The position numbers and the translations under genes are program-made. Below are positions 1 through 56,291 of a stretch of 56,291 nucleotides of DNA, piece by piece; position 1 is the stretch's first letter, and every line of letters starts with the position of its first letter. The stretch spans positions 1 through 56,291 of the forward strand of contig VGCZ01000034.1 of the NCBI GenBank assembly GCA_016869975.1, in the 5' to 3' direction. Origin of the DNA: Alphaproteobacteria bacterium (GTDB taxonomy: Bacteria; Pseudomonadota; Alphaproteobacteria; Reyranellales; Reyranellaceae). Under the pieces are notes generated by a model. The model searched no databases, had not been told where the DNA came from, and saw nothing but the letters and a program-made list of their open reading frames with translations.

Positions 1-146
1 CGCCCTGTCCGCCATATATAATTGATTTTGCTACTAAATTCCTTGTTTGATGTTTCTTCCCCCAATGATCCTCGAAGTTGTCTGCGGATCGACCGCTCCT
101 TCCAAACGAGACTGAGCCGGACGAACCTAGTACCTCGGCACGGAGA

Positions 147-403
147 TTATGACTCTTTGTCGGTGTCAGGATAGGCGCGCAGGAGTTTGTCGCGGGCGCG
201 CTGTGTTGTGAACGTCCAGTTGATGCGAGCGCCGGAGGCGTTGCGCTGGTCGGCGGTCTTGACCGCGCGCCACGGCCGGTGGCGTCGAGGAAGACGAACA
301 GGTTGGCGATCCCGTTGCGGCGGTACTCGCAGTCCCAGCGCTCGAGCTGGCAGGGCGCGGCCGGGATCGGCTGGCGGGCCTCGCCGATCAGCTGGGTCGG
401 GCT
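147..403 (-). pseudogene. Decayed IS630-family transposase remnant
   Basis: On the minus strand, the segment from about 403 down to 270 translates to a run with GEARQPIP, CEYRRNGIANLF and FLDAT. After a frame change it continues as RPWRAVKTAD and then QRNASGARINWTFTT and KLLRAYP, ending at the TAA at 147-149. These are recognisable pieces of the DDE domain and the extreme C-terminus of IS630-family transposases. The N-terminal helix-turn-helix, a long central stretch (between the AVKTAD-like and QRNASG-like blocks) and the reading frame are lost, so it cannot be active. It ends against a hydrolase fragment on the opposite strand. Family assignment is from remembered motifs. Confidence 0.7.
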
Positions 404-408
404 TGCGC

Positions 409-498
409 GGCGGCGTGATGTCCGACTGCGGGCATTTCATCCCGGAGGAGCAACCCGCGCTGCTGGCCGTGCGCCTGCTGGAATTCTTCCGCGTCTGA
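409..498 (+). pseudogene. C-terminal fragment of an alpha/beta hydrolase
   Basis: The last 30 or so codons before the TGA at 496-498 read GGVMSDCGHFIPEEQP followed by LLAVRLLEFF. This is the typical C-terminal end of haloacetate-dehalogenase/epoxide-hydrolase-like alpha/beta hydrolases, where the GHF histidine is the catalytic base and EEQP leads into the last helix. No upstream hydrolase sequence remains; the frame runs straight into the IS630 remnant on the other strand. It is probably the stump of a gene destroyed by the insertion and later deletion. Confidence 0.55.
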
Positions 499-502
499 GG
501 AA

Positions 503-1408
503 TCAGCGCGCGACGACCTCCTCGTTCTCTTCCTGCTGCAGCGCAAAGATCGAGGTGTAGCCCTTCGACCAGTCCGGCGGAATCAGGCAGGGCCGCGGAT
601 CGTGGTGCGCGAACGCAGCGCGCTTGCCGCGGACGACGTACTGGTCGTGCTTCGGCTTGATCGGGTTGACGGTGTACGGAAAGGCGTCCGCCGAAGTCAG
701 GGTATTGAGCAGCAGCGGCCGGCCCAGGTCCGAGTCGTTCCTCGCCGAGTAATGCAACGTGCGGCAGTTGTGGATGGTCAGCGAGCCCGCCGGGCCCGGC
801 ATGAACACCGCTCTCGACAGGTCGAGCTTCGCACAATCGGCCTCCGACAGGCAGCCGGTCCAGTTGCCCCTGGCGTCGTACTGCGACAGCATCGGGTCGA
901 TCAGGTGGCTACGCGGCAGCACGCCGAGCGGCCCCTGCTCCATGCCGCAGTCGTACAGGTAGGTCCCCACGGTGAGCGGCGAGTAGTTGGTGTGCGGCCA
1001 GAAGCTGATGTCGTAGTGCCACTTTACTTCCTCGCCGCCCTGGGCCCATTTGAAGTTGAGCTTGGAGTGGTGGAACTTGACGTCGGGCCCGACCAGGTCG
1101 GCGACGATGTCCGGCATCGGCGAGTGCAAGCAGTACTCCCAGAACACCGGGTGCTGCTCCACCGGGTTGGAGACGCGGCGCAGGCGCGGCGCTTCGGGAC
1201 AATGCTTCGGCTCCAAATCGAACACCGCATCGGCCTTCGTGACCTTGCGGCTGCGCTCGACCAGTTCTTCGGTCGCCGCGCGCAGCTTGGCGATCCACTC
1301 GGCGCTGATGGCGCGCTCGACCAGCAGGTAGCCCTCGGCGAAGTAGAACTCGCGCTGCGCCTGGGTCAGCACCTTGGGCGGGATTCCGAGCACCTGTTCC
1401 GGGGTCAT
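503..1408 (-). CDS. Phytanoyl-CoA dioxygenase (PhyH) family protein
   Basis: A 301-residue protein of the Fe(II)/2-oxoglutarate-dependent PhyH family, which hydroxylates small organic substrates in the cytoplasm. The iron triad is visible: H131 and D133 in WHYDISFWPH, and a distal His, probably H219 in TLHYSARN. R230 is a plausible 2-oxoglutarate-binding arginine. Length is normal for bacterial PhyH proteins. The ATG at 1406-1408 overlaps the stop of a possible small upstream ORF (ATGA), suggesting translational coupling. The divergent neighbour is a CaiB/BaiF CoA-transferase, so a role in degrading a CoA-activated or halogenated acid is possible, but the substrate cannot be read from the sequence. 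Confidence 0.9.
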   Translation of the reverse strand: MTPEQVLGIPPKVLTQAQREFYFAEGYLLVERAISAEWIAKLRAATEELVERSRKVTKADAVFDLEPKHCPEAPRLRRVSNPVEQHPVFWEYCLHSPMPDIVADLVGPDVKFHHSKLNFKWAQGGEEVKWHYDISFWPHTNYSPLTVGTYLYDCGMEQGPLGVLPRSHLIDPMLSQYDARGNWTGCLSEADCAKLDLSRAVFMPGPAGSLTIHNCRTLHYSARNDSDLGRPLLLNTLTSADAFPYTVNPIKPKHDQYVVRGKRAAFAHHDPRPCLIPPDWSKGYTSIFALQQEENEEVVAR

Positions 1409-1662
1409 GGCTTGGCTCCTGCGCGAATGTTGCGGATCATGTACTCCTGCCGGCTGGAAAGAAAGCGCGAGTCGCCGATGCCTATCTCACCCTGCCGCGC
1501 GATCGGCACTTCCTGTTCCAGCTGGCGGTGCTGGAACCGCTGCAGCAGCTCCGGCCGCTCGCGCATGGCTGCCGGGGCGACCTGTTCGCCATGCGCGCAG
1601 GCCGCCGCGACCGCATCGGCGCTGGCCTCGTTTCGGCGCTGAGCCTCCTTCAGGAACACCAA
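1405..1662 (-). CDS. Small hypothetical protein upstream of the PhyH gene
   Basis: An 85-codon frame with a TTG start (GTG one codon later), ending in a TGA that overlaps the ATG of the PhyH gene by the ATGA arrangement. The product is hydrophilic, mostly predicted helical and rich in Glu, Arg, Gln and Ala, with no motif I recognise. In-frame sequence continues upstream to a TGA at 1693-1695 without an ATG, and no Shine-Dalgarno is evident at the TTG. Support is the overlap and the coding-like composition only. If it is not a gene, 1409-1840 is a 432-base spacer holding the promoters of the divergent neighbours. Confidence 0.4.
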   Translation of the reverse strand: MVFLKEAQRRNEASADAVAAACAHGEQVAPAAMRERPELLQRFQHRQLEQEVPIARQGEIGIGDSRFLSSRQEYMIRNIRAGAKP

Positions 1663-1840
1663 ATAGTCGCGCTTGATTCGCTCGTTTGCGGGTCATTGCT
1701 TACGCACGGTTCAGTCCCCTTGGCTGGAGTTACAGTTCACGGTGGGGACGACGATCTCGGCTACGCGCGAAGCAGGATGCCCCCGACACCGCCGCCTGCG
1801 CTACCATGGCACCGGTAACAGCCGTGGGACTTCGTGCGCA

Positions 1841-3037
1841 ATGAGCAAGCCGACCGGCCCGCTTCAGGGCATCCGCATTCTCGACCTCACCGCAATTCTG
1901 TTCGGGCCCTTCGCCACGCAGACGCTGGGCGACTGGGGCGCGGAGGTGATCAAGATCGAGTCGCTGACCGGCGATGGCTGGCGCTTCAGCGGCCAGTTCC
2001 GCAATCGCGGCATGAGCGGCCAGTTCATGGCGGCCAACCGCAACAAGCGCAGCCTGGCGCTCGACCTCAAGCATCCCGACGGCGCCGCCGTTCTGCGCCG
2101 CCTGATCCCCACCGCCGACGCGCTGGTCACCAACGTACGGCCGGCGGCAATGGCGCGGCTGGGCTTCGGCTACGAGGCCTGCCGCGCGCTCAATCCCCGG
2201 CTGGTCTACGCCGCCGCCACCGGCTTCGGGCAGGATGGTCCGTGGGCGGCGCGGCCGGCCTTCGACGAGATCATCCAGGCGGCGTCGGGTTTCGCCTCGG
2301 CGATCGGCACCGACGAGGAGCCGGAATTCGTGCCCAGCCTGGTCGGCGACAAGCTCTGCGGCCTGGCGCTGTCGGCGGCCGTCGCGGCGGCGCTGGTGCA
2401 TCGCGAACGCTCCGGCGTGGGCCAGCTGGTCGAGGTGCCCATGCTCGAGACCGTCGCCGCCTTCAACAGCATCGAGATGCTGGGCGGCCACGCTTTCGTG
2501 CCGCCTATCGGGCCGTCGGGCTACAAGCGCGTGAAGGAGCGGCGGCCGATCCGCACCAAGGACGGCTGGCTCACCATGCTGCCCTATTCTGGCGACAACT
2601 GGTGCGCCTTCTTCGAGACTGTCGGCCATCCGGAATGCATCGAGGAATTCGCGGTGCGCGACCCGGTCAAGCGCGCGGCCAACATCGACAAGATCTACGA
2701 CCGCATGGCCGAGATCGCCATCAAGCGCACGACGGCGGAGTGGGAGAAGCTGCTGCTGTCGATCGACGTGCCGCACACCGCCTTCGCCAAGCTCACCGAG
2801 GTGGCCGAGCAGCCGCATATGAAGGCCGTGGGCCTGTTCGTCGATATCGACCATCCCACCGAAGGCAAGATCCGGCAGGCCCGCCCCTACGCCCGCTTCT
2901 CCGAGACGCCGGCGAGCATGCATCGGCTCACGCCACAACTCGGCGAGCACACCAGGGACGTGCTGCGCGAAGCCGGCTACGGCGAGGCGGAGATCGCCGC
3001 GCTCATCGACAGCAAGGCCGTCGGCGCGCCGAGTTGA
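1841..3037 (+). CDS. CaiB/BaiF family (class III) CoA-transferase
   Basis: A 398-residue class III CoA-transferase, the family that moves CoA between an acyl-CoA donor and a carboxylic acid (formyl-CoA:oxalate, carnitine, bile-acid types). The N-terminus GIRILDLTAILFGPFA with DWGAEVIKIE shortly after is the family signature. The internal RNKRSLALDLKHPDG, GFGYE and TGFGQDGPW blocks follow in normal order. The catalytic Asp is likely within the conserved region after ANRNKRSLALDL. The ATG at 1841 is chosen because homology begins at MSKPTGPLQGIRI; the frame is open upstream to 1673 but that part is non-homologous. A weak GGGAC precedes the start. Confidence 0.93.
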   Translation: MSKPTGPLQGIRILDLTAILFGPFATQTLGDWGAEVIKIESLTGDGWRFSGQFRNRGMSGQFMAANRNKRSLALDLKHPDGAAVLRRLIPTADALVTNVRPAAMARLGFGYEACRALNPRLVYAAATGFGQDGPWAARPAFDEIIQAASGFASAIGTDEEPEFVPSLVGDKLCGLALSAAVAAALVHRERSGVGQLVEVPMLETVAAFNSIEMLGGHAFVPPIGPSGYKRVKERRPIRTKDGWLTMLPYSGDNWCAFFETVGHPECIEEFAVRDPVKRAANIDKIYDRMAEIAIKRTTAEWEKLLLSIDVPHTAFAKLTEVAEQPHMKAVGLFVDIDHPTEGKIRQARPYARFSETPASMHRLTPQLGEHTRDVLREAGYGEAEIAALIDSKAVGAPS

Positions 3038-3102
3038 TTCGCCAATCCCCGCCTCGCGGCCTACATCTGCCGTGTCACCGCCCGTGACGCAGGAGACGCT
3101 CC

Positions 3103-4389
3103 ATGGTCGCGCCCCGCCCCTCCAAGACCCGTATCGGCAATCACGTCCTGAAGCCTGAGACTCTGATGCTGAGCTACGGCTACGACCCGGCGCTGTCGGA
3201 GGGTGCGGTCAAGCCGCCGGTATTCCTCACTTCGACCTTCGTGTTCCGCTCGGCCGAGGAAGGCCGCGACTTCTTCGACTACGCCTCCGGGCGCAAGAAG
3301 CCGCCCGAGGGCACCGGCGCCGGCCTGGTCTATTCGCGCTTCAACCATCCCAACAGCGAGATCGTCGAGGACCGGCTGGCGGTCTACGAGGGCGCCGAGT
3401 CCTGCGTGCTGTTCTCCTCCGGCATGTCGGCGATCGCCACGACCATCCTTGCCTTCGCCCGGCCCGGCGACGTGATCCTGCACTCGCAGCCGCTCTACGG
3501 CGGCACGGAGACTCTGCTGGCCAACACCATGTCGGGCTTCGGCATCGCCGCCGTCGGTTTCGTCGATGGCGTGAGCGAGCCCGCGATACGCGCCGCGGTT
3601 CAGGAAGCGCGCGGCAAGGGCCGCATCGCCGTGATCATGACCGAGACGCCGGCCAACCCGACCAACACGCTGGTCGACATCGAACTGCTGCGCCGGATCG
3701 CCGAGGAGATCGGCGCGACGCAGGGCTCGCGGCCGATGCTGGTCTGCGACAACACCCTGCTCGGCCCGGTGTTCCAGCGCCCGCTCGATCACGGCGCCGA
3801 CGTCTCGGTCTACTCGCTGACCAAGTATGTCGGCGGCCATTCCGACCTGATCGCCGGCGCCGCGTCGGGCGCGCGCGCGACCATCGGGCCGATCAAAGCC
3901 CTGCGCGGCAGCCTCGGCACCCAGCTCGATCCGCATTCCTGCTGGATGCTGGGTCGCTCGCTCGAGACGCTCGGCCTGCGCATGGAGCGCGCCGATTCGA
4001 ACGCCCTGAAGGTCGCCGAGTATCTGCGCGATCATCCCAAGGTCGACAAGGTCCACTACCTGGCGTTCCTCGAGCCGGGCTCGCCGGCACACGCCGCGTT
4101 CATCAGGCAATGCACCGGCGCGGGCTCGACCTTCTCCTTCGACATCAAGGGCGGGCAGAAAGAAGCCTTCGCCTTCCTCAACGCGCTGCAGATCTTCAAG
4201 CTGGCGGTCAGCCTCGGCGGCACCGAGTCGCTCGCCAGCCACCCCGCCGCCATGACGCATTCCGGCGTGCCGGCCGCCGTGCGCGCACGCATCGGCGTGC
4301 TCGACACGACGATCCGCCTGTCGGTCGGCATCGAGCACCCCGACGATTTGATCGCCGATCTGACGCAGGCGCTGGCGGCGACGGCGTGA
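3103..4389 (+). CDS. Cystathionine gamma-synthase / methionine gamma-lyase family PLP enzyme
   Basis: A 428-residue member of the Cys/Met-metabolism PLP family (trans-sulfuration enzymes). The PLP lysine is K241 in [12 protein letters not shown], with D216 in the VCDNT motif contacting the pyridine nitrogen. YSRFNHPN and the SSGMSAIA phosphate-binding segment are also present. Cystathionine gamma-synthase, cystathionine gamma-lyase, O-acetylhomoserine sulfhydrylase and methionine gamma-lyase cannot be separated by eye. The insert around residues 60-75 ([13 protein letters not shown]) marks a subfamily usually annotated 'cystathionine gamma-synthase family'. A GGAG sits before the ATG. It stands alone, convergent with the hydrolase at 4486. 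Confidence 0.93.
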
Positions 4390-4485
4390 GCGGACGGCGC
4401 TTGGACGCCCGACTTCGCGACGCAGTATCTACATCAGAGGGAGCGGATCGTCATCCCGCCCTGTCCGCCATCTTGCGGCCCAGAG

Positions 4486-5232
4486 CTACCGTGGCAGGTG
4501 CGCTTTGAGGAATCGGCGCACGCGGTTGATCGTGCGGGCCTTGAGTTCCGGCGGGTCGCGCCACGGGAAGACGGTGATCTCGGCGTTGGGCGCCAGGGAC
4601 GCGACGTCGATCGACGTCTGCAGCGGATGCGAGATCGTGTCGTCGGGCAACACCAGCATCGGCGCCGGGCAGTCGCGGATGAACGCGCGCGGTACGCTGT
4701 AGAGGAAGTCGGGCTGTACGCGCCACAGGCTGTGGAAGTAAGCGTCGATCGTTTCGGTCGACACGTCGGGGCGGCGCTCGCGAAAGCCGGGTAGCCAGTT
4801 GTCCCGGCTGTGGCGGACCATGACATCGGGGTCTTCCGGCCGATGGCCGACGGTCTGGCAGAACACGGCGGCGACGACGCGTTGCGGCGCGCGCTGCAGC
4901 AGCTTGCCGGCGAAGCAGCCGCCGATGCAGTAGCCCATGAAGAAGAACTGGCGGATGCCGAGATGATCCATCAGCCCGAGCTGGTCGTCGGCGAAGGCCT
5001 CCCACGCGTTCTCCGCCGGCACCGGACCGGTGGACTCGCCGCCATTGGCGTTGCGCTGGTCCATGGTGATGCAGCGGAAGTCGTGCTTGAATTCCTCCAT
5101 CGCGTTGATCACCGCGCTTTGCCAGTTGGCGACGCGCGAGTTCAGCCCGCCGCCCGGCACAACCAACAGCGGGAAGCCGGAGCCGACCTCCTCGTAGCGG
5201 ATACGCACGTCATCCCTTTGATAGACCGGCAT
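4486..5232 (-). CDS. Alpha/beta hydrolase with a cysteine nucleophile elbow
   Basis: A 248-residue alpha/beta-hydrolase-fold protein. The oxyanion region is VVPGGGLNS (about 24-32), and the nucleophile elbow G-Y-C-I-G-G places Cys at residue 102 where Ser or Asp is usual. Dienelactone-hydrolase-like members also use Cys. The C-terminal region lacks a clear GH motif for the catalytic His (it reads FPWRDPPELKA), so hydrolytic activity is uncertain. It may be a specialised thiol hydrolase or a non-catalytic fold. It lies 27 bases downstream of the class-IV aminotransferase, which is on the same strand, so the two probably share a transcript. Confidence 0.85.
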   Translation of the reverse strand: MPVYQRDDVRIRYEEVGSGFPLLVVPGGGLNSRVANWQSAVINAMEEFKHDFRCITMDQRNANGGESTGPVPAENAWEAFADDQLGLMDHLGIRQFFFMGYCIGGCFAGKLLQRAPQRVVAAVFCQTVGHRPEDPDVMVRHSRDNWLPGFRERRPDVSTETIDAYFHSLWRVQPDFLYSVPRAFIRDCPAPMLVLPDDTISHPLQTSIDVASLAPNAEITVFPWRDPPELKARTINRVRRFLKAHLPR

Positions 5233-5259
5233 TCAAATCTCTCCCCAACGATACGAGCT

Positions 5260-6174
5260 CTATCCTCTGACGGCCCAACTGTAGTCCACGGGCGTGGTTT
5301 CGCCCGGGTTCTGGTGCCAGGCCCAGTACAGGTCGTGGATGCGGCTGGTCAACGCGCCGGGCGCGCCGTTGCCCAGGATGCGGTTGTCGAGCCGCGTGAT
5401 CGGCATCACGCCGCCGGCGGTCGAGGTGGCGAAGATCTCGTCGGCGTCGCGGAACTCGGCCACGCCCACCGCTCGCACCTCGATCGGCACGCCCTCGCGG
5501 CGGCACAGATCGATCACCGCGCCGCGCGTGATGCCTTCGAGCACGCCGCTGTCCGGCGTCAGCACCTTTCCGTCGCGCACGGCGAAGACGTTGAAGCCCG
5601 GCCCCTCGGTGATAGTGCCCTCCAGGCTGGGCAGGATCACCGTGTCGGCGCCCGCGTCACAAGCCTCGAACAACCCGCATTCCATATCGAGCCAGTGATA
5701 GTTCTTCACCGTCGGATCGACCGACGCGGCGGGAATGCGCGGGCGTGCGGCGATCACGGCGGACAGCCCGGTGCGCCGCTTCTCCTCGCTGGCGATCCAG
5801 ACGAAGGGGATCGCGTAGGCCATGAAGCGGTTGCGGCACTGCCGGATGTCGCGCACGCCGGGCGGCGGCCGGCCGCGCGTGCAGACCATCGCGACATAGG
5901 CCTCGCGCAAGCCGGTGCGGCGCACGCAGTCCATCAGGATCGCGCGCAAGCCATCGCGGTCGTGGCCGGGATCCATGCGCAGCTTCGCCATCGAGGAGGT
6001 GAAGCGATCGAGATGATGCTCGAGCCGGAAGAAGCGGCCGTTCCAGACATGCACCACGTCGTAAGTGACGTCGGAGCGGGTGAAGCCGTAGTCGAGCGCC
6101 GAGACGGTGAGCTGCTCGACCGGCATGTAGGCGCCGTCGGCGAAGGCGACGCCTGCGGGCATCAGGTCTGACAT
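5260..6174 (-). CDS. Class IV aminotransferase (BCAT / D-amino-acid transaminase-like)
   Basis: A 304-residue fold-type IV PLP aminotransferase. The Schiff-base lysine is K157 in VKNYHWLD, and the glutamate that contacts the PLP ring nitrogen is E190 in GTITEGPGFN. The N-terminal SALDYGFTRSDVTYD block and C-terminal FATSTAGGVMPIT are normal for the family. The branched-chain, D-alanine and (R)-amine transaminase subgroups cannot be assigned with confidence by eye. The ATG at 6174 is chosen because homology begins there; an upstream ATG at 6258 would overlap the divergent gene at 6211. It is followed by the alpha/beta hydrolase gene. Confidence 0.9.
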   Translation of the reverse strand: MSDLMPAGVAFADGAYMPVEQLTVSALDYGFTRSDVTYDVVHVWNGRFFRLEHHLDRFTSSMAKLRMDPGHDRDGLRAILMDCVRRTGLREAYVAMVCTRGRPPPGVRDIRQCRNRFMAYAIPFVWIASEEKRRTGLSAVIAARPRIPAASVDPTVKNYHWLDMECGLFEACDAGADTVILPSLEGTITEGPGFNVFAVRDGKVLTPDSGVLEGITRGAVIDLCRREGVPIEVRAVGVAEFRDADEIFATSTAGGVMPITRLDNRILGNGAPGALTSRIHDLYWAWHQNPGETTPVDYSWAVRG

Positions 6175-6210
6175 GCTGGCGATATTGGCCGGGTCCTGTA
6201 GTGTCCGTCC

Positions 6211-6765
6211 ATGGTCGAGACGGGTTGGGTCATCCGCGTGCGCCGGCTGGCGCAGCATCGCCGCGATGGCAAGTCACGCACCTATGGTCGCTACGAGACC
6301 TTCCTGCGCGGCAAGCCGATCGCCGGCCTGCGCGGTTTCGTCTGCGAGGCGATCGGGCCGGGTGACAACAAGACCTTGAACAACGGCAAGCGCATCGAGC
6401 CCGGCCGCTATCCGCTGTTCACCCACTGGCACGGCGCGAAATACGCCTCGGTGGGCTACTCGCTCGATGCCGAGACGCCGGGCGCGCTGAGGATGCCGGC
6501 GATCCGCGTCGGCGACACCAAGGCGCGCACCGACATCCTGATCCATCCCGGCCATCCGCCGACGCCCTACCTGTCGAGCGTGGGCTGCTTCAACCTCACC
6601 GCGCCCCTGAAGCCCACGCAGGAGATGGAGTTCTGGGAATCGCGCGCGCGCGTCATCGCCCTGATCGACAGCCTGCGCGCCTTCGCGCCCGCAGCTTTCG
6701 TGCCGCAGGACATCACGCGCATCCCGGACGCCTGGCTGGTGGTCCAGGGCGAGCCGGGCGACTGA
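6211..6765 (+). CDS. DUF5675-like protein with an L,D-transpeptidase-like H...SxGC signature
   Basis: A 184-residue soluble protein matching my recollection of the DUF5675 family. Landmarks are ECIGPGD-like CEAIGPGDNK, NNGKRIEPGRYPL, a YSLDAETPG stretch, and ILIHPGHPP followed by YLSSVGCFN. The pairing of H112/H115 with C126 in S-x-G-C resembles the catalytic arrangement of YkuD-type L,D-transpeptidases, so a peptidoglycan-linked activity is possible. I see no signal peptide, which argues against a periplasmic enzyme unless it is exported in some other way. Its ATG is 36 bases from the divergent aminotransferase start, so both promoters must overlap. Confidence 0.7.
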   Translation: MVETGWVIRVRRLAQHRRDGKSRTYGRYETFLRGKPIAGLRGFVCEAIGPGDNKTLNNGKRIEPGRYPLFTHWHGAKYASVGYSLDAETPGALRMPAIRVGDTKARTDILIHPGHPPTPYLSSVGCFNLTAPLKPTQEMEFWESRARVIALIDSLRAFAPAAFVPQDITRIPDAWLVVQGEPGD

Positions 6766-6854
6766 TCAGACAGCGGCTTCCGAGCCGGCACAGCGCCCGC
6801 TACATAGTCTGGTCCGCCACGGTCTTCACAGCCACGAATTCGGAGGGACGCGCC

Positions 6855-8309
6855 ATGGGAGCACGCACGGGCCGGCAGTTCCTCGACGGGCTGCGTCGCA
6901 CACAGCGCGAGATCTGGGTCGATGGCGAGCGTATCGCCGACGTCACGGCGCATCCCAAGCTGGCCGGCGGCGCCAATAGCCTGGCGGCGATCTTCGATCG
7001 CCAGCACGCGTATGCCGCCGATTGCCTCTACACCGACCCACAGAGCGGCGAGCCGACCAATGTCAGCCACATGATCCCGCGCTCGCGCGAGGATCTGCGG
7101 CGGCGCCACGCCGGGCTGGTGCGGCTGTCGGAAGGCTCGATGGGCATCATGGGCCGTACGCCCGATTACATGAACATGAAGTTCGCCGCCTTCGCCTCCG
7201 CGCCCGCCGTGTGGGCCGGCGCCGACGGACGCAATGAACGCGGCGCGCGCAACATCGTGGCGTTCCAGCGCCACCTCGCCAAAGCCGACACCGCGCTGAC
7301 CCACACCATCATCCAGGCGACGATCGACAAGCGCACCGATGCGCGCGTCGTCGGCAACAGGGCCGCCATCCGCAAGGTCGGCCAGACCGACAAGGGCATC
7401 ATCGTGCGCGGCGCGCGCGTGCTGGCGACGCTGGCGCCCTACGCCGACGAGCAGACGGTCTATCCCAGCCAGCCGCTGCCGCCGGAGGCCACCGACTACG
7501 CGCTGTCCTTCGCCATTCCGCTCGACACGCCGGGCCTGGTCTTCCTGTGCCGCGATTCGGCCGCCGCGCCCGGCGCCGATCCCTTCGACAAGCCGCTGTC
7601 GTCGCGCTTCGACGAACAGGACGCCTTCTGCATCTTCGACGACGTGCTGGTGCCGTGGGAGCGCGTGTTCATCGATGGCGACGTGGCGATCTACAACTCG
7701 CTGCGCGAGACCGGCTACGCCATCGGCATGACGACGCAGTCGACCATCCGCGCGCTGACCAAGCTGGAGTTCGCCTATGGCCTCGCCAGCCGCATGGCGG
7801 AGCTGATCGGCGATCGCTCGCCCGCCACGACCGAGATGCTGGGCGAGCTGGCCTGCTACGTGCGACTGACCGCCAACGCGCTCGAGCTGTCGCTGGAGAA
7901 GGCCTGGCAGCGCGCCGACGGCGTGTGGTTCCCAGACGGCGCGGTGCTCGATCCGATGCGCTCGATGCTGCCGGTGTGGATGCCCAGGGTGGCCGAGATC
8001 ATCACCCTGATCGGCAGCCACAATCTGCTCACCACGCCCAGCCGGGCGCAGCTCCACGATCCGAAGCTGCGGCCCCTGATCGACGAGATGCTGCACGGCG
8101 CCGACGGCGCCGCGGCCGACGAGCGCGCCCAGGTCTTCCGCATGGCCTGGGATTTCGTCGGCTCCTCGCTGGGCGGCCGCGGCTTTCTCTACGAGCGCTT
8201 CTATCTGACCTCCGCGTCGCGCAACAAGCAGATGCTGCACGAGCGCTTCTTCGACCGCCGCCGCGCACGCGCCCTGCTCGACGACATGCTGTCGCGCGCC
8301 CAGCGCTGA
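6855..8309 (+). CDS. HpaB-family FADH2-dependent monooxygenase
   Basis: A 484-residue member of the 4-hydroxyphenylacetate 3-monooxygenase large-subunit family, which also contains 4-hydroxybutyryl-CoA dehydratase and other acyl-CoA-dehydrogenase-fold flavin enzymes. The N-terminal RTGRQFLDGLR, the central IPLDTPGLVFLCR and the SRFDEQDAFCIFDDVLVPWERVF block are characteristic. These are two-component enzymes using reduced FAD supplied by an HpaC-type reductase. No reductase gene is adjacent, so it must be elsewhere. A good GGAGGG lies before the ATG. Substrate unknown. Confidence 0.9.
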   Translation: MGARTGRQFLDGLRRTQREIWVDGERIADVTAHPKLAGGANSLAAIFDRQHAYAADCLYTDPQSGEPTNVSHMIPRSREDLRRRHAGLVRLSEGSMGIMGRTPDYMNMKFAAFASAPAVWAGADGRNERGARNIVAFQRHLAKADTALTHTIIQATIDKRTDARVVGNRAAIRKVGQTDKGIIVRGARVLATLAPYADEQTVYPSQPLPPEATDYALSFAIPLDTPGLVFLCRDSAAAPGADPFDKPLSSRFDEQDAFCIFDDVLVPWERVFIDGDVAIYNSLRETGYAIGMTTQSTIRALTKLEFAYGLASRMAELIGDRSPATTEMLGELACYVRLTANALELSLEKAWQRADGVWFPDGAVLDPMRSMLPVWMPRVAEIITLIGSHNLLTTPSRAQLHDPKLRPLIDEMLHGADGAAADERAQVFRMAWDFVGSSLGGRGFLYERFYLTSASRNKQMLHERFFDRRRARALLDDMLSRAQR

Positions 8310-8433
8310 GCGATCAGCAGGGCGCCGCTCCGCCGAGCAAGGCGCGACGATCGATCATGTCGTTCCGAACACTACCATACCCGCCGCCGACAGCGGATCC
8401 CGGCGACGACGGGAATAGTCATTGGCGTCCAGG

Positions 8434-9120
8434 TCATGCAACCTTCCGGCCGCGAACGATCTTACCACCCTGCAAGGCCCATTCCTGCCCGCCCAGATCG
8501 ACCGCGCGAATCTTGCTCTCGTCGGTGGTCCCGACGACCGCTGCCGCACCGGCCGCCATCCAGGCTTGCGGCGCCGCCTCAATGCCCGCGAAGTCATCGA
8601 GCCCCTCGAGCCGCCGAAAGAAGCTTTCCTGCAGCGCACCGCCGCCCAGCATGTTGTCGACGAGCGACGGATCCGTCGTTCCATTGAATCCGAGCAACAC
8701 GTGGCGACCGAACAACATCCGCATGTGGTGCATGACACTGACGGAGTTGCACACGGAGCACCCACCCCAGAGGACAAGCCAAGTCTTGGACTGAAGCGCG
8801 AAGCCACCGCCATTCGGCTTCAGTTCGGCGCTCTCCCCACCCGCCTTGACGCTGATGCGATCCCCGTCGAACGCGATGGTGACGTCGATCGCGTCATTGT
8901 ACAGCTTACGCTTCTGCCCCGTGTCGTCGCCCATGATGAAGTGACCGCCGAAGTAAACCCAGCTGGCGGGGCGCGCGAAGAAGTTCTTTAGGTCCGTCAG
9001 GGTCGGCTTCGGATTCCGTATCGACCAGACCTTGCTCATGCCCAGGCCCGCGCATCCCTTTTCCCAAGTCGCCGCGTCGCGACGGGTACCAAGGCAAAGA
9101 GTCGAGTAGCTGAAATCCAT
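8434..9120 (-). CDS. Caspase/CHAT-like small protein (hypothetical cysteine peptidase fold)
   Basis: A 228-residue protein with no family I can name outright. It has the ordered landmarks of the caspase/CHAT fold: a beta strand ending in VYFGGHF with H60, a charged linker, a hydrophobic strand WLVLWGGCSVC with C121 or C124, and then GRHVLLGFNG. In CHAT and metacaspase proteins a strand leads into GHG, a second strand into ACxS/T, and a third into a V(I)GWxG-type segment. The stand-alone architecture without sensor or repeat domains is unusual. AAAGG lies 8 bases before the ATG. It is convergent with the HpaB-like gene and downstream of the GMC oxidoreductase. The fold call is inference; the coding call is fairly firm. 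Confidence 0.75.
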   Translation of the reverse strand: MDFSYSTLCLGTRRDAATWEKGCAGLGMSKVWSIRNPKPTLTDLKNFFARPASWVYFGGHFIMGDDTGQKRKLYNDAIDVTIAFDGDRISVKAGGESAELKPNGGGFALQSKTWLVLWGGCSVCNSVSVMHHMRMLFGRHVLLGFNGTTDPSLVDNMLGGGALQESFFRRLEGLDDFAGIEAAPQAWMAAGAAAVVGTTDESKIRAVDLGGQEWALQGGKIVRGRKVA

Positions 9121-9221
9121 CCTTCGCCACCCTTTCGGTCTGTATCACCGCAGTATAGATGGAGCGCCGGGCTTGTCAGCAACCACCCGGCCGTCGATGG
9201 TCGGTTCGCCGCCGTCGAATG

Positions 9222-10841
9222 TCAGCGCGCGTCCGCGAGCACCATGTCCGCCGCCTTCTCGCCGATCATGATGGCCGGTGCGTTGGTGTTGCCTGACGTC
9301 AGCGTCGGCATGATCGAGGCGTCGGCGATGCGCAGGCCCTGGATGCCGTGCACGCGCAGCCGGTCGTCGACCACGGCCATGGGATCGTGGCCCATCTTGC
9401 AGGTGCCGACCGGGTGATAGGTCGTCTCGGCCGTACGCTTGACCCAGTCGATGATCTCCTCGTCGGTCTGCGCCTCGGGACCAGGCCCGAGCTCGGTGAG
9501 CTGCAGCGGCGTCATCGCCTGGGCGTACATGATGGAGCGCGCGATGCGGATGGCGCGCACGGTCAGCTCCGCATCGATCGGCGCGGCGAGGAAGTTGAAG
9601 TGGATCGCCGGCGGCGTGCGCGGATCGCTCGACGTGATATGGATCGTGCCCTTGCTCTCGGGCCGCATCGGATGGGCGTAGCAGGTCATGCCGGATTGCC
9701 TGCTCAGGCGCGGGCCTTTCGGCCCCGGCTCCATCAGCATCGACACCCAGCCGAGCAGCAGGTCGGGCGCGGCGAGGCCCTCGCGCGAGCGCACGAAGGC
9801 GCGTATCGGCGCGCCGACCGAGGCGAGCAGCCCCTGGTTGAGAAACGCGAACTTCAGGCCCTGCGTGATCCAGCCCAGGCCGCGCGCGATGTCGTTGTAG
9901 GTGTAGCCCTTCGCACCGACGGCCCAACGCGTGCGCGGCGCGTAATGGTCGCGCAGGTTCTCGCCGACACCGGGCAGCGCCTGGCGCACGTCGATGCCCA
10001 GCGCCTTCAGGCGCTCGGGCTGGCCGATGCCGCTCAGCTCCAGGAGCTGCGGCGAGTTGATCGTGCCGCCGCACACCACGACCTCTCGCGCCGCTGTGGC
10101 CTCGCGCGCTTCGCCGCCGAACGCGTAGCGCACGCCGACGCAGCGCGTGCCGTCGAACAGCAAGCCCTCGGCCAGCGCGTCGGTCTCGATCCGCAGGTTG
10201 GCGCGGTTGCGGATCGGATCGAGATAGGTGCGCGCGGTGCTCATACGCCAGCCGCGCGAGATCGACGCCTGGCTCATCACGATGCCGTCCTGCGTGGCGC
10301 CGTTATAGTCCGGGTTGTGCGCGATGCCGACTTCCGCCGCAGCCTTGATCAACGCCTGGAAGACCGGCTCGCGCGGCTTCGGGTTGGTGACCGGGATCGG
10401 CCCAGTGCGACCGCGAAACCGGTCGTCGCCCTCACCCGGCTCGTAGGACTCCATACGCTTGAAGAACGGCAGCACGTCGTCATAGGCCCAGCCCTGGTTG
10501 CCCATCTGCGCCCAGGTGTCGAAGTCCTGCGCCTGGCCGCGCACGAAGGCCATGCCGTTGATCGCGCTCGAGCCACCCAGCAGCTTGCCGCGCGGCACCG
10601 GGATGCGCCGGCCATTGGTCGTCGCCTCGGGCTCGGCGCTGTAGAGCCAGTTGGCCTCGGGATTCTGGATCAGCCGCGCCGAACCGATGGGGATGCGCGA
10701 CCACGGATGACTCGCGCGGCCCGCTTCGAGCAGCAGCACCTTATGGCGCGGATCGGCCGACAGACGATGCGCGACCGCGGCGCCGGCCGATCCGGCGCCG
10801 ATGACGATGAAATCGGATGGGGGAGAGGACGTGGTGACCAC
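9222..10841 (-). CDS. GMC oxidoreductase (choline dehydrogenase-like)
   Basis: An FAD-dependent glucose-methanol-choline oxidoreductase of about 539 residues that oxidises primary alcohols. The Rossmann motif DFIVIGAGSAG is near the N-terminus, the PRGKLLGGSSAINGM signature follows, and the C-terminal HPVGTCKMG carries the catalytic His. Homology begins at about SDFIVIG, so I chose the GTG at 10841; the frame is open to an ATG at 10919 but the extra residues are arginine-rich and unlike the family. Choline dehydrogenase, alcohol dehydrogenase and similar members cannot be separated here. The palindrome at 10924 lies directly upstream, between it and the divergent MFS gene. Confidence 0.9.
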   Translation of the reverse strand: MVTTSSPPSDFIVIGAGSAGAAVAHRLSADPRHKVLLLEAGRASHPWSRIPIGSARLIQNPEANWLYSAEPEATTNGRRIPVPRGKLLGGSSAINGMAFVRGQAQDFDTWAQMGNQGWAYDDVLPFFKRMESYEPGEGDDRFRGRTGPIPVTNPKPREPVFQALIKAAAEVGIAHNPDYNGATQDGIVMSQASISRGWRMSTARTYLDPIRNRANLRIETDALAEGLLFDGTRCVGVRYAFGGEAREATAAREVVVCGGTINSPQLLELSGIGQPERLKALGIDVRQALPGVGENLRDHYAPRTRWAVGAKGYTYNDIARGLGWITQGLKFAFLNQGLLASVGAPIRAFVRSREGLAAPDLLLGWVSMLMEPGPKGPRLSRQSGMTCYAHPMRPESKGTIHITSSDPRTPPAIHFNFLAAPIDAELTVRAIRIARSIMYAQAMTPLQLTELGPGPEAQTDEEIIDWVKRTAETTYHPVGTCKMGHDPMAVVDDRLRVHGIQGLRIADASIMPTLTSGNTNAPAIMIGEKAADMVLADAR

Positions 10842-10923
10842 GATAACTCTGGACGTAGTTGTGCGACGGCGGCGGCGTGTCGATAGTGCATGGTCATGAA
10901 CAGATCGCAAGCGACCCATCTTC

Positions 10924-10986
10924 CTGGGACCGCCGGCGTCCCGCCGGCTCTTCTTCTTGATACCGGCGGGACGCCGGCGGTCCCAG
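10924..10986. repeat. Dispersed palindrome, family A (24-bp perfect arms)
   Basis: Arms at 10924-10947 and 10963-10986 are perfect reverse complements, each beginning or ending CTGGGACCGCCGGCG-type, around a 15-base spacer. The repeat ends only 4 bases before the ATG of the MFS gene. The same core recurs at 12304, 12459, 12667, 29654 and 39605. Confidence 0.9.
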
Positions 10987-10990
10987 AAAG

Positions 10991-12295
10991 ATGACCCCGC
11001 ACTGGTCCCACCGCCTGCCGTTCTTCTACGGCTGGCTGATCATCCTGATCGCCTTCGTCACCATGGCGATCGCGGTCAGCGCGCGCACCTCGTTCTCGCT
11101 GCTGGTGCCGCCGCTGATCGACGAGTATGGCTGGGATCGCGGGCTGGTCGCCGGCGCCTTCTCCTTCGGCTTCATGATGTCGGCGGTGATCAGCCCCTTC
11201 GTCGGCACGGCCATGCAGAAGTATGGGCCGGTCGTCGTCATCGAAGGCGGCGTCGTGCTGGCGACACTCGGCCTGCTGTCGGCGACGCTGATCGCCAATC
11301 CCTGGCAGTTCTATCTCGCGCTCGGGCTGGCGGTGGGCGCCGGCGCCAACATGATGAGCTTCACCGCCCATTCGCTGTTCCTGCCGAACTGGTTCCTGAG
11401 AAAACGCGCCATGGCGATCGGCATCGCGTTCTCCGGCGTCGGCGTCGGCGCCATCGTCGTGCTGCCCTGGCTGCAGTCGATCATCCAGGAGCGCGGTTGG
11501 CGCGAGGCGTGCTGGGCGATGGGCCTCTTGGTGCTCCTCGTGTTGGGGCCGCTCAACCTGCTGACGCGCCACAGACCGCAAGACGTCGGCCTGCTGCCTG
11601 ATGGTGACACGCAGGCCCAGGTGGTGGCGGCCACCAAGCGCGACGGCTCGACCATCGTCGATGTCGCGTGGACGCGCACCGAGTGGACCGTGCGAAGCGC
11701 GGCCCGCACGGCGCGCTTCTGGTGGATCGCGTTGGGATTCTTCAGCGCGCTGGTCATCTGGTACATGATCCAGGTGCACCAGACCAAGTACCTGATCGAG
11801 ATCGGCTTCAGCCCCTCGATGGCGGCGTGGAGCCTGGGCATCGTCAGTGTCGTGGCGATCCCCGGCCAGATCGGGCTGGGCGCGCTGTCGGACCGCATCG
11901 GTCGCGAATGGGTGTGGAGCGCGGCCTGCGCCGGCTTCGCCGTCTGCTATGTCGCGCTGATCGCCATGGAGCACGCGCCCTCGACGCCGCTGCTCTATTT
12001 GATGATCTTCACCCAGGGCTTCTTCGGCTACGCGCTGACCTCGGTGATGGGGCCGATCGTGCTGGAGATCTTCGAGGGCCCGCATTACGGCGCGATCTTC
12101 GGCATGCTGACCCTGCCGTCGATCGCCGGCGGCGCGGTCGGCCCGTGGCTCGGCGGCGTGATCCACGACGCCACGGGCAGCTATCGCTGGGCATTCATCC
12201 TGGCGCTGCTCTGCTGCGCGATCTCCGCCACCGCGATCTGGCTCGCCAGCCCCGGCAAGGTGCGCAGGGTACCGGGGAAGCTGCGACGCTCATAG
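10991..12295 (+). CDS. MFS transporter (oxalate/formate antiporter-like)
   Basis: A 434-residue inner-membrane major facilitator protein with about 12 hydrophobic segments. The N-terminus FFYGWLIILIAFVTM and the loop with RKRAMAIGIAFSGVGVGA are typical of the OFA / monocarboxylate branch. A central cytoplasmic loop at about residues 195-225 separates the two six-helix halves. Probable cargo is a small organic anion. It is divergent from the GMC oxidoreductase, suggesting uptake of that enzyme's substrate or of a related acid, but this is only context. The ATG sits 4 bases after a strong hairpin, so initiation may be occluded when the hairpin folds. Confidence 0.9.
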   Translation: MTPHWSHRLPFFYGWLIILIAFVTMAIAVSARTSFSLLVPPLIDEYGWDRGLVAGAFSFGFMMSAVISPFVGTAMQKYGPVVVIEGGVVLATLGLLSATLIANPWQFYLALGLAVGAGANMMSFTAHSLFLPNWFLRKRAMAIGIAFSGVGVGAIVVLPWLQSIIQERGWREACWAMGLLVLLVLGPLNLLTRHRPQDVGLLPDGDTQAQVVAATKRDGSTIVDVAWTRTEWTVRSAARTARFWWIALGFFSALVIWYMIQVHQTKYLIEIGFSPSMAAWSLGIVSVVAIPGQIGLGALSDRIGREWVWSAACAGFAVCYVALIAMEHAPSTPLLYLMIFTQGFFGYALTSVMGPIVLEIFEGPHYGAIFGMLTLPSIAGGAVGPWLGGVIHDATGSYRWAFILALLCCAISATAIWLASPGKVRRVPGKLRRS

Positions 12296-12303
12296 AGTCT
12301 TCC

Positions 12304-12482
12304 TGGGACCGCCGGCGTCCCGCCGGCATCTTGAAGAAGACGAACCACAGAGGCACAGAGGCACAGAGAACGGCGAAACGCGCGCGAAGCGCGCAGCAAA
12401 GCTCTTCTCTTCTTCGTCTTCCTCTGTGCCTCTGTGCCTCTGTGGTTGGCCTCAAGAGGCCGGCGGGACGCCGGCGGTCCCA
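12304..12482. repeat. Nested double inverted repeat (family A outer arms, CACAGAGG inner arms)
   Basis: The outer arms 12304-12327 and 12459-12482 are perfect 24-bp reverse complements of the family A core. Inside them, 12343-12368 and 12422-12447 are perfect 26-bp reverse complements made of tandem CACAGAGG-type units (ACCACAGAGGCACAGAGGC...). The 53-base centre has further GC palindromes (cgcgcgaagcgcgc). The region is non-coding in all credible frames and would fold into a long two-tier hairpin. Confidence 0.92.
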
Positions 12483-12513
12483 AAGAGGAGTCCCGCTGTC
12501 GCCTTGCGCCCCG

Positions 12514-12654
12514 TCACTTCGGACGCCTACGCCCAATGACTTCCGCGCCAAGAACCTCGGCGACGCCGGCGGCAGATACGCGGCGTGTGGGAGAGGCCTT
12601 GATCACGAGGCGCAGGATCGTGCTCTTCGCGAGCTTGTTGCGCTTCGCCAACAT
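12514..12654 (-). CDS. Possible 46-residue basic small protein
   Basis: A minus-strand frame with ATG at 12652-12654 and TGA at 12514-12516 encodes 46 residues starting MLAKRNKLAKST and ending GRRRPK, rich in Lys and Arg. AGGAGG lies 3 bases before the ATG, a strong but closely spaced Shine-Dalgarno. The ORF lies exactly between two family A repeat copies (12459-12482 and 12667-12686). I recognise no family; it could equally be non-coding filler between repeats. Confidence 0.35.
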   Translation of the reverse strand: MLAKRNKLAKSTILRLVIKASPTRRVSAAGVAEVLGAEVIGRRRPK

Positions 12655-12666
12655 CGCCCTCCTTCC

Positions 12667-12686
12667 TGGGACCGCCGGCGGTCCCA
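12667..12686. repeat. Dispersed palindrome, family A (20-bp perfect)
   Basis: A 20-base perfect self-complementary run TGGGACCGCC/GGCGGTCCCA, equal to the family A outer arms with the middle removed. It lies just past the stop codon of the molybdoenzyme gene. Confidence 0.9.
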
Positions 12687-12691
12687 AAGAG

Positions 12692-14902
12692 TTACGCCAA
12701 AGACACCTCGACGAGGGTGGTGTTGTAGGTGGTGGCGCCGCTGGGGGCGGGGCGGTCTTCGGTGAGCGCGTTGGCGCAGCCCTTGGTGTCGACGCCGTTG
12801 CCGTTGGGGGTGAACCAGGCGCCTTCCTTGATCGAGACGACGCCGCGGGCGATCCGCCGCGTGACTTTCGCCGGCAGCAACGTCGCGCCGCGGTCGTTGT
12901 GGATGCGCACGAGCTGGCCGTTGGCGATGCCGCGCGCCTTGGCGTCGTCCTCGTGGATCCAGACGTCGTCGGGGTCGATCCTGGCGAGCTGCTCCTGGTT
13001 GCCGTGGATCGAATGCGTGCGGGCCCGCGATTTCGGGCTGCACAGCATCAGGGGATGACGCGGGTCGGCCGTGACCGGCTCGATCCAGGTCGGGATCGGC
13101 GGGATCACGCCCAGGCCGTAGAAATTCGGCTTGGCGGCGAGCGTCGTCGAATAGAGCTCGATCTTGCCCGATGGTGTGTTGAACCGGTGAGTCTCGGGAT
13201 CGCGGATCTGCCTGGCGAAGGCCACCGCATCCTCGGGCGGCGCGAAACGCGCGACGCCCTTATCGGCGAACTGCTGGAAATCGTCGACCGCGTCCTTGGT
13301 CAGCTCGCGCAGCCAGTCCATCTCGCTCTTGTCGCTGTAGTCGGCGATGCCGACGCGCGCCGCGAGATCGGCGAAGATGTCCATGTCGTTGCGGCACTCG
13401 TACATCGGCGCGATCGCCTGCTTCATGAAGATCGCATAGTGCCCGGCGCCGGCCCACGGCGTGTGCACGTCGTTGCGCTCCCAGAACGTCGTCGCCGGCA
13501 GCACGATGTCGGCGTGGCGCGCGGTCGGCGTCAAGAAGTGATCCTGCGCGACGATGAACTCCACGCCGTCGAGCGAGGCCGCCATCTTGTTGGCGTTGGG
13601 GCACTGGTTGAAGAGATCGCCGCCGGCCGAATAGATCATCTTGATGTCCGACGGATAGCCGCCGGCCTTGCCGCGCGCCAGCAGATCGGCGAGCAGCGGC
13701 GTGGCGACGCGCGCGTCGATCGGGTTGCTGCCAGGCGGGAAGCTCTTGATGCCGGCGCGGCCGGTAGCGCCGTTGCTGACACCCGAGCTGCCGCCGACGA
13801 TGCCGACATTGCCGGTGATGGCCGCGAGCGCGTAGGCGGCGCGATGGAACTGCTCGCCAAAGGCGGTGCGTCCCGGCGCGTAGCCGCATTGCAGCGCCGC
13901 CGGCTTGGTGGTGGCGAACTCGATCGCCAGCCGACGCACCGTCTCGGCCGGGATGCCGCAGATCGCCTCGGCCCATTGCGGCGTCTTGGCCACGCCGTCG
14001 CTGCCCTCGCCCATCAGATAGGCGCGGTACGACGCCCCCCTGGGCGCGCCCTCAGGCAGATGCGCCTCGTCGAAGCCCAGCACGTGGCGATCGCAATAGG
14101 CCTGGTCGTGCAGCCCTTCGCTCACGATCACGTAGGCCATCGCAATGAGCGCGGCGGCATCGGTCGAGGGCTTGATGTAGATGTGCTCGTCGGCGAACGC
14201 CGCCGACGTGCGCGTACGCCTTGGATCGACGCAGACGATGCGCACGCCGGCCTTCTTCGCCTCGCGCAGATACTCCTTGGTGCCGGTGCCGAAGGTGCCG
14301 TCGGCGGGGCTCCAGCCCCACATCACGATCAGCTTCGAGTTGACGTAGTCGGTGGGCTCGCGGCCGGCGCTCTTGTAGTCAGCGCCGTAGGTGTGGCGCA
14401 CGGCGAAGATCTCGGCCTCGGCCGACATGTTCGACCACAACACGGTGCAGCCGCCGAACTTGTTGAAGAAGCGCTTGGCGCCGGCCGAGCTGTGCAGCAT
14501 CGAGAGGTTGCCCGAGCGCGAGGCGTCGAGGAACGCGGCGTTGCCGTGCGCGGCGCGGATGCGCAGCATCTCGCGCGCGACGGTGTCGAGCGCCTCGTCC
14601 CAGGAGACGCGTTCGAACTGACCGGAGCCGCGCGGGCCGACGCGGCGCATCGGATGGCGCAACCGGTCGGGATGATAGACGCGCTCGATCTGGCCAACGC
14701 CGCGCGCGCAGGCGTGCAGCGGCGGCAGCTCCGGCCGCCAGCGCGCCGGATCGGTCGAGATCTTGACGATGCGATCGTCGACGACATGCGCGTTGACCAC
14801 GCAGCGCCCGCCGCAATTATGCCCGCAGGTGCTGGTGACCACCGTCTCGCCCGCCCGCGCCGCGCGGCGGGGGGCTTGGTAGAGGGTGTGGGGGGTGGGC
14901 AT
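12692..14902 (-). CDS. DMSO-reductase-family molybdopterin oxidoreductase
   Basis: A 736-residue molybdenum bis-MGD enzyme. The N-terminal [4Fe-4S] motif is C26-x3-C30-x3-C34 (CGHNCGGRC) with the fourth Cys at C65. The residue at the Mo-ligand position appears to be S160 in WSNMSAEAE, as in the DMSO/TMAO reductase branch rather than the Cys/Sec formate-dehydrogenase branch. No Tat signal is visible, so it is probably cytoplasmic, and no FeS or membrane-anchor subunit gene is adjacent. Such single-subunit members are often annotated only as 'molybdopterin-dependent oxidoreductase'. The ATG at 14902 is taken because upstream in-frame sequence is non-homologous. Confidence 0.92.
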   Translation of the reverse strand: MPTPHTLYQAPRRAARAGETVVTSTCGHNCGGRCVVNAHVVDDRIVKISTDPARWRPELPPLHACARGVGQIERVYHPDRLRHPMRRVGPRGSGQFERVSWDEALDTVAREMLRIRAAHGNAAFLDASRSGNLSMLHSSAGAKRFFNKFGGCTVLWSNMSAEAEIFAVRHTYGADYKSAGREPTDYVNSKLIVMWGWSPADGTFGTGTKEYLREAKKAGVRIVCVDPRRTRTSAAFADEHIYIKPSTDAAALIAMAYVIVSEGLHDQAYCDRHVLGFDEAHLPEGAPRGASYRAYLMGEGSDGVAKTPQWAEAICGIPAETVRRLAIEFATTKPAALQCGYAPGRTAFGEQFHRAAYALAAITGNVGIVGGSSGVSNGATGRAGIKSFPPGSNPIDARVATPLLADLLARGKAGGYPSDIKMIYSAGGDLFNQCPNANKMAASLDGVEFIVAQDHFLTPTARHADIVLPATTFWERNDVHTPWAGAGHYAIFMKQAIAPMYECRNDMDIFADLAARVGIADYSDKSEMDWLRELTKDAVDDFQQFADKGVARFAPPEDAVAFARQIRDPETHRFNTPSGKIELYSTTLAAKPNFYGLGVIPPIPTWIEPVTADPRHPLMLCSPKSRARTHSIHGNQEQLARIDPDDVWIHEDDAKARGIANGQLVRIHNDRGATLLPAKVTRRIARGVVSIKEGAWFTPNGNGVDTKGCANALTEDRPAPSGATTYNTTLVEVSLA

Positions 14903-15140
14903 GTCGGCTCTACTTTTCCAGGCTGCGGTGAAGTTAGCGCCTCCGTGAGTGATGGGCCATCGCCTTCGTGGCGAGGACGATTGCCTGGGCAGGGGATGCC
15001 GGTCGCCACCAGATCGCCGCACCGTGCGCCGTGGTGCACGCCGAGTCCTTCGACGCCGATCGGCAGCGCCGGCAAAGAGACAACTGATGACAGCGGCCTC
15101 TTTGTCACTCGCCCTGCGAGCGGAGAGGAAGACAGCGACA

Positions 15141-15962
15141 TTAGGGAGCGGGCTTGCGGCCGCTGGCGAGCACCGCGGCGATGGGCAGCGCCAGCCGGCC
15201 GTCCTGGCGGTAGCGCTCGGCCCGCCGGTCGATGTCGGCGACGATGGCCGAAAGCGCCTGAGGCGTCTGCGCGTCGAGCAGCGCCGCCATCCTGACGGTG
15301 CCGGCCGACAGCGCCGCGACCAGCGCCTGGCCGTCGGGCAGAATCCACGTCGCGCGCGCGATCTCGCCGGTGACCGCGGCGAAGCCCGTGCCTTCGAGCG
15401 CGCGCACGCAGTGATCGATCTGGTTCAGCGCGCCGGAGGGTGGGAAGGCCCGCGCGGCCGATCGATCGCCGTGCCGGTCGATCGCGTCGAAGATCAGCTT
15501 CCAGGCGATGTTCTCGGCCGGCGCGGCCCACACCGTGAAGCCGACGATGCCGCCCGGCACCAGCACGCGCCTGCATTCCGCCAGCGCCATCTCGGGTCGC
15601 GGCACGTGATGCATGCCGAAGCTCGATACGACGGCGTCGTATTGTTCGTCCGCGTAGGGCATGCGCTCGGCGTCGCCTTCGCTCACGACGATGCCGGGGT
15701 TGGCGTCGCGGGCGATGCGCACCATGGCGGCGGAGAAATCCAGCGCGTGCACCCGGGCCCCGCGTCGCGCGGCGGCGGCGGCGAGCTGGCCCGGCCCGCA
15801 AGCGACGTCGAGCACGCGCCGACCCGCGGCGACGCAAGCGACCTCGAGCAGCGGCTCGATATAGCGCGCCGTCGCATGCGCGAACGTCGCCTCGTACCGA
15901 CTGGCGGCGCGCTGCCAGCCGGCATGCTCGAAGGCCCTGATGGCTTCGGGTTGGAAGGTCAT
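15141..15962 (-). CDS. Class I SAM-dependent methyltransferase
   Basis: A 273-residue Rossmann-fold methyltransferase of the UbiE/Methyltransf_11 type. Motif I is VLDVACGPGQLA at about residues 50-61, followed by HALDFSAAMV and GDAERMPY, then a FGMHHVPRPEMALAE block and RVLVPGG. The acceptor substrate is not apparent. The ATG at 15962 is preferred over one seven codons upstream. It lies 238 bases downstream of the molybdoenzyme start on the same strand; that gap contains no gene I can support. Confidence 0.9.
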   Translation of the reverse strand: MTFQPEAIRAFEHAGWQRAASRYEATFAHATARYIEPLLEVACVAAGRRVLDVACGPGQLAAAAARRGARVHALDFSAAMVRIARDANPGIVVSEGDAERMPYADEQYDAVVSSFGMHHVPRPEMALAECRRVLVPGGIVGFTVWAAPAENIAWKLIFDAIDRHGDRSAARAFPPSGALNQIDHCVRALEGTGFAAVTGEIARATWILPDGQALVAALSAGTVRMAALLDAQTPQALSAIVADIDRRAERYRQDGRLALPIAAVLASGRKPAP

Positions 15963-16078
15963 GGGTACCAATCCAAGTCGCAATCCTCACAAGGCGTTCG
16001 GGCCGCGGCGCTCCAGCGACGTATCATGGGCGATCTACCCTGAGCGCCGCTGGAGCGGCGCGACCCGAAGACAGCCGC

Positions 16079-16927
16079 TCACCGCGCCGGCGTGCGCCCG
16101 CGGATCCGGTCGAAGCCCTGCTTGATGGCGGCGAAGCGCGCCTCGATGTGATGCTCGAACTCGGTGTCGGTGAAGATGTAGGGCCAGTCGTTCTCGATGC
16201 CCTCGCGCACCAGCTCGCCGACATAGCGCGGATCGGCGCCGCGCTCGACGCCCTCGCGCACCGCCTTGAAGCGCTCGGCCAACGGCCCGCTGGGCGGCGT
16301 CGGCACCAGCTTGCCGGCGAGACGCTCGGGCAGATTGCGCTGCGAGGTGAGGATCCGGGTGCGCACGAAGCTCGGGCACAGCACGGACACGCCGATGCCG
16401 CGCGGCGCCAGCTCGATGCGCAGGCCTTCGCTCAGCGCCACGACACCGTACTTGGAGACGTTGTAGGGCATGCTGCCGCCGGAGATCAGGCCGGCGATCG
16501 AGGCGGTCGAGACGATGTGGCCGCCCTCGCCGTGGCTCTCGATCAGCGGGCCGAAGATCTCGACGCCCCAGATGACGGCGTCGAGGTTCACGCCCATCGT
16601 CCAATCCCACGCCGCGTCGGTCCAGGTGCCGTAGGGCCCGCCGCCGCCGACGCCGGCGTTGTTCACGAGGATATGGACCTTGCCGTAGCGCGCCAGGGTG
16701 GCGTCGGCCGCCGCCTTGAGCTCGGCCTTCAGCGACACGTCGGCGCGCACGGCGTCGACATCGGCGTTGGTCGCCTCGAGCTGCGCGCGCGCCTTGCGCA
16801 GCGCCTCCTCCTCGATGTCGCACAGCATCACCTTCGCGCCCGCCTGCGACAGCGCCGTGGCGATGCCGAGACCAATGCCCGACGCCGCGCCGGTCACGAA
16901 CGCGGTCTTGCCGGCGATATCCTTCAT
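16079..16927 (-). CDS. Short-chain dehydrogenase/reductase
   Basis: A 282-residue classical SDR. The cofactor motif TGAASGIG is at residues 12-19, VNNAG at about 88-92, and the catalytic Tyr and Lys are Y155 and K159 in YNVSK with a Ser about 12 residues before. D37 after the second strand (LCDIEE) favours NAD(H) over NADP(H). It probably oxidises or reduces a hydroxyl/keto compound. It may be co-transcribed with the methyltransferase, 116 bases downstream. Confidence 0.93.
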   Translation of the reverse strand: MKDIAGKTAFVTGAASGIGLGIATALSQAGAKVMLCDIEEEALRKARAQLEATNADVDAVRADVSLKAELKAAADATLARYGKVHILVNNAGVGGGGPYGTWTDAAWDWTMGVNLDAVIWGVEIFGPLIESHGEGGHIVSTASIAGLISGGSMPYNVSKYGVVALSEGLRIELAPRGIGVSVLCPSFVRTRILTSQRNLPERLAGKLVPTPPSGPLAERFKAVREGVERGADPRYVGELVREGIENDWPYIFTDTEFEHHIEARFAAIKQGFDRIRGRTPAR

Positions 16928-17025
16928 GTCGATCTGTCTCCCCGCACGCTGTCCGGCGCGATGCTATCACGCCGGTGCGACGCGCGGCCTTGCGACGGCG
17001 CGTGCGGACAGAGCGAGTCGATGCT

Positions 17026-17781
17026 TCAGGGCGTGACGGCGGCCGGCGGGATATCCGGCCCGATCTGCAAGGTGAAGAACCCGGCGGCGCCGCCGGCCTG
17101 GTCGCGCCCCGCGCCGATGCGCAGATTGAGGGGCGAGCCGCCGCTGGTGCGGCCCTGCACGCTCAACGCGCCGCCCGAGAACAGATATTGCGGCCGCTCC
17201 CGCAGGATCGCGTCCTTGTCGGCGAAGACCTGCAGGCTGACATCGAGACCGGAGGCGAAGCTGTATCGTCGCCCGAACCCCAGCGCGAGGCCGAGCCAGC
17301 GCGAATCGAGCGCCGAGCCGGCGACGGTCGCGTCGACGCCGTCATAGCGCAGGCGCCCGGCTGGTTCGATGACACCGATCGAGAACGGCTCGCCGGTGAC
17401 GACGTTGGTCGCGCCCCGTACCGCGATCGGCCGCCACAGCGCGCCCGGCGCGGTATCGGCGATCAGGCCCGCGAGCTTGTCCCACAGCGGAGAGCCGGCC
17501 GAGAGCAGGCTGTTGCGCGCCGACTGCACCGGCGTCAGGCCCGGCGTCAGACTGAGCGCGCGCGACATGTCGCCCATCGCCGGCTCGATCACGTCGTCGA
17601 GTCCGGGGAAGAGGTTGGTACCCACCCGCCTCAGATCGCCGCCGGGCAGGTAGCAGCACCAGCCCATCGGCGGCCGCACGAACATCGGATCGAGGGTGAG
17701 GCGAAAGTTGCCGAGCAATCCCGGGCGCTGCGGGCGGTAGCCACTCCGCAGGAAGGGCGACGAAAGCTGGAAATCGGACAT
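17026..17781 (-). CDS. Hypothetical protein, no recognised family
   Basis: A 251-residue protein starting at the ATG at 17779-17781, which has GGGGAT about 7 bases upstream; a GTG at 17802 is an alternative. I recognise no motif. The C-terminal half (about 140-250) reads as alternating short beta strands and glycine-rich turns (LRIGAGRDQAGGAAGFFTL), while the middle has helices. There is no signal peptide and no membrane segment. The frame is open, coding-like and consistent with its neighbours. Confidence 0.75.
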   Translation of the reverse strand: MSDFQLSSPFLRSGYRPQRPGLLGNFRLTLDPMFVRPPMGWCCYLPGGDLRRVGTNLFPGLDDVIEPAMGDMSRALSLTPGLTPVQSARNSLLSAGSPLWDKLAGLIADTAPGALWRPIAVRGATNVVTGEPFSIGVIEPAGRLRYDGVDATVAGSALDSRWLGLALGFGRRYSFASGLDVSLQVFADKDAILRERPQYLFSGGALSVQGRTSGGSPLNLRIGAGRDQAGGAAGFFTLQIGPDIPPAAVTP

Positions 17782-17999
17782 GCCGGTATCCCCGAACGAC
17801 ACCTGTCACAAATGCAGCATAGGCGCGGATCGGGGCGGGAATGAGACTGCGCTCATCGCGCGCGTTGTTGTCCGTCTTTCACCGGCGGGCGGTCTTGTCA
17901 GAACGCGGCAGATACGCAACCTTAGCGCGGATCGGGGTTCACATTGGCGATCCCGGATGAAGAATGAATCGCTGCCTTGGAATACGAGGGAGGCTCGTC

Positions 18000-18281
18000 G
18001 TGCGGAGAGTTGTGTTCTTTGTGGCAACGGCTCTGGCCGCGTCGGTGTTGTCGACAGCGGCGACCGCGACCGTCCCGCACCCGACGGCACCGGATATCGA
18101 GGTCGGCGATGCCGGCGACGCCGGCTGCCGCAGCGCACGCAAGCCGAAGAGCAGGCTGTCGGATGTCGGGCGCATCGCCCAGCGGCCCGGCATTCCGTTC
18201 AACAACGACGTGTTCATGCGCTTCAACCTGCCGCCCCTCAAGACGAAGAAGCGGGCGAAAGACGCGGCCTGCGCCACGTAG
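18000..18281 (+). CDS. Small exported hypothetical protein
   Basis: A 93-residue protein from a GTG start at 18000-18002, chosen because GAGGGAGG lies 6 bases upstream and because it gives a clean signal peptide: RR, then VVFFVATALAASVL, then an A-x-A cleavage site (TAATA). The mature part is about 70 residues, with two Cys (one at its start, one near the C-terminus), basic residues and no recognised domain. It is divergent from the hypothetical gene at 17026. Confidence 0.6.
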   Translation: MRRVVFFVATALAASVLSTAATATVPHPTAPDIEVGDAGDAGCRSARKPKSRLSDVGRIAQRPGIPFNNDVFMRFNLPPLKTKKRAKDAACAT

Positions 18282-18320
18282 CGCGCCATCGGTAAAAACG
18301 CCATCAGGCAGTGTTGAGTC

Positions 18321-18349
18321 CTTACCTTCCCCCGGCGGGGGAAGGTAAG
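18321..18349. repeat. Dispersed palindrome, family C
   Basis: CTTACCTTCCCCC and its reverse complement flank a short centre, making a near-perfect 29-base hairpin. Related copies are at 20213, 34952 and 46705. It lacks a T-tract, so it is not a classical terminator. Confidence 0.85.
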
Positions 18350-18472
18350 AGCCGGTCCTGTCGATCGCCGGATAAGGCAGCATCCGCGCGGCGAGTTCGA
18401 TGCCCCTCTCGCGCCCGCGGCGTTCATCTAGGCGTTGAACGGATCGAGCGGCTGCTTCTGGCCCGTCACCGC

Positions 18473-19267
18473 TCAGCGGCCCTTGAACACCGCCGGCCGT
18501 TTCTCGACGAAGGCCTTCGACGCCTCCTTGTGGTCCTCGGTCTCGCTGGTGCGGGAGTGGCCGTTGGCCTCGGTGTCGAAGGAGTCCTCGAGATTGCCGT
18601 CCTCGGCGACGTTGAAGTTGCGCTTCATGTAGGAAATCGCCACGCGCGGGCCGTGCGCCAGGCGTTTGGCCAGCGCCATCGTCTCGGCCACGAGCTTGTC
18701 GTCGTCGAACACCGCGTTGGCCAGGCCCAGGCTCTCCATGCGCGCCGAGTCGACCATGTCGGAGAAATAGTAGAGCTCGCGCGCACGCGCGGTGCCGACG
18801 ATGCGGCTGAGGAAATACGTGCCGCCGAAATCGCCGGAGTAGCCGACCTTGGCGAATGCCGTCGTCATGCGCGCGCTCCTCGCGGCGTAACGCAGGTCGC
18901 AGGCCAGCGCCATCGACAGCCCGGCGCCGGCGGCGACGCCGTTGAGCATGGCGATGGTCGGCTTGTTGATCTCGTGCAGCAGGCGCGAGACCTCCATGCG
19001 CCGGCGCAGCGCGCGGATCTTCTGCTCCAGCGGCTCGGGTTCCTGGTCGGCGCGGCCGGCCATGGCGCGCACGTCGCCGCCGGCGCAGAAGGCGCGGCCG
19101 GCGCCGGTCAGCACGATGGCGCCGACCGAGGAGTCGAGCTCGAACCTGGTGAGCGCCTCGAGCATCGCCGCGCCCATGTCGCGCGACAGCGCGTTGAGCG
19201 CCTGCGGGCGGTTCAAGGTGAGCGTGGCGACGCCGTCGTCGACGGAGACGAGAAGGTCGGTGGTCAT
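18473..19267 (-). CDS. Enoyl-CoA hydratase/isomerase (crotonase) family, PaaG-like
   Basis: A 264-residue crotonase-fold protein. The oxyanion-hole segments are AFCAGGDVRAM and GVAAGAGLSMALACDLR. In the positions where hydratases carry two catalytic Glu residues this protein has Ser (GLSMAL) and Asp (SGDFGGT). PaaG-type isomerases also use an Asp in the second position, so an isomerase role on a CoA thioester is more likely than hydration. The ATG at 19267 is chosen; the upstream frame runs into a dispersed palindrome. It is 97 bases downstream of the glyoxalase-like gene, with that repeat between. Confidence 0.88.
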   Translation of the reverse strand: MTTDLLVSVDDGVATLTLNRPQALNALSRDMGAAMLEALTRFELDSSVGAIVLTGAGRAFCAGGDVRAMAGRADQEPEPLEQKIRALRRRMEVSRLLHEINKPTIAMLNGVAAGAGLSMALACDLRYAARSARMTTAFAKVGYSGDFGGTYFLSRIVGTARARELYYFSDMVDSARMESLGLANAVFDDDKLVAETMALAKRLAHGPRVAISYMKRNFNVAEDGNLEDSFDTEANGHSRTSETEDHKEASKAFVEKRPAVFKGR

Positions 19268-19290
19268 GGACGGAAATCCTCTGCGGTTTC

Positions 19291-19355
19291 TGTCATCCCG
19301 AGCGCAGCGAGGGATCCAGGGCTTACCTGGATGTCTCGCTGCGCTCGACATGACA
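19291..19355. repeat. Dispersed palindrome, family B
   Basis: TGTCATCCCGAGCGCAGCGA on the left pairs with TCGCTGCGCTCGacATGACA on the right, around a GGATCCAGG/CCTGGAT centre. Related copies are at 35928, 38327, 41316 and 49150. Confidence 0.92.
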
Positions 19356-19364
19356 GGGAGTGTG

Positions 19365-20120
19365 TCACACGAGTCGAATACGCATGCCGCCGATCATCAC
19401 GGTGTCGCCGTCGACCGGCAGCCCCCGCGCGCGTGCGTCGGCCAGCGCGCCTGGCTTGTCGTCGACCGCGATGTCGAGGCCGCCCAGCCCTTCGGGCCGA
19501 CCATCGCTCGAGCGCACGATGCGCAAGGTCGCGTCGGCCAGCGCGATCTCGTACGCCTTGCCGACCTGCTTCACCGGCGCGTCGTAGATCTGGCCCCACC
19601 GTTCGGCGAGCCGCGTCGGATCATCGCTCTGCGCCTCGGCGGCGACGATGCGCTTGGCGCGGCCCGAGGGCTGCTGGCCGGTGTGATGCTGGTTGGCCGG
19701 ATGCCAATCCTCGGCGCCGTGCGTCTTCTGCACGCCGAAGCTCAGCATGGCACCGCCGGCGTCGCGCGGATGAAGCTGGATCTCGTTGTACTCGGCGTAG
19801 TCGACGACGTTGGCGATGCGCACGCCGATCTTGCCGCAGCGCGCGCGGTAGGAGTCGTTCTCCGGCACCTGGCAGATCACCATGTAGCCGCCATCGCCGC
19901 CGCGGCGCTCGAGATAGCGGCCACCGGCGGTGCCCGGCCGCGTCGGCGCCACGACCTCGAGAAAGGACGGGCCCAGCGGCATCAGCATGTTCTCCAGCCC
20001 GTACTTGCCGACGCCGGGATCGCGAAAGCAGACGGTGAGCCCGAGCACCGCCTTGAAATCGGCCGCCAAGGTGTCGAGCCGGTGCGCCACCAGGCAGATC
20101 TGACGCATGCGCGCCGCCAT
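19365..20120 (-). CDS. Glyoxalase-like (VOC superfamily) protein
   Basis: A 251-residue protein resembling the glyoxalase-like family (PF13468 type). It opens with a VOC strand-helix QICLVAHRLDTLAADFKAVLG, then VGKYGLENMLMPLG and SFLEVVAP, and a repeated lower-similarity module at about 160-250. It would be a metal-binding beta-alpha-beta-beta-beta fold protein, possibly a dioxygenase or isomerase; the reaction is unknown. Upstream of the crotonase gene on the same strand. Confidence 0.85.
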   Translation of the reverse strand: MAARMRQICLVAHRLDTLAADFKAVLGLTVCFRDPGVGKYGLENMLMPLGPSFLEVVAPTRPGTAGGRYLERRGGDGGYMVICQVPENDSYRARCGKIGVRIANVVDYAEYNEIQLHPRDAGGAMLSFGVQKTHGAEDWHPANQHHTGQQPSGRAKRIVAAEAQSDDPTRLAERWGQIYDAPVKQVGKAYEIALADATLRIVRSSDGRPEGLGGLDIAVDDKPGALADARARGLPVDGDTVMIGGMRIRLV

Positions 20121-20212
20121 CGCCGTTCCTCCCCTTGATTGCCGAGGAGGCTAGCCCTGTCGCGCCCGCCGATGAAGCCCGCCTCGCATCAGGTTCCGCA
20201 TGGCAGGCTCTT

Positions 20213-20234
20213 CCTTCCCCGATGGCGGGGAAGG
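20213..20234. repeat. Dispersed palindrome, family C (short copy)
   Basis: CCTTCCCC-gatggc-GGGGAAGG, a short version of the palindrome seen at 18321. It lies between a glyoxalase-like and an exported-protein gene. Confidence 0.75.
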
Positions 20235-20277
20235 TATGGGGGGCGCCTGTATCAGCGCGACGAGCGACCGATGCCGG

Positions 20278-20793
20278 CTAGAGCCGCTTGTCCACGCAGT
20301 TGGCGAACGCCCCGGTCACCGCCGCGGTGCCGGTGAGATCGGCCGTCCAGCCATCGACATCGCTGCCCTCGAACTCGATCTTGAGGGAGTAGCTGCGGGC
20401 GAACTCGACGAGGAAGGTATCAAGGTTCTTGACCCCGACCGAGAATTCGAGGCCGGCATCGCCATCGCTGAAACGGAAGCCGGTGGCGGTGGCTTTCCAC
20501 GGCGACTCGCGATCGAAGCGCATCACGATTTTCTGCTTGGCGCCGGTCTTGATCTGCCAGCGATCCGATCCGAGCTGAACGGTCATCTCGTCGTCGCCCT
20601 TGAAGAGCTTGATCGAGAAGAACAGGCCCTTGCCCGACGCCGACATGCCGCAAACCGGCGTGCCGTCGTTCGACCTGCCGCCGAAGGCCTTCCAGTAGCC
20701 CGCCGTCGCGATGGTGGAGGTTTGCGCGGACGCGAACGGCGCCGTCAGCAGTGCGAGCGACGCCGCGAGCGCCACGATTCCCGGTTTGCGCAT
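20278..20793 (-). CDS. Exported hypothetical protein
   Basis: A 171-residue protein from the ATG at 20793, which has GGGGG 8 bases upstream; a TTG five codons earlier is less likely. A signal peptide is clear: MRKPG, then IVALAASLALLTAPF, then ASA cleavage. The mature domain begins with a Trp/Gly-rich region containing one Cys (TPVCGMSA) and ends with another Cys (FANCVDK), likely a disulfide pair. Overall it resembles periplasmic proteins of the IalB-like kind, but I cannot confirm the family. Confidence 0.8.
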   Translation of the reverse strand: MRKPGIVALAASLALLTAPFASAQTSTIATAGYWKAFGGRSNDGTPVCGMSASGKGLFFSIKLFKGDDEMTVQLGSDRWQIKTGAKQKIVMRFDRESPWKATATGFRFSDGDAGLEFSVGVKNLDTFLVEFARSYSLKIEFEGSDVDGWTADLTGTAAVTGAFANCVDKRL

Positions 20794-20908
20794 TTCATTT
20801 GCCCCCAATGAACCCCAAGTCTTGGCGGCGACTTATGGTGTCGGGCCTGCGCGAAGACTATGCGACACGCCCGCGCAAGAGCGTCGAGCTCGGCCGCCGC
20901 CGGTCGAC

Positions 20909-21589
20909 TCACTTCAACGCGTCGAGCGCCTTGAGCACGGCGGGGGCGATGCGGGTGACGAGCACGTCGACGCCCTTGATGTTGGGATGGATGCCGTCGG
21001 GCTGGTTCAGCTCGCGCTCCATGGCCACGCCGTCGAGCAGGAACGGGTAGAGCGGAATCTTGTGCTTCTCGGCCAGGCGCGGGTAGAGGCCGTCGAAGGC
21101 TTTGGTGTATTCCGGCCCGTAGTTGCGCGGCGCCGCCATGCCGAACAGCATCACGGCGGCGCCTTCGGCCTTGAGCCTAGCGATGATGGCGTCGAGGTTG
21201 CGCTCGGTCTCCGCCGGGTCGGTGCCGCGCAGCGCGTCGTTGGCGCCCAGCGCCACCAGCACCAGCCGGGGCTTGTCGCCCATCATCCAGTCGACCCGCG
21301 CCAGCCCGCCGGCGGTGGTGTCGCCGGAGACGCCGTGATTGACGACGGCGATGTCGCGGCCGGCCGCCTTCAGCGCCGCCTCGAGCTTCACCGGCAGCGC
21401 CTCTTGCGGCTTCAGGCCATAGCCGGCGGTGATGCTGTCGCCCAGCATGGCGATGCGCAGCGTTTTGGCATGGGTCGTACTAGGAAGCGTGATGATGCCC
21501 AGCAGCAAGACGAAGGTGACACAGGCGGCAACCATCCGGCCGTTGAACCGCGCCGTAATAGCGCCATATGCCTTCCGCAGGGTTCGCAC
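20909..21589 (-). CDS. tesA: Arylesterase / lysophospholipase L1 (TesA-like, GDSL/SGNH)
   Basis: A 226-residue SGNH hydrolase. Block I is GDSITAGYG with nucleophile S52, block III is GANDAL, and block V is DGIHPN with the catalytic Asp and His. A GTG at 21589 with GAGGG upstream gives a basic N-terminus and a hydrophobic segment (VTFVLLLGIITL) ending at THA, so it is a periplasmic thioesterase/esterase; an ATG at 21535 would remove the basic region. It is divergent from the ybbA-like ATPase gene, the same arrangement as tesA/ybbA/ybbP in many Proteobacteria. Confidence 0.9.
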   Translation of the reverse strand: MRTLRKAYGAITARFNGRMVAACVTFVLLLGIITLPSTTHAKTLRIAMLGDSITAGYGLKPQEALPVKLEAALKAAGRDIAVVNHGVSGDTTAGGLARVDWMMGDKPRLVLVALGANDALRGTDPAETERNLDAIIARLKAEGAAVMLFGMAAPRNYGPEYTKAFDGLYPRLAEKHKIPLYPFLLDGVAMERELNQPDGIHPNIKGVDVLVTRIAPAVLKALDALK

Positions 21590-21634
21590 CGCTTTTCCCT
21601 CGCTCCCGCTGACGCTTTCCGACGGACCACCTGA

Positions 21635-22321
21635 ATGATCCGCCTGCGCGACGTGCACCTACATCTGGCGAGCGACGCCGGGGTGGTCAATATCCTGCGC
21701 GGCGTCGATCTCGACGTCGTCTCGGGCGGCAGCACCGCCATCGTCGGCCCCTCGGGCGCCGGCAAGTCGAGCCTGATGATGGTGATCGCCGGCCTGGAGC
21801 GCGCCACGTCGGGCACCGTCGAGGTCGCCGGCCAGGACATCACGCGGCACGACGACGACCGCCTGGCGCGCTTCCGCCGCGACCATCTCGGTATCGTCTT
21901 CCAGGGCTTCCATCTTGTGCCGACCATGACGGCGACGGAGAACGTCGCCCTGCCGCTGGAATTCGCGGGCGTCGCCGACGCCTTCGGCCGCGCCGAGGCG
22001 GCGCTGAGCCAGGTCGGGCTGGGCCATCGACTCCAGCACTACCCGGCGCAGCTCTCCGGCGGCGAGCAGCAGCGCGTCGCCGTCGCCCGCGCCTTCGCCA
22101 CCGAACCCAAGCTGCTGCTGGCCGACGAGCCGACCGGTAACCTCGACGGCAGCACCGGCCGGCAGGTCATGGACCTGCTGTTCGAGATGACCCGCGCCAA
22201 GGGCGCCACCCTGGTGCTGATCACGCATGACCCGGCGATCGCCGAGCGCTGCGATCGCGTCATCCACGTCGCCGACGGCCGCATCACCGACGATGCGCCG
22301 GCCATGGCCGCCGCGTCGTGA
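21635..22321 (+). CDS. ybbA: ABC transporter ATP-binding protein (YbbA/LolD-like)
   Basis: A 228-residue ABC ATPase. Walker A is GPSGAGKSS, the signature motif LSGGEQQRVAVARA and Walker B LLLADEPTGNLD. It belongs to the MacB/LolD/YbbA class that works with FtsX-type permeases in the inner membrane. The stop overlaps the GTG start of the permease gene (GTGA), so the two are translationally coupled. Pairing with tesA suggests a role in handling lipids or esters in the envelope. Confidence 0.93.
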   Translation: MIRLRDVHLHLASDAGVVNILRGVDLDVVSGGSTAIVGPSGAGKSSLMMVIAGLERATSGTVEVAGQDITRHDDDRLARFRRDHLGIVFQGFHLVPTMTATENVALPLEFAGVADAFGRAEAALSQVGLGHRLQHYPAQLSGGEQQRVAVARAFATEPKLLLADEPTGNLDGSTGRQVMDLLFEMTRAKGATLVLITHDPAIAERCDRVIHVADGRITDDAPAMAAAS

Positions 22322-24903
22322 CGGTCACGACCGCCGAGCCCGGGCTGGTGCGCGCCGGCAAGAGCGCCGGTGAGCCCAATGGCTGGGCGCTGGCCGCGAC
22401 CATCGCGCGGCGCGAGCTGCGCTCGGGGCTGGGCGGCTTCCGCCTGTTCCTCGCCTGCATCGCGCTGGGCGTCGGCGCCATTGCCGCGATCCTGTCCTTC
22501 GCCCGCGCCATCGAGGAAGGCCTGCGCGCCGACGCGCGCGCGCTGCTGGGCGGCGACGTCGCGGTATCGCGGCCCTACCAGCCGCTCAGCGACGAGCAGC
22601 TCGCCTACATGGCGCGCGACGGCGCCACCGTCACCGGCTGGGTCGAGATGCGCGGCATGGCGCGGCTCGATCGCGACGGCGCGCGCCCGACCCTGATCCA
22701 GCTCAAGGCGGTCGACGGCCGCTATCCGCTGGCCGGCACCATCGAGCTGAAGGGCGGCATGTCCTTGCGCGAGGCGCTCGAAGTGCGCAACGGCATCGCC
22801 GGTGCCGTGGTCGAGGAGGTCGCGCTGCGCCGCATGGGCGCGTCGATCGGCGATCGCATCCGCGTGGGCGAGGCCTCGGTCGAATTGCGCGCGGTGATCG
22901 CGCGCGAGCCGGATCGTGGGCTGGGCCTGTTCGGCCTCGGACCACGCGTGATGATCGGCGATCACGCGCTGCCCGCGACAGGGCTGCTGCAGCCCGGCGT
23001 GCTGCGCACCCACGATTATCGCGTCGCGCTGCGGCCGGGCGCCGACTGGCAGGCCTATCGCCAGGACCTGATCGCGCGCTTCCCGGAGGCCGGCTGGCGC
23101 GTGCGCGGGCTGAGCGAAGCGGGCGGCGGCGTGCGCACCTGGACCGAGCGGCTCACCGTGTTCCTCGAGCTGATCGGGCTGGCGGCGCTGCTGGTCGGCG
23201 GCGTCGGCGTCGGCAACGCGGTCGACAGCTATCTGCTGGGCCGTACGCGGACCATCGCCATCCTCAAATGCGTCGGCGCGCCGTCGGCGCTGGTCACGCG
23301 CAGCTACCTGCTGCTGATCGGCGTGCTGGCGGCGATCGGCGTCGTGCTGGGGCTGATCGTCGGCGTCGCCCTGCCCTTCGTCGCCAACGCCTTCTTCGCC
23401 GACGTGCTGCCGGTGCGCGCACGGGTCGGCGTCTATGGCCAGCCGCTGATCATCGCCGCCGCCTTCGGCATGCTGGTGGCCGGCATCTTCGCGCTGTGGC
23501 CGCTGATGAAGGCGCGGCTGGTGCCGGCCGCGACCTTGATGCGCGGCGCGGTGGCGCCCGACGCGGCGCGTCCCCGGGCGCGCGACATGGCGATCATCGG
23601 CGCTGCGATCCTGGCGCTGGCGGCGCTGACCGTGGCGACGGCGGGCGACCGGCGCATCGCGCTGTGGTTCGTCGCCGGTTCGATCGGCGCCTTCATCGTC
23701 TTCCCGCTGCTGGCGCGCGTTGTGATGCTGCTGGCGCGATGGGCCGGCAGGCCGCGCTTCGCCGTGCTACGCTTGGCGCTGGCCAATATCCATCGCCCCG
23801 GCGCGCCGACACCGACGGTGATGCTCTCGCTCGGCCTGGGTCTCACCGTGCTGGTCGCGGTGGCGCTGATCGAGGGCAATCTGCAGAGCCAGATCACGCG
23901 ACGCATCCCGGTCAACGCGCCGACCTTCTTCTTCGTCGACATCCAGCAGAGCCAGGTCGATGCCTTCACCAAGGCGGTGACGGCGATCGACGGCGTCGGC
24001 GGCGCCGACAAGGTGCCGATGCTGCGCGGGCGCATCACCCGGATCGGCGGCAAGCCGATCGCGGAAGCCAACATCCCCTCGCAGGCGCGCTGGTCGATCG
24101 ACGGCGATCGCGGGCTGACCTACGCGGCCTTACCGCCGGAGGGTTCGCGCATTGTCGCCGGCGAATGGTGGCCGCCGGACTACAAAGGCCCGCCGCTGAT
24201 CTCCTTCGACGCCGAGCTGGCGGCGGCTTACGGGTTGGGCGTCGGCGACACCATCACCGTCAACGTGCTGGGCCGCGACGTGGAGGCGCGTATCGCCAAT
24301 CTCAGGCGCATCGACTGGAGCTCGCTGTCGATCAACTTCGTCTTCGTCTTCGCGCCCGGCACCCTGGAGCGTGCGCCGCAGACCTTCCTCGCCACCGTGC
24401 GCGCGGCGCCGGGCGCCGAGGACAAGGTGTTCGACGTGGTCACCCGCGACTTCGCCAACGTCACCATCGTGCGGGTGAAGGAGGCGCTGGAGAACGCCAG
24501 CTCGATCCTCGCCAATATCGGCCTGGCGGCGCGCGTGGTCGGCGTGGTCGGCATCGGCGCCGGGCTGCTGGTGCTGGCCGGCGCCATGCTGGCGACGCAG
24601 CGGCGGCGCGTGCACGACGCGGTGGTGATGAAGGTGCTGGGCGCCTCGCGCGGACGTGTGCTGGGCGTCTTCTCGCTCGAATTCGCCGCGCTGGGCTTCG
24701 TCACCGCGCTGGCGGCGGCGGCGTTCGGCGCCGTCGCGGCCTGGATGGTGATCCGCTTCGTGATGAACCTGGAGTGGATCCTGCTGCCCGACGTGGTGGC
24801 GCTGACCGTGCTGGGGGCGATGGCGCTGACCCTGGGCTTCGGCCTCGTGGGCGCGGTGGGCGCCACGCGGCAACGGCCGCTGGCCCTGCTGCGCAATGAA
24901 TAG
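22318..24903 (+). CDS. ybbP: FtsX-family ABC transporter permease (YbbP-like)
   Basis: An 861-residue large FtsX/MacB-type permease, much longer than LolC/E. It has an N-terminal membrane segment, a periplasmic domain at about 55-260, a cluster of membrane segments (about 275-415), a second domain and a C-terminal set of three or four membrane segments (about 730-855), which matches YbbP. It starts at a GTG overlapping the TGA of the ATPase gene. The two should form a mechanotransmission or export complex with TesA nearby. Confidence 0.93.
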   Translation: MTVTTAEPGLVRAGKSAGEPNGWALAATIARRELRSGLGGFRLFLACIALGVGAIAAILSFARAIEEGLRADARALLGGDVAVSRPYQPLSDEQLAYMARDGATVTGWVEMRGMARLDRDGARPTLIQLKAVDGRYPLAGTIELKGGMSLREALEVRNGIAGAVVEEVALRRMGASIGDRIRVGEASVELRAVIAREPDRGLGLFGLGPRVMIGDHALPATGLLQPGVLRTHDYRVALRPGADWQAYRQDLIARFPEAGWRVRGLSEAGGGVRTWTERLTVFLELIGLAALLVGGVGVGNAVDSYLLGRTRTIAILKCVGAPSALVTRSYLLLIGVLAAIGVVLGLIVGVALPFVANAFFADVLPVRARVGVYGQPLIIAAAFGMLVAGIFALWPLMKARLVPAATLMRGAVAPDAARPRARDMAIIGAAILALAALTVATAGDRRIALWFVAGSIGAFIVFPLLARVVMLLARWAGRPRFAVLRLALANIHRPGAPTPTVMLSLGLGLTVLVAVALIEGNLQSQITRRIPVNAPTFFFVDIQQSQVDAFTKAVTAIDGVGGADKVPMLRGRITRIGGKPIAEANIPSQARWSIDGDRGLTYAALPPEGSRIVAGEWWPPDYKGPPLISFDAELAAAYGLGVGDTITVNVLGRDVEARIANLRRIDWSSLSINFVFVFAPGTLERAPQTFLATVRAAPGAEDKVFDVVTRDFANVTIVRVKEALENASSILANIGLAARVVGVVGIGAGLLVLAGAMLATQRRRVHDAVVMKVLGASRGRVLGVFSLEFAALGFVTALAAAAFGAVAAWMVIRFVMNLEWILLPDVVALTVLGAMALTLGFGLVGAVGATRQRPLALLRNE

Positions 24904-25044
24904 CCAGAAATTTTGTGGGGATATCAACGGCGACGTGATCTTTGTCGTGGATGCGTATCCGGGTATCGCGGTCAGGTATTGATAATGTCGCGACTTTCGC
25001 CAATATGGGGGGCAGGTGTGTGTCCGCCTATCGGGAGGCAATAA

Positions 25045-25800
25045 ATGGCTCAGTTTGACACTCGGCCCATGGTGGGTTCGACGACGGTCGACCAGGCGGT
25101 CTTCGACGCCGGTCTGCGCAGCCATATGCTGCGCGTCTACAACTATATGGCATCGGGCCTGGCGCTGTCCGGCATCGTCGCGATGCTGATCTACAGCGTG
25201 CCGGCGCTGAACGCGATCTTCATCAAGTCGGGGATGCTGCCCAACGGCCGCGTGGTCACCAGCCTGACGATCCTTGGCTGGGTCGCCATCCTGGCGCCGA
25301 TCGGCCTGATCCTGCTCGCTTCGTTCCGCGCCGCGACCATGAGCGTGACGACGACCAAGATGGTCTATTGGGCGATCGTGGCGCTGAACGGCGTCGGCTT
25401 CACCCTGCTGATCTACCGCTACACCGGCACCAGCCTGGCGCGCACGTTCTTCATCACCGCCGCCGCCTTCGCCGCGCTCAGCCTCTACGGCTACACGACC
25501 AAGCGCAGCCTGTCGGGGATGGGCACCTTCCTGTTCATGGGCCTGATCGGCATCCTGATCGCCGGCGTCGTGAACATCTTCCTCGCCAGCTCGATGCTGC
25601 ACTTCATCATCGCGGCGGTGGGCGTGCTGATCTTCGCCGGCTTCACCGCCTACGATACGCAGCAGATCAAGGAGCAGTACGCCGAGGCCTGGGGTACCGA
25701 CGTTCAGGAGAAGGTCGCCATCTTCGGCGCGCTCAACCTGTACCTGGACTTCGTCAACATGTTCCAGATGCTGCTGTCGCTGATCGGCGACCGCGACTAG
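25045..25800 (+). CDS. Bax inhibitor-1 / YccA family membrane protein
   Basis: A 251-residue protein with about seven hydrophobic segments, matching the BI-1/YccA/TMBIM family of inner-membrane proteins (some are pH-sensitive calcium leak channels). The N-terminal cytoplasmic part VDQAVFDAGLRSHMLRVYNYMASGL and the C-terminal AYDTQQIKEQY with paired aspartates (TAYD, NLYLDFVN) are family hallmarks. GGGAGG lies before the ATG. A strong terminator follows. Confidence 0.93.
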   Translation: MAQFDTRPMVGSTTVDQAVFDAGLRSHMLRVYNYMASGLALSGIVAMLIYSVPALNAIFIKSGMLPNGRVVTSLTILGWVAILAPIGLILLASFRAATMSVTTTKMVYWAIVALNGVGFTLLIYRYTGTSLARTFFITAAAFAALSLYGYTTKRSLSGMGTFLFMGLIGILIAGVVNIFLASSMLHFIIAAVGVLIFAGFTAYDTQQIKEQYAEAWGTDVQEKVAIFGALNLYLDFVNMFQMLLSLIGDRD

Positions 25801-25825
25801 TTACCCACCGAGCGGCGACGCTCGC

Positions 25826-25857
25826 AACGCCCGGGTCCGAAAGGCCCGGGCGTTTTT
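25826..25857 (+). terminator. Rho-independent terminator after the BI-1 gene
   Basis: A 10-bp stem AACGCCCGGG / CCCGGGCGTT with a GAAA-centred loop is followed by T residues (five Ts at 25853-25857). This is a classical intrinsic terminator 26 bases after the stop codon. Confidence 0.92.
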
Positions 25858-25926
25858 CATGGCCCTCCCGCGCTCGGGGGGAAGGAATTCGGGCCCGAAA
25901 TCTCCGAGCGGCACCGGGAGTCGCCC

Positions 25927-27132
25927 ATGGCCAGCGGCCGTCTCCATCGTTTCCTGCACAGCGAGGCCGCGCCGGGCATCGTGCTGATCGCGGTGGCGGC
26001 GCTGGCGATCATCCTCGCCAACTCGCCCTTGCATGCCACCATCGACCGGCTGTTCGCCACCAAGTTCACCATCAGCTACGGCGAGCTGGGGCTCAGCAAG
26101 CCGCTGGTGCTGTGGATCAACGACGGGCTGATGGCGATCTTCTTCCTGCTGGTCGGGCTGGAGATCAAGCGCGAGGTGGTCGAGGGCGCACTGTCCAAGC
26201 CGGCGCAGGTCGCCATGCCCATGGTCGCGGCGCTCGGTGGCATGGTGGTGCCGGCGGCGATCTTCGCCTGGTTCAATGTCGGCGACGCCGTGGCGCTGCG
26301 CGGCTGGGCGGTGCCAGCGGCCACCGACATCGCCTTCGCCGTCGGCGTCCTGGCGGTGCTGGGCTCGCGCGTACCGCTGGGGCTGAAGCTCTTCCTCGTC
26401 ACGCTGGCGATCATCGACGACCTCGGCGCCATCGTGATCATCGCCATCTTCTATACCGCCGAGCTGTCGACGACGGCGCTGGTGCTGGCGGCGATCTGCA
26501 TCGTCACGATGCTGACACTGAACCGGCTCGGCGTGCGGCGCAGCGGTCCCTATCTGCTGGTCGGCGCGGTGCTGTGGGTCTGCGTGCTGAAGTCTGGTGT
26601 GCACGCCACCCTGGCGGGCGTGGTGATCGCTTTCTGCCTGCCGCTGCGCGACGAAAGCGTCGCGCCCGACGACCGGCCCTTCATCGTGCTGGAGCACGCG
26701 CTCAAGCCCTGGGTGTCGTTCCTGATCATGCCGCTCTTCGCGCTCGCCAACGCCGGCCTGCCGCTTGCCGGTCTATCGGTCGCCGCGCTGCTGGAGCCGG
26801 TGCCGCTGGGCATCGCGCTGGGCCTGTTCCTGGGCAAGCAGATCGGCGTTTTCCTGCCGGCCGCTGCCTTCATCCTGTTGCGCCTGGCGCCGATGCCGGC
26901 CGGCGGAACCTGGTTGAAGCTCTACGGCGTGTCGGTCTGCGCCGGTATCGGCTTCACCATGAGCCTGTTCATCGGCTCGCTGGCCTGGGACGATCCGGCC
27001 TATGCCACCCCGTTGCGTCTGGGCGTGCTCGTCGGCTCACTGGCGTCGGCTGCCTTGGCGTTTATTGTGATAAATCTGACACATCCCAAAGCTAGTTCAT
27101 CTTTGACGACAGAAAAGGATCGCTCGGTTTAG
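25927..27132 (+). CDS. nhaA: Na+/H+ antiporter NhaA
   Basis: A 401-residue NhaA antiporter, about 12 membrane segments. The substrate-binding pair of aspartates is in IIDDLGAIVIIA, and ATDIAFAVGVLAVLG is the neighbouring conserved segment. It exports Na+ in exchange for protons at alkaline pH. The hydrophilic N-terminus (MASGRLHRFLHSEAAPGI) is of normal length. It stands alone downstream of a terminator; the ATG is preceded by GGGAG. Confidence 0.95.
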   Translation: MASGRLHRFLHSEAAPGIVLIAVAALAIILANSPLHATIDRLFATKFTISYGELGLSKPLVLWINDGLMAIFFLLVGLEIKREVVEGALSKPAQVAMPMVAALGGMVVPAAIFAWFNVGDAVALRGWAVPAATDIAFAVGVLAVLGSRVPLGLKLFLVTLAIIDDLGAIVIIAIFYTAELSTTALVLAAICIVTMLTLNRLGVRRSGPYLLVGAVLWVCVLKSGVHATLAGVVIAFCLPLRDESVAPDDRPFIVLEHALKPWVSFLIMPLFALANAGLPLAGLSVAALLEPVPLGIALGLFLGKQIGVFLPAAAFILLRLAPMPAGGTWLKLYGVSVCAGIGFTMSLFIGSLAWDDPAYATPLRLGVLVGSLASAALAFIVINLTHPKASSSLTTEKDRSV

Positions 27133-27194
27133 CCTTTGATGGTAGTTTCACGACATATTCAGTTCATACTTCAAGACTTTCCCAAGGTAAGCCG

Positions 27195-27599
27195 ATGAAT
27201 CGACGCGCTTTTCTCGGTGGATTGATCGCAGTTCCGGCCATCGCCGCCAGCGAGCCGGTTCTCGCATCGCCACCGAAATCCGCGCCCCAGGCGGTCGTCG
27301 TTTATCACTTTGTCACCCCCGACTGCGACGACTGCAATCGCTGGGACCAGCGCCACCTGCCACGCTTCCTGAACTCGGGCGAATACCGCCGCTCGTCCTA
27401 TCGCCGCATCGAGGGCAGGACGGCCGAGCAAGCGCTCGACCCGCGCCGCTGGCCGCCCGAGGCGCGCCCCTTCGCCGCCTCGCTCAAGGAGACCCCGGCC
27501 TTCATCGTCCTGCGACAGGGCCGCGGCATGGCCGCCGCCTCGGGCGAGGAGGCCTGGACCAAGGTGATCTGGCCGGCGATCCAGCGCGCCGCCGCCTGA
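27195..27599 (+). CDS. Exported thioredoxin-fold protein with CxxC
   Basis: A 134-residue protein with a probable Tat-type leader (MNRRAFLGG, then a hydrophobic stretch ending near ASEPVLA). The mature part begins with a strand VVVYHFVTPDC followed by C44-D-D-C47, a thioredoxin-like redox CxxC, and later a conserved cis-Pro-like segment KETPAFIVLRQG. It would be a periplasmic thiol oxidoreductase or a thioredoxin-like folding/repair factor; the partner is unknown. AAGG lies before the ATG. Confidence 0.8.
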   Translation: MNRRAFLGGLIAVPAIAASEPVLASPPKSAPQAVVVYHFVTPDCDDCNRWDQRHLPRFLNSGEYRRSSYRRIEGRTAEQALDPRRWPPEARPFAASLKETPAFIVLRQGRGMAAASGEEAWTKVIWPAIQRAAA

Positions 27600-27665
27600 T
27601 ATCGACCCAGGGATGTCGACACGGCCGGACGCTTCGACTAGGAGGGGCGCGCCCAAGGAGCGCCG

Positions 27666-28436
27666 ATGCCCCTCAAGAACCCGATCTACGCCGCCATCGA
27701 TACCGTCGACCTGGCCCAGGCCGCGCGCCTGATCCAGCGCATCGCCGCCGGACCGGTGCCGGCGGTGGGCGGCATCAAGCTGGGCCTCGAGTTCTTCCTT
27801 GCCCATGGCGCGCCCGGCGTGCGCTACGCCTTCCCCGAGCCGGTACGCATGACCGGGGTCGGCTTCTTCCTCGACCTGAAGCTGCACGACATCCCCAACA
27901 CCGTGGCCGGCGGCGTCCGCGCCGTGGCGGCGCTCGAGCCGACCTACATCACCATCCATGCCGGCGGCGGCGCCGCGATGCTCAAGGCGGCCGTCGATGA
28001 AGCGGCGCTGCAGGCGGCCAAGCTCGGGCTGAAGCGGCCGAAGCTGCTGGGCGTGACGGTGCTGACCTCGCTCGACGACAGCGACCTCAGGGCGGCGGGC
28101 GTCAACGAGACGGCGGCCGATCAGGCCCGGCGCCTGGCGCTGCTGGCGCGCGAGGGCGGCCTCGACGGCGTGATCTGCTCGCCGCAGGAGATCGCCACCT
28201 TGCGCGCCGCGTGCGGTCCCGACTTCCTGCTGGTCACCCCCGGCATCCGCCCGGCGGGCGCGGCGGCGGGCGACCAGAAGCGGGTGATGACGCCGCGCGA
28301 GGCGATGCGCGCCGGCGCCACGGCGCTGGTCGTCGGCCGGCCGATCACCGAGGCCAAGGACCCACGCGCCGCCGCCGAGGCGATCGCCCACGAAGCCGAC
28401 CTCGGCGACAAGATCCGCGTCCAGGTGGGCGCGTAG
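27666..28436 (+). CDS. pyrF: Orotidine-5'-phosphate decarboxylase
   Basis: A 256-residue OMP decarboxylase, the last step of de novo UMP synthesis. The catalytic D-x-K-x-x-D is D70-x-K72-x-x-D75 in FFLDLKLHDIPNTV. GIKLGLEFF and TPGIRP are also in place; the latter binds the phosphate. It is the usual type I enzyme. trpF follows 4 bases later, an arrangement seen in Alphaproteobacteria. Confidence 0.97.
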   Translation: MPLKNPIYAAIDTVDLAQAARLIQRIAAGPVPAVGGIKLGLEFFLAHGAPGVRYAFPEPVRMTGVGFFLDLKLHDIPNTVAGGVRAVAALEPTYITIHAGGGAAMLKAAVDEAALQAAKLGLKRPKLLGVTVLTSLDDSDLRAAGVNETAADQARRLALLAREGGLDGVICSPQEIATLRAACGPDFLLVTPGIRPAGAAAGDQKRVMTPREAMRAGATALVVGRPITEAKDPRAAAEAIAHEADLGDKIRVQVGA

Positions 28437-28440
28437 AGCC

Positions 28441-29091
28441 ATGGCCGTCGTCGCCAAGATCTGCGGCATCCGCACCAGGGAGGCGCTCGACGCGGCGATC
28501 GCCGGCCGGGCGCGCTATGTCGGCTTCGTCTGCTATCCGCCCTCGCCGCGCCACATCGACTTCCACGATCTCGAGGAACTGGTCGCCGACGTGCCGGCGC
28601 ACGTCATCCGCGTCGGCCTGTTCGTCGATCCCGACGACGACACCCTGGGCGAGTACGTCGAGGACGGCGCGCTCGACATGCTGCAGCTGGCCGGCGAGGA
28701 GACGCCGCGCCGCATCGGCAAGATCAAGGAAGCCACCGGCCTGCCCGTCATGAAACAGGTGCGCGTCGCCTCGCGGGCCGATGTCGAGGCGGCGATCGAG
28801 ACCTATGCCGGCTCGGCCGACCGCCTGCTGTTCGACGCCGCGCCGGCGCCCGACGCCGTGGGCGCGCTGCCCGGCGGCAACGGCCTGCCCTTCGACTGGC
28901 GGGCGCTGCAGGACGTGAAAATGACGCTGCCGTGGATGCTGTCGGGCGGGCTGTCGCTGGCCAACGTCGCCGACGCGGTACGCGCCACCTCAGCCAAAGC
29001 GGTCGATGTGTCGTCGGGCGTCGAATCGAGCCGGGGCGTAAAATCCCCCGACATGATCCGCGCCTTTCTCTCGGCAGTCGCCAGGCTCTGA
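28441..29091 (+). CDS. trpF: Phosphoribosylanthranilate isomerase
   Basis: A 216-residue (beta-alpha)8 enzyme of tryptophan synthesis, converting PRA to CdRP. The catalytic Cys is in KICGIRT at the N-terminus and the general-acid Asp is in RLLFDAAP. LSGGLSLANV and VDVSSGVESSRGVKSPD are the phosphate-binding ends. It lies directly after pyrF and upstream of a RidA-family gene and trpBA, so probably in the same transcription unit. Confidence 0.97.
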   Translation: MAVVAKICGIRTREALDAAIAGRARYVGFVCYPPSPRHIDFHDLEELVADVPAHVIRVGLFVDPDDDTLGEYVEDGALDMLQLAGEETPRRIGKIKEATGLPVMKQVRVASRADVEAAIETYAGSADRLLFDAAPAPDAVGALPGGNGLPFDWRALQDVKMTLPWMLSGGLSLANVADAVRATSAKAVDVSSGVESSRGVKSPDMIRAFLSAVARL

Positions 29092-29125
29092 GCTAGGCTG
29101 CGGTCGTCATCCCGAGGGGGCCGCG

Positions 29126-29647
29126 ATGAAAACCGAGAAACGTCTGCAGGAACTGGGCATCGAGATGAAGGCGCCGCCGTCGCCGGTCGCCAACTACGTC
29201 AACGCCGTGCGCACCGGCAATCTGCTCTATCTCGCCGGCAAGGGGCCGGGTCCGATCAAGGGCCGGCTCGGCGAGAACATGAGCGTCGAGGACGGCTACA
29301 CGGCCGCCCGCCTGACCGGCATCAGCCTGATCCAGGTGATGAAGGCCGAGCTCGGCGAGCTCGATCGCGTCGTGCGCATCGTCAAGGTGCTGGGCATGGT
29401 GAACTGCACGCCGGAATTCGGCGACCAGCCCAAGGTGATCAACGGCTGCTCCGATCTCTTCGTCGAGGTCTTCGGCGATCGCGGCAAGCACGCGCGCTCG
29501 GCCGTCGGCATGGGCGGCCTGCCCAACCAGATCCCGGTCGAGGTCGAGGTGATCGTCGAAGTCGCCGACCCGCCGCGCCGCGCCGCCGCCAAGCGCCCCG
29601 CCGCGCGCAAGGCCGCGAAGAAGAAGGCCGCGAAGAAGAAGCGCTGA
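29126..29647 (+). CDS. RidA (YjgF) family protein with a basic C-terminal tail
   Basis: A 173-residue RidA/YjgF/UK114-family protein; family members deaminate reactive enamine/imine intermediates such as 2-aminoacrylate. The core is residues 1-150: [23 protein letters not shown] at the start, and the [11 protein letters not shown] segment, where the Arg is the residue that binds the substrate carboxylate. Residues 151-173 are an added tail of 13 Lys/Arg and 9 Ala with one Pro, like a histone-H1-type or nucleic-acid-binding tail. Its place between trpF and trpB fits a protective role next to PLP-dependent tryptophan synthase. Confidence 0.9.
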
Positions 29648-29653
29648 TCTTCT

Positions 29654-29684
29654 TGGGACCGCCGGCGTCTCGCCGGCTGTCCCA
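29654..29684. repeat. Dispersed palindrome, family A (imperfect)
   Basis: TTGGGACCGCCGGCG followed by a diverged TCTCGCCGGCTGTCCC arm, a degenerate copy of the family A element, 6 bases past the RidA-like stop codon. Confidence 0.8.
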
Positions 29685-29756
29685 TCGCGCGGCATTTCGT
29701 GGCTGGCGCCTGGCCGGGACGCCTGCTACAGCGCCGCGCGGTGGAGAGACGAACCC

Positions 29757-30968
29757 ATGAACGCGTTGAACAGCTATCGCGCCGGCCCTGACGAGCGTGG
29801 CCATTTCGGCATCTTCGGCGGCCGCTACGTCGCAGAGACGTTGATGCCGCTGATCCTCGACCTGGAGAAGGCCTACGAGGCGGCCAAGGTCGATCCGGCT
29901 TTCAAGGCCGAGCTCGAGAAGCTCAACACCCACTACGCCGGACGGCCCAGCCCGCTCTATTTCGCCGAGCGCCTGACGGCCGAGCTGGGCGGCGCCAAGA
30001 TCTATTTCAAGCGCGACGAGCTCAACCACACCGGCTCGCACAAGATCAACAACGTGCTGGGCCAGGTGCTGCTGGCCAAGCGCATGGGCAAGACGCGGGT
30101 GATCGCCGAGACCGGCGCCGGCCAGCATGGCGTCGCCACCGCCACCGCCTGCGCGCTGTTCAACATCCCCTGCGTCGTCTTCATGGGCTCGGTTGATGTC
30201 GAGCGCCAGGCGCCCAACGTCTTTCGCATGAAGATGCTGGGCGCCGAGGTCCGGCCGGTGACGGCGGGCTCGGCTACGCTGAAGGACGCGATGAACGAGG
30301 CGCTGCGTGACTGGGTCGCCACCGTCGAGACGACGTTCTACTGCATCGGCACGGTCGCCGGTCCGCACCCCTACCCCTCGATGGTACGCGACTTCCAGTC
30401 GGTGATCGGCAAGGAGACGCGCGAGCAGATGATGGCCGCCGAAGGCCGCCTGCCCGACACGCTGGTCGCCTGCATCGGCGGCGGCAGCAACGCCATGGGC
30501 CTCTTCCACCCGTTCCTCGACGACAAGGACGTGCGCATCATCGGCGTCGAGGCCGGCGGCAAGGGCGTGCATACCGGCGAACACGCCGCCTCGCTCACCG
30601 GCGGTCGGCCGGGCGTGCTGCACGGCAACCTCACCTACCTGCTGCAGGACAGCGATGGGCAGATCACCGAGGCGCATTCGATCTCGGCCGGTCTCGATTA
30701 TCCCGGTATCGGCCCGGAGCATGCCTGGCTGAAGGATGTCGGGCGCGTCGAGTATGTCTCGGCGACCGACGACGAGGCGCTGGCGGCGTTCCAGAAGCTC
30801 AGCCGCGTCGAGGGCATCATCCCCGCGCTCGAGCCGGCGCACGCGCTCGCGCACGTGCTGAAGCTCGCGCCGAGCCTGCCGAAGAACAACCTGCTGGTGA
30901 TGAACCTCTGCGGCCGCGGCGACAAGGATGTGTTCGCGGTGGCCGAGCGTCTGGGGGTGAAGCTGTGA
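29757..30968 (+). CDS. trpB: Tryptophan synthase beta chain
   Basis: A 403-residue PLP enzyme that joins indole and serine. The Schiff-base lysine is K96 in HTGSHKINN, the catalytic Glu is in AETGAGQHG, and the glycine-rich phosphate loop is GGGSNAMG. It is full length for TrpB1. The TGA overlaps the GTG of trpA (GTGA), so synthesis of the alpha2-beta2 complex is coupled. Confidence 0.98.
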
Positions 30969-31798
30969 GCCGCGTCACCAAGCGCTTCGAGAAGCTCAAG
31001 GCGGAAGGCCGCGCCGGCCTGATCACCTACGTCACCGCGGGCGATCCCAACCTCGATGTCTCCTACGAGATCCTCAAGGGCCTGCCGGCCGCCGGCGCCG
31101 ATCTCATCGAGCTCGGCATGCCGTTCACCGATCCGATGGCCGACGGTCCCTCGATCCAGGCCGCGGGCCAGCGTGCGCTGAAGGCCGGCATCTCGATGGA
31201 CCGCACCTTCGCGATGGTCAGGCGATTCCGCGCTGAAACGCGCGACGAAGAAACCCCCATCCTGCTGATGGGCTACTACAATATGATCTACCAACGCGGC
31301 GCCCAGAAGTTCTGCGCCGACGCGAAGGCTGCCGGCGTCGACGGCTTCATCATCGTCGACCTGCCGCCGGAAGAGGCCGACCAGCTGAAGCCGCATGCCG
31401 AGGCCAATGGGCTCGACACCGTGCTGCTGACTGCGCCGACCACGGACGCGAAACGCCTGCCGGCTGTCCTGAAGTTCGCCTCGGGCTTCGTCTACTTCGT
31501 CTCGGTGCTGGGCATCACCGGCACCAAGTCGTCGACCGCCGAGGCGATCCAGGGCCACGTCGCCCGGCTGCGCACACAGACGAAGCTGCCGATCGGCGTC
31601 GGCTTCGGCATCCGCACCCCGGACCAGGCCGCGGACGTGGCTCGCGTCGCCGATGCCGCCGTGGTCGGCTCGGCCATCGTCGAGCGCGTCAAGGCCGGGT
31701 TGGACGACAAGGGTGCGCCCAAGCCGGACCTGCTGCCGGGGGTGTTCTCGTATATCCGGGCGCTGTCGGAAGGCGTGCGGAGCGCGCGGCGCAGCTGA
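30965..31798 (+). CDS. trpA: Tryptophan synthase alpha chain
   Basis: A 277-residue (beta-alpha)8 subunit that cleaves indole-3-glycerol phosphate and passes indole to TrpB. The catalytic residues are E49 (IELGMPF) and D60 (PMADGP). [10 protein letters not shown] and VGSAIVE are the phosphate-binding ends. It starts with GTG overlapping the trpB stop. Confidence 0.98.
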
Positions 31799-31864
31799 CG
31801 GTATCTTGTTGTCGGGCCAAGGCACGGCATCGAGACGCGCAGGGTTCGATCGCACGATCGGGGA

Positions 31865-32968
31865 TCACGCGCCGCGGGCGCCCAGCGACTCGCCCAGCGC
31901 GATCATGTCGGCGCGCGGCAGGCGCGTCGGCGCCGGCTGGTCGGCCTCGTCGCGCGCCTGCCGGAATCGGATATGCCACGCCGACAGGCCGCTGATGAAC
32001 AGCCGGGCCTTGGCGCCCGCCAGCGTGTCGCCGTCGTTCGCGCCCAGGCCGACGACCTGCGGATACCAGCCGCCACCTTCGACGATGCGCATCGGAGCGC
32101 TCCAGGCGTCGGGCCGTTCGGGCGTCGCGTTGAAGGAGACGGCGTTCGCCGCCGAGTGGAAGCCGGGGAATGGCCCGGCGACCTGGCTCAGCAGCATCAC
32201 GTAAACGCCGAGATCGCGGTTGAAATGAATCGACGGGCCCCAGTAGCAGTCGGGGTGGACATCGTGCCATCCGCGCACCGGCGGCCATAGGGCGCTGGGC
32301 AGGGCCGCGCCGGCAGGTCGCCACGCGCCGCCGCTCCAGACCTCGGAGCGCGGCGCATCGCGCGTCTCCGTCGGGCAGCGCGCGGCGCAAACGCCCTGGG
32401 CGCGCGCGTCCGCCACGTAGCTGCTGAACATCACGTAGATGTAGCCGCCGTCGCGGTCGGGCACGACGCTGAAATCGCCGTAGCCGCCAGCCATGAAGCC
32501 GTTGCCGGCAGCGGTGTCGATCTGGTCGGGCGGCGCGCGCAGCGTTTCGCCCAATATGCGCCAGCTCAGCCCGTCGTCATCGGACCGCAGCGCGCCGATA
32601 TGCGGCACGAAGGGCGCCGCCAGGCCCGCGATGCTCTCCTCGGCGTGATACCAGCCGTACAGCCGGCCATCGGGCGCGCGCCATGTGGACTCGATCCACT
32701 TGCCGACCGTCGGATCGGGATCGTCGAGCAGACGCACGGCTTGCGGCGCGCCCAATCCGGCGATGCCGGCGTCGCCCGTGCTGTCGGTCGCCGGACCCGT
32801 GCGGCGGTAGCTGTGGCCGATCGGCCGGTGGAACGAGACGAAGGCGTAGGTGCGCCCGGCATGGACATGGACCGGCGTGTTGCAGTCGACACGCCCCACT
32901 GGCGGCGCCTGCAGCGCCAGCGGCGTGGCCGCTATCAGCTCAGCGACGAAGCGCGGCGCGTCCGGCAT
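31865..32968 (-). CDS. Hypothetical beta-propeller protein (glycosyl-hydrolase/DUF4185-like)
   Basis: A 367-residue protein with repeated strand-turn units and Asp/Trp-rich blade motifs (for example SDDDGLSWRILG, DRDGGYIYVMFSS, WGPSIHFNRDLGVYVMLLS). These resemble five-bladed propellers such as GH43/GH32-type or DUF4185 proteins. There is no signal peptide in the chosen start (ATG at 32968), so its cell location is unclear, and I cannot see a catalytic triad. It lies 20 bases downstream of the MBL-fold hydrolase gene, a likely operon, inserted on the minus strand between trpA and dac/accD. Confidence 0.8.
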   Translation of the reverse strand: MPDAPRFVAELIAATPLALQAPPVGRVDCNTPVHVHAGRTYAFVSFHRPIGHSYRRTGPATDSTGDAGIAGLGAPQAVRLLDDPDPTVGKWIESTWRAPDGRLYGWYHAEESIAGLAAPFVPHIGALRSDDDGLSWRILGETLRAPPDQIDTAAGNGFMAGGYGDFSVVPDRDGGYIYVMFSSYVADARAQGVCAARCPTETRDAPRSEVWSGGAWRPAGAALPSALWPPVRGWHDVHPDCYWGPSIHFNRDLGVYVMLLSQVAGPFPGFHSAANAVSFNATPERPDAWSAPMRIVEGGGWYPQVVGLGANDGDTLAGAKARLFISGLSAWHIRFRQARDEADQPAPTRLPRADMIALGESLGARGA

Positions 32969-32988
32969 GGCGTGGATGATCGTGCCGG

Positions 32989-33663
32989 CTACGCCCCGTC
33001 CTCGAACAGCATGTCGCAGACGAAGGGGTTGGTCTTGCGTTCCCAGCCGAAGGTCGAGGTCTGGCCGTGGCCGGGCACGAAGCCGATATCGTCGCCCAGC
33101 GGGAACAGCTTCTTGCGGATCGAGTGGAAGAGCTGCTCCTGGTTTCCCTTGGGGAAGTCGGTGCGGCCGACCGAGCCGCGGAACAGCACGTCGCCGACGA
33201 AGGCGATGCGCGCCTTCTCGTGCGTGTTGACGAACACGACATGGCCCGGCGTGTGGCCCGGGCAATGCACGACGTCGAAGGTGAGCTTGCCGAGCTCGAC
33301 CGTGTCGCCGTCCTCGAGCCAGCGATGCGGCAGGAAGGGTTCGGGCACGGTGAAGCCGTATTTGCGGTTGGAGTCGGGCAGGCCCTCGATCAGGTAGCGG
33401 TCGCCCTCGTGCGGCCCCTCGATTTGCACGCCGTAATGCTGAGCAAGCGCGCCGGCGGCCGAGGCGTGGTCGACATGGCCATGCGTCAGCATGATCTTGG
33501 CGACGGTCATGCCGGTCTGCGTCACCGCGTCCTTCAGCCGCTCCAGATCGCCGCCGGGATCGACCAGCGCGCCCTGTTTGGTCTCCTCGCACCAGACGAG
33601 GGAGCAATTTTGCTGGAACGGCGTGACCGGGCACACGGCGATCTTGATCATGGCTTCTGACAT
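32989..33663 (-). CDS. MBL-fold metallohydrolase (glyoxalase II / YcbL-like)
   Basis: A 224-residue metallo-beta-lactamase-fold hydrolase. The metal ligands are in THGHVDHASA, CPGHTPGHVV, FVGDVLF and FVPGHGQTS. Small glyoxalase-II-like proteins of this type hydrolyse S-lactoylglutathione-type thioesters or related compounds. The ATG at 33663 is a practical choice; another ATG four codons later at 33651 is also possible. It is divergent from the D,D-carboxypeptidase gene starting at 33717. Confidence 0.93.
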   Translation of the reverse strand: MSEAMIKIAVCPVTPFQQNCSLVWCEETKQGALVDPGGDLERLKDAVTQTGMTVAKIMLTHGHVDHASAAGALAQHYGVQIEGPHEGDRYLIEGLPDSNRKYGFTVPEPFLPHRWLEDGDTVELGKLTFDVVHCPGHTPGHVVFVNTHEKARIAFVGDVLFRGSVGRTDFPKGNQEQLFHSIRKKLFPLGDDIGFVPGHGQTSTFGWERKTNPFVCDMLFEDGA

Positions 33664-33716
33664 AGGCCGCCATCGCGGCCATGCCAAGAGCGCGCCGTTG
33701 CGCTAGACTCAGACCC

Positions 33717-34946
33717 ATGCCCTCGCTCGCGTTCAGCCGCCTCCTCGCCGTCCTCACCCTCATCGTCCTGAGCGCGCTTGGCCCGCCGGCCCAGGCGCAG
33801 TCCGGCTTCCTCCAGACGCCTACCGGGCCGGCGCAGGCCGGCCCCTCGCTGGTCGTCGATGCGCAGAGCGGCGAAGTGCTCCATCAGCGCGACGCCAGCG
33901 CGCCGTGGTACCCGGCGTCGCTGACCAAGATGATGACCTTGTACCTGCTGTTCGAGGATCTGAAGGCGGGCAAGATCCAGCTCGGCGACCAGCTCGCCTT
34001 CTCGCCCTACGCCTACAACCAGCAGCCCTCGAAGCTGGTGCTGCCGGCCGGCGCCACCATCACCATCGAGCAGGCGATCCTGGCGCTGATCCTGCGCTCG
34101 GCCAACGATGTTGCCGTGGCGGTCGGCGAGCGCCTGTCGGGCTCTGAGCCGGCCTTCGCCCAGCGCATGAATGCCACTGCCCGACGGCTGGGCATGACCG
34201 GTACGACCTTCCGCAATCCCAGCGGCTGGAAGGATCCGGCGCAGGTGACCACGGCGCGCGACATGGCGATCCTCGGCATCGCGCTGATGCGCGACTTCCC
34301 GGAGCGCTATGGCTACTTCAACCAGCACGACGTGATCATCAGGGGCGCGCGCATCACACACTCCGTGCGCTTCCTCGAGATGTACCCCGGCGCCGACGGG
34401 CTGAAGACCGGTTTCCTGTGCTCCTCCGGCTTCAACATCGTGGCCTCCGCGACGCGCAACGGGCGCCGCCTGGTCGGCGTCGCGATGGGCTTCCGCCGCG
34501 CCGATCTGCGCGACGAAGCGATGGTCAGGCTGTTCGACGAGGCTTACGCCAAGAAGAGCGCCGCCTCGGGGCAGAAGCTGTTCCAGCTGCCGGCGGGCAG
34601 CGGCGGCTCGGCGGCCACCGTGCTCGACGAGCATTCCTGCACGCCCTACCGCTACGACTACCCCGGCAACGGCGCCTGGGTCGGCACCTACCTGACCTTG
34701 AAGCAGGCACGCGACGCGCATGTCGCGGCCCAGGCACGCCTGGTCGAGCTGAAGCAGGCCTGGGTCGGCCGGGAATGGATCGTCGACGTTACCGCGAACA
34801 ACAGCAAGCGCTTCGCCACCATCGTCGGCGACCTGGAGCCGGGCGTCGCCGAGAAGCTCTGCGCCGACTATCAGGCCCAACGCAAATACTGCACGGTCAA
34901 GCGCCCGAGCGAGCTGGTGCGGCCGTTCGCGGGGCTATGGCGCTGA
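33717..34946 (+). CDS. D-alanyl-D-alanine carboxypeptidase (DacA/PBP5-like)
   Basis: A 409-residue low-molecular-weight penicillin-binding protein, family S11, which trims the stem pentapeptide of peptidoglycan. A signal peptide (MPSLAFSRLLAVLTLIVLSA...AQA) exports it to the periplasm. The active-site motifs are S68-L-T-K71, S128-A-N130 and K230-T-G. After the catalytic domain, a C-terminal region of about 100 residues with WIVDVTANNSKRFATIV and two Cys resembles an SPOR-like module, which could bind denuded glycan; that assignment is inference. The ATG at 33717 gives the best signal peptide. Confidence 0.93.
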   Translation: MPSLAFSRLLAVLTLIVLSALGPPAQAQSGFLQTPTGPAQAGPSLVVDAQSGEVLHQRDASAPWYPASLTKMMTLYLLFEDLKAGKIQLGDQLAFSPYAYNQQPSKLVLPAGATITIEQAILALILRSANDVAVAVGERLSGSEPAFAQRMNATARRLGMTGTTFRNPSGWKDPAQVTTARDMAILGIALMRDFPERYGYFNQHDVIIRGARITHSVRFLEMYPGADGLKTGFLCSSGFNIVASATRNGRRLVGVAMGFRRADLRDEAMVRLFDEAYAKKSAASGQKLFQLPAGSGGSAATVLDEHSCTPYRYDYPGNGAWVGTYLTLKQARDAHVAAQARLVELKQAWVGREWIVDVTANNSKRFATIVGDLEPGVAEKLCADYQAQRKYCTVKRPSELVRPFAGLWR

Positions 34947-34951
34947 CCTGA

Positions 34952-34981
34952 TTACCTTCCCCCGCCAGCGGGGGAAGGTAA
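34952..34981. repeat. Dispersed palindrome, family C
   Basis: TTACCTTCCCCCG and its complement form a 30-base hairpin 6 bases past the carboxypeptidase stop; no T-tract. Related to 18321 and 46705. Confidence 0.85.
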
Positions 34982-35031
34982 GCCGGATCGGGCCTCTTTT
35001 CCGCAGCAGGCAATCGTGCCATAGGGCGGGC

Positions 35032-35901
35032 ATGAACTGGCTGACCAACTTCATCCCGCCCAAGCTCAAGGCGCTGGTGGCGCGCAAGGAAGCGCCGGAG
35101 AATCTGTGGCTGAAGTGCCCGGCGTGCGAGCAGATGCTGTTCCATCGCGACCTCGACGCCAATCAGCAGGTCTGCAACCACTGCGGCCACCACCTCCGGG
35201 TCCGGCCGTTGCAGCGCCTGCCGCACCTCTTCGACGGCGGCAAGTACGAGGTCCACACGGTGCCCAAGCCGATCGTCGACCCGCTGAAGTTCCGCGACCA
35301 GAAGCGCTACATCGACCGGCTCAAGGAAGCGCAGTCGCAGGCCGGACCCGGCGGCGACGGCATCGTCGTCGCCAGCGGGCAGATGGAGGGCCAGCCGGCC
35401 GTCGTCGCCATCTTCGATTTCGGTTTCATGGGCGGCTCGATGGGCATGGCGGTGGGCGAAGGCGTGGTCACCGCCGCGCGCATCGCCGTCCAGAAGAAGG
35501 CGCCGCTGATCCTGTTCTCCGCCTCGGGCGGCGCGCGCATGCAGGAGGGCATCCTGTCCCTGATGCAGATGCCCCGTACCACCATCGCCGTACGCGAGGT
35601 CAAGGAAGCCGGCCTGCCCTACATCGTCGTGCTGACCGATCCGACTACCGGCGGCGTCACCGCTTCGCTCGCCATGCTGGGCGACATCCATATCGCCGAG
35701 CCGGGCTCGCTGATCGGCTTCTCCGGCCAACGCGTCACCCAGGCGGCGATCCGCGAGACGCCGCCGCCCGACTTCCAGCGCGCCGAGTTCCAGTACAAGC
35801 ACGGCATGGTCGACCTCGTCGTGCACCGCCACGAGCTGCGAAAGACCCTGGCGCGCATCACCGCCATCCTGATGAAACGCCCGGCCGCCGAGGCGGCCTA
35901 G
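35032..35901 (+). CDS. accD: Acetyl-CoA carboxylase carboxyltransferase subunit beta
   Basis: A 289-residue AccD. The zinc ribbon is C29-x2-C32 and C48-x2-C51 at the N-terminus, followed by the crotonase-like carboxyltransferase fold (SGGARMQEG, GDIHIAEPGSLIGFSG). It forms the alpha2-beta2 carboxyltransferase with AccA, which is not in this window, to make malonyl-CoA. folC follows 110 bases later, the usual alphaproteobacterial order. Confidence 0.97.
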   Translation: MNWLTNFIPPKLKALVARKEAPENLWLKCPACEQMLFHRDLDANQQVCNHCGHHLRVRPLQRLPHLFDGGKYEVHTVPKPIVDPLKFRDQKRYIDRLKEAQSQAGPGGDGIVVASGQMEGQPAVVAIFDFGFMGGSMGMAVGEGVVTAARIAVQKKAPLILFSASGGARMQEGILSLMQMPRTTIAVREVKEAGLPYIVVLTDPTTGGVTASLAMLGDIHIAEPGSLIGFSGQRVTQAAIRETPPPDFQRAEFQYKHGMVDLVVHRHELRKTLARITAILMKRPAAEAA

Positions 35902-35927
35902 GGCGTGGTCCGATTGAGCAGCCCCGC

Positions 35928-35994
35928 CTGTCATCCCGAGCGCAGCGAGGGATCTAGGATCGGCCTGGATCCCTCGCTGCGCTCGGGATGACAG
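35928..35994. repeat. Dispersed palindrome, family B
   Basis: CTGTCATCCCGAGCGCAGCG and its reverse complement flank GAGGGATC/GATCCCTC inner arms, giving a nearly perfect 67-base hairpin between accD and folC. Confidence 0.93.
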
Positions 35995-36011
35995 CGGGCT
36001 GATTCGGCCCC

Positions 36012-37307
36012 ATGTCGACGGAAGCGCTCGTCGAACGCCTGATGGCGCGCCACCCGCGTGTCATCGATCTCGACTTCGCGCGGCTCAAGCGCCTGCTCGA
36101 CCGCATGGGCAACCCCGAAAGGCGGCTGCCGCCGGTCGTGCATGTCGCCGGCACCAACGGCAAAGGCTCGCTCTGCGCCTATGTGCGCGCCATGGCCGAG
36201 GCGGCCGGTTACCGCGTGCACGTCTACACCTCGCCGCATCTCGTGCGCTTCAACGAGCGCATCCGGCTGGCCGGCACGATCATCGACGACGAGACCCTGG
36301 AAGCGGCGATCGAGGCCTGCGAGGCGGCCAATGGCGACGATCCGATCACCTTCTTCGAGATCGTCACCGCCGCGGCGTTCGACGTCTTCGCCGCGATCCC
36401 GGCCGAGCTGCTGGTGCTCGAGGTCGGGCTGGGCGGGCGCTTCGACGCCACCAATGTCGTCGACCATCCGGCGGTGAGCGCGATCACGCCCATCGGTATC
36501 GATCACACCGGCTTCCTCGGCGACACGCTGGAGAAGATCGCTGGCGAGAAGGCCGGCATCATCAAGCAGGGCGCGCCGGTCGTCGTCGGCCGCCAGCGCG
36601 AGGGGCCGGCACGGGTCTTCGAGGAGACCGCGCGCAGGCTCGACGCGCCGCTGTTCCGCATGGGCCGCGAGTGGTCCGTGGCGCCCAGGGGCGACGGCTT
36701 CCACTACGAGAGCGCGCTCGCCAGCCTCGACCTGCCGATGCCCAGCCTCGCCGGCGCGCACCAGATCGACAACGCCGGTACGGCCATCGCCTGCGTCGAG
36801 CGCCTGCGCGCGCGCGGTATGACGATCGACGATCAGGCGGTGCGGCGCGGCCTGGAGACGGTCGAATGGCCGGCGCGGCTGCAGCGCCTGAAGCGCGGGC
36901 CCTTGCCCGACTCGATGCCGCCGGGCGCCGAGATCTGGCTCGATGGCGGCCACAACGAGGATTGCGGGCTGGTGCTGGGGGCGCAGGCGCGGGCCTGGGC
37001 GGCCGAGCCAGGCGCCCTGCCGCTGCACCTGGTCTTCGGCATGATGACCACCAAGGACGCCTCGGGCTTCCTGCGGCCGCTGGCGCGCCACGCCGTCTCG
37101 GCGCGCGCCGTGCCGATCCACGGCCATGCTGCCTACAGCCCGCGCCAGGCCTGCGCCAAAGCCGACGAGGTCGGCCTGCGCTGCCTTCCCGCCGACGACG
37201 TCGCCGGGGCGGTCGAGGATCTGCTGGCCAGCGAGCCCGGCCCGTTCCGTATCCTCGTCTGCGGCTCGCTCTACCTCGCCGGCGAGGTGCTGAAGCGGAA
37301 TGGGTGA
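36012..37307 (+). CDS. folC: Folylpolyglutamate synthase / dihydrofolate synthase
   Basis: A 431-residue Mur-ligase-superfamily enzyme that adds glutamate to dihydropteroate or folates. The P-loop is HVAGTNGKGS at about residues 44-53, with LEVGLGGRFDATN and VSAITPIGIDHTGFLG as the next family blocks. Mg2+ and folate residues appear in the normal order. Alphaproteobacterial FolC is often bifunctional. Confidence 0.96.
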   Translation: MSTEALVERLMARHPRVIDLDFARLKRLLDRMGNPERRLPPVVHVAGTNGKGSLCAYVRAMAEAAGYRVHVYTSPHLVRFNERIRLAGTIIDDETLEAAIEACEAANGDDPITFFEIVTAAAFDVFAAIPAELLVLEVGLGGRFDATNVVDHPAVSAITPIGIDHTGFLGDTLEKIAGEKAGIIKQGAPVVVGRQREGPARVFEETARRLDAPLFRMGREWSVAPRGDGFHYESALASLDLPMPSLAGAHQIDNAGTAIACVERLRARGMTIDDQAVRRGLETVEWPARLQRLKRGPLPDSMPPGAEIWLDGGHNEDCGLVLGAQARAWAAEPGALPLHLVFGMMTTKDASGFLRPLARHAVSARAVPIHGHAAYSPRQACAKADEVGLRCLPADDVAGAVEDLLASEPGPFRILVCGSLYLAGEVLKRNG

Positions 37308-37308
37308 T

Positions 37309-37339
37309 CTCCCTCTCCCCGCGGGGCGGGGACAGGGAG
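37309..37339. repeat. GC-rich palindrome after folC
   Basis: CTCCCTCTCCCCGC pairs imperfectly with GCGGGGACAGGGAG, a hairpin just past the folC stop; similar to 42356. No T-tract, so not a proven terminator. Confidence 0.6.
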
Positions 37340-37473
37340 CGAAGAGCGTTCCGCAGAGCGGGGCATGCGCGCCCGTCGCAACGCTGGCGTGGCTTGGGCT
37401 TGCCTTGTCAGCCTCCCGGCCCGCGTCTAACGTGAAACACGGGAACAAATGACGAAATGCGGAAAGACCTGAC

Positions 37474-38322
37474 ATGAAGTTCACGGGTACCGACAACTAC
37501 GTCGCCAGCGACGACCTCAGGATCGCGGTCAACGCCGCCATCGCGCTGCAGCGGCCGTTGCTGATCAAGGGCGAGCCGGGCACGGGCAAGACCGTGCTGG
37601 CGCACGAGGTCTCCAAGGCGCTGGGCGCGCCGCTGATCGAGTGGCACATCAAGTCGACCACCAAGGCGCAGCAGGGCCTGTACGAGTACGACGCGGTCAC
37701 CCGCCTGCGCGATTCGCAGCTCGGCGACGAGCGGGTCAAGGACATCCGCAACTACATCAAGCGCGGCAAGCTCTGGGAGGCCTTCACCGGCACCGGCAGC
37801 CGGCCGGTGCTGCTGATCGACGAGATCGACAAGGCCGATATCGAGTTCCCCAACGACCTGCTGCAGGAACTCGATCGCATGGAGTTCTTCGTCTACGAGC
37901 TGCAGGAGACCATCAAGGCCCAGCACCGGCCGATCGTGATGATCACCTCCAACAACGAGAAGGAGCTGCCCGACGCCTTCCTGCGCCGCTGCTTCTTCCA
38001 CTACATCCGCTTCCCCGACCGGGAGACGATGCAGGAGATCATCAACGTCCATTACCCCGACATCCAGCGCAACCTGGTGCGCGAGGCGATGACGGTGTTC
38101 TACGACATCCGCGACGTGCCCGGCCTGAAGAAGAAGCCCTCGACCTCGGAGCTGCTCGACTGGCTGAAGCTCCTGATGGTCGAGGACATTCCGCCCGACG
38201 CGCTGCGCAGCAAGGACAGCGCCAAGCTGATCCCGCCGCTGCACGGCGCGCTTCTGAAGAACGAGCAGGACGTGCACCTCTTCGAACGCCTCGCCTTCAT
38301 GGCGCGGCGCGAGAAGACCTGA
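37474..38322 (+). CDS. MoxR-family AAA+ ATPase
   Basis: A 282-residue AAA+ ATPase. Walker A is GEPGTGKT at about residues 33-40, Walker B VLLIDEIDKAD, and the sensor region ITSNNEKELPDAFLRRC. MoxR proteins act as chaperones that insert cofactors or assemble complexes, usually together with a VWA protein. The VWA partner follows after a family B palindrome. The close resemblance is to the CoxD-like subgroup. Confidence 0.92.
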   Translation: MKFTGTDNYVASDDLRIAVNAAIALQRPLLIKGEPGTGKTVLAHEVSKALGAPLIEWHIKSTTKAQQGLYEYDAVTRLRDSQLGDERVKDIRNYIKRGKLWEAFTGTGSRPVLLIDEIDKADIEFPNDLLQELDRMEFFVYELQETIKAQHRPIVMITSNNEKELPDAFLRRCFFHYIRFPDRETMQEIINVHYPDIQRNLVREAMTVFYDIRDVPGLKKKPSTSELLDWLKLLMVEDIPPDALRSKDSAKLIPPLHGALLKNEQDVHLFERLAFMARREKT

Positions 38323-38326
38323 TCTC

Positions 38327-38383
38327 TGTCATTCCGAGCGCAGCGCGGAATCTTGAAGGATGTCTCGCTGCGCCCGACATGAC
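38327..38383. repeat. Dispersed palindrome, family B (diverged)
   Basis: TGTCATTCCGAGCGCAGCG on the left pairs with CGCTGCGCCCGACATGAC on the right, with mismatches. It separates the MoxR and VWA genes. Confidence 0.88.
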
Positions 38384-38418
38384 GGTTGAGCGCGACTGAA
38401 TCACGGCGGAGGCCGGCG

Positions 38419-39597
38419 ATGTTCACCAACTTCTTCCTCGAGCTCAAGAACGCCAAGGTGCCGGTCTCCATCAAGGAGTACCTGGCGCTGCTCGAGGCGA
38501 TGGACGCCCATCTCGCCGACTACAGCGTCGACGATTTCTACTATCTCAGCCGCTCGATCATGGTGAAGGACGAGCGCAACATCGACAAGTTCGACCGCGT
38601 CTTCGGCCACGTCTTCAAGGGCCTGGAAAAGGCCGCTGACGCCGCCACCGCCGAGATTCCCGAGGAATGGCTGCGCAAGCTGGCCGAGAAGCTTCTGACC
38701 GAGGAGGAGAAAAAGCAGATCGAGGCCCTGGGCGGCTGGGAGAAGCTGATGGAGACGCTGAAGAAGCGTCTCGAGGAGCAGCAGAAGCGCCACCAGGGCG
38801 GCAGCAAGTGGATCGGCACCGCCGGCACCTCGCCGTTCGGCGCCTTCGGCTTCAACCCCGAGGGCGTGCGCATCGGCCAGGACAAGCACCGCGAGGGCCG
38901 CGCGGTGAAGGTCTGGGACAAGCGCGAGTACAAGAACCTCGACGATTCCGTCGAGCTCGGCACGCGCAACATCAAGATGGCGCTGCGCCGCCTGCGCAAG
39001 TTCACGCGCGAGGGCCTGGAGACCGAGCTCGATCTCGACGACACGATTCGCAGCACCGCGCGCAACGCCGGCTGGCTCGACATCAAGATGATCCCGGAGC
39101 GCAAGAACAAGATCAAGGTGCTGGTGCTGTTCGACATCGGCGGCTCGATGGACGCCCATATCCGGGTCTGCGAGGAGCTGTTCTCCGCGGCGCGCACCGA
39201 GTTCAAGCACCTCGAATTCTTCTACTTCCACAACTGCCTCTACGAGAAGCTGTGGAAGGACAACCGCCGGCGCCACACCGACACGACGCCGACCTCGCAG
39301 ATGCTCCACACCTATCCGTCGGACTACAAGGTGATCTTCGTCGGCGACGGCTCGATGAGCCCCTACGAGATCGTCTATCCCGGCGGCTCGGTCGAGCACT
39401 GGAACGAGGAAGCCGGCCAGGTCTGGATGCAGCGCGTCACCGACATGTATTCGAGCTGCGTCTGGCTCAACCCGGTCCCTGAAAGGCACTGGCAGTACAC
39501 GCCCTCGATCCAGCTGCTCAAGCAGCTGATGAGCGATCGGATGTATCCGCTGACGCTCGGTGGCATCGAGAGCGCGATGAAGGAGTTGCGGCGGTAA
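38419..39597 (+). CDS. VWA-domain protein (CoxE-like)
   Basis: A 392-residue protein with a helical N-terminal part (about 1-150), a charged middle and a C-terminal von Willebrand A domain. The MIDAS-like motif is D-I-G-G-S in VLFDIGGSMD, where canonical CoxE has DVSGS or DGSGS. It is the partner of the MoxR ATPase and probably helps insert a metal centre or assemble an enzyme. The ATG at 38419 has GGAGG upstream; the frame is open to 38386. Confidence 0.92.
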   Translation: MFTNFFLELKNAKVPVSIKEYLALLEAMDAHLADYSVDDFYYLSRSIMVKDERNIDKFDRVFGHVFKGLEKAADAATAEIPEEWLRKLAEKLLTEEEKKQIEALGGWEKLMETLKKRLEEQQKRHQGGSKWIGTAGTSPFGAFGFNPEGVRIGQDKHREGRAVKVWDKREYKNLDDSVELGTRNIKMALRRLRKFTREGLETELDLDDTIRSTARNAGWLDIKMIPERKNKIKVLVLFDIGGSMDAHIRVCEELFSAARTEFKHLEFFYFHNCLYEKLWKDNRRRHTDTTPTSQMLHTYPSDYKVIFVGDGSMSPYEIVYPGGSVEHWNEEAGQVWMQRVTDMYSSCVWLNPVPERHWQYTPSIQLLKQLMSDRMYPLTLGGIESAMKELRR

Positions 39598-39604
39598 CTT
39601 TTTC

Positions 39605-39624
39605 TGGGAACGCCGGCGCTCCCA
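39605..39624. repeat. Dispersed palindrome, family A (imperfect)
   Basis: TGGGAACGCCGGCGCTCCCA, a 20-base near-palindrome equal to the 12667 copy with two changed bases; between convergent genes. Confidence 0.8.
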
Positions 39625-39629
39625 AAGAT

Positions 39630-40454
39630 TCACGTGCTCACGCGCAACGGCGCGGTCATGCCGCGCAGGCAGGCGATGACGCTGGGCGCCACGATCTTGC
39701 CGGTCCGGGGGTTCTCCTCGCTCGGCACGTTCTCGATCTTCATCGTCAGCCGCGCGGTGTCGCCTTCGACCTCGATGGTATGCGTGTTGCGCTCCACGGT
39801 GGGGTCGGCCCAGATCTCGAGCGTCGTGCGGTCCGGTCCGATGCCGGCCAGCCCCAGCGCGGCGGCGACATTGACGTTGGCCGGGAAGCCCTTGGCGCCT
39901 TCGGTGGCGTTGCCCTGGAAGACGCGCTTGGGCTCGTTCAGCCCCTTCAGGGAGATGCCGCGCTCGACGAGATAGGGCGCGCCGTCGAGCCCGTTGGGCG
40001 GCTTGCGCGTGATCATGGTGACGCGCGTGATGGTGCCCTCGGCCAGCGCGCGCACGGCGTCGAAACCCAGCAGGCCGCCGGTCGGCACGATCACCTGGCC
40101 GCCGCTCGCTCTCGCCTTGTCGACGAGATCGAGGCGGCGCAGCAGGGCGCCGGCGTTGACCGTCATCAGGATCTTGCCGGCGCCGATCACCGCATCGCCC
40201 AGCGCCGAGAACGCCGCCGATGGCGCGCAATCGACGACGATGTCGGCGTGCTGGGCCAGCTCGGCGCTATCGACCACCTTGGGTGGCGAGGCGAAGCCGG
40301 CGACGGCCGTCGCCGTCTTGTCGCGATCGCGGCCGGCGACGGCGCTCAGGCGCAGGCCGGGGATGCCCTGGTCGAGCGCGCGCGCGACCTTGAGGCCGAT
40401 GGTGCCGAGGCCTGCGATGGCGACGGAGCGGGTTGCGTGGGCGGCAGTGGACAT
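39630..40454 (-). CDS. Aspartate dehydrogenase (NadX-like, DUF108)
   Basis: A 274-residue NAD(P)-dependent dehydrogenase resembling L-aspartate dehydrogenase, which makes iminoaspartate for NAD synthesis or deaminates aspartate. The Rossmann motif is GLGTIG, the TVNAGALLRR and PTGGLLGFDAVRA segments are typical, and NTHTIEVEG near the end may hold the catalytic His. No nadA/nadC is adjacent. Divergent from an SDR gene. The upstream open frame (to 40775) overlaps that SDR and is spurious. Confidence 0.9.
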   Translation of the reverse strand: MSTAAHATRSVAIAGLGTIGLKVARALDQGIPGLRLSAVAGRDRDKTATAVAGFASPPKVVDSAELAQHADIVVDCAPSAAFSALGDAVIGAGKILMTVNAGALLRRLDLVDKARASGGQVIVPTGGLLGFDAVRALAEGTITRVTMITRKPPNGLDGAPYLVERGISLKGLNEPKRVFQGNATEGAKGFPANVNVAAALGLAGIGPDRTTLEIWADPTVERNTHTIEVEGDTARLTMKIENVPSEENPRTGKIVAPSVIACLRGMTAPLRVST

Positions 40455-40521
40455 GGTGGACGGGACGCGCGAGGTTTCAGGGGCGGCGAGCCTAGCGTGC
40501 CGCGCACCGGGAGAGAAGCGG

Positions 40522-41310
40522 ATGGCGGGTCGGTTGGCGGGCAAGGTCGCGGTCGTGACGGGCGCGGCGCCGCGCGGCGAGGGCGTCGGCAACGGCATGG
40601 CCACGGCGATCCTGTTCGCGCGCGAGGGCGCGAAGGTGGTGCTGGTCAATCGCAGCGCCGAGCGCGCCGAGGCCTTGCAGAAGCAGATCGCCGGCGAGGG
40701 CGGCGAGGCGGCGGTATTCGCCGGCGACGTCACCAAGAACGACGCAGCCGAGGCAATGGCTGCCTTCGCGGTCAAGCGCTACGGCCGGCTCGACATCCTG
40801 CACAACAATGTCGGCGTCGGCGGCCCGGGCACGCCCGAGACCGTGTCGATGGAGGACTGGAACCGCGTCCTGCAGACCAACCTCACCAGCTCGATGATCT
40901 GCTGCAAGTACGCGATTCCCAGGATGCTGGAGGGCGGCGGCGGCTCGATCATCATGGTGTCCTCGATCGCCGGCGCCGTGGGCCTGTCGGGCAGCCCTGG
41001 CGCGGTGGCCTATGCGACAGCCAAGGCCGGCCTGCACGGCATGACCATGTCGATCGCGGCCGACTATGCGACCAGGAACGTGCGCTGCAATTGCCTAATC
41101 GTCGGCTCGGTGCACACGCCGATGGTGGCGCATCTCGGTACCGAGGCGCGCGAGCGGCGGCGCAAGATGGTGCCGATGCAGGTCGAAGGCACGGCGTGGG
41201 ACATCGCCTATGGCGCGGTCTATCTCGCCAGCGACGAGTCGCGCTGGGTCACCGGTATCCTGCTGCCGATCGACGGCGGCCTGACCGGCGTACGGGCGTG
41301 GCCGCGCTGA
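40522..41310 (+). CDS. Short-chain dehydrogenase/reductase
   Basis: A 262-residue classical SDR. The N-terminal cofactor motif is slightly longer than usual (TGAAPRGEGVGNGMA, with a GxxxGxG-like arrangement), then NNVGVG, and catalytic Y and K in YATAK after MVSSIAG. The C-terminus ILLPIDGGLTG is normal. GGGAGAG lies before the ATG. The substrate is unknown. Confidence 0.92.
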   Translation: MAGRLAGKVAVVTGAAPRGEGVGNGMATAILFAREGAKVVLVNRSAERAEALQKQIAGEGGEAAVFAGDVTKNDAAEAMAAFAVKRYGRLDILHNNVGVGGPGTPETVSMEDWNRVLQTNLTSSMICCKYAIPRMLEGGGGSIIMVSSIAGAVGLSGSPGAVAYATAKAGLHGMTMSIAADYATRNVRCNCLIVGSVHTPMVAHLGTEARERRRKMVPMQVEGTAWDIAYGAVYLASDESRWVTGILLPIDGGLTGVRAWPR

Positions 41311-41315
41311 GAGTT

Positions 41316-41380
41316 TGTCATCCCGAGCAGCGCGAGGGATCCAGGATCAGCCTGGATCTCTCGCGTCGCTCGATATGACA
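41316..41380. repeat. Dispersed palindrome, family B (diverged)
   Basis: TGTCATCCCGAGCAGCG pairs imperfectly with the right arm ending ATATGACA. The copy lies 5 bases after the SDR stop codon. Confidence 0.88.
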
Positions 41381-41399
41381 GGAACACACGGAGATCGAA

Positions 41400-42350
41400 A
41401 TGGAACAGAAAGCTCTGGGCAAATCGACCATCAAGGTCGCGCCGCTGGCGTTCGGCGGCAATGTCTTCGGCTGGTCGGCCGACAAGGACACCTCGCACAG
41501 GCTGCTCGACCAGTTCGTCGACGCGGGCTTCAACCTGATCGACACGGCGGACGTCTATTCGATCTGGGTGCCGGGCCACAAAGGCGGCGAGTCCGAGACC
41601 ATCATCGGCGAGTGGCTCGCCAAGCGCGGCGGGCGCGACAAGGTGGTGATCGCCACCAAGCTCGGCATCCCGATGGCGCCCGACAAGAAGGGGCTGAGCA
41701 AGGGCTACATCGCCACCGCCGTCGAGGATTCGCTGAAGCGGCTGAAGACCGACTACATCGATCTCTACCAGTCGCACCGCGACGATCCCGATACGCCGGT
41801 CGAGGAGACGCTCGAGGCCTACGGCAGACTGGTGAAAGCCGGCAAGGTGCGCGAGATCGGCGCGTCGAATTTCGAGGCGCCGCGCCTGAAGGCCTCGCTT
41901 GAGGCCAGCGCCAAGCATGGCTATCCGCGCTACCAGACCATCCAGCCAAACTACAGCCTGATGGAGCGCGGCACCTACGAGGGCGACCTCGAGAAGCTCT
42001 GCCGCGCCGAGAGCGTCAGCTGCATCGGCTACTACTCGCTGGCCAGCGGCTTCCTCAGCGGCAAGTACCGCTCGGAGGCCGACCTCGGCAAGAGCGCGGC
42101 GCGCAGCTCCAGGGTAAAGGGCTATCTCAACGACAAGGGCATGAAGGTGCTGGCCGCACTCGACGACGTGGCGAAGCGCTTCTCGGCCAGCCCGGCGCAG
42201 GTCGCGCTGGCCTGGCTGATGGCCAAGCCCACGGTGGCCGCGCCGATCGCCAGCGCCACCTCCGCAGCGCAGCTCGGCGAGATCATGAAGGCCGCGACCA
42301 TCAAGCTCGACGCCACCGCCGTCGAACAGCTCGACAAGGCGAGCGCGTAG
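41400..42350 (+). CDS. Aldo/keto reductase
   Basis: A 316-residue NADPH-dependent (beta-alpha)8 reductase. The catalytic tetrad is visible: Asp and Tyr in IDTADVYSIW, Lys in IATKLG and His in YQSHRDDP. It resembles the YajO/AKR12-type group and would reduce aldehydes or ketones. It follows a family B palindrome. Confidence 0.95.
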   Translation: MEQKALGKSTIKVAPLAFGGNVFGWSADKDTSHRLLDQFVDAGFNLIDTADVYSIWVPGHKGGESETIIGEWLAKRGGRDKVVIATKLGIPMAPDKKGLSKGYIATAVEDSLKRLKTDYIDLYQSHRDDPDTPVEETLEAYGRLVKAGKVREIGASNFEAPRLKASLEASAKHGYPRYQTIQPNYSLMERGTYEGDLEKLCRAESVSCIGYYSLASGFLSGKYRSEADLGKSAARSSRVKGYLNDKGMKVLAALDDVAKRFSASPAQVALAWLMAKPTVAAPIASATSAAQLGEIMKAATIKLDATAVEQLDKASA

Positions 42351-42355
42351 TTTTT

Positions 42356-42385
42356 CTCCCTCTCCCCGCGCGCCGGGAGAGGGAG
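42356..42385. repeat. GC-rich palindrome between convergent genes
   Basis: CTCCCTCTCCCCG and GGGAGAGGGAG form a hairpin between the convergent aldo/keto reductase and nitroreductase genes. The run of Ts (42351-42355) is on the 5' side, so it does not make a standard terminator for either strand. Confidence 0.65.
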
Positions 42386-42391
42386 GAAAAC

Positions 42392-43222
42392 CTACTTCAG
42401 CGGAAAGCCCAGCGCGTTGAGCCAGGGCCGCATCTTCTCGCGGCCGGTGACGGCGGCGATGCGTTGCTTGATGCGTGCGGTCCACGATTCGGTCGGCAGG
42501 TTCTGACGGCGCGAGAAGGCGCCCAGGGTCTCGTCGTAGCGCGCGATATGCGCGTCCTCGCCGGCCCGCTTGTAGGTCTCTTGATGCAGGATGGCGGCCT
42601 GCGGCAGGCGCGGCTTGACCTCGGCCTTGGCGGCGGGATCGGCGTAGCCGATACACAGGCCGAAAATGCCGAAGGCGCCGGGCGGCAGGTCGAGCAGCCT
42701 GGCCACCGACTGCGGATCGTTGCGCATGGCGCCGATATAGACCATCGACAGGCCCAGCGACTCCGCCGCAACCACCGCGTTCTGCGCCGCCAGCGCCGCG
42801 TCGACAGCGGCGACCAGGAAGGTCTCGGTCCACGGCAAACCGTTGGTGCCCGACCCATGCTTCTCGCCGATGCGCTCCAGCCGCGAGAGGTCGGCGATGA
42901 ACACCATGTAGAGCGGGCAGTCCTCGATGTGCTTCTGGTTGCCGGCGATGCGCGCCAGCTCGCGGCGCTTGGCCGGATCGTCGACCACGACCACCGACCA
43001 GGCCTGCAGATTGGAGCTGGTCGAGGCCGACTGCGCCGCCGCGATCATCGTCTCCAGGGTGCCGGCGGGCACCGGCGTGGGCAGGAAACGGCGCACCGAG
43101 CGATGACCCAGCAGCACGCCGATGGTCTCGTTCCAACGCCCGGCCGCCGGCACGGCGTCGGCGCCGTAGCGCGCCGTCAGCGCCGCGCGCTTGTCGTCGG
43201 CCACCTGGGTGATCGTATCCAT
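42392..43222 (-). CDS. Nitroreductase-family flavoprotein (NfsA/FRP-like)
   Basis: A 276-residue FMN-dependent NAD(P)H reductase. The flavin-binding region LLGHRSVRRFLPTPVP, the SASTSSNLQAWSVVVV segment and the GIFGLCIGYADP block are those of the NfsA/FRP branch. It would reduce nitro-, quinone- or flavin substrates. It is convergent with the aldo/keto reductase and 32 bases downstream of the 2OG oxygenase gene stop on the same strand. Confidence 0.92.
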   Translation of the reverse strand: MDTITQVADDKRAALTARYGADAVPAAGRWNETIGVLLGHRSVRRFLPTPVPAGTLETMIAAAQSASTSSNLQAWSVVVVDDPAKRRELARIAGNQKHIEDCPLYMVFIADLSRLERIGEKHGSGTNGLPWTETFLVAAVDAALAAQNAVVAAESLGLSMVYIGAMRNDPQSVARLLDLPPGAFGIFGLCIGYADPAAKAEVKPRLPQAAILHQETYKRAGEDAHIARYDETLGAFSRRQNLPTESWTARIKQRIAAVTGREKMRPWLNALGFPLK

Positions 43223-43254
43223 GATAGGCGCTCCTGCTGGGGTCGGCGGTCAGG

Positions 43255-44361
43255 CTAGGCTTGGTCGCTCTTCGACTCGACGAAGACCAGGTTGCGCTGG
43301 CGCAGCTCCGCGTCGTCGTCGGCATAGAGAAAGGGCAGATAGGCGTAGCGCGTGCCCGCCGCGACTTCCGTGGCCTCGTGCAGCAGCGAGCAGGAGAACA
43401 CCACGGCGCCGCCGGTCGGCGCGCGATAGGTACGCGCGCCATATTCGGGGAAGCGCAGATCGCCACCCTGGTAGTCGTCGGCGTTGAGATTGATGGTCAC
43501 GGCGAAGCGCCGATGCGCGGTGCCCTTGGTCGTGTTGTCGCGATGCGGGCGGAAGAAGCCGCCTTCCTGCGCGTCGTAGCGCGCCACGATGTGGCGCTCG
43601 ATGCGCGTGGCGTTGAACTGGAAGGCGCGGCGGATCTCCGGCACCAGCCGGTCGTGGATGCGGGTCGTCGCCGCGGTGCGCAGCCGCGCATCGTCGATGG
43701 CGCAGTCGCGCCGGCGCTTGAAACCATGATCGAGCACACCGACCGTCTTGCCGTCGCGCTCGCGCATGAAGCCCGAGTCTTCGCCGCCTCTGGCGTCGTA
43801 GTAGTCGATCAGCGCGCGGCAGAGCTCGGGCTCGAAGACGCGCTCGACCACGAGCACCGGCGCGTGGCCTAGGCTGTCGAAGCCGCGCTGGAAGGCATCG
43901 AGGCGACGCAGCCCGGTGACGATCGGCGCGAGATGCGGCTGGCCGGGCGTCGGCTCGAGCGTCTGCAGCAGCCGCAAGGTGCGGTCGACAACGAAGGTGC
44001 GGGCGAGGACCGTATCGCCGCCCTCGGGCACCAGCCCGTAGAGCCGTGCGGCGGCGTTCTCGTAGTCCATGAAGTAGCGGATGCCGGGCGTGTCCTGCGC
44101 GATGCCGAGCTCGGCGACATGCTCGGGCCGCGCGACCACCCAGAACAGCCCGGCGAGGCGATCGTCGAAAGCCGCGCGCACGGCGCGCGCCTCGGCGAGC
44201 AGGGCCCGCGCCGCGGCAGTCGGCGGCGAGCCGAGGAAGACCAGCACCAGGTTGCGGCCGGCGGCGGCGTTGAGGTGGAAGCGCGGGTTCTGCGGCGTCG
44301 CCAGGACGAAGTCGGCCACGCGCTCGCCGAACGCGGGCGGGCGGTGCGGCGCGGCGCTCAC
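43255..44361 (-). CDS. Peroxiredoxin-like domain fused to a 2OG-Fe(II) oxygenase
   Basis: A 368-residue two-domain protein starting at a GTG (44359-44361) that overlaps the TGA of the MFS gene. Residues 1-135 resemble an AhpC/TSA-like thioredoxin fold (LVLVFLGSP, VARPEHVAELGI, FVVDRTLRLL) but no peroxidatic Cys is present. Residues 165-368 form a prolyl-4-hydroxylase-like jelly roll: H273-x-D275 in FFRPHRDNT, distal H328 in SLLHEATEV and R338. It would hydroxylate a protein or small molecule using 2-oxoglutarate. Its coupling with a Fsr-type MFS gene is notable. Confidence 0.88.
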   Translation of the reverse strand: MSAAPHRPPAFGERVADFVLATPQNPRFHLNAAAGRNLVLVFLGSPPTAAARALLAEARAVRAAFDDRLAGLFWVVARPEHVAELGIAQDTPGIRYFMDYENAAARLYGLVPEGGDTVLARTFVVDRTLRLLQTLEPTPGQPHLAPIVTGLRRLDAFQRGFDSLGHAPVLVVERVFEPELCRALIDYYDARGGEDSGFMRERDGKTVGVLDHGFKRRRDCAIDDARLRTAATTRIHDRLVPEIRRAFQFNATRIERHIVARYDAQEGGFFRPHRDNTTKGTAHRRFAVTINLNADDYQGGDLRFPEYGARTYRAPTGGAVVFSCSLLHEATEVAAGTRYAYLPFLYADDDAELRQRNLVFVESKSDQA

Positions 44362-45587
44362 TCGGCCGGCGTGGCCGCGGGGGCCGGTTGCGGCTTGGGC
44401 CGGGTGATCACGGTAATCATCGCCAGCAAGATGAAGACCGTGACCAGCGCGAAGACCATGCGCGGTTCGCCGCGGTCGAGCAGCCAGGCGTAGAGCAGCG
44501 GCGCGATCATGCCGCCGATGTTGAAGCCGGTGGAGACGAAGCCGAACACCTTGCCGAAAGCGCCCGGCGGCGTCACCGAGCGCACGATCATGTCGCGCGA
44601 GGGCTGGATGATGCCGTTGAGGAAGCCGCCCAGCGACATCGCCGCGATCAGCGCCGCCGCGCCGAGGTCGCCCCAGCCGACAGCGACGATCATGGTCGAC
44701 GTCGCGAGGAAACCGGCCGCGGCGATGCGCTCGTGCTTGCTCGTGCGGTCGGCGAGGATGCCACCCAGCAGCACGCCGGCGGCGCTCATCAGCAGGTAGC
44801 CCGACAGCGCGATATTGGCGATCGAGGCCGGCGTGCCGTTCATCTGGCCCAGCGCCACCACAGAGAAGGTCTGAATGCCGCCGCCCGACAGCGCCAGCAG
44901 GACGAAGAAGAACAGGTTGCGCAGGATCGGTGCCGACAACAGCAGATCGAGCCCGGCCTTGCCCGCGGTCTGGCTGCCGCTCTCGCGGCGCACCGCGGCG
45001 CTGACCGACAGCGGCGCACCCCAGATCGCCAGCGCCGCCACGACGAGGGCAGCCATCGCGGCGGCGACGTAGTAGGCACCCTGCCAGCCGGCATAGGCGG
45101 CGCAGAACAGCACACAAGCTGGTGCCACGCCCGAGCCGAAGAAGCCCGAGAAGGTATGGAAGGAGAAGGCGCGGCCGGCCTTCTGGGCTGCGATCTTCGA
45201 TGACAGGATCGCGTAGTCGGCGGGGTGATAGACGGTATTGGCCAGGCCCAGCAGGGCGTAGGCCGCGATCAGCATCCAGTAGCTCGGGAAGGTCGCAGCC
45301 AGCAGCAGGGCGACCACGCCGATCGTCATGCCGCCGATCAGCATGGGCCGCGCACCGACGCGGTCGACCAGGAAGCCGGCGGGCGTCTGCAGCAGGGCGG
45401 AGATCACATTGAAGGCGGTCAGCACCGCGCCCAGCGCCACATAGCTGACGCCCAGCTCGGTCCGCACCACCTCGAACACCGGCGGCAGCAGCAGCAGATG
45501 GTAGTGGCTGATGAAATGCGCGGAGCAGACCAGGCCGACGATCCTGGCCTCGTGCCCCCTGCTCGCCCCTTGCTCGGACTCGGCCAT
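44358..45587 (-). CDS. MFS transporter (fosmidomycin-resistance-like)
   Basis: A 409-residue 12-segment major facilitator resembling Fsr/AraJ-type exporters. The first segment has HFISHYHLLLLPPVF and the loop before the third has DRVGARPMLI, the conserved cytoplasmic motif. The ATG at 45587 gives a normal N-terminus; the frame is open further upstream but non-homologous. It shares a GTGA overlap with the downstream oxygenase gene and is divergent from the selenoprotein gene at 45751. Confidence 0.9.
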   Translation of the reverse strand: MAESEQGASRGHEARIVGLVCSAHFISHYHLLLLPPVFEVVRTELGVSYVALGAVLTAFNVISALLQTPAGFLVDRVGARPMLIGGMTIGVVALLLAATFPSYWMLIAAYALLGLANTVYHPADYAILSSKIAAQKAGRAFSFHTFSGFFGSGVAPACVLFCAAYAGWQGAYYVAAAMAALVVAALAIWGAPLSVSAAVRRESGSQTAGKAGLDLLLSAPILRNLFFFVLLALSGGGIQTFSVVALGQMNGTPASIANIALSGYLLMSAAGVLLGGILADRTSKHERIAAAGFLATSTMIVAVGWGDLGAAALIAAMSLGGFLNGIIQPSRDMIVRSVTPPGAFGKVFGFVSTGFNIGGMIAPLLYAWLLDRGEPRMVFALVTVFILLAMITVITRPKPQPAPAATPAE

Positions 45588-45750
45588 GCGCGCTGTCGCT
45601 TCCTCCGCCGGCCGTGCCGGCTGGCGGAACCTAATGCAGGCGCGGTCTTCTCGCCAGCGGCACGGGGCATGGGTGCCCGGCGCCTCGGGCATGTCGCGTC
45701 GGCGCGGCCAACCGACTATAGTGCTGCGGTCAGTGGGAGGATCCGAGCGC

Positions 45751-46698
45751 ATGGACGAGAACAAGCAGGACGGGCTGGGCTTCGCCGCCGAGTACGACCG
45801 GCCGATCCCCTACATGCAGCGCATCCGCGACTACTACGTCACCTTGGGCTATGGCACGCCCTATCGCTGGGCCAACTATGCCGACGTGCCATTCACCAAG
45901 CCGACGAAGCCCCTGTCGGAAAGCCGCGTCGCGCTGATCACCACGGCCGCGCCGTACCAGCCCGACAAGGGCGACCAGGGGCCGGGCGCCGCCTACAACG
46001 CCGGCGCCAAGTTCTACACGGTCTACTCGGGCGACACCGCGGCCGAGCACGACCTGCGCATCTCGCACATCGGCTACGACCGCCTCCACACCACGGCCGA
46101 GGACAGCAACACCTGGTTCCCGCTGCCCGCGTTGCGGCGGGCCGCCGCCAAAGGCCGTATCGGCGAGATCGCGCCGCGCTTCCACGGCGCGCCGACCAAT
46201 CGCAGCCACGTCACGACGCTCGATGTCGACTGTCCCGAATTGCTGGCCAGGTGCCGCGCCGACAATGTCGACGCGGCGATCCTGGTCCCCAGTTGACCCG
46301 TCTGCCACCAGACCGTGAGTCTGGCCGCCCGTCACCTCGAGGCCAACGGTATCCCGACCGTGATCATGGCCTGCGCCAAGGACATCGTCGAATTCGCCGG
46401 CGTGCCGCGTTTCCTGTTCAGCGATTTCCCGCTGGGCAATTCCTGCGGCAAGCCCAAGGACGTCGCCTCGCAGGATCTGACGCTGGAGCTGGCGCTTGGC
46501 CTGCTCGAAAGCGCCACCGGCCCGCGCACGACGATGCAATCGCCGCTGCGCTGGAAGGACGACGCCTCGTGGAAGCTCGACTTCTCGAACATCGAGAAGA
46601 TGTCGCCCGAGGAAATCGCCCGCCGCCGCGCCGAATTCGATCGCCAGAAGGCGATCGCCAAAGGCATCCGCGAGAGCGGCGCGAAGGCAGCGGACTGA
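45751..46698 (+). CDS. GrdB/PrdB-like selenoprotein (in-frame TGA as selenocysteine)
   Basis: A 315-residue protein in one continuous frame if the TGA at 46294-46296 is read as selenocysteine (residue 182), giving ILVPS-U-P-V-C-HQT, a UxxC redox motif. Before it lie YDRPIPYMQRIRDYY, ALITTAAPYQP and the FYTVYSGDT to YDRLHTT region. After it, SLAARHLEANGIPTVIM, CAKDIVEFAGVPRFLFSDFPLG, and a C-terminus SPEEIARRRAEFDRQKAIAKG. This matches the glycine/betaine/sarcosine/D-proline reductase selenoprotein B family; I recall proteobacterial relatives with Cys (CPVCHQT) at this site. Without recoding, the second half lacks a good start and ribosome site. GGGAGG lies 11 bases before the ATG. No grdA/prdA partner is present. 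Confidence 0.85.
46297..46333 (+). promoter_or_regulatory. SECIS-like hairpin downstream of the in-frame TGA
   Basis: Directly after the TGA, a perfect 6-bp stem CCAGAC / GTCTGG (46308-46313 and 46319-46324) closes a 5-base loop CGTGA. The loop starts 17 bases after the TGA and its second base is G. The E. coli fdhF SECIS has a similar spacing (about 18 bases) and a loop G. TGAC (46294-46297) and GTCA (46330-46333) could add an outer pairing. The hairpin lies within codons of the same ORF. Confidence 0.7.
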
Positions 46699-46704
46699 TT
46701 TGAC

Positions 46705-46730
46705 TACCTTCCCCGCTGGCGGGGAAGGTA
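46705..46730. repeat. Dispersed palindrome, family C
   Basis: TACCTTCCCCGC-tg-GCGGGGAAGGTA, perfect arms of 12 bases; between the convergent selenoprotein and efflux genes. No T-tract. Confidence 0.9.
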
Positions 46731-46737
46731 AGCGCCA

Positions 46738-48126
46738 TCACGGCGGCAGCTTGCCGTCCCAGCCGCCGCCCAGCGCCTTGTAGAGATCGACCAGCGCGGC
46801 AAGCTGCGAGAGCTGCGCCTGCACCACGGCGTCGTCGGTCGCGATGATGCTGCGCTGGGCGTCGAGCACCGTAAGGAAATCGACCGTGCCGGCGCGGAAG
46901 CGCAGATCGGCGAGGCGATAGGCCTCGCGCGCCTGGGTGCGCGCCTCGCGCGCGGCGGCGAGCTGCTGACGGAACAGAGTGGCGCCGCTGAGCGCGTTCT
47001 CGACATCGCGGAAAGCAGACAAGGTCGCCGTCCGGTACGTCTCCATCAGCTCCTCGTAGCGCGCCTGGCTGAGCTGCTGTTGCGCACGCAGCCGGCCGCC
47101 TTCGAAGATCGGCGCCGTCAGGCCGCCAACCAGGGTCAGGAGGAAACTGCCGGGGCCAAACAGGCCGGACAGCGCGGTGCTGGCCGTGCCGCCATCGACG
47201 GTGAGCTGGATGCGCGGAAAGCGCGCGGCGCGCGCCGCCGCGATGTCGAGATGAGCCGCCTTGAGATCGGCCTCGGCGCCGCGCACATCCGGGCGGCGGA
47301 GCAGCAGTTCCGAGGGGATACCGCCGATCACCGGCGGCGTGGCGAGCGCGGAGAGACGCTGGCCGGCCACCTCGAAGTTCTGCGGCAGGCGGCCGAGCAG
47401 CAGCGCCAGCGTGGAGAGCGTCTGGCGCTCGACCTGGCGCAAGGCCGGGATCGTCGCGCTTTGCTGCGCCACCGAGACGCGCTGCTGCGCGACCTCGAGA
47501 TCGGACGCGGTGCCGATACGCCGCTGCTCGTCGAGCAGCAGCAGCAGCCGGCGCGAGGTGTTGAGCGACTCGGTGGCGAGCGCGATGCGCTCGCGCAGCG
47601 CCAGCAGCTGGAAGTAGCTCAGCGCGACGTTGGCGCTGACCGTCAGCGCCAGCGCTTCCTGGTCGTAACGGCTGGCCTCAAGCCGAGTCAGCGCGGCGCT
47701 CTCCGTCGCATGGATGCGACCGAACAGATCGACCTCGTAACCGACCGAGAGCCCCGCCTGATAGTTGGTCGTAGTCGTCGTGCGGGTCGAGCCGAAACGG
47801 GTGGTGCGCGAGACCGAGGCGTCGGTGCCCAGGTTGGGGTAGATCGCCGCGCCAGCGATTTGGGTATTGGCGAGCGCCTGACGCACCCGCGCCACAGCGA
47901 CGCGCAGATCGAGATTGCCTGCGCTCGCTTCGTCCATCAGCCGGTCGAGTTCGGGGCTGGCGAAGCCCCGCCACCAGGCTGTGTCAGGCCAGACCCCGCT
48001 GCCGTCGCTGGTCGACTGCCAGTTGGCCGGCCGCGCGATCTCGGGCTTGGTCCACTCGTCCCACAACGAGCAGCCACCCAAGGCCGGAGCCAGCAGCAAA
48101 GACAGAACGGCGCCACGACGCTTCAT
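46738..48126 (-). CDS. Outer-membrane efflux lipoprotein (NodT/TolC-like)
   Basis: A 462-residue outer-membrane factor of RND/MFS-type efflux systems. The lipobox is LGGC with the lipid-modified Cys at residue 19. Two repeats of the OEP domain follow (about 60-240 and 260-450), with NLDLRVAVARVRQALAN and LTRLEASRYD marking the first coil pair. It would form a trimeric channel and pair with an inner-membrane pump, but no membrane-fusion or RND gene is adjacent. The ATG at 48126 is chosen over a TTG three codons earlier. Confidence 0.93.
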   Translation of the reverse strand: MKRRGAVLSLLLAPALGGCSLWDEWTKPEIARPANWQSTSDGSGVWPDTAWWRGFASPELDRLMDEASAGNLDLRVAVARVRQALANTQIAGAAIYPNLGTDASVSRTTRFGSTRTTTTTNYQAGLSVGYEVDLFGRIHATESAALTRLEASRYDQEALALTVSANVALSYFQLLALRERIALATESLNTSRRLLLLLDEQRRIGTASDLEVAQQRVSVAQQSATIPALRQVERQTLSTLALLLGRLPQNFEVAGQRLSALATPPVIGGIPSELLLRRPDVRGAEADLKAAHLDIAAARAARFPRIQLTVDGGTASTALSGLFGPGSFLLTLVGGLTAPIFEGGRLRAQQQLSQARYEELMETYRTATLSAFRDVENALSGATLFRQQLAAAREARTQAREAYRLADLRFRAGTVDFLTVLDAQRSIIATDDAVVQAQLSQLAALVDLYKALGGGWDGKLPP

Positions 48127-48279
48127 CTGACCCAATAGGCGGCGCGGACAGGGTACTGCATTGTCGGACGATCCATTCTTCCAAGCCCGGCATCATCACA
48201 CGTCGGCCGCGGCGGACACTAGAGCGGCGACCGCGGAGAGGGAATGACCGGCGCGTAACGCGGGATGACCGCCGTCGCT

Positions 48280-49128
48280 TCAGACCTTGGTCCGCGCCGG
48301 CGCCAGCGGCAAGCCGGGCACGTCGGCCCGGACGCGGAAGACCGTGCCGCAATTCTCCTTCGGCCCGCCGCGCGAGCCGGTCACGACGTAGAGATCGCGC
48401 ATGTCGTCGCCAGCGAAGCACAGGCTGGTGACCATGGGCAGCGGCACGGCGAGATCCTTGCGGTGCGAGCCATCGGGATTGAACACCGCGACGCGTCCGC
48501 CATGGGCATCGGCGACCCAGACCGAGCTGTCGGCGGCGACCTTCATCCCGTCCGGCACGTGGCCGGCGCCCATCGAGGCGAAGACGCGCCAGGGGCCGAC
48601 CGAGCCGTCGGCGGCAACGTCGTAGACGCGCACGATCTCGGCGCGCGCGTCGCAGTGGTAGAGGCGCTTGCCGTCGGGCGAGACGCCGAGCCCATTGGTC
48701 AGCATCACGCCGTCGGAGATAGTGCGCTTCGAGCCGTCGAGATCGATGAGGTGCAAGTGGCCGGGCTTGGGCGTGTCGCCGCCGAAGACGCGGAAAGCGA
48801 GCGAGCCAACATAGATGCGGCCGGCGGCATCCGTCGTCAGGTCGTTGAAGCCGATGCCGCCCGGCGTGTCCGAGGCCGCCAGCAAGGTCGTCGAGCCTTC
48901 GACGCCGGGCCGCACATGCACGATGTCGCGGCCGCCGACCACGAGGCCGCCATCGGCGTGCAACGCCATGCCACCGATGCCGCGTCGCTTGGGTACCGCC
49001 AGCGTCACCTTGTCGGCGCGATCGAGCAGGAAGACGCCGCCGTTCATGACGTCGCTGAAGTACAGGCCTTTGGCCGGGTCCCATACCGGCCCTTCGATCA
49101 GGCCGTAGCCGGTGGCGATTTCCTGCAT
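48280..49128 (-). CDS. SMP-30/gluconolactonase family protein
   Basis: A 282-residue six-bladed propeller of the SMP-30/gluconolaconase/LRE-like family. The first metal ligand is the Glu in LIEGPVWDP; the Asn and Asp ligands are likely in GFNDLTTDAAGR and TNGLGVSPDGKRLY. It probably opens a sugar-acid or other lactone. The ATG at 49128 has GGAGGGGAG upstream, a strong ribosome site. It lies downstream of the TauD-like gene on the same strand, separated by a family B palindrome. Confidence 0.92.
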   Translation of the reverse strand: MQEIATGYGLIEGPVWDPAKGLYFSDVMNGGVFLLDRADKVTLAVPKRRGIGGMALHADGGLVVGGRDIVHVRPGVEGSTTLLAASDTPGGIGFNDLTTDAAGRIYVGSLAFRVFGGDTPKPGHLHLIDLDGSKRTISDGVMLTNGLGVSPDGKRLYHCDARAEIVRVYDVAADGSVGPWRVFASMGAGHVPDGMKVAADSSVWVADAHGGRVAVFNPDGSHRKDLAVPLPMVTSLCFAGDDMRDLYVVTGSRGGPKENCGTVFRVRADVPGLPLAPARTKV

Positions 49129-49149
49129 TGGTGTTCTCCCCTCCAACTC

Positions 49150-49213
49150 GTCATTTCGAGCGCAGCGAGCAATATCCCCGTGACAGGGGATCCCTCGCTG
49201 CGCTCGGGATGAC
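49150..49213. repeat. Dispersed palindrome, family B
   Basis: CGTCATTTCGAGCGCAGCGA pairs with TCGCTGCGCTCGGGATGAC; between the TauD-like and SMP-30 genes. Confidence 0.9.
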
Positions 49214-49215
49214 CG

Positions 49216-50286
49216 CTACGCGCTCACCTGCGCGATTCCCCCGCGCAGTCGGCCGGCTTCGATCTCGCGCCACAGCACTTCGTGGCCCACCGGCAGCGCG
49301 CGGTTGTTGGGCATGCAGAACCACAGGCGCATCAGCAGGCGGCTGTGGCCTGTCTCGAACTCGTCGGTGAAGGCCGTGCGGCCATGATAGGTGACGTGGC
49401 TGTTGATCAGCTGCAGGTCGCCCGGCTCGAGTGTCATCTCGAAGGCGAGCTCCTCGGCGGTCGCCATGAGCAGATCGATCGCTTCGCGCTGCGCCGCCGT
49501 GAGCTTCGGCACGCCGGGCACCAGCTCGGCCGCCTCAATGAAGGTCAGCGAGTAATGGCTGGTGAGCTTGCCATCGCGTAGGCCGAAGATCGGCAGCTTG
49601 TAGACGGTCGAGGGGTCCTTCGACTCCTCGCCCAGCCGGCTGCGATAGAAATCCTCGAACAGCACGTCGAGCAGATCCGGCCGCTTGGCGAGAATGGCGT
49701 TGTGGATCGCGCCGGTGCTGCACAGCCGGCTGACGCCGCCCGACTTGGCCTGGCGCACGCAGAGCAGGCCAACCACGTCGGTGCGGTCGGTGTGGAAGCG
49801 CAGCAGGTTGTTGGTCAAGGTGCGGGCGTAGGACGACAGGAAGGTGCCGCTCTGGCCCTTGGCGTCCGTGGTCCGCACCTGGCCATAGGTGCGGCCGACA
49901 TGAGCGCCCTCGTCGCGGATGAATCGCATCAGCTCGCCGCTGCGATTCTGGAAGACCGTGGTGCCGAGATGCTGGCCGAAGCCGTAGTAAAGCTGCCGCA
50001 GCTCATCCTCGCTGTACCTGTCGACCGGCATGCCGCGCAGCTTGACCATGCCGCATCCGTCCTCGAGCTCGTCGCGGATATCGTCGAACAGCGGGCCCAG
50101 CGCGGGCAGCGGGAAATCGGCCTTGGTGATCGACCACCATTCCAGGCCGCAGCGCTTCACGCCCTGCAACGCGGCGTCGATCTCGGCCGCCGCGCCCGCC
50201 GGCAGGTCGCGAATCCACCGGCGCGACTGGACGATGTCGCGGCCCAGCCAGACGCTGGGTCCGGTCAAGGGCATACGCTTGCTCAT
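49216..50286 (-). CDS. TauD/TfdA-family dioxygenase
   Basis: A 356-residue Fe(II)/2-oxoglutarate oxygenase of the TauD/TfdA type. The metal triad is His and Asp in RFHTDRTD and the distal His in NSHVTYHGR, with the 2OG Arg in RLLMRLWF. Length is slightly above the usual 280-300 because of the N-terminal segment before FPLPALGPLFDD. The substrate is unknown; relatives act on sulfonates, aryloxyacids or trimethylated amines. The start is the ATG at 50286. Confidence 0.93.
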   Translation of the reverse strand: MSKRMPLTGPSVWLGRDIVQSRRWIRDLPAGAAAEIDAALQGVKRCGLEWWSITKADFPLPALGPLFDDIRDELEDGCGMVKLRGMPVDRYSEDELRQLYYGFGQHLGTTVFQNRSGELMRFIRDEGAHVGRTYGQVRTTDAKGQSGTFLSSYARTLTNNLLRFHTDRTDVVGLLCVRQAKSGGVSRLCSTGAIHNAILAKRPDLLDVLFEDFYRSRLGEESKDPSTVYKLPIFGLRDGKLTSHYSLTFIEAAELVPGVPKLTAAQREAIDLLMATAEELAFEMTLEPGDLQLINSHVTYHGRTAFTDEFETGHSRLLMRLWFCMPNNRALPVGHEVLWREIEAGRLRGGIAQVSA

Positions 50287-50353
50287 GGTCCCGTTCCCCT
50301 CGATCCTCGCCGTGGATCGCTACTCCCGGCGCTCCCGCCTGACAAGCGCGGCG

Positions 50354-50830
50354 CTATCCATCCTGATCTGCGAATCCCGTGGTCAAGCGATCCAGGTAGT
50401 CGGCCAGGCGTTCGATCTCCTGGTCGGACAGGAGCGCCTCGATACGCGCGTTGACATCGGTGAACGACGCTTTCGCCTTGCGCCGCGCCGCGTGTCCCCG
50501 CTCGGTGAGGCTGAGCTTCCAGGCGCGGCCGTCCGTCGCGCTGCGCGTACGCTTCAGCAGACCCAGCGCGGTCAGCCGCGCGGCCATCGCCGTGAGCGCC
50601 GATTCGTTCAGCCCGAGCATCGCGGCGATGTCGCGCTGCGTCGCCGTCGCGTTGTCGGCCGCGATGGCGAGCACGGCGGCCTGGGCCGCCGTCACGCCCG
50701 CCGTCTCGAGCACCCGCCCGTCGGCCATCTTGTGCAGCCGATGGGCGGCGAGCTGCAGGCGATGGTAGAGGCGCAGCGCGGAGGCCCTGCGCGTTGTCGT
50801 GCCCGGCTTGCGTGGCGAGGCGGAAGGCAT
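50354..50830 (-). CDS. MarR-family transcriptional regulator
   Basis: A 158-residue winged-helix regulator. The region AAMLGLNESALTAMAARLTALGLLKRTRSATDGR is the recognition-helix and wing segment, and ALLSDQEIERLADYLDRL is the C-terminal dimerisation helix. It is divergent from the amidohydrolase gene, with 34 bases between the starts holding a clear inverted repeat, so it most likely represses both promoters until an aromatic or acidic ligand binds. Confidence 0.92.
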   Translation of the reverse strand: MPSASPRKPGTTTRRASALRLYHRLQLAAHRLHKMADGRVLETAGVTAAQAAVLAIAADNATATQRDIAAMLGLNESALTAMAARLTALGLLKRTRSATDGRAWKLSLTERGHAARRKAKASFTDVNARIEALLSDQEIERLADYLDRLTTGFADQDG

Positions 50831-50850
50831 ATACTTCACCTTTGAAGCAT
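50831..50850. promoter_or_regulatory. Probable MarR operator
   Basis: CTTCA-CCTT-TGAAG (50834-50847), extended to ATACTTCA / TGAAGCAT with one mismatch, is centred in the 34-base gap between the divergent marR-like and amidohydrolase genes. Its size and position fit a MarR-type operator; the contact with the regulator is inference. Confidence 0.65.
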
Positions 50851-50864
50851 CTAGAGGTGTCGCC

Positions 50865-51671
50865 ATGACGATCGATGTCTGGGCGCAGATTACGACGGAG
50901 CGCATGGCGCGCGAACCCTGGCTGGCGACATTGAACCGATGGATCGGTCGGGAGGAAGGCACGCGGCCGACCGTCGCCTCGACGCTGGAGGCGATGGACC
51001 AGGCCGGCGTCGACGTCGCGCTGCTGGCGGCCTGGCACGGGCCGCAGGGGCCGCTGATCAGCAACGAGGAGGTGGCCGCGCAGATCGACGCCGCGCCGAC
51101 GCGGTTTCGCGGCCTCGCCAGCGTCGATCTGCGCGATCCGATGCAAGCCGTCCGCGACATCCGTCGGCTGGCGGACGGCAAGCGCTTCGTCGGCGTGCGC
51201 ATCGTGCCCTGGCTGTGGGACTTGCCGCCCAATGACCGACGCTACTATCCGGTCTACGCCGCCTGCATCGAGGCGGGCGTGCCGTTCTGCACGCAGATCG
51301 GCCACACCGGCCCGCTGAAGCGATCCGAGACCGGGCGCCTGATCCCCTATCTCGAGGACGTCCTGCTCGACTTCCCGGAGCTGGTCGTCGTCGGCGGCCA
51401 TGTCGGCTTCCCCTGGCTCGACGAGCTCGTCACCCTGACGATCAAGTTCCCGAACTTCCATGTCGATACATCGGCCTACACGCTGCGCCGCCTGCCGCCC
51501 GCGTTCGTCGATTACATGAAAGGAATCGGCGCCAAGCGGGTGATGTTCGGCACCAACTGGCCGATGATCGCGCCGGCGAAGAGCCTTGAGCACATCGATT
51601 CGCTCGGCCTGAGCGACGCCACGCGCACCGCCTTTCTGTCGGGCAACGCGCGCCGCGTGTTCAAGCTCTAG
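50865..51671 (+). CDS. Amidohydrolase family protein (ACMSD-like fold)
   Basis: A 268-residue amidohydrolase-2 (PF04909-type) barrel. QIGHTGPLKRSETGR and VVGGHVGFPW carry His residues, and FGTNWP is the usual last-strand motif. The N-terminal metal-binding H-x-H of the family is absent: the segment reads IDVWAQITTE. Such proteins may have lost a metal or use a different site. Its likely role is decarboxylation or hydrolysis of an aromatic-ring-cleavage product, under control of the divergent MarR. Its TAG overlaps the PhoD stop by 3 bases (CTAG), convergently. Confidence 0.88.
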   Translation: MTIDVWAQITTERMAREPWLATLNRWIGREEGTRPTVASTLEAMDQAGVDVALLAAWHGPQGPLISNEEVAAQIDAAPTRFRGLASVDLRDPMQAVRDIRRLADGKRFVGVRIVPWLWDLPPNDRRYYPVYAACIEAGVPFCTQIGHTGPLKRSETGRLIPYLEDVLLDFPELVVVGGHVGFPWLDELVTLTIKFPNFHVDTSAYTLRRLPPAFVDYMKGIGAKRVMFGTNWPMIAPAKSLEHIDSLGLSDATRTAFLSGNARRVFKL

Positions 51672-53209
51672 GCGGGGACGGCGCCCGGCTTGCCGGCAGC
51701 GACCGCGAAGCTGGCCAGGCGGCGCTTGCCGCTACGCGGGTCGGCCACGTCGTCGACCACCTCGAAATGCGCCTGGCAGGACGACGGCGTCATGTCGACC
51801 ACGACATAACCGCGCTTGTCGCCGCGCAGGTACTTGAGATGCGGATTGCGCGCAGCCAAGGTGCGCACGCGCTCGGCGCCGGGGCCTTGCGAGCTGATCG
51901 AGGTACCGACGAACTCCGTGGCGATCACCGGGCCGTCGCCCGCGCGGAGATCGGCCACGGCGTACATGTGGATGTCGCCGCCCAGCACGACGTGGTTGGC
52001 GCCGCGCCGGGCCACCATGGCGTCGAGCAGCCGCTGCCGCGCGGCGGGATAGCCGTCCCAGCCGTCCATCCAGTAAGCGCGCTCGGCGGCGCCCACGGCG
52101 GCGCGGTCGGCTTCGGCCATCAAGGTCTGTTGCGCGATCACGGTCCAGCGTCCGCGCGCGCGCGCCAGCCCGTCGCGCAGCCAGACCTCCTGTTCGGCGC
52201 CCAGCATGGTGCGCTTGGGGTCCCGGCGCTCGGCGCAGTCGGTATAGAGCGCGCGGCCGCCCTTGCCGTCGGCACAGGCGTGATGCGAGCGGTACTGCCG
52301 GTCATCGAGCAGAAAGAGATCGACGAGATCGCCGAAGCGCCACGAATCGTGGATACGCGCGTTCGGACCGTTGGGCGCCATCGACGGCGGCACCGGCATG
52401 TGCTCGTACCAGGCGCGGTAAGCGGCCGCGCGGCGGCGCAGGAAGACGGCGCGATCCGAGGTGTGCGGCGAACGGTCGCTGGTGTAGTCGTTGTCGACCT
52501 CGTGATCGTCCCACGTCACAATCCAGGGACAGGCTGCGTGCGCCGCCTGCAGGTCGGGATCGCTTTTGTACAGCGCGTAGCGATCGCGATACTCCTGCAG
52601 CGTCGTCGGGTTGGCCGTGCCGTGCTTGCGCACGTGACGCTGGCCCCACGACATCTCGTAGATGTAGTCGCCGACATGCACGACGAGGTCGAGCGATTCG
52701 CTCGCCATGTGGCGATAGGCGCTGTACCAGCCCTGCTCGTACTGGGCGCAGGACGCCACACCCAGGCGCAGCCGTTCGGGCTTCGCCGTGTCGGCGGGCG
52801 CGGTGCGGGTGCGGCCAGCGGGGCTGGTCTGGCCACCGCCATGGAAGCGATACCAGTAGGACCGCGCCGGCCGCAGCCCGCCGGCCTCGACATGGACCGA
52901 GTGCGCCTCGGCGGCGCTCGCTCGGACGGTGCCGCGCGCGGCGAGGCGCGTGAAGCGCTCGTCCTCGGCAATCTCCCAGGTGACGTCGACCGGCGCTTCG
53001 CCCTTGCCGCCGCCGTCCAGCGGCATCGGCGCCAAACGGGTCCACAACACGACGCGGTCGGGACGCGGGCAACCCGACGCGACGCCGAGGCTGAAGGGAT
53101 CGCGCGACGGACGCGACTGGGCGCGCACGATCGCGGGCGCCGCCAGCAGCGTGGCGCCGGCGATCACGAGCCGGCGTCGCGGTAACATTCGATCGAGGCG
53201 CATGGTCAT
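51668..53209 (-). CDS. PhoD-like alkaline phosphatase
   Basis: A 513-residue secreted phosphatase/phosphodiesterase of the PhoD family. The N-terminus MLPRRRLVIAG, then a hydrophobic core ending near IVRAQ, is a Tat-type leader, so it is folded with its metals before export. A fibronectin-like domain (about 40-130) precedes the metallophosphatase core: HVGDYIYEM, WDDHEVDNDY, LLDDRQYRS and LGGDIHMYAV. The ATG at 53209 is used; a second lies two codons later. It shares an operon-like spacing (13 bases) with the MalY/PatB gene. Confidence 0.93.
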   Translation of the reverse strand: MTMRLDRMLPRRRLVIAGATLLAAPAIVRAQSRPSRDPFSLGVASGCPRPDRVVLWTRLAPMPLDGGGKGEAPVDVTWEIAEDERFTRLAARGTVRASAAEAHSVHVEAGGLRPARSYWYRFHGGGQTSPAGRTRTAPADTAKPERLRLGVASCAQYEQGWYSAYRHMASESLDLVVHVGDYIYEMSWGQRHVRKHGTANPTTLQEYRDRYALYKSDPDLQAAHAACPWIVTWDDHEVDNDYTSDRSPHTSDRAVFLRRRAAAYRAWYEHMPVPPSMAPNGPNARIHDSWRFGDLVDLFLLDDRQYRSHHACADGKGGRALYTDCAERRDPKRTMLGAEQEVWLRDGLARARGRWTVIAQQTLMAEADRAAVGAAERAYWMDGWDGYPAARQRLLDAMVARRGANHVVLGGDIHMYAVADLRAGDGPVIATEFVGTSISSQGPGAERVRTLAARNPHLKYLRGDKRGYVVVDMTPSSCQAHFEVVDDVADPRSGKRRLASFAVAAGKPGAVPA

Positions 53210-53222
53210 CGACGGCGCGGCC

Positions 53223-54419
53223 CTACGTCTTGAGCCGCGCGCGCGTGCTGGTGACCAGACGGTCGAGAATGCCGTCGAGGATCGGCATCGAGGTGGCGAA
53301 GTTGAAGCGCACGAACTGCGCGCAGGCCGGATCGAAGGTCTCGCCGGCGCTGAAGGCGATCTTCGCCTTGTCGTGGAAGAAGTCGAAGGCCGGCGCGTTG
53401 AGCCCCAGGGCCGTGCAGTCGAGCCACGCCAGGAAGGTGCCGTCGGGCGCGTGCACCTTGATCTGCGGCACTTCCGATTTGATCGTGCGCACCATGTGGT
53501 CGCGCGCCCGATGCAGATGCGCGACCACTGAGTCGAGCCAGGGTTGGCCCTCTTTCCACGCCGCGACCGTGGCGTCGACGCCGATGGCATTGGGATCGCC
53601 CATCAGCCGGGCCGGAATTCGTCCGAGGAAGCGATCACGCAGCTGTGGCGTGCCGAAATGGATGATGGCGGCGCGCAGGCCCGGGATGTTGAAGCTCTTC
53701 GTCGCCGAGGTGATGGTGATGGTACGCGCCGCGTAATCCGGCCCCAGTGACGCGAACGGAATGTGCGTGTGGCCGGGATACACGATGTCCTGGTGGATCT
53801 CGTCGGAGATCACGATCATGTCGCGCTCGAGCGCGAACTTGCCGAAGGCCAGCAGCTCCTCGCGGGTGAAGACGCGGCCGGTCGGATTCTGCGGATTGCA
53901 CAGCACGAACATGCGCGTGCGCGCATCGACCTGCTTCTCGATCTCCTCCAGCCGGCAGACATGGCTGCCGCCGGTGTCGCGCATCTGCAACGGGATCATG
54001 CGCCGGCCGGTGACGCGCAACACCTCCTGGAACGGCGGGTAGCTGGGCATCTGCAGCACGACGCCGTCGCCCGGCTCGCTGAAGGCCATCACCGGTGCGT
54101 AGGTGCCCTGCACGAGATCGGCCAGCGGCAGGGCCAGCTCGGGATCGGTCTTCCAGCCGAAGCGGCTCTCCATGCGCTCGGCGAAAGCGGCGCACAGCGC
54201 CGCGCCGGCCTTGGCGCCGTTGCGCATCGGATAGCCGTAGTCGGTCTTTTCGACGATACGGCGCACGGCGGCCTGGATCGGCTCAGCGACGCGGAAATCC
54301 ATCTCGGCGACGAAGGCTGGCAGCACGTCGGGCCCGTACTTGCTCCACTTGGAATTGGTTTGCGCCCTGAGTGTCGTTTCAGGGAGATCGAACGCATTGC
54401 CTTGTGTCGTCGCCGCCAT
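53223..54419 (-). CDS. MalY/PatB-type aminotransferase (cystathionine beta-lyase-like)
   Basis: A 398-residue fold-type I PLP enzyme of the MalY/PatB group. The Schiff-base lysine is K241 in SATKSFNIPGLR, with ISDEIHQDIVYPG and CNPQNPTGR as the other family blocks. It opens with KYGPDVLPAFVAEMDF, typical for PatB. It would cleave C-S bonds of cystathionine or cysteine conjugates. GAGGAAGG lies before the ATG at 54419. It is divergent from the P450 gene. Confidence 0.93.
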   Translation of the reverse strand: MAATTQGNAFDLPETTLRAQTNSKWSKYGPDVLPAFVAEMDFRVAEPIQAAVRRIVEKTDYGYPMRNGAKAGAALCAAFAERMESRFGWKTDPELALPLADLVQGTYAPVMAFSEPGDGVVLQMPSYPPFQEVLRVTGRRMIPLQMRDTGGSHVCRLEEIEKQVDARTRMFVLCNPQNPTGRVFTREELLAFGKFALERDMIVISDEIHQDIVYPGHTHIPFASLGPDYAARTITITSATKSFNIPGLRAAIIHFGTPQLRDRFLGRIPARLMGDPNAIGVDATVAAWKEGQPWLDSVVAHLHRARDHMVRTIKSEVPQIKVHAPDGTFLAWLDCTALGLNAPAFDFFHDKAKIAFSAGETFDPACAQFVRFNFATSMPILDGILDRLVTSTRARLKT

Positions 54420-54548
54420 GTCGCGGGCCTTCCTCGCCTCGGTTCCTTCGGCCGCGACGGTAGAGACTCGCCGCGCCTGGCGCCAGCGCGACGTGGATTG
54501 ACTCGTGCCGGCCGGCATGCCTGTCTGCGGCAAAATCGAGGAAACGCC

Positions 54549-55757
54549 ATGCCGATCGCCAGTATCGACGTCAGCGACCCCGCCCTCTACGAGAACGACA
54601 CGTGGCGGCCGCTGTTCGAGCGTCTGCGCCGCGACGATCCGGTGCATCGCTGCACCGAAAGCCCCTACGGCCCCTATTGGTCGGTGACGCGCTACGCCGA
54701 CATCATGGACGTCGAGATCAACCACGCGGTGTTCTCCTCGGCGCAGGAGCTGGGCGGCATCCAGATCGCCGAAGTCGGCCGCCCGGGTGAGTTCGCCAGT
54801 TTCATCCGCATGGATCCACCCGATCACACCACGCGGCGGCGCACCGTGGCGCCCATCGTCGCGCCCAGCAACATCGCCAACATGGAAGCGACGATCCGAC
54901 AGCGCACATCGGATACGCTCGATGGGCTGCCGCGCGGCGAGGTCTTCGACTGGGTCGACCGCGTTTCCATCGAGCTTACGACCATGATGCTGGCGACGCT
55001 GTTCGACTTCCCCTGGGAAGACCGGCGCAAGCTGACCTTCTGGTCCGATGTCGCCATCGCCAATGTCAATTCACCCGACGCGCCGGTGCGGTCGGAGGAC
55101 GAGCGCTTCGCCGAGCTGGGCAGGATGGCGGCGTACTTCTCGAAGCTGTGGAACGAGCGCGTCAACGCCGAGCCGCGCTTCGACCTGATCTCGATGCTGG
55201 CGCATGGCGAGGCGACGCGGAATATGGCGCCGCGCGAGTTCGTCGGCACGCTGTCGCTGCTGATCGTCGGCGGCAACGACACGACGCGCAACAGCATGAC
55301 CGGCGGTCTGCTGGCGCTGGCGAGCCATCCCGAGCAATGGGCAAAGCTGCGCGCCAACCCGTCCCTGGTGCCCAGCCTGGTGTCGGAGACCATCCGCTAC
55401 CAGACGCCGGTGATCCACATGCGCCGCACGGCGCGCGAGGACACGGAGCTGGGCGGCAAGACCATCCGCAAGGGCGACAAGGTCGTGATTTGGTACGTCT
55501 CGGGCAATCGCGACGAGAGCGCCATCGACCGCGCCGACGAGTTCATCGTCGATCGCGCCAAGCCCCGACAGCATCTCGCCTATGGCGCCGGGGTGCATCG
55601 TTGCGTCGGCGACCGGCTCGCCGATCTGCAGCTGCGCATCCTGTGGGAGGAAATCCTCAAGCGCGACCTCGACATCGAGATCGCGGGTCCACCCAAGCGC
55701 CTCTATTCCAACTTCATCCGCGGCTATCGCGCCCTGCCCGTCCGGATCCTGAACTGA
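54549..55757 (+). CDS. Cytochrome P450
   Basis: A 402-residue soluble bacterial P450. The oxygen-activating I-helix is GGNDTT at about 241-246, the ExxR of helix K is ETIR at 280-283, and the haem-ligand Cys is C352 in YGAGVHRCVG. The first residue of the haem loop is not the usual Phe. It would hydroxylate a hydrophobic substrate with electrons from a ferredoxin or fused system not in this window. A family (CYP number) cannot be assigned by eye. Confidence 0.93.
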   Translation: MPIASIDVSDPALYENDTWRPLFERLRRDDPVHRCTESPYGPYWSVTRYADIMDVEINHAVFSSAQELGGIQIAEVGRPGEFASFIRMDPPDHTTRRRTVAPIVAPSNIANMEATIRQRTSDTLDGLPRGEVFDWVDRVSIELTTMMLATLFDFPWEDRRKLTFWSDVAIANVNSPDAPVRSEDERFAELGRMAAYFSKLWNERVNAEPRFDLISMLAHGEATRNMAPREFVGTLSLLIVGGNDTTRNSMTGGLLALASHPEQWAKLRANPSLVPSLVSETIRYQTPVIHMRRTAREDTELGGKTIRKGDKVVIWYVSGNRDESAIDRADEFIVDRAKPRQHLAYGAGVHRCVGDRLADLQLRILWEEILKRDLDIEIAGPPKRLYSNFIRGYRALPVRILN

Positions 55758-56207
55758 TCAGCCCGGCCAGGCCTGCAGCACGTCGTGCTTGGACTTGCGC
55801 TGCTCGGCGCGCGGCTTCTTGAAGTCATGGCCGAAGGGCGCCGTATCGAACGAGCCGTAGGTCGGATTGGCGACCATGATCCATTCGCGCCCCCAGCGCT
55901 CGGCGTTGGCCTGGAAGGCGGCCAGCCGCTGCTCCTCGCTGCCGCGATAGGCATCGTCGAAGTCGCCGAAATTGTCGCCGACGTTCAGCAGGACGCGGTA
56001 GTCCTTGGTCACCACGGCGCGGCGCGTGCTCTTGGCGCCGCCCCAATCCGGCTTCTCGCGCTGGGTCAGGAAGACATCGACATTGCCGCCCATCGGGAAG
56101 CCGAGCTTCTCCATGTTCTGCTTCGTCGCGTCCTTGTCCTTGACGTCGCGGTTGGTGATGTAGAAGAGCTTGGCGCCTTTGGAATCGGCGTACTGATCGG
56201 CCCCCAC
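55758..56207 (-). CDS. C-terminal part of a HAD-family acid phosphatase (5' end missing)
   Basis: A 149-residue stretch from a GTG at 56207 matching the C-terminal half of the class B/C acid phosphatase or lipoprotein e(P4) group of HAD hydrolases: QYADSKGAKLFYITNRDVKDK, then NVGDNFGDF (the C-terminal acidic motif), then NPTYGSFDTA. The N-terminal half, with the DxDxT nucleophile, is absent. The frame is open to the window edge, but the upstream sequence (about 56196-56291) no longer reads like the family, so the gene is either disrupted there or cut by the window end. A 4-base overlap or abutment with the P450 stop exists (convergent). Confidence 0.7.
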   Translation of the reverse strand: MGADQYADSKGAKLFYITNRDVKDKDATKQNMEKLGFPMGGNVDVFLTQREKPDWGGAKSTRRAVVTKDYRVLLNVGDNFGDFDDAYRGSEEQRLAAFQANAERWGREWIMVANPTYGSFDTAPFGHDFKKPRAEQRKSKHDVLQAWPG

Positions 56208-56291
56208 CGAGTGGTCCAGATGGAATGTTAGTTCAGAGTTGGCCTTTTCGCTAGTTGGAGCGCGGATAGCGAAGCCGGTCGGCGTAGCGCA
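56196..56291. other. Unexplained sequence at the right edge
   Basis: This 96-base edge is richer in A and T than its surroundings (for example GAATGTTAGTTCAGAG and TTTTCGCTAG) and shows no similarity I can place to the phosphatase gene it interrupts. It contains a short palindrome CCAC-CGA-GTGG. It could be the end of a mobile element whose body lies beyond the window. Confidence 0.3.

Follow-up and report, generated by a model that had tools for sequence, protein, structure and literature searches.

A probable stand-alone selenoprotein of the GrdB/PrdB superfamily in an alphaproteobacterial genome

The product of a gene at positions 45751-46698 of the window (the whole stretch of 56,291 nucleotides that was analysed) is most probably a stand-alone GrdB/PrdB-superfamily selenoprotein, in which the UGA at codon 182 would be decoded as selenocysteine (Sec). 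From sequence comparison, a probability of about 0.9 is assigned to this reading.

The gene and its reading frame

Four features define the gene:

45735..45740, + strand: GGGAGG, probable ribosome-binding site, proposed from sequence alone, with a spacer of 10 nt to the ATG at 45751
45751..46698, + strand: GrdB/PrdB-like putative selenoprotein gene, 315 codons and a stop, with Sec at codon 182; assigned from the frame, read-through, the Pfam GRDB and NCBIfam PrdB matches and purifying selection
46294..46296, + strand: in-frame TGA, the putative Sec182 codon; TGA or a Cys codon is kept in orthologues, and the codon aligns with the Sec of PrdB and GrdB
46303..46305, + strand: TGC codon for Cys185, the second half of the UxxC motif, nearly invariant in the family alignment

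From the ATG at 45751 to the stop TGA at 46696-46698 the frame has a single interruption, the TGA at 46294-46296. Reading through it gives a product of 315 residues with U182-P-V-C185, in the context VPS-U-PVCHQTVSLAARHLE. The frame therefore bears out the first-pass annotation of this DNA, which had joined two open reading frames (ORFs) across the TGA at 46294 into a 315-residue protein with U182-x-x-C185 and had placed the parts on both sides in the same family. The part before the TGA scored 38.5 bits against Pfam GRDB (PF07355), passing the cut-off of 22, with a match that spans residues 34-179 and only profile positions 202-345 of 347. The best NCBIfam match of the read-through protein was the PrdB model TIGR04483 (82.2 bits, cut-off 300); it covers residues 48-256 and runs across the TGA. 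Compared with three same-genus orthologues, all with TGA at codon 182, dN/dS was 0.10-0.19 before this codon and 0.04-0.15 after it. An in-frame UGA inside what appears to be one conserved protein, the mark of a selenoprotein gene, was thus found. No tRNA was found in the window by ARAGORN, and in 45500-47000 nothing scored above an Rfam gathering threshold.

Selenocysteine or cysteine at column 182 in relatives

Within the window's order, 74 of 76 genomes had a family match at an E-value of 1e-10. Close orthologues (70 rows with at least 65% identity, from 69 genomes) had a TGA in 64 rows and no stop in six by hand count, and these six (L034, L048, L049, L065, L066 and L067) all have Cys at column 182. 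Their sister genomes in the order have Sec, and together they form natural Sec/Cys pairs. Cys was likewise found at this column in the fetched Bradyrhizobium relatives (69-73% identity), so that the Cys which the annotation had placed in proteobacterial relatives is indeed present, both there and in the six orthologues of the same order. The best 80 loci of a genome scan, which gave 588 or more, included Reyranella, Enhydrobacter aerosaccus, Desertibaculum, Siccirubricoccus and many Bradyrhizobium. The orthologue of E. aerosaccus ATCC 27094 (L171) carries this TGA as well. Reyranella and E. aerosaccus are aerobes.

The Sec of five PrdB and four GrdB sequences from Bacillota aligned to the Sec182 column of the window protein, where the active-site motifs read UGTCHR in PrdB, UGTCTRC in GrdB and UPVCHQ in the window protein. 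Alignment to GRDB-family members had been named beforehand as a check on residue 182, and it returned only Sec/TGA or Cys among the fetched members, with one member (L229) unmatched: its only TGA, at residue 155, is near the expected place, and the motif pattern did not match there. This comparison supports the assignment of Sec182 to the column of the D-proline and glycine reductase Sec.

The gene is not a lone one. It is one of four TGA-form members in its own genome, the others being the C37 (48% identity), C10 (38%) and C58 (33%) paralogues, and the family is spread through the Alphaproteobacteria. Elsewhere, Sec paralogues with a UPLDHQT motif, which lacks the second Cys of UxxC, were observed at L058:772-1587, L059:4793-5602 and L060:8588-9421, each directly preceding a UPVCHQT paralogue; L101 has a CPLDHQT variant. 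The two tandem paralogues could possibly form a heteromeric pair.

Gene neighbourhoods, structure model and proposed mechanism

The window gene is flanked by three genes on the opposite strand:

43255..44340, - strand: 2OG-Fe(II) oxygenase ORF behind the MFS gene (PF13640, 46.8 bits)
44358..45752, - strand: divergent MFS transporter ORF (PF07690, 154.2 bits)
46738..48126, - strand: convergent outer-membrane efflux protein gene (PF02321, 156.3 bits)

The first two had been proposed without database searches and are real by their Pfam matches. The true start of the MFS gene is probably internal, because the ORF extends to the start of the selenoprotein gene. The minus strand of the window also carries a nitroreductase-family gene (42392-43222) and a TauD/TfdA-type dioxygenase gene (49216-50286).

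Among 89 loci whose downstream sequence was long enough, 60 had a class III CoA-transferase gene directly downstream on the same strand, namely 15 of the 25 Sec forms and 45 of the 64 Cys forms; a representative scored 398.7 bits against PF02515. Genes for Bug-type and Dpp-type transporters, recognised by eye, lay divergent in relatives. No CoA-transferase gene adjoins the window gene or its relatives L061 and L102 of the same genus, and these two share with the window the divergent MFS gene and the convergent outer-membrane efflux gene.

Among the paralogues in the same genome, the C37 paralogue comes after a luciferase-like monooxygenase and a nitroreductase, the C10 paralogue overlaps the end of a rhodanese ORF and is followed by transporter genes, and the C58 paralogue comes after a propionate-CoA ligase. 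No neighbour gene common to all four was seen, and for this reason no substrate can be named from the neighbourhood. The rhodanese ORF, at the end of which the C10 paralogue starts, resembles 3-mercaptopyruvate sulfurtransferase (L055:7221-8105 and 8110-8973), and 31 Bradyrhizobium-type loci have a similar ORF some 7 kb downstream of their Cys-form gene.

The structure model (pLDDT 91.2, pTM 0.89) places Sec182 between a strand (175-179) and a helix (183-198), and the N-terminus of a helix after a strand is a usual site for a nucleophile. Foldseek of the model against the PDB gave no match at an E-value of 0.001 or better, and a sequence search of PDB chains gave no matches at 0.1. The best row of a second structural comparison, the core of a LacI-type repressor (Z 8.7, rmsd 3.6, 143 residues), was considered and set aside, as the likeness may reflect only a common arrangement.

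From the alignment, the model, the neighbours and the known chemistry of PrdB and GrdB, a reductive displacement can be tentatively proposed, although the odds of the whole mechanism being right as stated are somewhat below even. Sec182 and Cys185 would form a selenol/thiol pair at the helix N-terminus. In a small organic acid, the selenolate would attack the electrophilic carbon that adjoins a carboxyl or carbonyl group and displace the substituent of this carbon; Cys185 or a partner thiol would then resolve the adduct, leaving a reduced acid and an Se-S bond. The enzyme would be reset by a reductant of the glutaredoxin or thioredoxin type. In relatives with the downstream class III CoA-transferase, the substrate or product acid may be handled as a CoA ester; as this gene is absent beside the window gene, L061 and L102, the mechanism rests on relatives. 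In the known reductases, amino-acid substrates are held by a pyruvoyl group on a subunit of the PrdA/GrdE type. Such a subunit was not found in the order, and the substrate is therefore probably not an amino acid bound via a pyruvoyl group.

The main rival on mechanism accepts the Sec and makes the protein a thiol-redox or detoxification enzyme, whose U-x-x-C would reduce an electrophile, a peroxide or a disulfide. It draws on the glutaredoxin gene directly after the tandem paralogue pair in two of three loci (L059 and L060, not L058), on the nitroreductase genes found both close to the window gene and next to the C37 paralogue, on the efflux gene adjoining the window gene and on the rhodanese that accompanies the C10 paralogue. 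In relatives, however, the neighbour seen most often is the CoA-transferase, which together with the divergent Dpp- and Bug-type transporters points to catabolism, and a redox role is considered rather unlikely.

Selenocysteine machinery and the SECIS-type hairpin

The window's assembly (G000) is a 96-contig draft of 4.84 Mb, rated 100% complete. The presence of selA, selB, selC and selD, on which the first-pass annotation had let its reading depend, was established: all four lie on contig C16 within about 8.2 kb. The matches were 269.9 bits for selD, 473.6 bits for selB and 71.9 bits (Rfam) for the tRNA-Sec (selC), for which ARAGORN gave the anticodon tca; the selA ORF was identified by sequence and position and not by a model.

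A hairpin was located eleven nucleotides 3' of the UGA:

46308..46324, + strand: SECIS-type hairpin with arm CCAGAC (46308-46313), loop CGTGA (46314-46318) and arm GTCTGG (46319-46324)

It was compared in 162 of 165 rows (81 Sec and 81 Cys, of which 60 and 78 were distinct), the duplicate loci L001, L002 and L024 being left out. The full six-pair stem was present in 57 of the 60 distinct Sec-form sequences and in none of the 78 distinct Cys-form sequences; these sequences are mutually related, the Cys forms equally so, and the counts are not independent events. The loop CGTGA was found in 55 of the 60. Of 360 stem cells, 357 were paired, against 243 ± 7 (maximum 266) in 500 resamplings of synonymous codons from the same genes, and pairing fell from 99% to at most 35% when the partner arm was slid by 1-3 bases. 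Among sequences that all encode the peptide PVCHQTVSL, the stem was present in 52 of 54 Sec forms versus none of 11 Cys forms. Two-sided changes were observed, one pair occurring as GC, AT and CG and another as CG, TA and GC; at three stem pairs most of the two-sided base changes stem from one sequence, the C58 paralogue. For distant paralogues of this type the test is weaker: among 17 further Sec forms, five had all six pairs and 12 had five, and three Cys forms had 5, 4 and 2 pairs.

In bacteria, a SECIS element is a hairpin that directly follows the UGA and has a G at loop position 1 or 2. The placement of the hairpin and its loop CGTGA agree with this description, less well in the C58-type paralogues.

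The same letters could be read as two proteins, with a stop at the UGA and a restart at the GTG at 46315, which lies in the hairpin loop. The downstream ORF does have a GTG start at this position, and the valine codon is GTG in 59 of the 60 Sec-form sequences. This GTG, however, has no purine-rich ribosome-binding site upstream. The stem pairs outside it are kept as well, including the rare serine codon AGT of PVCHQTVSL, which is used in 54 of 54 Sec forms versus one of 11 Cys forms. Cys-form relatives moreover have one continuous frame, and selB tracks the TGA forms. A restart is thus very improbable. Comparison supports decoding of the UGA at codon 182 as Sec, by the SelA/SelB/tRNA-Sec/SelD system with the SECIS-type hairpin.

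Family tree and co-occurrence with selB

In the family tree, the PrdB clade (support 99/98, five sequences) and GrdB (100/100) stood apart from the alphaproteobacterial set, which had a support of 94/84 and was not starred. Sec and Cys members were intermixed within this set. The C58 type formed a long branch at its base, and the program warns of long branches.

The separate position in the tree bears on the possibility that the gene encodes a true D-proline reductase subunit PrdB. Its best NCBIfam match is indeed PrdB, and the Sec and the CH motif align. Its score is nevertheless far below the cut-off of that model, its identity to PrdB is about 30-33%, and PF09338, the model for the GrdE/PrdA-type subunit, was matched in none of the 76 genomes of the order. 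As a positive control, two clostridial records were used, and in both of them this model detected GrdE-type genes as well as the gene that occupies the PrdA position. Its being a true PrdB is a slim chance, slightly slimmer than that of a restart.

Co-occurrence with selB was assessed in a draw of 385 alphaproteobacterial genomes, of which 50 had a family member at an E-value of 1e-10 and 54 had selB. By a split made by hand, 38 of the 50 had a Sec-form member and 12 had Cys forms only. selB was found in 34 of the 38 and in none of the 12 (Fisher p = 1.5e-8). A residue check gave TGA at the column in 37 of the 38 Sec-form genomes, L229 being the remaining one, and Cys in all 12 Cys-only genomes; in one class genome (G165) there is additionally a Cys-form member, L096, for which the TGA listed is at another position. 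The Sec-form genomes without a selB match at 1e-70 were G086, G337, G386 and G410, where, as in every genome, only three selB candidates were scored. G086 is 77% complete; the other three are listed as at least 95% complete, and in these either selB was missed or the machinery was lost. A draw of 398 genomes from the phylum gave 16 with a family match, and the three outside the Alphaproteobacteria (L218-L220) were all Cys forms.

A distant TGA-form paralogue of about 395 residues (UP-x-CT) was observed near selA, selB and tRNA-Sec in all eight alphaproteobacterial loci L200-L207, which were picked since the class searches placed this paralogue and selB on one contig. By hand count it lies within about 15 kb of selB in 12 of the 38 Sec-form genomes. 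The copy of this type in the window's own genome (L012:4933-6120) is not on the sel contig.

Two last explanations have a negligible chance: a pseudogene or sequencing error, which the draft state of the assembly could suggest, is already contradicted by the same TGA in independent assemblies, the low dN/dS on both sides and the matched hairpin, and insertion of tryptophan or some other amino acid at the UGA, a reading with nothing found in its favour, conflicts with a column that is Sec/TGA or Cys in the counted members (the motif of L229 being unmatched) and with the tRNA-Sec in the genome.

Literature and significance

The gene had been called overlooked, which holds in part. As given in the available text of the ocean metagenome surveys, 42 Sec-containing 'proline reductase PrdB' sequences with UxxC were counted in the Sargasso Sea in 2005 (PMC1088965), and 235 Sec and 110 Cys forms of 'PrdB' (pfam07355) in 38 GOS samples in 2008 (PMC2398784). 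Proline reductase and GrdB are also listed as selenoproteins in the accessible parts of the surveys of 2006 and 2016 (PMC1794560, PMC5029168) and of the reviews of 2022 and 2026 (PMC9312934, PMC13188914). What stands of the claim concerns the alphaproteobacterial clade: no description of it in Alphaproteobacteria was found in the literature searched, which left subscription papers and supplements outside its scope. Sec-containing 'PrdB' is thus already known, and on the strength of that literature the stand-alone clade of Alphaproteobacteria counts as a new variant.

According to the available portions of two papers, fdhA was the only selenoprotein of the Sec-decoding Alphaproteobacteria surveyed by Zhang in 2006 (PMC1794560), and formate dehydrogenase was given as the primary role of Sec in this class by Mukai in 2021 (PMC8124441). 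In the class sample described above, 34 of the 54 genomes with selB had at least one Sec-form family member (hand count). The balance tips slightly towards a broader reading. In it, Alphaproteobacteria living with oxygen would possess an entire clade of GrdB-like selenoreductases that stand alone and need no PrdA/GrdE, with four paralogues in the window's genome and, in other genomes, a distant type beside the sel locus. Their selenium-dependent chemistry would be one not recognised so far, and in many lineages it would be linked to a class III CoA-transferase. They would also account for a major use of Sec in a class where its role has been ascribed to formate dehydrogenase.

Annotation programs that end a gene at TGA would report such a gene as two pieces. 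Some Sec/Cys orthologue pairs come from a single bacterial family and share their neighbour gene, and such natural pairs would make the advantage of Sec over Cys testable. The CoA-transferase neighbour would offer a handle on the substrate.

Relation to known reductases

PrdB of D-proline reductase has the same domain, Sec column and U-x-x-C-H motif as the window protein, with 30-33% identity over 60-64% of the latter. The window protein differs from PrdB in having UPVCHQ instead of UGTCHR, in being longer at both ends and in forming part of its own clade, and its 82.2 bits compare with an equivalog cut-off of 300 for TIGR04483. GrdB of glycine/sarcosine/betaine reductase (PF07355, TIGR01917, TIGR01918) also has its Sec in the same column, and the Pfam GRDB cut-off was passed through the C-terminal part of the profile. 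The window protein has 315 residues, whereas the GrdB models have 431-435; it scored 41.3 bits against TIGR01917, with an equivalog cut-off of 602.2, and likewise stayed below the cut-off of TIGR01918. The first-pass annotation had seen no grdA or prdA partner nearby. In the order, besides the result for PF09338 given above, the GrdA model (PF04723), used without a positive control, gave no match in the 76 genomes. By the tests made, the window protein is neither D-proline reductase nor glycine reductase, although its active site follows the same plan.

Close named relatives are the RefSeq proteins called 'glycine/sarcosine/betaine reductase selenoprotein B family protein' from Roseomonas haemaphysalidis (66% identity) and Haematobacter massiliensis (59%), which align over 92-93% of the window protein and both have Cys at the column. 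This name expresses a family resemblance and not a tested function. The 'proline reductase PrdB' of the Sargasso Sea and GOS surveys, as described in the text available from them, has UxxC, pfam07355 and Sec and Cys forms side by side, as found here; it came from surface-ocean samples, was called proline reductase and is given there without a stated host group. Likened by description and not by sequence, these marine proteins and the window gene possibly belong to the same clade.
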